Below are positions 1-11,934 of a stretch of 11,934 bases of DNA, in pieces. Made by a program: the position numbers and the translations under genes. Origin of the DNA: a bacterium (GTDB taxonomy: Bacteria; B130-G9); contig JAGHCW010000214.1 in assembly GCA_021160245.1 (NCBI GenBank), positions 1-11,934 on the forward strand. The letters run 5' to 3'. Position 1 is the stretch's first letter, and each line of letters opens with the position of its first letter. The notes below the pieces were generated by a model that made no database searches, was not told where the DNA came from, and was given only the letters and a program-made list of their open reading frames with translations.

Positions 1-108
1 AAGCCGATCATCATCCTACCCGACGACGCGGCGAGCGGTCTCGGTGAGAGTCTTCCCGAGATTCTCAAGAGCTTGCCAGAGTCGCCGGGAGTGAAAAGAC
101 TGAACTAA
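1..108 (+). CDS. 3' end of an unidentified gene (partial, cut by window edge)
   Basis: An open frame runs from the first base to a TAA at 106-108 and encodes the last 35 residues of a protein. The fragment begins KPIIILPDDAASGL and ends VKRLN. The hydrophobic strand followed by an acidic turn and a Gly-rich stretch looks like genuine protein, and the reading frame stops 67 bases before folD on the same strand, so the two could be co-transcribed. I do not recognise the family from this short tail and assign no function. The real start lies outside the window. Confidence 0.6.
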   Translation, partial: KPIIILPDDAASGLGESLPEILKSLPESPGVKRLN

Positions 109-175
109 GATAAGGCATATACCAAAGCCGCATACGCGGAAACGAATAGATAAGGCTAAACGAAGAGAGAAGAAA

Positions 176-1057
176 ATGGCGATACTACTCGACGGAAATA
201 GGACGGCAGAGAAGATTGAACTGAACATGAAGACCCAGATTGAGGCGTTCGAAGAAACTACGGGGATAAAGCCCGGGCTTGCGGGTATCGTCGTCGGCGA
301 TAATCCCGCCTCGGCCAGCTACGTCAGAAGAAAGCGCAGAAGAGCAACCGCGATAGGGATGTTCTTTGAGCAACTAAAGCTCCCGGAAAGCACGTCGATG
401 GCCGAGATCAAGGAGCGAATCGACGCATTGAATAGGGACGAGCGCGTTCATGGAATCCTCGTTCAGCTGCCGCTTCCAGATCATCTCGATCCCCACGATG
501 TCATCGACCTGATCGCAATTGAAAAGGACGTTGATGGCCTAACCACGCTGAACCAGGGGCTTTTATATCGCGGCAAACCGTGCCTAATGCCATGCACGCC
601 GAAGGGCATTTTAAGGCTTCTCGACGAATATGACATCACCACCGAGGGCAAGAACGTCGTGGTCGTTGGCCGCAGCGAGCTCGTCGGCAGGCCTCTTGCG
701 ACTGTGCTTGCTGGCCGAAGCCGCAATGCGACCGTAACGGTTGTGCATACCCGCACGCGCGAGGTAAGGCAAATAACTAAACTGGCCGACATCGTCGCAA
801 TCGCCGCCGGGAAAGCCCACATGCTCGATGCCTCTCACTTCAAGCAGGATGTCGTCATAGTCGATGCAGGAATGAACTCAATACCGTCCGACAAGACAAA
901 AAGCGGCAAGCGCCTCGTTGGCGACGTAGATTTCGAGTCCGCGTCCAAGGTCGCATCGCACATCACGCCCGTCCCAGGAGGTGTCGGGCCGATGACCGTC
1001 TGCATGTTGCTAGAGAACACATTCGAGGCCGCCCGCCTGGCCTGTGGCGAGCCGTAG
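176..1057 (+). CDS. folD: Bifunctional methylenetetrahydrofolate dehydrogenase / methenyltetrahydrofolate cyclohydrolase FolD
   Basis: FolD is the cytosolic enzyme that interconverts 5,10-methylene-, 5,10-methenyl- and 10-formyl-tetrahydrofolate, feeding purine and formyl-Met synthesis. The 293-residue product has the usual family length. The N-terminal catalytic domain has the signature YVRRK, with Y49 and the catalytic lysine K53, then LVQLPLP with Q97, and KDVDG with D120, matching E. coli Y50/K54/Q98/D121 by pattern. The Rossmann part carries VVGRSELVGRPLA at about 164-175, and the C-terminal signature ITPVPGGVGPMT spans 263-274. The strand usually ending in VGIN reads DAGMN here, a mild variation. 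The ATG at 176 is preceded by a purine-rich GAGAGAAG a few bases upstream. The gene follows an unidentified gene tail by 67 bases and is convergent with the ion-channel-like gene 43 bases downstream. Identification is secure; no defect is seen. Confidence 0.98.
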   Translation: MAILLDGNRTAEKIELNMKTQIEAFEETTGIKPGLAGIVVGDNPASASYVRRKRRRATAIGMFFEQLKLPESTSMAEIKERIDALNRDERVHGILVQLPLPDHLDPHDVIDLIAIEKDVDGLTTLNQGLLYRGKPCLMPCTPKGILRLLDEYDITTEGKNVVVVGRSELVGRPLATVLAGRSRNATVTVVHTRTREVRQITKLADIVAIAAGKAHMLDASHFKQDVVIVDAGMNSIPSDKTKSGKRLVGDVDFESASKVASHITPVPGGVGPMTVCMLLENTFEAARLACGEP

Positions 1058-1070
1058 CCCCACCCTCTTC

Positions 1071-1090
1071 ATTCGTGTTTATTCGTGGTT
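1071..1090. repeat. Two tandem imperfect 10-bp units ATTCGTG(T/G)TT between convergent genes
   Basis: ATTCGTGTTT at 1071-1080 is followed directly by ATTCGTGGTT at 1081-1090, nine of ten bases identical. The pair fills the 43-bp spacer between the folD stop and the convergent stop of the channel-like gene. From memory, ATTCGTG-type strings recur in intergenic DNA of many uncultured bacterial genomes, so this may be one copy of a dispersed repeat. That cannot be shown from a single window. Confidence 0.5.
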
Positions 1091-1100
1091 GCTGGTTTGG

Positions 1101-3014
1101 CTACCGTATGAGCTTTCGGAAGATGACGACGATGAGAGCCGCGTTCAGAATAATGCCCAACAGCCCCTCGACCATCGCCAGCCCTGCCGCCCAGTCAATT
1201 GCGCGCACGTCGCCATAGCCCACGGTCGCATACGTTATCACGCTGAAGTAGAGTGAGTTGAGGTAGCCCCAGTCAAATGGCAGTGGTTCACATTTGAGGA
1301 TTAACTTCTTCTCTGAAAGGGCGAGCCAGAACAGGCCTGAGCAGCCGAAGATGACAATCAGAATCGTGGCGATCAGATTCTTAAGCCTGACGCCATATCC
1401 AAAAATCCACTTGCTGACCACCCATTTGCCAGACCGCGGGAAGCCAAATAGCAGGACTGCGATGAGAATGGAGATTATAATAGCTGAGCCATCCACGAAG
1501 AATCTTAGGCCCGGGCTGACATACGATCCTCCCGCGAATTCAAACCATGCAGGGAAGGCAATGTTGATCGCTGCCGCGAGAGCAAAAAACAGAAAGAGGG
1601 GTCGCCAGCGTTTCGTTGTCATACGCGCGCACTCCGATGCCCACCAGTGCGCATCGTCCTCATCATCGTACGCGCCTCGCTTGCGGAATTGCTCCTTCAA
1701 CCAGGCATATTGCTTTCGTGCCTGGTCCCAATCCTTCTTTCGGTGCGGCTCGATAATAGGCCGTGGGTCTGATCCGTCCGATGGTTTGAGGTCCCCGAAG
1801 TCGCACACAAGCTCGCCCTGCACGAGCGGGTCGTTGAAGTTGACGCTATAGACCCCACGCTTGCTCTGCTGCCATTCCTCAAGCGTTTTAATCTGCTTGT
1901 TGAGATCACTCGCCTTTTCGAATTCGTGCTTCGGGTCCCTCGCTTGCCTTTTGACTTTCATAAGGTCTTTCCGTTTCTGGAGCAAAACACTGAACGTCTC
2001 CAGCTTGGATTGCAGGTCCTTTTGCTGCTTTGGAGATGAGAGCTTCAAGCTCTCCGCGAAAACGGCTAGCGTGAGGTTGATTTTTCCCACAGCCAGATCG
2101 CTCATGTTGCACAGCTTCTCAAACCGAGAATCCTTCAGATTCAATGAAAGAGACGTCGCATAGTCGAAATGAGCATTGCCGACAAACTTTGTGAGTTTGA
2201 AGGTCGCGTCATCGATGAAGGTGGCTTTGTTGAAGTTCGATTCCAAGGCGAAGCTCGCACCGTCAAATACCGCCTCTCGTATGAAGGTTGCCTCCGCAAA
2301 TTCCGCAAGAGCGTTGAACTTGGCGAGCTCGAAGTCCGCTTTTTTGTGAAAGATCGCATGTCTGAAGGTTGCGCCATCAGCAAATCTGCTTCTGAAGAAC
2401 GCGCTTTGGCCGATGAACCTCGCGTGCCAGAATTCCGCAGCTCCCCCAAAAACAATATCATTGAAGAATACGTCATTGAAGAATACGGTAGGAGCCGGAT
2501 CGATTGCCGACAGTTTCATTCCACCTTGGAGAATGAGTCCACCATGTTCGCGCCCCGCCTTGATGCTGCAGCCCAGTTCGATCGCACCAATGAGACAGCT
2601 TCTCAATTGAATCGCTTGCTTCAGGAGGGGCCCTTTATATTTCTTGCCGTTAATCTCAATTGAGCCCTTTGGCAAGAATTCGCCGGTCTTGTGTTTTTTT
2701 TCCGCCTCCGCAAGTGCCTCGACGCTCAGCGCCTCGATGTAGTAGTTTTTTATAGCTTTGCCATTGAGAATCATCTTCGCGGCTTTCAGGGCTGTGAGAT
2801 AGCCATAGCGCACATCCGGATAGCGCTCGTACGTGACCCGCTTGATCTCTTTGCCCGCGTTGTCGAGCTCGATGTGGAGCACAACCTTGCGGCCATCAGA
2901 ATCAGTGTGCAGAAGCTCTGTTTTCTCCAAGCGGCGCCTCGCGTCATTTTGTGTCCTTTGGAACAGGATAATATCAAGAGGGGAGAGAATGTGAAAGGAA
3001 AAGTAGGGGCGCAT
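1101..3014 (-). CDS. Pentapeptide-repeat membrane protein with a C-terminal potassium-channel-type pore domain
   Basis: Likely an ion-conducting membrane protein of unknown stimulus. Numbering from the ATG at 3014 gives 637 residues. Residues 195-283 form a Phe/Ala repeat in which Phe recurs alternately every 5 and 6 residues (ATF, ADF, AKF, AEF, ATF, AVF, ASF), the 11-residue pattern of the Pentapeptide_3 type. Residues about 325-385 are Lys/Glu/Gln-rich and probably helical. An aromatic, acidic segment (YAWLKEQFRKRGAYDDEDD, 436-454) leads to four hydrophobic helices at about 471-488, 510-525, 545-566 and 609-633. Between the last two lies the selectivity filter TVGYGD (597-602), so helices 3 and 4 make an Ion_trans_2 pore. 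No RCK or cyclic-nucleotide domain is seen. The start is uncertain: ATG 3014 lacks a Shine-Dalgarno; TTG at 2930 has GAGG six bases upstream and lies just downstream of a good promoter match; the open frame extending to 3239 runs antisense into recQ and is unlikely. Divergent from recQ. Confidence 0.85.
   Translation of the reverse strand: MRPYFSFHILSPLDIILFQRTQNDARRRLEKTELLHTDSDGRKVVLHIELDNAGKEIKRVTYERYPDVRYGYLTALKAAKMILNGKAIKNYYIEALSVEALAEAEKKHKTGEFLPKGSIEINGKKYKGPLLKQAIQLRSCLIGAIELGCSIKAGREHGGLILQGGMKLSAIDPAPTVFFNDVFFNDIVFGGAAEFWHARFIGQSAFFRSRFADGATFRHAIFHKKADFELAKFNALAEFAEATFIREAVFDGASFALESNFNKATFIDDATFKLTKFVGNAHFDYATSLSLNLKDSRFEKLCNMSDLAVGKINLTLAVFAESLKLSSPKQQKDLQSKLETFSVLLQKRKDLMKVKRQARDPKHEFEKASDLNKQIKTLEEWQQSKRGVYSVNFNDPLVQGELVCDFGDLKPSDGSDPRPIIEPHRKKDWDQARKQYAWLKEQFRKRGAYDDEDDAHWWASECARMTTKRWRPLFLFFALAAAINIAFPAWFEFAGGSYVSPGLRFFVDGSAIIISILIAVLLFGFPRSGKWVVSKWIFGYGVRLKNLIATILIVIFGCSGLFWLALSEKKLILKCEPLPFDWGYLNSLYFSVITYATVGYGDVRAIDWAAGLAMVEGLLGIILNAALIVVIFRKLIR
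2458..2487. repeat. Perfect 15-bp tandem duplication in the pentapeptide-repeat gene
   Basis: TCATTGAAGAATACG occurs at 2458-2472 and again, identical, at 2473-2487. On the minus strand it encodes VFFND VFFND (residues 177-186 from ATG 3014), so the duplication is exactly one pentapeptide unit and keeps the frame. All 15 bases match, including third codon positions, whereas neighbouring units of the repeat domain are well diverged, which points to a recent slippage duplication. Confidence 0.95.
2968..2995 (-). promoter_or_regulatory. Candidate sigma70-type promoter for the channel-like gene
   Basis: On the minus strand, TTCACA (complement of 2990-2995) is followed after 16 bases by TATTAT (complement of 2968-2973). 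Each hexamer matches five of six bases of TTGACA and TATAAT. Transcription would begin near 2961, downstream of the ATG at 3014, and would favour the TTG start at 2930 or an out-of-frame ATG at 2947. This is a pattern match without experimental support. Confidence 0.45.
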
Positions 3015-3058
3015 TGCTGGACGCCCGAATTCTGGCCTGCGGGTCGATGCACATAGGC

Positions 3059-3088
3059 TTGAGTTATTCTTGTGCCATCTGCTACAAT
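3059..3088 (+). promoter_or_regulatory. Candidate sigma70-type promoter for recQ
   Basis: TTGAGT (3059-3064) and TACAAT (3083-3088) are 18 bases apart. The -10 hexamer matches five of six consensus bases and the -35 four of six. The predicted transcript start, about 3095-3098, is only 2-5 bases before the recQ ATG at 3100, and there is no Shine-Dalgarno in this stretch, so the mRNA would be leaderless or nearly so. Confidence 0.5.
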
Positions 3089-3099
3089 CTTGTTCCGAT

Positions 3100-6018
3100 A
3101 TGATTGAGATTGACCGCGCGAAACAATTGCTTGCCGAGAAATTCGGCCACGCCGACTTCCTTGCTGGGCAGGAGGAGTCGCTTGGGGCGATACTCTCTGG
3201 CCGGAATCTGCTGGTCGTTATGCCGACCGGCAGCGGCAAATCGCTTCTGTATCAGCTGCCGGCGCTCATGCAGGATGGCCTTACGATCGTCGTATCACCC
3301 CTTATCTCGCTGATGAAAGACCAGGTCGATGACCTCGAGCGACGGGGGATTGCGGCCACTTTCGTCAACTCGAGCCTCAGCCTCAGCGAGCAGCAGTCGC
3401 GCCTCAATCTCTGTGCGTGCAATAGCATCAAACTCCTATACGTTGCCCCAGAGCGATTCCGAAACAAGCATTTTATTGAGGCGCTGCGCAATGCGACCAT
3501 CAGCCGAATAGCAATCGATGAGGCGCACTGCATTTCGGAATGGGGGCACGATTTTCGGCCGGATTACTTGCGGCTCAAGGAGTTTCGGACGCGGATGGGC
3601 TCGCCCAGCATAACTGCCCTTACCGCCACTGCCACGCCGAAGGTGCGTCAGGACATCATCGAGTCTCTGGGGCTTGAGCCAGACGACGTTGATGTCCATG
3701 TTCGGGGCTTTGATCGCCCGAATCTCATCTTGAGCGTTCAGGAGTTCTCGGCGAGGGATAGAAAGGACGAGTTTGTGCTTCGATACGTCCGCGAACACGA
3801 GGGCTCGACGATAATCTATACGTCAACGCGAGGCGACGCGGAGAAACTGGGCGATGCCTTGAAAGCCGTCGAGCCGCGCACCGCCGTCTATCACGCCGGG
3901 CTCGAGGCGGATACTCGCGCTAGGTTTCAGGACAGGTTTATGAGCGGCAAGGATCGAGTTGTGGCCGCGACGAATGCCTTTGGGATGGGCATTGACAAGG
4001 CCGACATTCGTTCCGTTATTCATTACAACTACCCCGCGTCGATTGAGCAGTACTATCAGGAAATCGGTCGCGCAGGTCGCGATGGGAAGACGTCGCATTG
4101 CGTTCTGCTGCACTCATTGTCCGATCGGGGTCTTCGGGAGTTTTTCATTGGACTAAATTACCCGGGACCGGACCTTGTGAAGAGGGTTTATGAGGAGCTT
4201 TTCAGCATAGACGAGAATCCGGTCATGCTGACTTACAAGGAGATTGCGGCTCGCTGCGGGCCGAAGGTCAAAGATGGCCACGTCAGCGTTGCGGTTAGGC
4301 TTCTTGATGGCGCGGGGATAACAAAGGCCCTCTCTGGGGAGCCGAAGGTCGCCATAATCCTGAATAAGCCGGCCTCGAAGGTGAGGGCAAAGCTGCGCGG
4401 CCCTGTTCAGATTCAAGTCCTTGAGGGGCTTTCCGCTACGGGTGACATCGAGAAGCCCGGTCGTTTTGAGGCGAGTCTGCATCAACTAAGTCGCGCCTCA
4501 GGCCTCTCGGAGGACCAGATCCGCCGGGCGCTTCGAGTTATGAGCAGCGATGGCGTTATTGAGTACGAGCCGCCCTTCCGGGGAAGAGGCGTTGAGAAAC
4601 TGGCGAATCCGCCGCCTTTTGACAAAGCCCAAATCGATTGGAATCGGCAGATGTTGCTACGAGGCGCGGAGAATCAGAAGCTCGAGGAGATGGAGCAGTA
4701 TATCAACTGCGATGGCTGTCGGCGCGAGTTCATCCTGCGCTATTTCGGGGAGAAGGAGAGCTTCCGCTGTGGGACTTGTGACCGCTGCAATCCGACGATG
4801 AATGTCACTGGCAAATGCGTTGTCCTGACCGAGCATCCGAAGATCGCCAAGGCCATTCTTCTCTGCATTCGCCATCTGAGCTTCCCGCTGGGCGCAACGA
4901 AAGTCATCGAGATAATTACAGGCGCTCGGAGCAAGGACTTGATCAAGTGGGACCTTCAGCGCAATCCGGTTTATGGGCTGGCGCCTGCGGATAAGAAGAC
5001 GATTAAGAAGGTTCTTGACGATCTCGTTACCGAGCGCTATCTCAAACGAGCGGGGCAGCCTGATAGGCCAGTTCTCGCCTTGACTATGCAGGGCCGAGAT
5101 GCGGTCTCATCGATGAGCGTCAATGACCTGAGCGCCCGGAAATCGCCGTCATCGCCGAAGCCGCCGCCACGACTTCAGCAGCCTGAGAATGACCATGCGA
5201 AGCTCACGCCAGATGAAGAGAATATTGTCGCAGCCGTGCTCAGGTGCATCAATGGCCTCGGCAGACGGCGAGGCGCTAAAGGGATCACAGAGGTTCTTAC
5301 CGGCTCGAAGGCCAAGTGGATAGAGCCCGCGGGGGCCGACAAACTCGAAGTGTATGGCTGTCTGGATGTGTCGCGGGAGCACATCAAGCGCATCATCGGC
5401 TCAATGCTTCAGGAGGAGTTGCTCCGCAATGCCGGCAACGATTTTTATCCCGTGCTTGAATTAACTGGCGCCGGCCGAGTGGAACTTGAGCGTCTGACTG
5501 GAGAGGCAGAGCCGCCGATGAGCGATGAAGCTGACGACAATGGGGAGGAGCTTGTTGAGATGAAAGCTGAGCCACTTGAAGCGCAGCCATCGAATGACGC
5601 TGGTGGATTACTTGATCACGCAATACTTGAGTTGCTGCATTCTCCGGCCGATCGGGCGAAGACTATATTGCCGGAGCTCCGTTTGTTTCATCCGAAGGAG
5701 CTTGCACAACGCTTATTCCAAGCGTTTCAGACTCATCAAGAGGACCGTGCTCACGCCCGTGTTGTATGGGTGCTTGGCGAATTGTGCGGCCAATACGCCC
5801 TCAGCTTCCTTGTCGATTGCGCCTCGAGTGATGAGGCAAACATCCGCCAGCTAGCAGCGTCGGCGCTGGGCAAGATTGCCAAGGGCGTTTATTCTGACGG
5901 AAGGTCTATTGCGCCCGACATGATGCGAGCGAGAGAGTCGCTGGTTCGGTTGACGAGGGATCTCGAAACTCAGGTGCGTCAATACGCGGAGAATTCTCTT
6001 AGGGAGTTTCCCGATTGA
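3100..6018 (+). CDS. recQ: RecQ-family ATP-dependent DNA helicase with insertion, two RQC modules and a helical C-terminal tail
   Basis: A 3'-5' DNA helicase for recombination and fork repair, by family knowledge. Numbering from ATG 3100 (972 residues): FGHADFLAGQEE (motif 0, 15-26), TGSGKS (Walker A, 43-48), DEAH (140-143), TATAT (175-179), and QEIGRAGRDG (motif VI, 320-329). Zinc ligands C540, C557, C560 and C563 keep the E. coli C-x16-C-x2-C-x2-C spacing; an extra C537 is present. Between motif VI and the first zinc cysteine there are about 213 residues against about 51 in E. coli RecQ, an insertion of about 160. Two similar RQC-type winged-helix modules follow at about 578-668 and 705-796, joined by a Pro/Ser-rich linker. 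After an acidic stretch, 835-972 is helical and HEAT-like. No HRDC domain is evident. E. coli RecQ is about 610 residues. I chose ATG 3100 because residues from MIEIDRAKQLL fit the family N-terminus; an upstream TTG at 3070 also lacks a Shine-Dalgarno. The helicase call is secure; the tail assignment is inference. Confidence 0.97.
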   Translation: MIEIDRAKQLLAEKFGHADFLAGQEESLGAILSGRNLLVVMPTGSGKSLLYQLPALMQDGLTIVVSPLISLMKDQVDDLERRGIAATFVNSSLSLSEQQSRLNLCACNSIKLLYVAPERFRNKHFIEALRNATISRIAIDEAHCISEWGHDFRPDYLRLKEFRTRMGSPSITALTATATPKVRQDIIESLGLEPDDVDVHVRGFDRPNLILSVQEFSARDRKDEFVLRYVREHEGSTIIYTSTRGDAEKLGDALKAVEPRTAVYHAGLEADTRARFQDRFMSGKDRVVAATNAFGMGIDKADIRSVIHYNYPASIEQYYQEIGRAGRDGKTSHCVLLHSLSDRGLREFFIGLNYPGPDLVKRVYEELFSIDENPVMLTYKEIAARCGPKVKDGHVSVAVRLLDGAGITKALSGEPKVAIILNKPASKVRAKLRGPVQIQVLEGLSATGDIEKPGRFEASLHQLSRASGLSEDQIRRALRVMSSDGVIEYEPPFRGRGVEKLANPPPFDKAQIDWNRQMLLRGAENQKLEEMEQYINCDGCRREFILRYFGEKESFRCGTCDRCNPTMNVTGKCVVLTEHPKIAKAILLCIRHLSFPLGATKVIEIITGARSKDLIKWDLQRNPVYGLAPADKKTIKKVLDDLVTERYLKRAGQPDRPVLALTMQGRDAVSSMSVNDLSARKSPSSPKPPPRLQQPENDHAKLTPDEENIVAAVLRCINGLGRRRGAKGITEVLTGSKAKWIEPAGADKLEVYGCLDVSREHIKRIIGSMLQEELLRNAGNDFYPVLELTGAGRVELERLTGEAEPPMSDEADDNGEELVEMKAEPLEAQPSNDAGGLLDHAILELLHSPADRAKTILPELRLFHPKELAQRLFQAFQTHQEDRAHARVVWVLGELCGQYALSFLVDCASSDEANIRQLAASALGKIAKGVYSDGRSIAPDMMRARESLVRLTRDLETQVRQYAENSLREFPD

Positions 6019-6070
6019 GATGTTGGCAGTGAGAGCTCCTGTCGGGTGCTTTTATAGATTGCCAAGATCA

Positions 6071-6097
6071 CCACAACTCATGGGGGATGAGTGATGG
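6071..6097. other. Inverted repeat in the recQ-lipoprotein spacer
   Basis: ACTCAT (6076-6081) and ATGAGT (6087-6092) are perfectly complementary around a loop of five G (6082-6086). After a two-base internal mismatch, CCA (6071-6073) pairs with TGG (6095-6097). No run of T follows on the plus strand, so it is not a typical intrinsic terminator. It could be an operator or an mRNA structure. The remainder of 6019-6200 holds no convincing gene; a tandem TTTGACG pair at about 6142-6156 was noted. Confidence 0.4.
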
Positions 6098-6272
6098 CCG
6101 CCCCACACTATCTGGTGGATGGTCACGAGGCGCACGATCTCTTTGACGCTTTGACGGTCTTGTAGTAATTTACCATTGCCCTTGTGCGTCGCCGTATATT
6201 TTGGTGAGGCAATGGCGAGAACGTAAGAGATACATTGGTTATTGTCTAATAGTAGTGGTCTATGTAGTTAAG

Positions 6273-6278
6273 AGGAGG
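6273..6278 (+). promoter_or_regulatory. Strong Shine-Dalgarno fixing the lipoprotein start
   Basis: AGGAGG lies exactly six bases before the ATG at 6285. It selects this start over the in-frame TTG at 6201, which would add 28 residues ahead of a good signal peptide. The downstream protease gene has the identical arrangement: AGGAGG at 7768-7773, six bases, ATG at 7780. Confidence 0.85.
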
Positions 6279-6284
6279 AGTTGC

Positions 6285-7598
6285 ATGAGAAGGCCAATCT
6301 GGAGCTTGTTGGCGATAGCTTTCGTCGTTGTGGGGTTCTGCGGCTGCTCAGGTCACAAGGATATCGTGGTTTCAGAGGCCGAGATACTTGACGAGTCGAT
6401 TCCGCCGTCAACGGACATTGAGTATGTGGCGGTCTATAGGGATGTCGAGGCGCCATTTCCGCGGGGCATAAAGGACAGGAACCGGGCCAAGAAGGAGGCG
6501 ATTCGCCTGGCGGTCTTGGAGCTTAAGATGAAGGGATTTCTTGAGGCGGCTGATGAAGTTCGCTTCTCGCTCGCGCAGGGTATGAACGATGAGGAATATG
6601 ACCGGGCGGTCAAGAAGGCCAACAAGGATTTCCAGACGTTCATCAACGATTGGAAGATCATAAAACAGGAGGTTCCGAGGAAGCGCGCCGTTGTTATCTT
6701 GACGGTCTATTTCAAGATCGATAAGGCGAAGCTCCGCGAAGCTCTCATGACCGGGCGAGCGATCATAAATCGGGCGAAATACAAGACTTACGTTGAGCTT
6801 TATTGGAATGTTCCTGGCAGAGACATCAGCCCTGAGATATGCAACACGTTGATCGAAAATGTCGAGAATTATTTTGCCAGGGCAGGCTATAATGTTGTGC
6901 AGTTCGAGCGGATTAAGGGCAAGCTCGTGAGGATGCTAAAGGATTTGGGTGAGAACACGGACGACCTCTATTCACAGGACGAGCTCAAGCGGTTCAAGGC
7001 GAATCTGGAGCTTCGGAACATAGACAGCAGATTTGTGAACGGCAAGCAGATACTGGGGGACTACGCCGATCTTCTCATCGGTGTAACGATCAATAACGTC
7101 GAGGTAACTCCCGACATGATGCTCAGCGTGCGCATCACAGTCAACGCGACGCTGTTTGAGCGAAACGACTGGGTCTCATTGGCCTCGCGCAACGCAAGCG
7201 GAATGGTCCCATACGACGGTGGCGCGGAGAGTTTCTTTCGGGTGGCGGAACGAGTAGCGCTGAATGTATGCGAGGCGTTGGAGCCTGGCGTTGCGGACGG
7301 CATCGCTAGACGTGAGGCGATTTACAGAGCACAGGTGACTGCCGCGAGGGATTTCACGTTGGTCTTTAAGGGTATCAGCAGCAACGAGTTCCGGCAGATC
7401 AACAACAGGCTTATGGGTTCCGATTTGCTTGCCCACAAAGGCTCAGACGCCCAAGCTCGCAAAGTCTATGTTCAGTATAGGGGCACGAAGGATGCGCTGG
7501 CCGGTGTTGTTGAGTCGGTTTTACGAGGCGCGGGCTTCAGCTTCGGGCCGCCTGAATACTCGGCAGACGACAATACGATAGTATTCCGCAAGCAATAG
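6285..7598 (+). CDS. Predicted envelope lipoprotein carrying one copy of the module repeated in the next gene
   Basis: I do not recognise a named family. The 437-residue product begins MRRPIWSLLAIAFVVVGFCG, a basic start and hydrophobic core ending at FCGC, so C21 is the likely lipidated cysteine; phenylalanine at -3 makes the lipobox imperfect. Residues 68-80 (AKKEAIRLAVLEL) begin a helical segment reminiscent of FlgT- or LPP20-type lipoproteins, a loose resemblance only. The middle (about 168-335) has an alpha/beta segment with ADLLIGVTINNVE at 261-273. The last 80 residues (357-437) match the repeat of the downstream protease: DFTLVFKGI, YRGT and NTIVFRKQ here against KLIITDL, YRGD and KTIVYRSQ in its second copy. 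The gene lies 266 bases after recQ and 181 before the protease gene, same strand. I infer that the product is membrane-anchored on the periplasmic side and a structural partner of the protease; the catalytic role, if any, is unknown. Confidence 0.75.
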   Translation: MRRPIWSLLAIAFVVVGFCGCSGHKDIVVSEAEILDESIPPSTDIEYVAVYRDVEAPFPRGIKDRNRAKKEAIRLAVLELKMKGFLEAADEVRFSLAQGMNDEEYDRAVKKANKDFQTFINDWKIIKQEVPRKRAVVILTVYFKIDKAKLREALMTGRAIINRAKYKTYVELYWNVPGRDISPEICNTLIENVENYFARAGYNVVQFERIKGKLVRMLKDLGENTDDLYSQDELKRFKANLELRNIDSRFVNGKQILGDYADLLIGVTINNVEVTPDMMLSVRITVNATLFERNDWVSLASRNASGMVPYDGGAESFFRVAERVALNVCEALEPGVADGIARREAIYRAQVTAARDFTLVFKGISSNEFRQINNRLMGSDLLAHKGSDAQARKVYVQYRGTKDALAGVVESVLRGAGFSFGPPEYSADDNTIVFRKQ

Positions 7599-7779
7599 GA
7601 TTGCGGCGTTCGGCAGAAACGGAACCAGACGAATTCTCCATAGTTCGCTCTCTGGCTGATGCAGCGGAGAGGAAGACAGAAAGGGAATGAGGATTTCACG
7701 CTGTGAAGGGGCAGCCGCGGGCACGCGATTTTAGCAGTGCGCGCAGTGCGGGCCCGGGCGTCAAGAGAGGAGGAGCGAG

Positions 7780-10521
7780 ATGAGAGCTATTGAGCAGACC
7801 GTAATCACGGCAATGGTTTGTCTGCTTTTTTGTGCTTCTTTATGCGCGGCGGAGAGAGATGTCATGCTTTTCGTGGGCGAGCGCGCGCTTGAGAGAGCGG
7901 CTACACCGCTAATCGCCGAGCTGCTGGCCATCAAACCATCTGCGATTGAGGCGGACTACGACAAGAGGAAGTTCATCACTGACGAGGGGACGCGACTCGC
8001 CTTTTCGGATGTTTTCACCGACGGCTCGGTAAAGGACTCGGCCTTCTTCCGCGCGATCCGCGATCAATATCGCCCCGACATTCTCGTCCTCCTGTGGGTC
8101 TCACGCGAGGGAAAGAATGAGTACAAGGCCTATGGTATAGAGAAGCAGCAGATCACGCTCCGGTTAAGGACCATCGACGCGAAGAATGGCAAGGTGATCG
8201 TCGATGAGACGGCAAGCCATGAGACCTCATTTGGCAAGGATACATCGGGCGACGATGAAGCGAGAGAAAGGCTGCTTGCGGATGCGGTTGCGGAGTTTGA
8301 TACGAAGAAACTGCGCCGGGAGCTGAGCTCTTACTTCAAGAGCTCGACAGGCGCCGCCGGGCGGTTCAAACTGATCATCAGGAAGATCGACCAGAAGGAG
8401 TATTTCGCCAAGAGAGGCGAATTCCTGGAGATAGCCCGTATGGCCGGAGCAACGGGTCGCCTCATCGACAGCTATAATAAGTCAGGGCTCGAACTGACTA
8501 TACGAGGCGATTGTGGGCCGGACTTCGACGGTTTCTATCGCTCGCTCAATTGGGCTGCCACATCAAAAAAGACGTTTTATGACTTCGATATTGATCGAGG
8601 CGAGGTCGGCTCCGAGATTGTGCTTACGAAACTGTTGCCGAGGCGCAAGAAGCTGATCATAACGGACCTCGCGCCGGAGTGGTATCACGGCAAGCTGGCG
8701 GCCTACAAGGAGTCGTTGCTTGCACAGGAGGGCCTCTCGGACCTTAAATTCCGCTATGTTGAGGGCGAAGGGGACGAGAGGGCGGCAACAGCAGTTTTCA
8801 TCTTCACATACCGAGGCGATCTGCCGGCCTTTGAGGAGAAGCTCTGGGCAACTCTGAAGTCATCCGGCAAGGTGGCGAAGAGAGAACTAGTGTCCATCTC
8901 GAGCAAGACAATCGTCTATCGGTCTCAGTACGTGCCCGGAGACGAGTCCGGCATACACCTAGTCTTCAACAACATCTCGCCGGATAATTTCCGCCGTGTG
9001 GGGACGCGACTCGACCGCATCGTGAAGGGATTGAAAGTTCGGAACTTGACCAAAACCTACGAGCCTCTGCTCTTCAGTCTGTCCTACAGGTTTGACGTTG
9101 ACATCAGTCCGCTTGATGTGGACACGACTTTGTGGTCTGAGATTAGCAGGGACGATGCGTTGAAGGACATTGTTCAGGACTATACCGAGGGCGGGCTAAT
9201 TGCGTTTTATTGCTGGGAGGAGCCGGATTGGAGGCTCTATGTGAACCTTCAAGTCAAGAGCCTTAGCCCTATTGACTACTCTCAGAACGGTCGGGCCCTT
9301 ATCAGCATCGTTCGAGCAGTCAAGGGCGTGAAACGTCTGACACCGGCGTACTCGGAGGACACGAGGACGCTCACGATGGCTCTCGTCTTCTCCGGCACAA
9401 CCGTTTATCCAATTGACGACGCAATCTGGGAGGGCGTCAAGCAGTATCCCGGACTCTCCAAGCTCGCAATGGGCGCCATCACGCCGAGTCAGCTCACTTA
9501 CTTCTTTTCCGGCGAGGGGAAGGCTGGTCAGTATGTCTCGGTCCTGATGAAGAACGTAACGGGCCGTGATTACAAGAAAGTGTCGAGCCAGTTTGCTCAG
9601 ATTCTTCGTAAGATAGATGGGACGCGGGATGTTCGGTATTCGTACCAATATCGAGCGAGAATGGCGACTTTTGAGCTCAAATATGACGGCAAGACTCTCT
9701 TCGATCTTGATGACGCAATTCAGCGGGCGATGGCGGCTGAGCCTCTATTTGTGCATACAGCGAAGGGGCCGTCCATCAATAATCGCTTTGTCTATTACTA
9801 CTACGACTATCCGGTTGAGCAGGGCGCGGCCGCCGGCCTGGAAGCGGGGCTTGAGGCGGCTCTTCCCGACCTGGAACTGCGAGCGGGGGTATCCGGTCTT
9901 GTCGAGCGCTATGACCCCTGTGTTGTGAAGGTGTTATGCCACGACGAAGCAGGCAAGTTCATAGGGCACGGCTCGGGATTCTTCGTGGACCCGGAGGGTT
10001 ACATTCTCACGAATGCGCATGTCATTAAGGATGTGCCCCGTCTAACCGTTCAGACGTTCGACGGCGTGAGGTATCAAGTGCTCATCATCAAGCGAGACGA
10101 TGATCTTGATCTCGCTCTGATAAAGCTCAAGACACCGAAATCGGATTTCCCGTCGGTCGCCATAGGAGACAGCAGACGCGCCAAGAAAGGCGAGAAGATA
10201 CTCATTATCGGTACCCCTCTTAGCACCGAATATGAGCACAGCGCCGTAACCGGGGTGATAAGCGGAACTGACCGACAGAGCGGCAGATTGCAGACCTCGG
10301 CGCCGACCTATTCAGGGAACAGCGGATCGCCCGTGATCTCATGTCTAACCGGTAGGGTAATTGGCGTCCATGTCGCCTCACCAGTCATGCAGGGCGAGGT
10401 CGCGATACGTACTAAAGAAGGCCTAAAGGAGACGAACCTCGTCGCCAAGAGTCGCGCCGAGTCGATGGGGTTTGTTATTCCGGTGAACTACGCAAGGCAG
10501 CTTCTTGAGATGATCAAATAG
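7780..10521 (+). CDS. Secreted trypsin-like (HtrA/DegP-type) serine protease with about five tandem N-terminal repeat modules
   Basis: A 913-residue exported protein. Residues 1-24 are a Sec signal peptide (cleavage probably after CAA, 22-24). Residues 28-187 form an alpha/beta region including PDILVLLWVS, possibly related to the middle of the upstream lipoprotein. Residues 195-680 hold about five divergent modules starting near 195, 291, 392, 486 and 585, a period of about 94-101. Each shows a strand, a helix, two strands (such as FTYRGD or LKYDGK), a helix and a closing strand. Residues 710-913 are a chymotrypsin-fold protease: H747 in TNAHVIKD, D777 in DLDLALIK and S848 in SGNSGSPV form an intact triad, and GHGSGFFVDPEGYILTNAHV and MGFVIPVNYA are HtrA-like. 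No PDZ domain follows, unlike DegP or DegS. AGGAGG six bases before ATG supports the start. It probably works in the periplasm or at the cell surface; substrate unknown. The protease call is firm, the repeats are read by eye. Confidence 0.9.
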   Translation: MRAIEQTVITAMVCLLFCASLCAAERDVMLFVGERALERAATPLIAELLAIKPSAIEADYDKRKFITDEGTRLAFSDVFTDGSVKDSAFFRAIRDQYRPDILVLLWVSREGKNEYKAYGIEKQQITLRLRTIDAKNGKVIVDETASHETSFGKDTSGDDEARERLLADAVAEFDTKKLRRELSSYFKSSTGAAGRFKLIIRKIDQKEYFAKRGEFLEIARMAGATGRLIDSYNKSGLELTIRGDCGPDFDGFYRSLNWAATSKKTFYDFDIDRGEVGSEIVLTKLLPRRKKLIITDLAPEWYHGKLAAYKESLLAQEGLSDLKFRYVEGEGDERAATAVFIFTYRGDLPAFEEKLWATLKSSGKVAKRELVSISSKTIVYRSQYVPGDESGIHLVFNNISPDNFRRVGTRLDRIVKGLKVRNLTKTYEPLLFSLSYRFDVDISPLDVDTTLWSEISRDDALKDIVQDYTEGGLIAFYCWEEPDWRLYVNLQVKSLSPIDYSQNGRALISIVRAVKGVKRLTPAYSEDTRTLTMALVFSGTTVYPIDDAIWEGVKQYPGLSKLAMGAITPSQLTYFFSGEGKAGQYVSVLMKNVTGRDYKKVSSQFAQILRKIDGTRDVRYSYQYRARMATFELKYDGKTLFDLDDAIQRAMAAEPLFVHTAKGPSINNRFVYYYYDYPVEQGAAAGLEAGLEAALPDLELRAGVSGLVERYDPCVVKVLCHDEAGKFIGHGSGFFVDPEGYILTNAHVIKDVPRLTVQTFDGVRYQVLIIKRDDDLDLALIKLKTPKSDFPSVAIGDSRRAKKGEKILIIGTPLSTEYEHSAVTGVISGTDRQSGRLQTSAPTYSGNSGSPVISCLTGRVIGVHVASPVMQGEVAIRTKEGLKETNLVAKSRAESMGFVIPVNYARQLLEMIK
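8362..9795 (+). repeat. Protein-level tandem repeat: about five modules of 94-101 codons within the protease gene
   Basis: Modules begin at residues 195 (FKLIIRKID), 291 (KLIITDLAP), 392 (IHLVFNNIS), 486 (LYVNLQVKSL) and 585 (YVSVLMKNV). Each continues with an amphipathic helix and a strand such as LELTIRGD, VFIFTYRGD, LFSLSYRFD, LTMALVFSG or FELKYDGK, then a second helix. They are diverged at DNA level, so the duplication is old. A sixth copy ends the upstream lipoprotein (bases 7353-7598). The predicted beta-alpha-beta-beta-alpha-beta order suggests a ferredoxin-like or KH-like fold, which is inference. Confidence 0.7.
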
Positions 10522-10537
10522 TCTCGGAGTAAACTCT

Positions 10538-11812
10538 CTAGCCGCCGATGACGGATACGCCACCAAGATACGGGGCCAGCGGCTCCGGAACTCGTACTGT
10601 GCCGTCTGCGAGCTGGTAGTTTTCGAGAATGGCCGCCAGTGTCCTGCCGACGGCAAGCGCGGAGCCATTCAGCGTGTGGACGAATCTCGATTTACCGCCC
10701 CCGACCGGTTTGTATCTTACGCCGGCGCGCCTCGCCTGAAAATCGGTGCAGTTGCTGCAGGACGATATCTCACGGTATTTACTCTGATGTGGGAACCAGA
10801 CTTCGAGGTCGTAGCATTTGGCCGCGGAGAAGCCGAGGTCGCCTGTGCATAGATTAACAACTCTATATGATAGCCCAAGCCGCTTAAGAACCTCTTCTGC
10901 ATTTTGCGTCAAGCGCTCATGCTCATCCCACGAATTTTCTGGCGTCGTGAACTTGACGAGCTCCACCTTCTGGAATTGGTGGAGGCGTATAAGGCCCCTC
11001 TGGTCCTTGCCGTAGGTTCCCGCCTCTCGCCTGAAGCAAGGCGTGTATGCCACGAGGTTCTTCGGCAACTCGTCCTCGGAGAGAGTTTCGCCCCTAAAAA
11101 GATTCACAAGCGGAACCTCCGCCGTGGGAATCATGAAGAGCTCATGTCCCTCGCAACGGAACATGTCGGCCGCGAATTTGGGCAGCTGCCCCGTGCCCAT
11201 GCAAGACTTCGAGGACGCCATAAAGGGCGGGAGTATCTCTGTATAGCCATGTTCGCTCGTATGTAGATCGAGCATGAAATTGATGAGCGCTCGCTCCAAA
11301 CGCGCCCCGAGCCCCTTGCAGACCACGGACCGGGAACCGGCTATCTTAACGCCTCGCTCAAAGTCTAGAATGTCGAGCGCTGTGCCAAGCTCCCAATGAG
11401 CCTTGGGCTCGAAATCAAAGACGGGCCTCTTGCCCCAAGACCTGATCTCTGTATTGTCATCTTCGCCCTTGCCAATGGGCACGGAGTCATCTGCGATGTT
11501 CGGAATGACCAGCATGAACTGGTCCAGGCTCTCCTCGCATTCCCGTAGCTCTCCCTGAAGCCTCTTGGCCTCGGAAGAGACCTCGCGCATCTTGACGATC
11601 AGCTCCTGCCTCACATCCCCCGGCAAGTCCTTCCCGGAAATCGCCTGCGACGCCTCGTTCTTCTGACGCCTCAACGCCTCAACCTGAGATAGAAGGTCCC
11701 TACGCCTCGAATCAAGCGATTCAAAAGCGCCGAAATCCAGATCGTCACTACGCTGCTTCGTCATTCGCCTGACGAGCTCAAGATTCTCACGAACAAATTG
11801 TAGCTTTAGCAT
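10538..11812 (-). CDS. serS: Seryl-tRNA synthetase
   Basis: Class II aminoacyl-tRNA synthetase that charges tRNA-Ser (and tRNA-Sec) with serine in the cytosol; normally essential. The 424-residue product has the usual bacterial length. Residues about 28-105 form the long antiparallel coiled-coil arm that grips the tRNA variable arm, rich in Arg, Lys, Glu and Leu. Motif 1 is near 170-197 (GARLERALINF, ILPPF). IPTAEVPL (228-235) contains the TAE serine-binding loop. Motif 2 is FRREAGTYGKDQRGLIRLHQF (260-280), and motif 3 is NGSALAVGRTLAAILENYQ (382-400). CSNCTDFQARR (352-362) is also family-typical. Start ATG at 11812 gives the expected MLKLQFVREN N-terminus; only a weak GGGAT precedes it. The stop is 16 bases from that of the protease gene, which converges on it. 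No T-box was found in the 122 upstream bases available. Confidence 0.98.
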   Translation of the reverse strand: MLKLQFVRENLELVRRMTKQRSDDLDFGAFESLDSRRRDLLSQVEALRRQKNEASQAISGKDLPGDVRQELIVKMREVSSEAKRLQGELRECEESLDQFMLVIPNIADDSVPIGKGEDDNTEIRSWGKRPVFDFEPKAHWELGTALDILDFERGVKIAGSRSVVCKGLGARLERALINFMLDLHTSEHGYTEILPPFMASSKSCMGTGQLPKFAADMFRCEGHELFMIPTAEVPLVNLFRGETLSEDELPKNLVAYTPCFRREAGTYGKDQRGLIRLHQFQKVELVKFTTPENSWDEHERLTQNAEEVLKRLGLSYRVVNLCTGDLGFSAAKCYDLEVWFPHQSKYREISSCSNCTDFQARRAGVRYKPVGGGKSRFVHTLNGSALAVGRTLAAILENYQLADGTVRVPEPLAPYLGGVSVIGG

Positions 11813-11888
11813 TTGCGTTATCCCAAGAATAGATTAAAGACCCAAACGCCCCACGGACTTGCGCCCGGAGGCGAGAGGGTCGGGCGGA

Positions 11889-11906
11889 GGCGCCCCTAAG
11901 GGCACC
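11889..11906 (-). other. Short GC-rich hairpin upstream of serS
   Basis: On the minus strand, GGTGCCC and GGGCGCC pair over seven positions, one a G-U wobble, around a TTAG loop. The wobble is a C-A mismatch on the plus strand, so the structure is better formed in RNA read toward serS. No T run follows, so it is not a standard terminator. It may be a leader structure or chance in GC-rich DNA. Confidence 0.3.
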
Positions 11907-11934
11907 AGACGGGTACAATAACTCATCTGTAATT

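Follow-up and report, generated by a model that had tools for sequence, protein, structure and literature searches.

The window, i.e. the whole stretch of DNA analysed here (11,934 nucleotides), comes from a genome of 3.43 Mb that is 95% complete. Between recQ and the convergent serS, it carries two co-oriented genes, a lipoprotein gene followed by the gene of a secreted protease, which are separated by a spacer of 181 bp (Table 1). When we carried out a pattern search for AGGAGG-6-ATG, both genes had this motif at their starts, and no further annotated start in the window, including those of folD and serS, shared it (0.13 expected by chance). The original prediction had pointed out the common orientation and the common start region of the two genes, and these features as well as the coordinates of the open reading frames held when checked. 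Upstream of the pair, the window encodes a pentapeptide-repeat protein that carries an Ion_trans_2 domain of the two-transmembrane K+ channel type as a C-terminal fusion (1101-3032, minus strand) and a RecQ-type helicase (3100-6018, plus strand) that contains two RQC stretches and ends in HEAT repeats, a tail unusual for RecQ. Flagellar, curli or Pel genes were not found in the window.

Table 1. Features of the lipoprotein gene and the protease gene (positions are those of the window)
Feature	Position	Strand	Evidence
AGGAGG-6-ATG start region, lipoprotein gene	6273..6287	+	Pattern search
Lipoprotein gene (437 aa; predicted signal peptide and lipobox Cys21)	6285..7598	+	ORF; hhalign vs. 78-sequence family
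N-terminal domain, residues ~60-155, FlgT_N/LPP20-like	6462..6749	+	Alignment with family
Middle domain, residues ~165-335, DUF6175/CsgG/PelC-like	6777..7289	+	Family alignment; weak Foldseek matches, low-confidence region
Shared module, one C-terminal copy, residues 354-437	7344..7595	+	Pairwise tests, profiles, AlphaFold pLDDT 81-93
AGGAGG-6-ATG start region, protease gene	7768..7782	+	Pattern search
Secreted serine protease gene (913 aa; predicted signal peptide ~residues 1-24; no lipobox by eye)	7780..10521	+	
N-terminal region of the protease, residues 25-190; may be the middle domain of the lipoprotein family	7852..8349	+	In-register alignment into M1
Module M1 (marginal), residues 196-284	8365..8631	+	
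Module M2, residues 291-383	8650..8928	+	
Module M3, residues 392-479	8953..9216	+	
Module M4, residues 488-577	9241..9510	+	Also AlphaFold
Module M5, residues 586-675	9535..9804	+	
Trypsin_2 domain, residues 731-863	9970..10368	+	Pfam, 108.9 bits vs. cut-off 27.6

The protein encoded by the second gene is a trypsin-like serine protease of HtrA type; it is predicted to be Sec-exported and lacks a PDZ domain. By visual inspection of the sequence, its catalytic triad is predicted to be intact (His747 in TNAHV, Asp777 in DLDLAL, Ser848 in GNSGSP). Only a short stretch follows the protease domain, and no PDZ match was obtained with Pfam at E-values up to 1. The Trypsin_2 score, the triad motifs, and the missing PDZ match are in line with the HtrA-like catalytic domain without PDZ that had originally been proposed. 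With the whole-protein model of Do/HtrA proteases (NCBIfam TIGR02037), the protein scored 105.1 bits, which is far below the cut-off of 416.2, and over its catalytic domain, it shares 41% identity with an ordinary HtrA encoded by the window genome. Further trypsin-type proteases of the window genome and its family mates comprise about 475-530 amino acids, which is ordinary HtrA size. PADLOC matches to LmuA and RT-Protease were set aside because only the trypsin domain was covered.

The first gene encodes a lipoprotein with a predicted signal peptide and a putative lipobox, the cysteine of which (Cys21) aligns with a near-invariant cysteine of a lipoprotein family. Pfam and NCBIfam scans of this protein gave nothing above cut-off: it stayed below the Pfam cut-off of DUF6175 (PF19672), which had no match in its own genome either, and there was no FlgT_N Pfam match. 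In profile–profile comparison, a 29-sequence alignment of the family matched the window lipoprotein with a probability of 94.4 (E 8.9e-8, 302 columns), and a 78-sequence family profile matched the whole protein with a probability of 96.0 (E 3.7e-9, 304 columns; hhalign). The latter profile scored 69.3, compared with a shuffle maximum of 22.9 (n = 200) and values of 19.9 or less for unrelated window proteins. As judged from its sequence, the window lipoprotein is related, with very strong divergence, to the DUF6175-type envelope lipoproteins, which form a widespread family. Since Pfam itself gives no detection, it is classed here as a distant homologue, and we do not count it among the members of this family.

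A module of 84-94 residues is common to both window proteins. The lipoprotein carries it once, at its C-terminus, and the protease contains it four times in clear form (residues 291-675) and once more as a marginal copy. Thus, of the "about five" copies originally proposed, four are solid and M1 is only marginal. Among the protease modules, pairwise z-values of about 15-18 (M4-M5) and of 5-6 (M3-M4 and M2-M4) were obtained, and the lipoprotein tail reached 4.5-6.2 with M2 and 4.1-5.2 with M3. When a profile built exclusively from the four protease modules (A3) was used for searching, the lipoprotein tail by itself was not genome-wide significant; in comparison with 2,000 shuffled versions of itself, it took third rank against the protease-module HMM (1-5 bits). 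In three other genomes, the same A3 profile picked out the very C-terminal end of proteins with 430-580 amino acids (per-genome E-values of 7e-10, 7e-6, and 3e-5); the first two matches are envelope proteins from other phyla. A profile of lipoproteins of other phyla (A7) matched A3 with a probability of 94.3 (E 1e-7), and the lipoprotein-family profile scored 36.3 with the protease array compared with a shuffled maximum of 20.9. Since the A3, A7, and family profiles link both proteins via other genomes, the homology of lipoprotein tail and protease modules is secured, and the resemblance that had been read from the two proteins was borne out by profile–profile comparison (probability 94.3-96, E 1e-7 to 3.7e-9). 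Among about 80 lipoprotein tails compared, that of the neighbour is the best match for M2 and M3. For M4 and M5, tails from lipoproteins of other phyla are better matches than that of the neighbour. This split fits either an ancient capture or a partial exchange.

The predicted folds point in the same direction. The AlphaFold model of M4, calculated with its three sister modules, had a pLDDT of 93.5 and a pTM of 0.84 and contained the element order strand-helix-strand-strand-helix-strand-strand. For the lipoprotein, which was modelled with 28 spirochaete relatives, the overall pLDDT was poor (57.8), and its tail reached 81-93 and showed the element order of M4. An alignment of the module with spirochaete tails (A9) was left out of the folding because helix 1 looked shifted. 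Ribosomal eL22 came out as the best PDB match of both the M4 model and the tail model (Z of about 8), so the two models resemble each other; such a Z-value indicates a common arrangement only and carries no information on function. Structure prediction of each protein had been proposed as a check, and the two models agree: the protease copy and the lipoprotein tail are predicted to adopt the same beta-alpha-beta-beta-alpha-beta fold. Outside the tail, Foldseek gave weak matches of the lipoprotein to GNA1162, FlgT, CsgG, and PelC (E 0.01-0.5) in a region with pLDDT values of 24-70. Direct phmmer queries of the PDB with the lipoprotein and with the module array yielded no useful match.

The regions ahead of the modules had also been suggested to be related in the two proteins. 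On its own, this resemblance is not significant, as 4 of 200 shuffles reached its score. When residues 25-290 of the protease were aligned in register with the middle domain of the lipoprotein family running into the module, a score of 23.9 was obtained and none of 200 shuffles reached it (maximum 19.5). Because of this in-register alignment, relatedness of the pre-module regions is modestly supported, and the N-terminal region of the protease may be of the DUF6175-like middle type.

Members of the lipoprotein family have an FlgT_N-like start, a DUF6175/CsgG-like middle, and one C-terminal alpha/beta module. Relatives of the window lipoprotein were found in 47 of 290 diverse genomes. An expanded A3 profile detected one C-terminal module, mostly in lipoproteins of about 440 amino acids, in 37 of 392 genomes of a single phylum, which is Spirochaetota according to the named relatives (including Treponema vincentii and T. 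putidum). Pfam recognized DUF6175 in 9 of 15 spirochaete family members (best E-value 5.8e-9), and one family relative (L070) passed the FlgT_N cut-off. No lipoprotein relative carried a second module copy, and no multi-module protein was found in about 780 other genomes. The module array had no match in the other genome contigs searched or in plasmids, and viral contigs matched neither the lipoprotein nor the protease. Around 48 spirochaete lipoprotein loci, we found no trypsin-like protease ORF within flanks of up to 6 kb; in 32 of 34 loci checked, the flanks measured 3 kb or more on either side, and the screening profile detects divergent HtrA domains including that of the window protease. 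In several other genomes, DUF6175-like genes occur as tandem pairs of adjacent paralogues (L064, L066, L067). In two relatives, the DUF6175-like lipoprotein gene is followed by that of a conserved 227-241-aa lipoprotein (L011 766-1491, L012 1771-2454), which looks LPP20-like by eye and, for the one scanned, gave no Pfam match.

Orthologues of the two window genes were searched for in 98 genomes, which included three family-level mates of the window genome and otherwise genomes matching it at domain rank at most. The window itself was the sole match, and the three family mates carry neither the lipoprotein gene nor the protease gene. Contamination was ruled out: the SerS of the window is 69% identical to that of the family mate G001, and the contig is therefore native. 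The serS neighbourhood of G001 was compared with that of the window to see whether the pair had been inserted into a conserved site; it differs, with an HDOD-like gene adjoining serS, and is therefore uninformative in this respect.

Module homology, the fold shared by the models, and the order of modules and protease domain are firm points, from which several explanations can be developed. The likeliest of them, to which we assign a probability of roughly 0.5, is that of an envelope protease whose position is set by an array of modules taken over from the lipoprotein family of DUF6175 type, with the neighbouring gene encoding a distant relative of this family. The protease would be exported and would work in the envelope, where the DUF6175-type lipoproteins sit. 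In its chain, what is probably a DUF6175-like domain would be followed by four or five tandem copies of the module, which arose by amplification, and then by the protease domain. Judged from this architecture, the array might form a rigid targeting stalk by which the protease is brought to an envelope assembly such as members of the lipoprotein family form. The specificity of the protease would then depend on where it is placed instead of on substrate tails being recognised by a PDZ domain, and the neighbouring lipoprotein would be one possible anchor. The joint presence of both genes on a native contig and their joint absence from the three family mates argue for this explanation. Against it speak the occurrence of the lipoprotein family without such a protease nearby, the failure to find any relative of the protease architecture, and the low confidence of the lipoprotein model outside the tail.

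Shared ancestry without shared function appears rather doubtful. Here, the protease would have captured DNA of a DUF6175-type module, its array would bind substrates of its own or cell-wall material, and the lipoprotein would be an unrelated housekeeping neighbour. Such a scenario is compatible with lipoprotein family members occurring alone and with the high divergence of the modules in both proteins, for which the 1-5 bits of the tail are an example, but it has to treat joint presence, joint absence in the family mates, and matching start regions as coincidence.

We are a little more sceptical about a dedicated two-component system as put forward in the original prediction, in which the single module of the lipoprotein would dock like-with-like on the array and would regulate or tether the protease. 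The adjacency and co-orientation of the genes, their identical strong ribosome-binding sites, their joint absence from the three family mates, and the resemblance of M2 and M3 to the neighbour's tail are what would be expected of such a system. However, 181 bp lie between the genes, and tails of other phyla resemble M4 and M5 more than the neighbour's tail does. In the survey of related genomes, the lipoprotein family was widespread and usually lacked such a protease. Its genes occurred singly at the loci inspected, a pattern that the original prediction had named as refuting, with the reservation that orthologues of the window's own genes were found nowhere else. A dedicated two-component system is not supported.

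Chance similarity of small alpha/beta domains, for instance to the ferredoxin-like porter subdomain of RND transporters, is very improbable and already largely refuted, since the independent profiles lie far above shuffles and unrelated window proteins and the folds of module and tail agree, even if the tail alone lacks genome-wide significance and one RND transporter matched the module profile at a borderline E of 0.006 (L013 ~1501-1683), which we take as fold-level chance similarity.

For the borrowed array, a more specific version can be formulated, according to which a PDZ-less envelope protease built from modules of DUF6175-type outer-membrane lipoproteins polymerises with or docks on those lipoproteins. 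We consider this version unlikely. If docking were true, an unstudied lipoprotein family would serve as docking platform for proteolysis; no paper mentioning DUF6175 was found in the literature searched. The module is unannotated and common at the C-termini of DUF6175-type lipoproteins, including those of Treponema, and it is now tied to a protein of known chemistry, so that the protease provides a starting point for identifying what the module binds. An HtrA-like protease with a recognition part other than PDZ might represent another way of targeting this enzyme class.

Comparison with known systems is consistent with the original statement that no named system has such a layout: none was described in the literature searched, and the architecture of the protease appears to be undescribed there. 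The window lipoprotein resembles the DUF6175 (PF19672) lipoproteins of Spirochaetota and other phyla in its size (about 440 amino acids), lipobox, domain order, and C-terminal module. In contrast to them, it lies below Pfam detection; these relatives have one module each, and the 48 spirochaete loci have no protease gene beside them. FlgT, CsgG, PelC, and GNA1162 lipoproteins are weak fold matches to its N-terminal and middle parts, a model region of low confidence. HtrA/DegP proteases carry one or two C-terminal PDZ domains. With this group (peptidase family S1C), the window protease shares predicted export, the Trypsin_2 domain, and the H/D/S triad motifs, but it is devoid of PDZ, and its protease domain is located C-terminally, behind an array of four to five modules.
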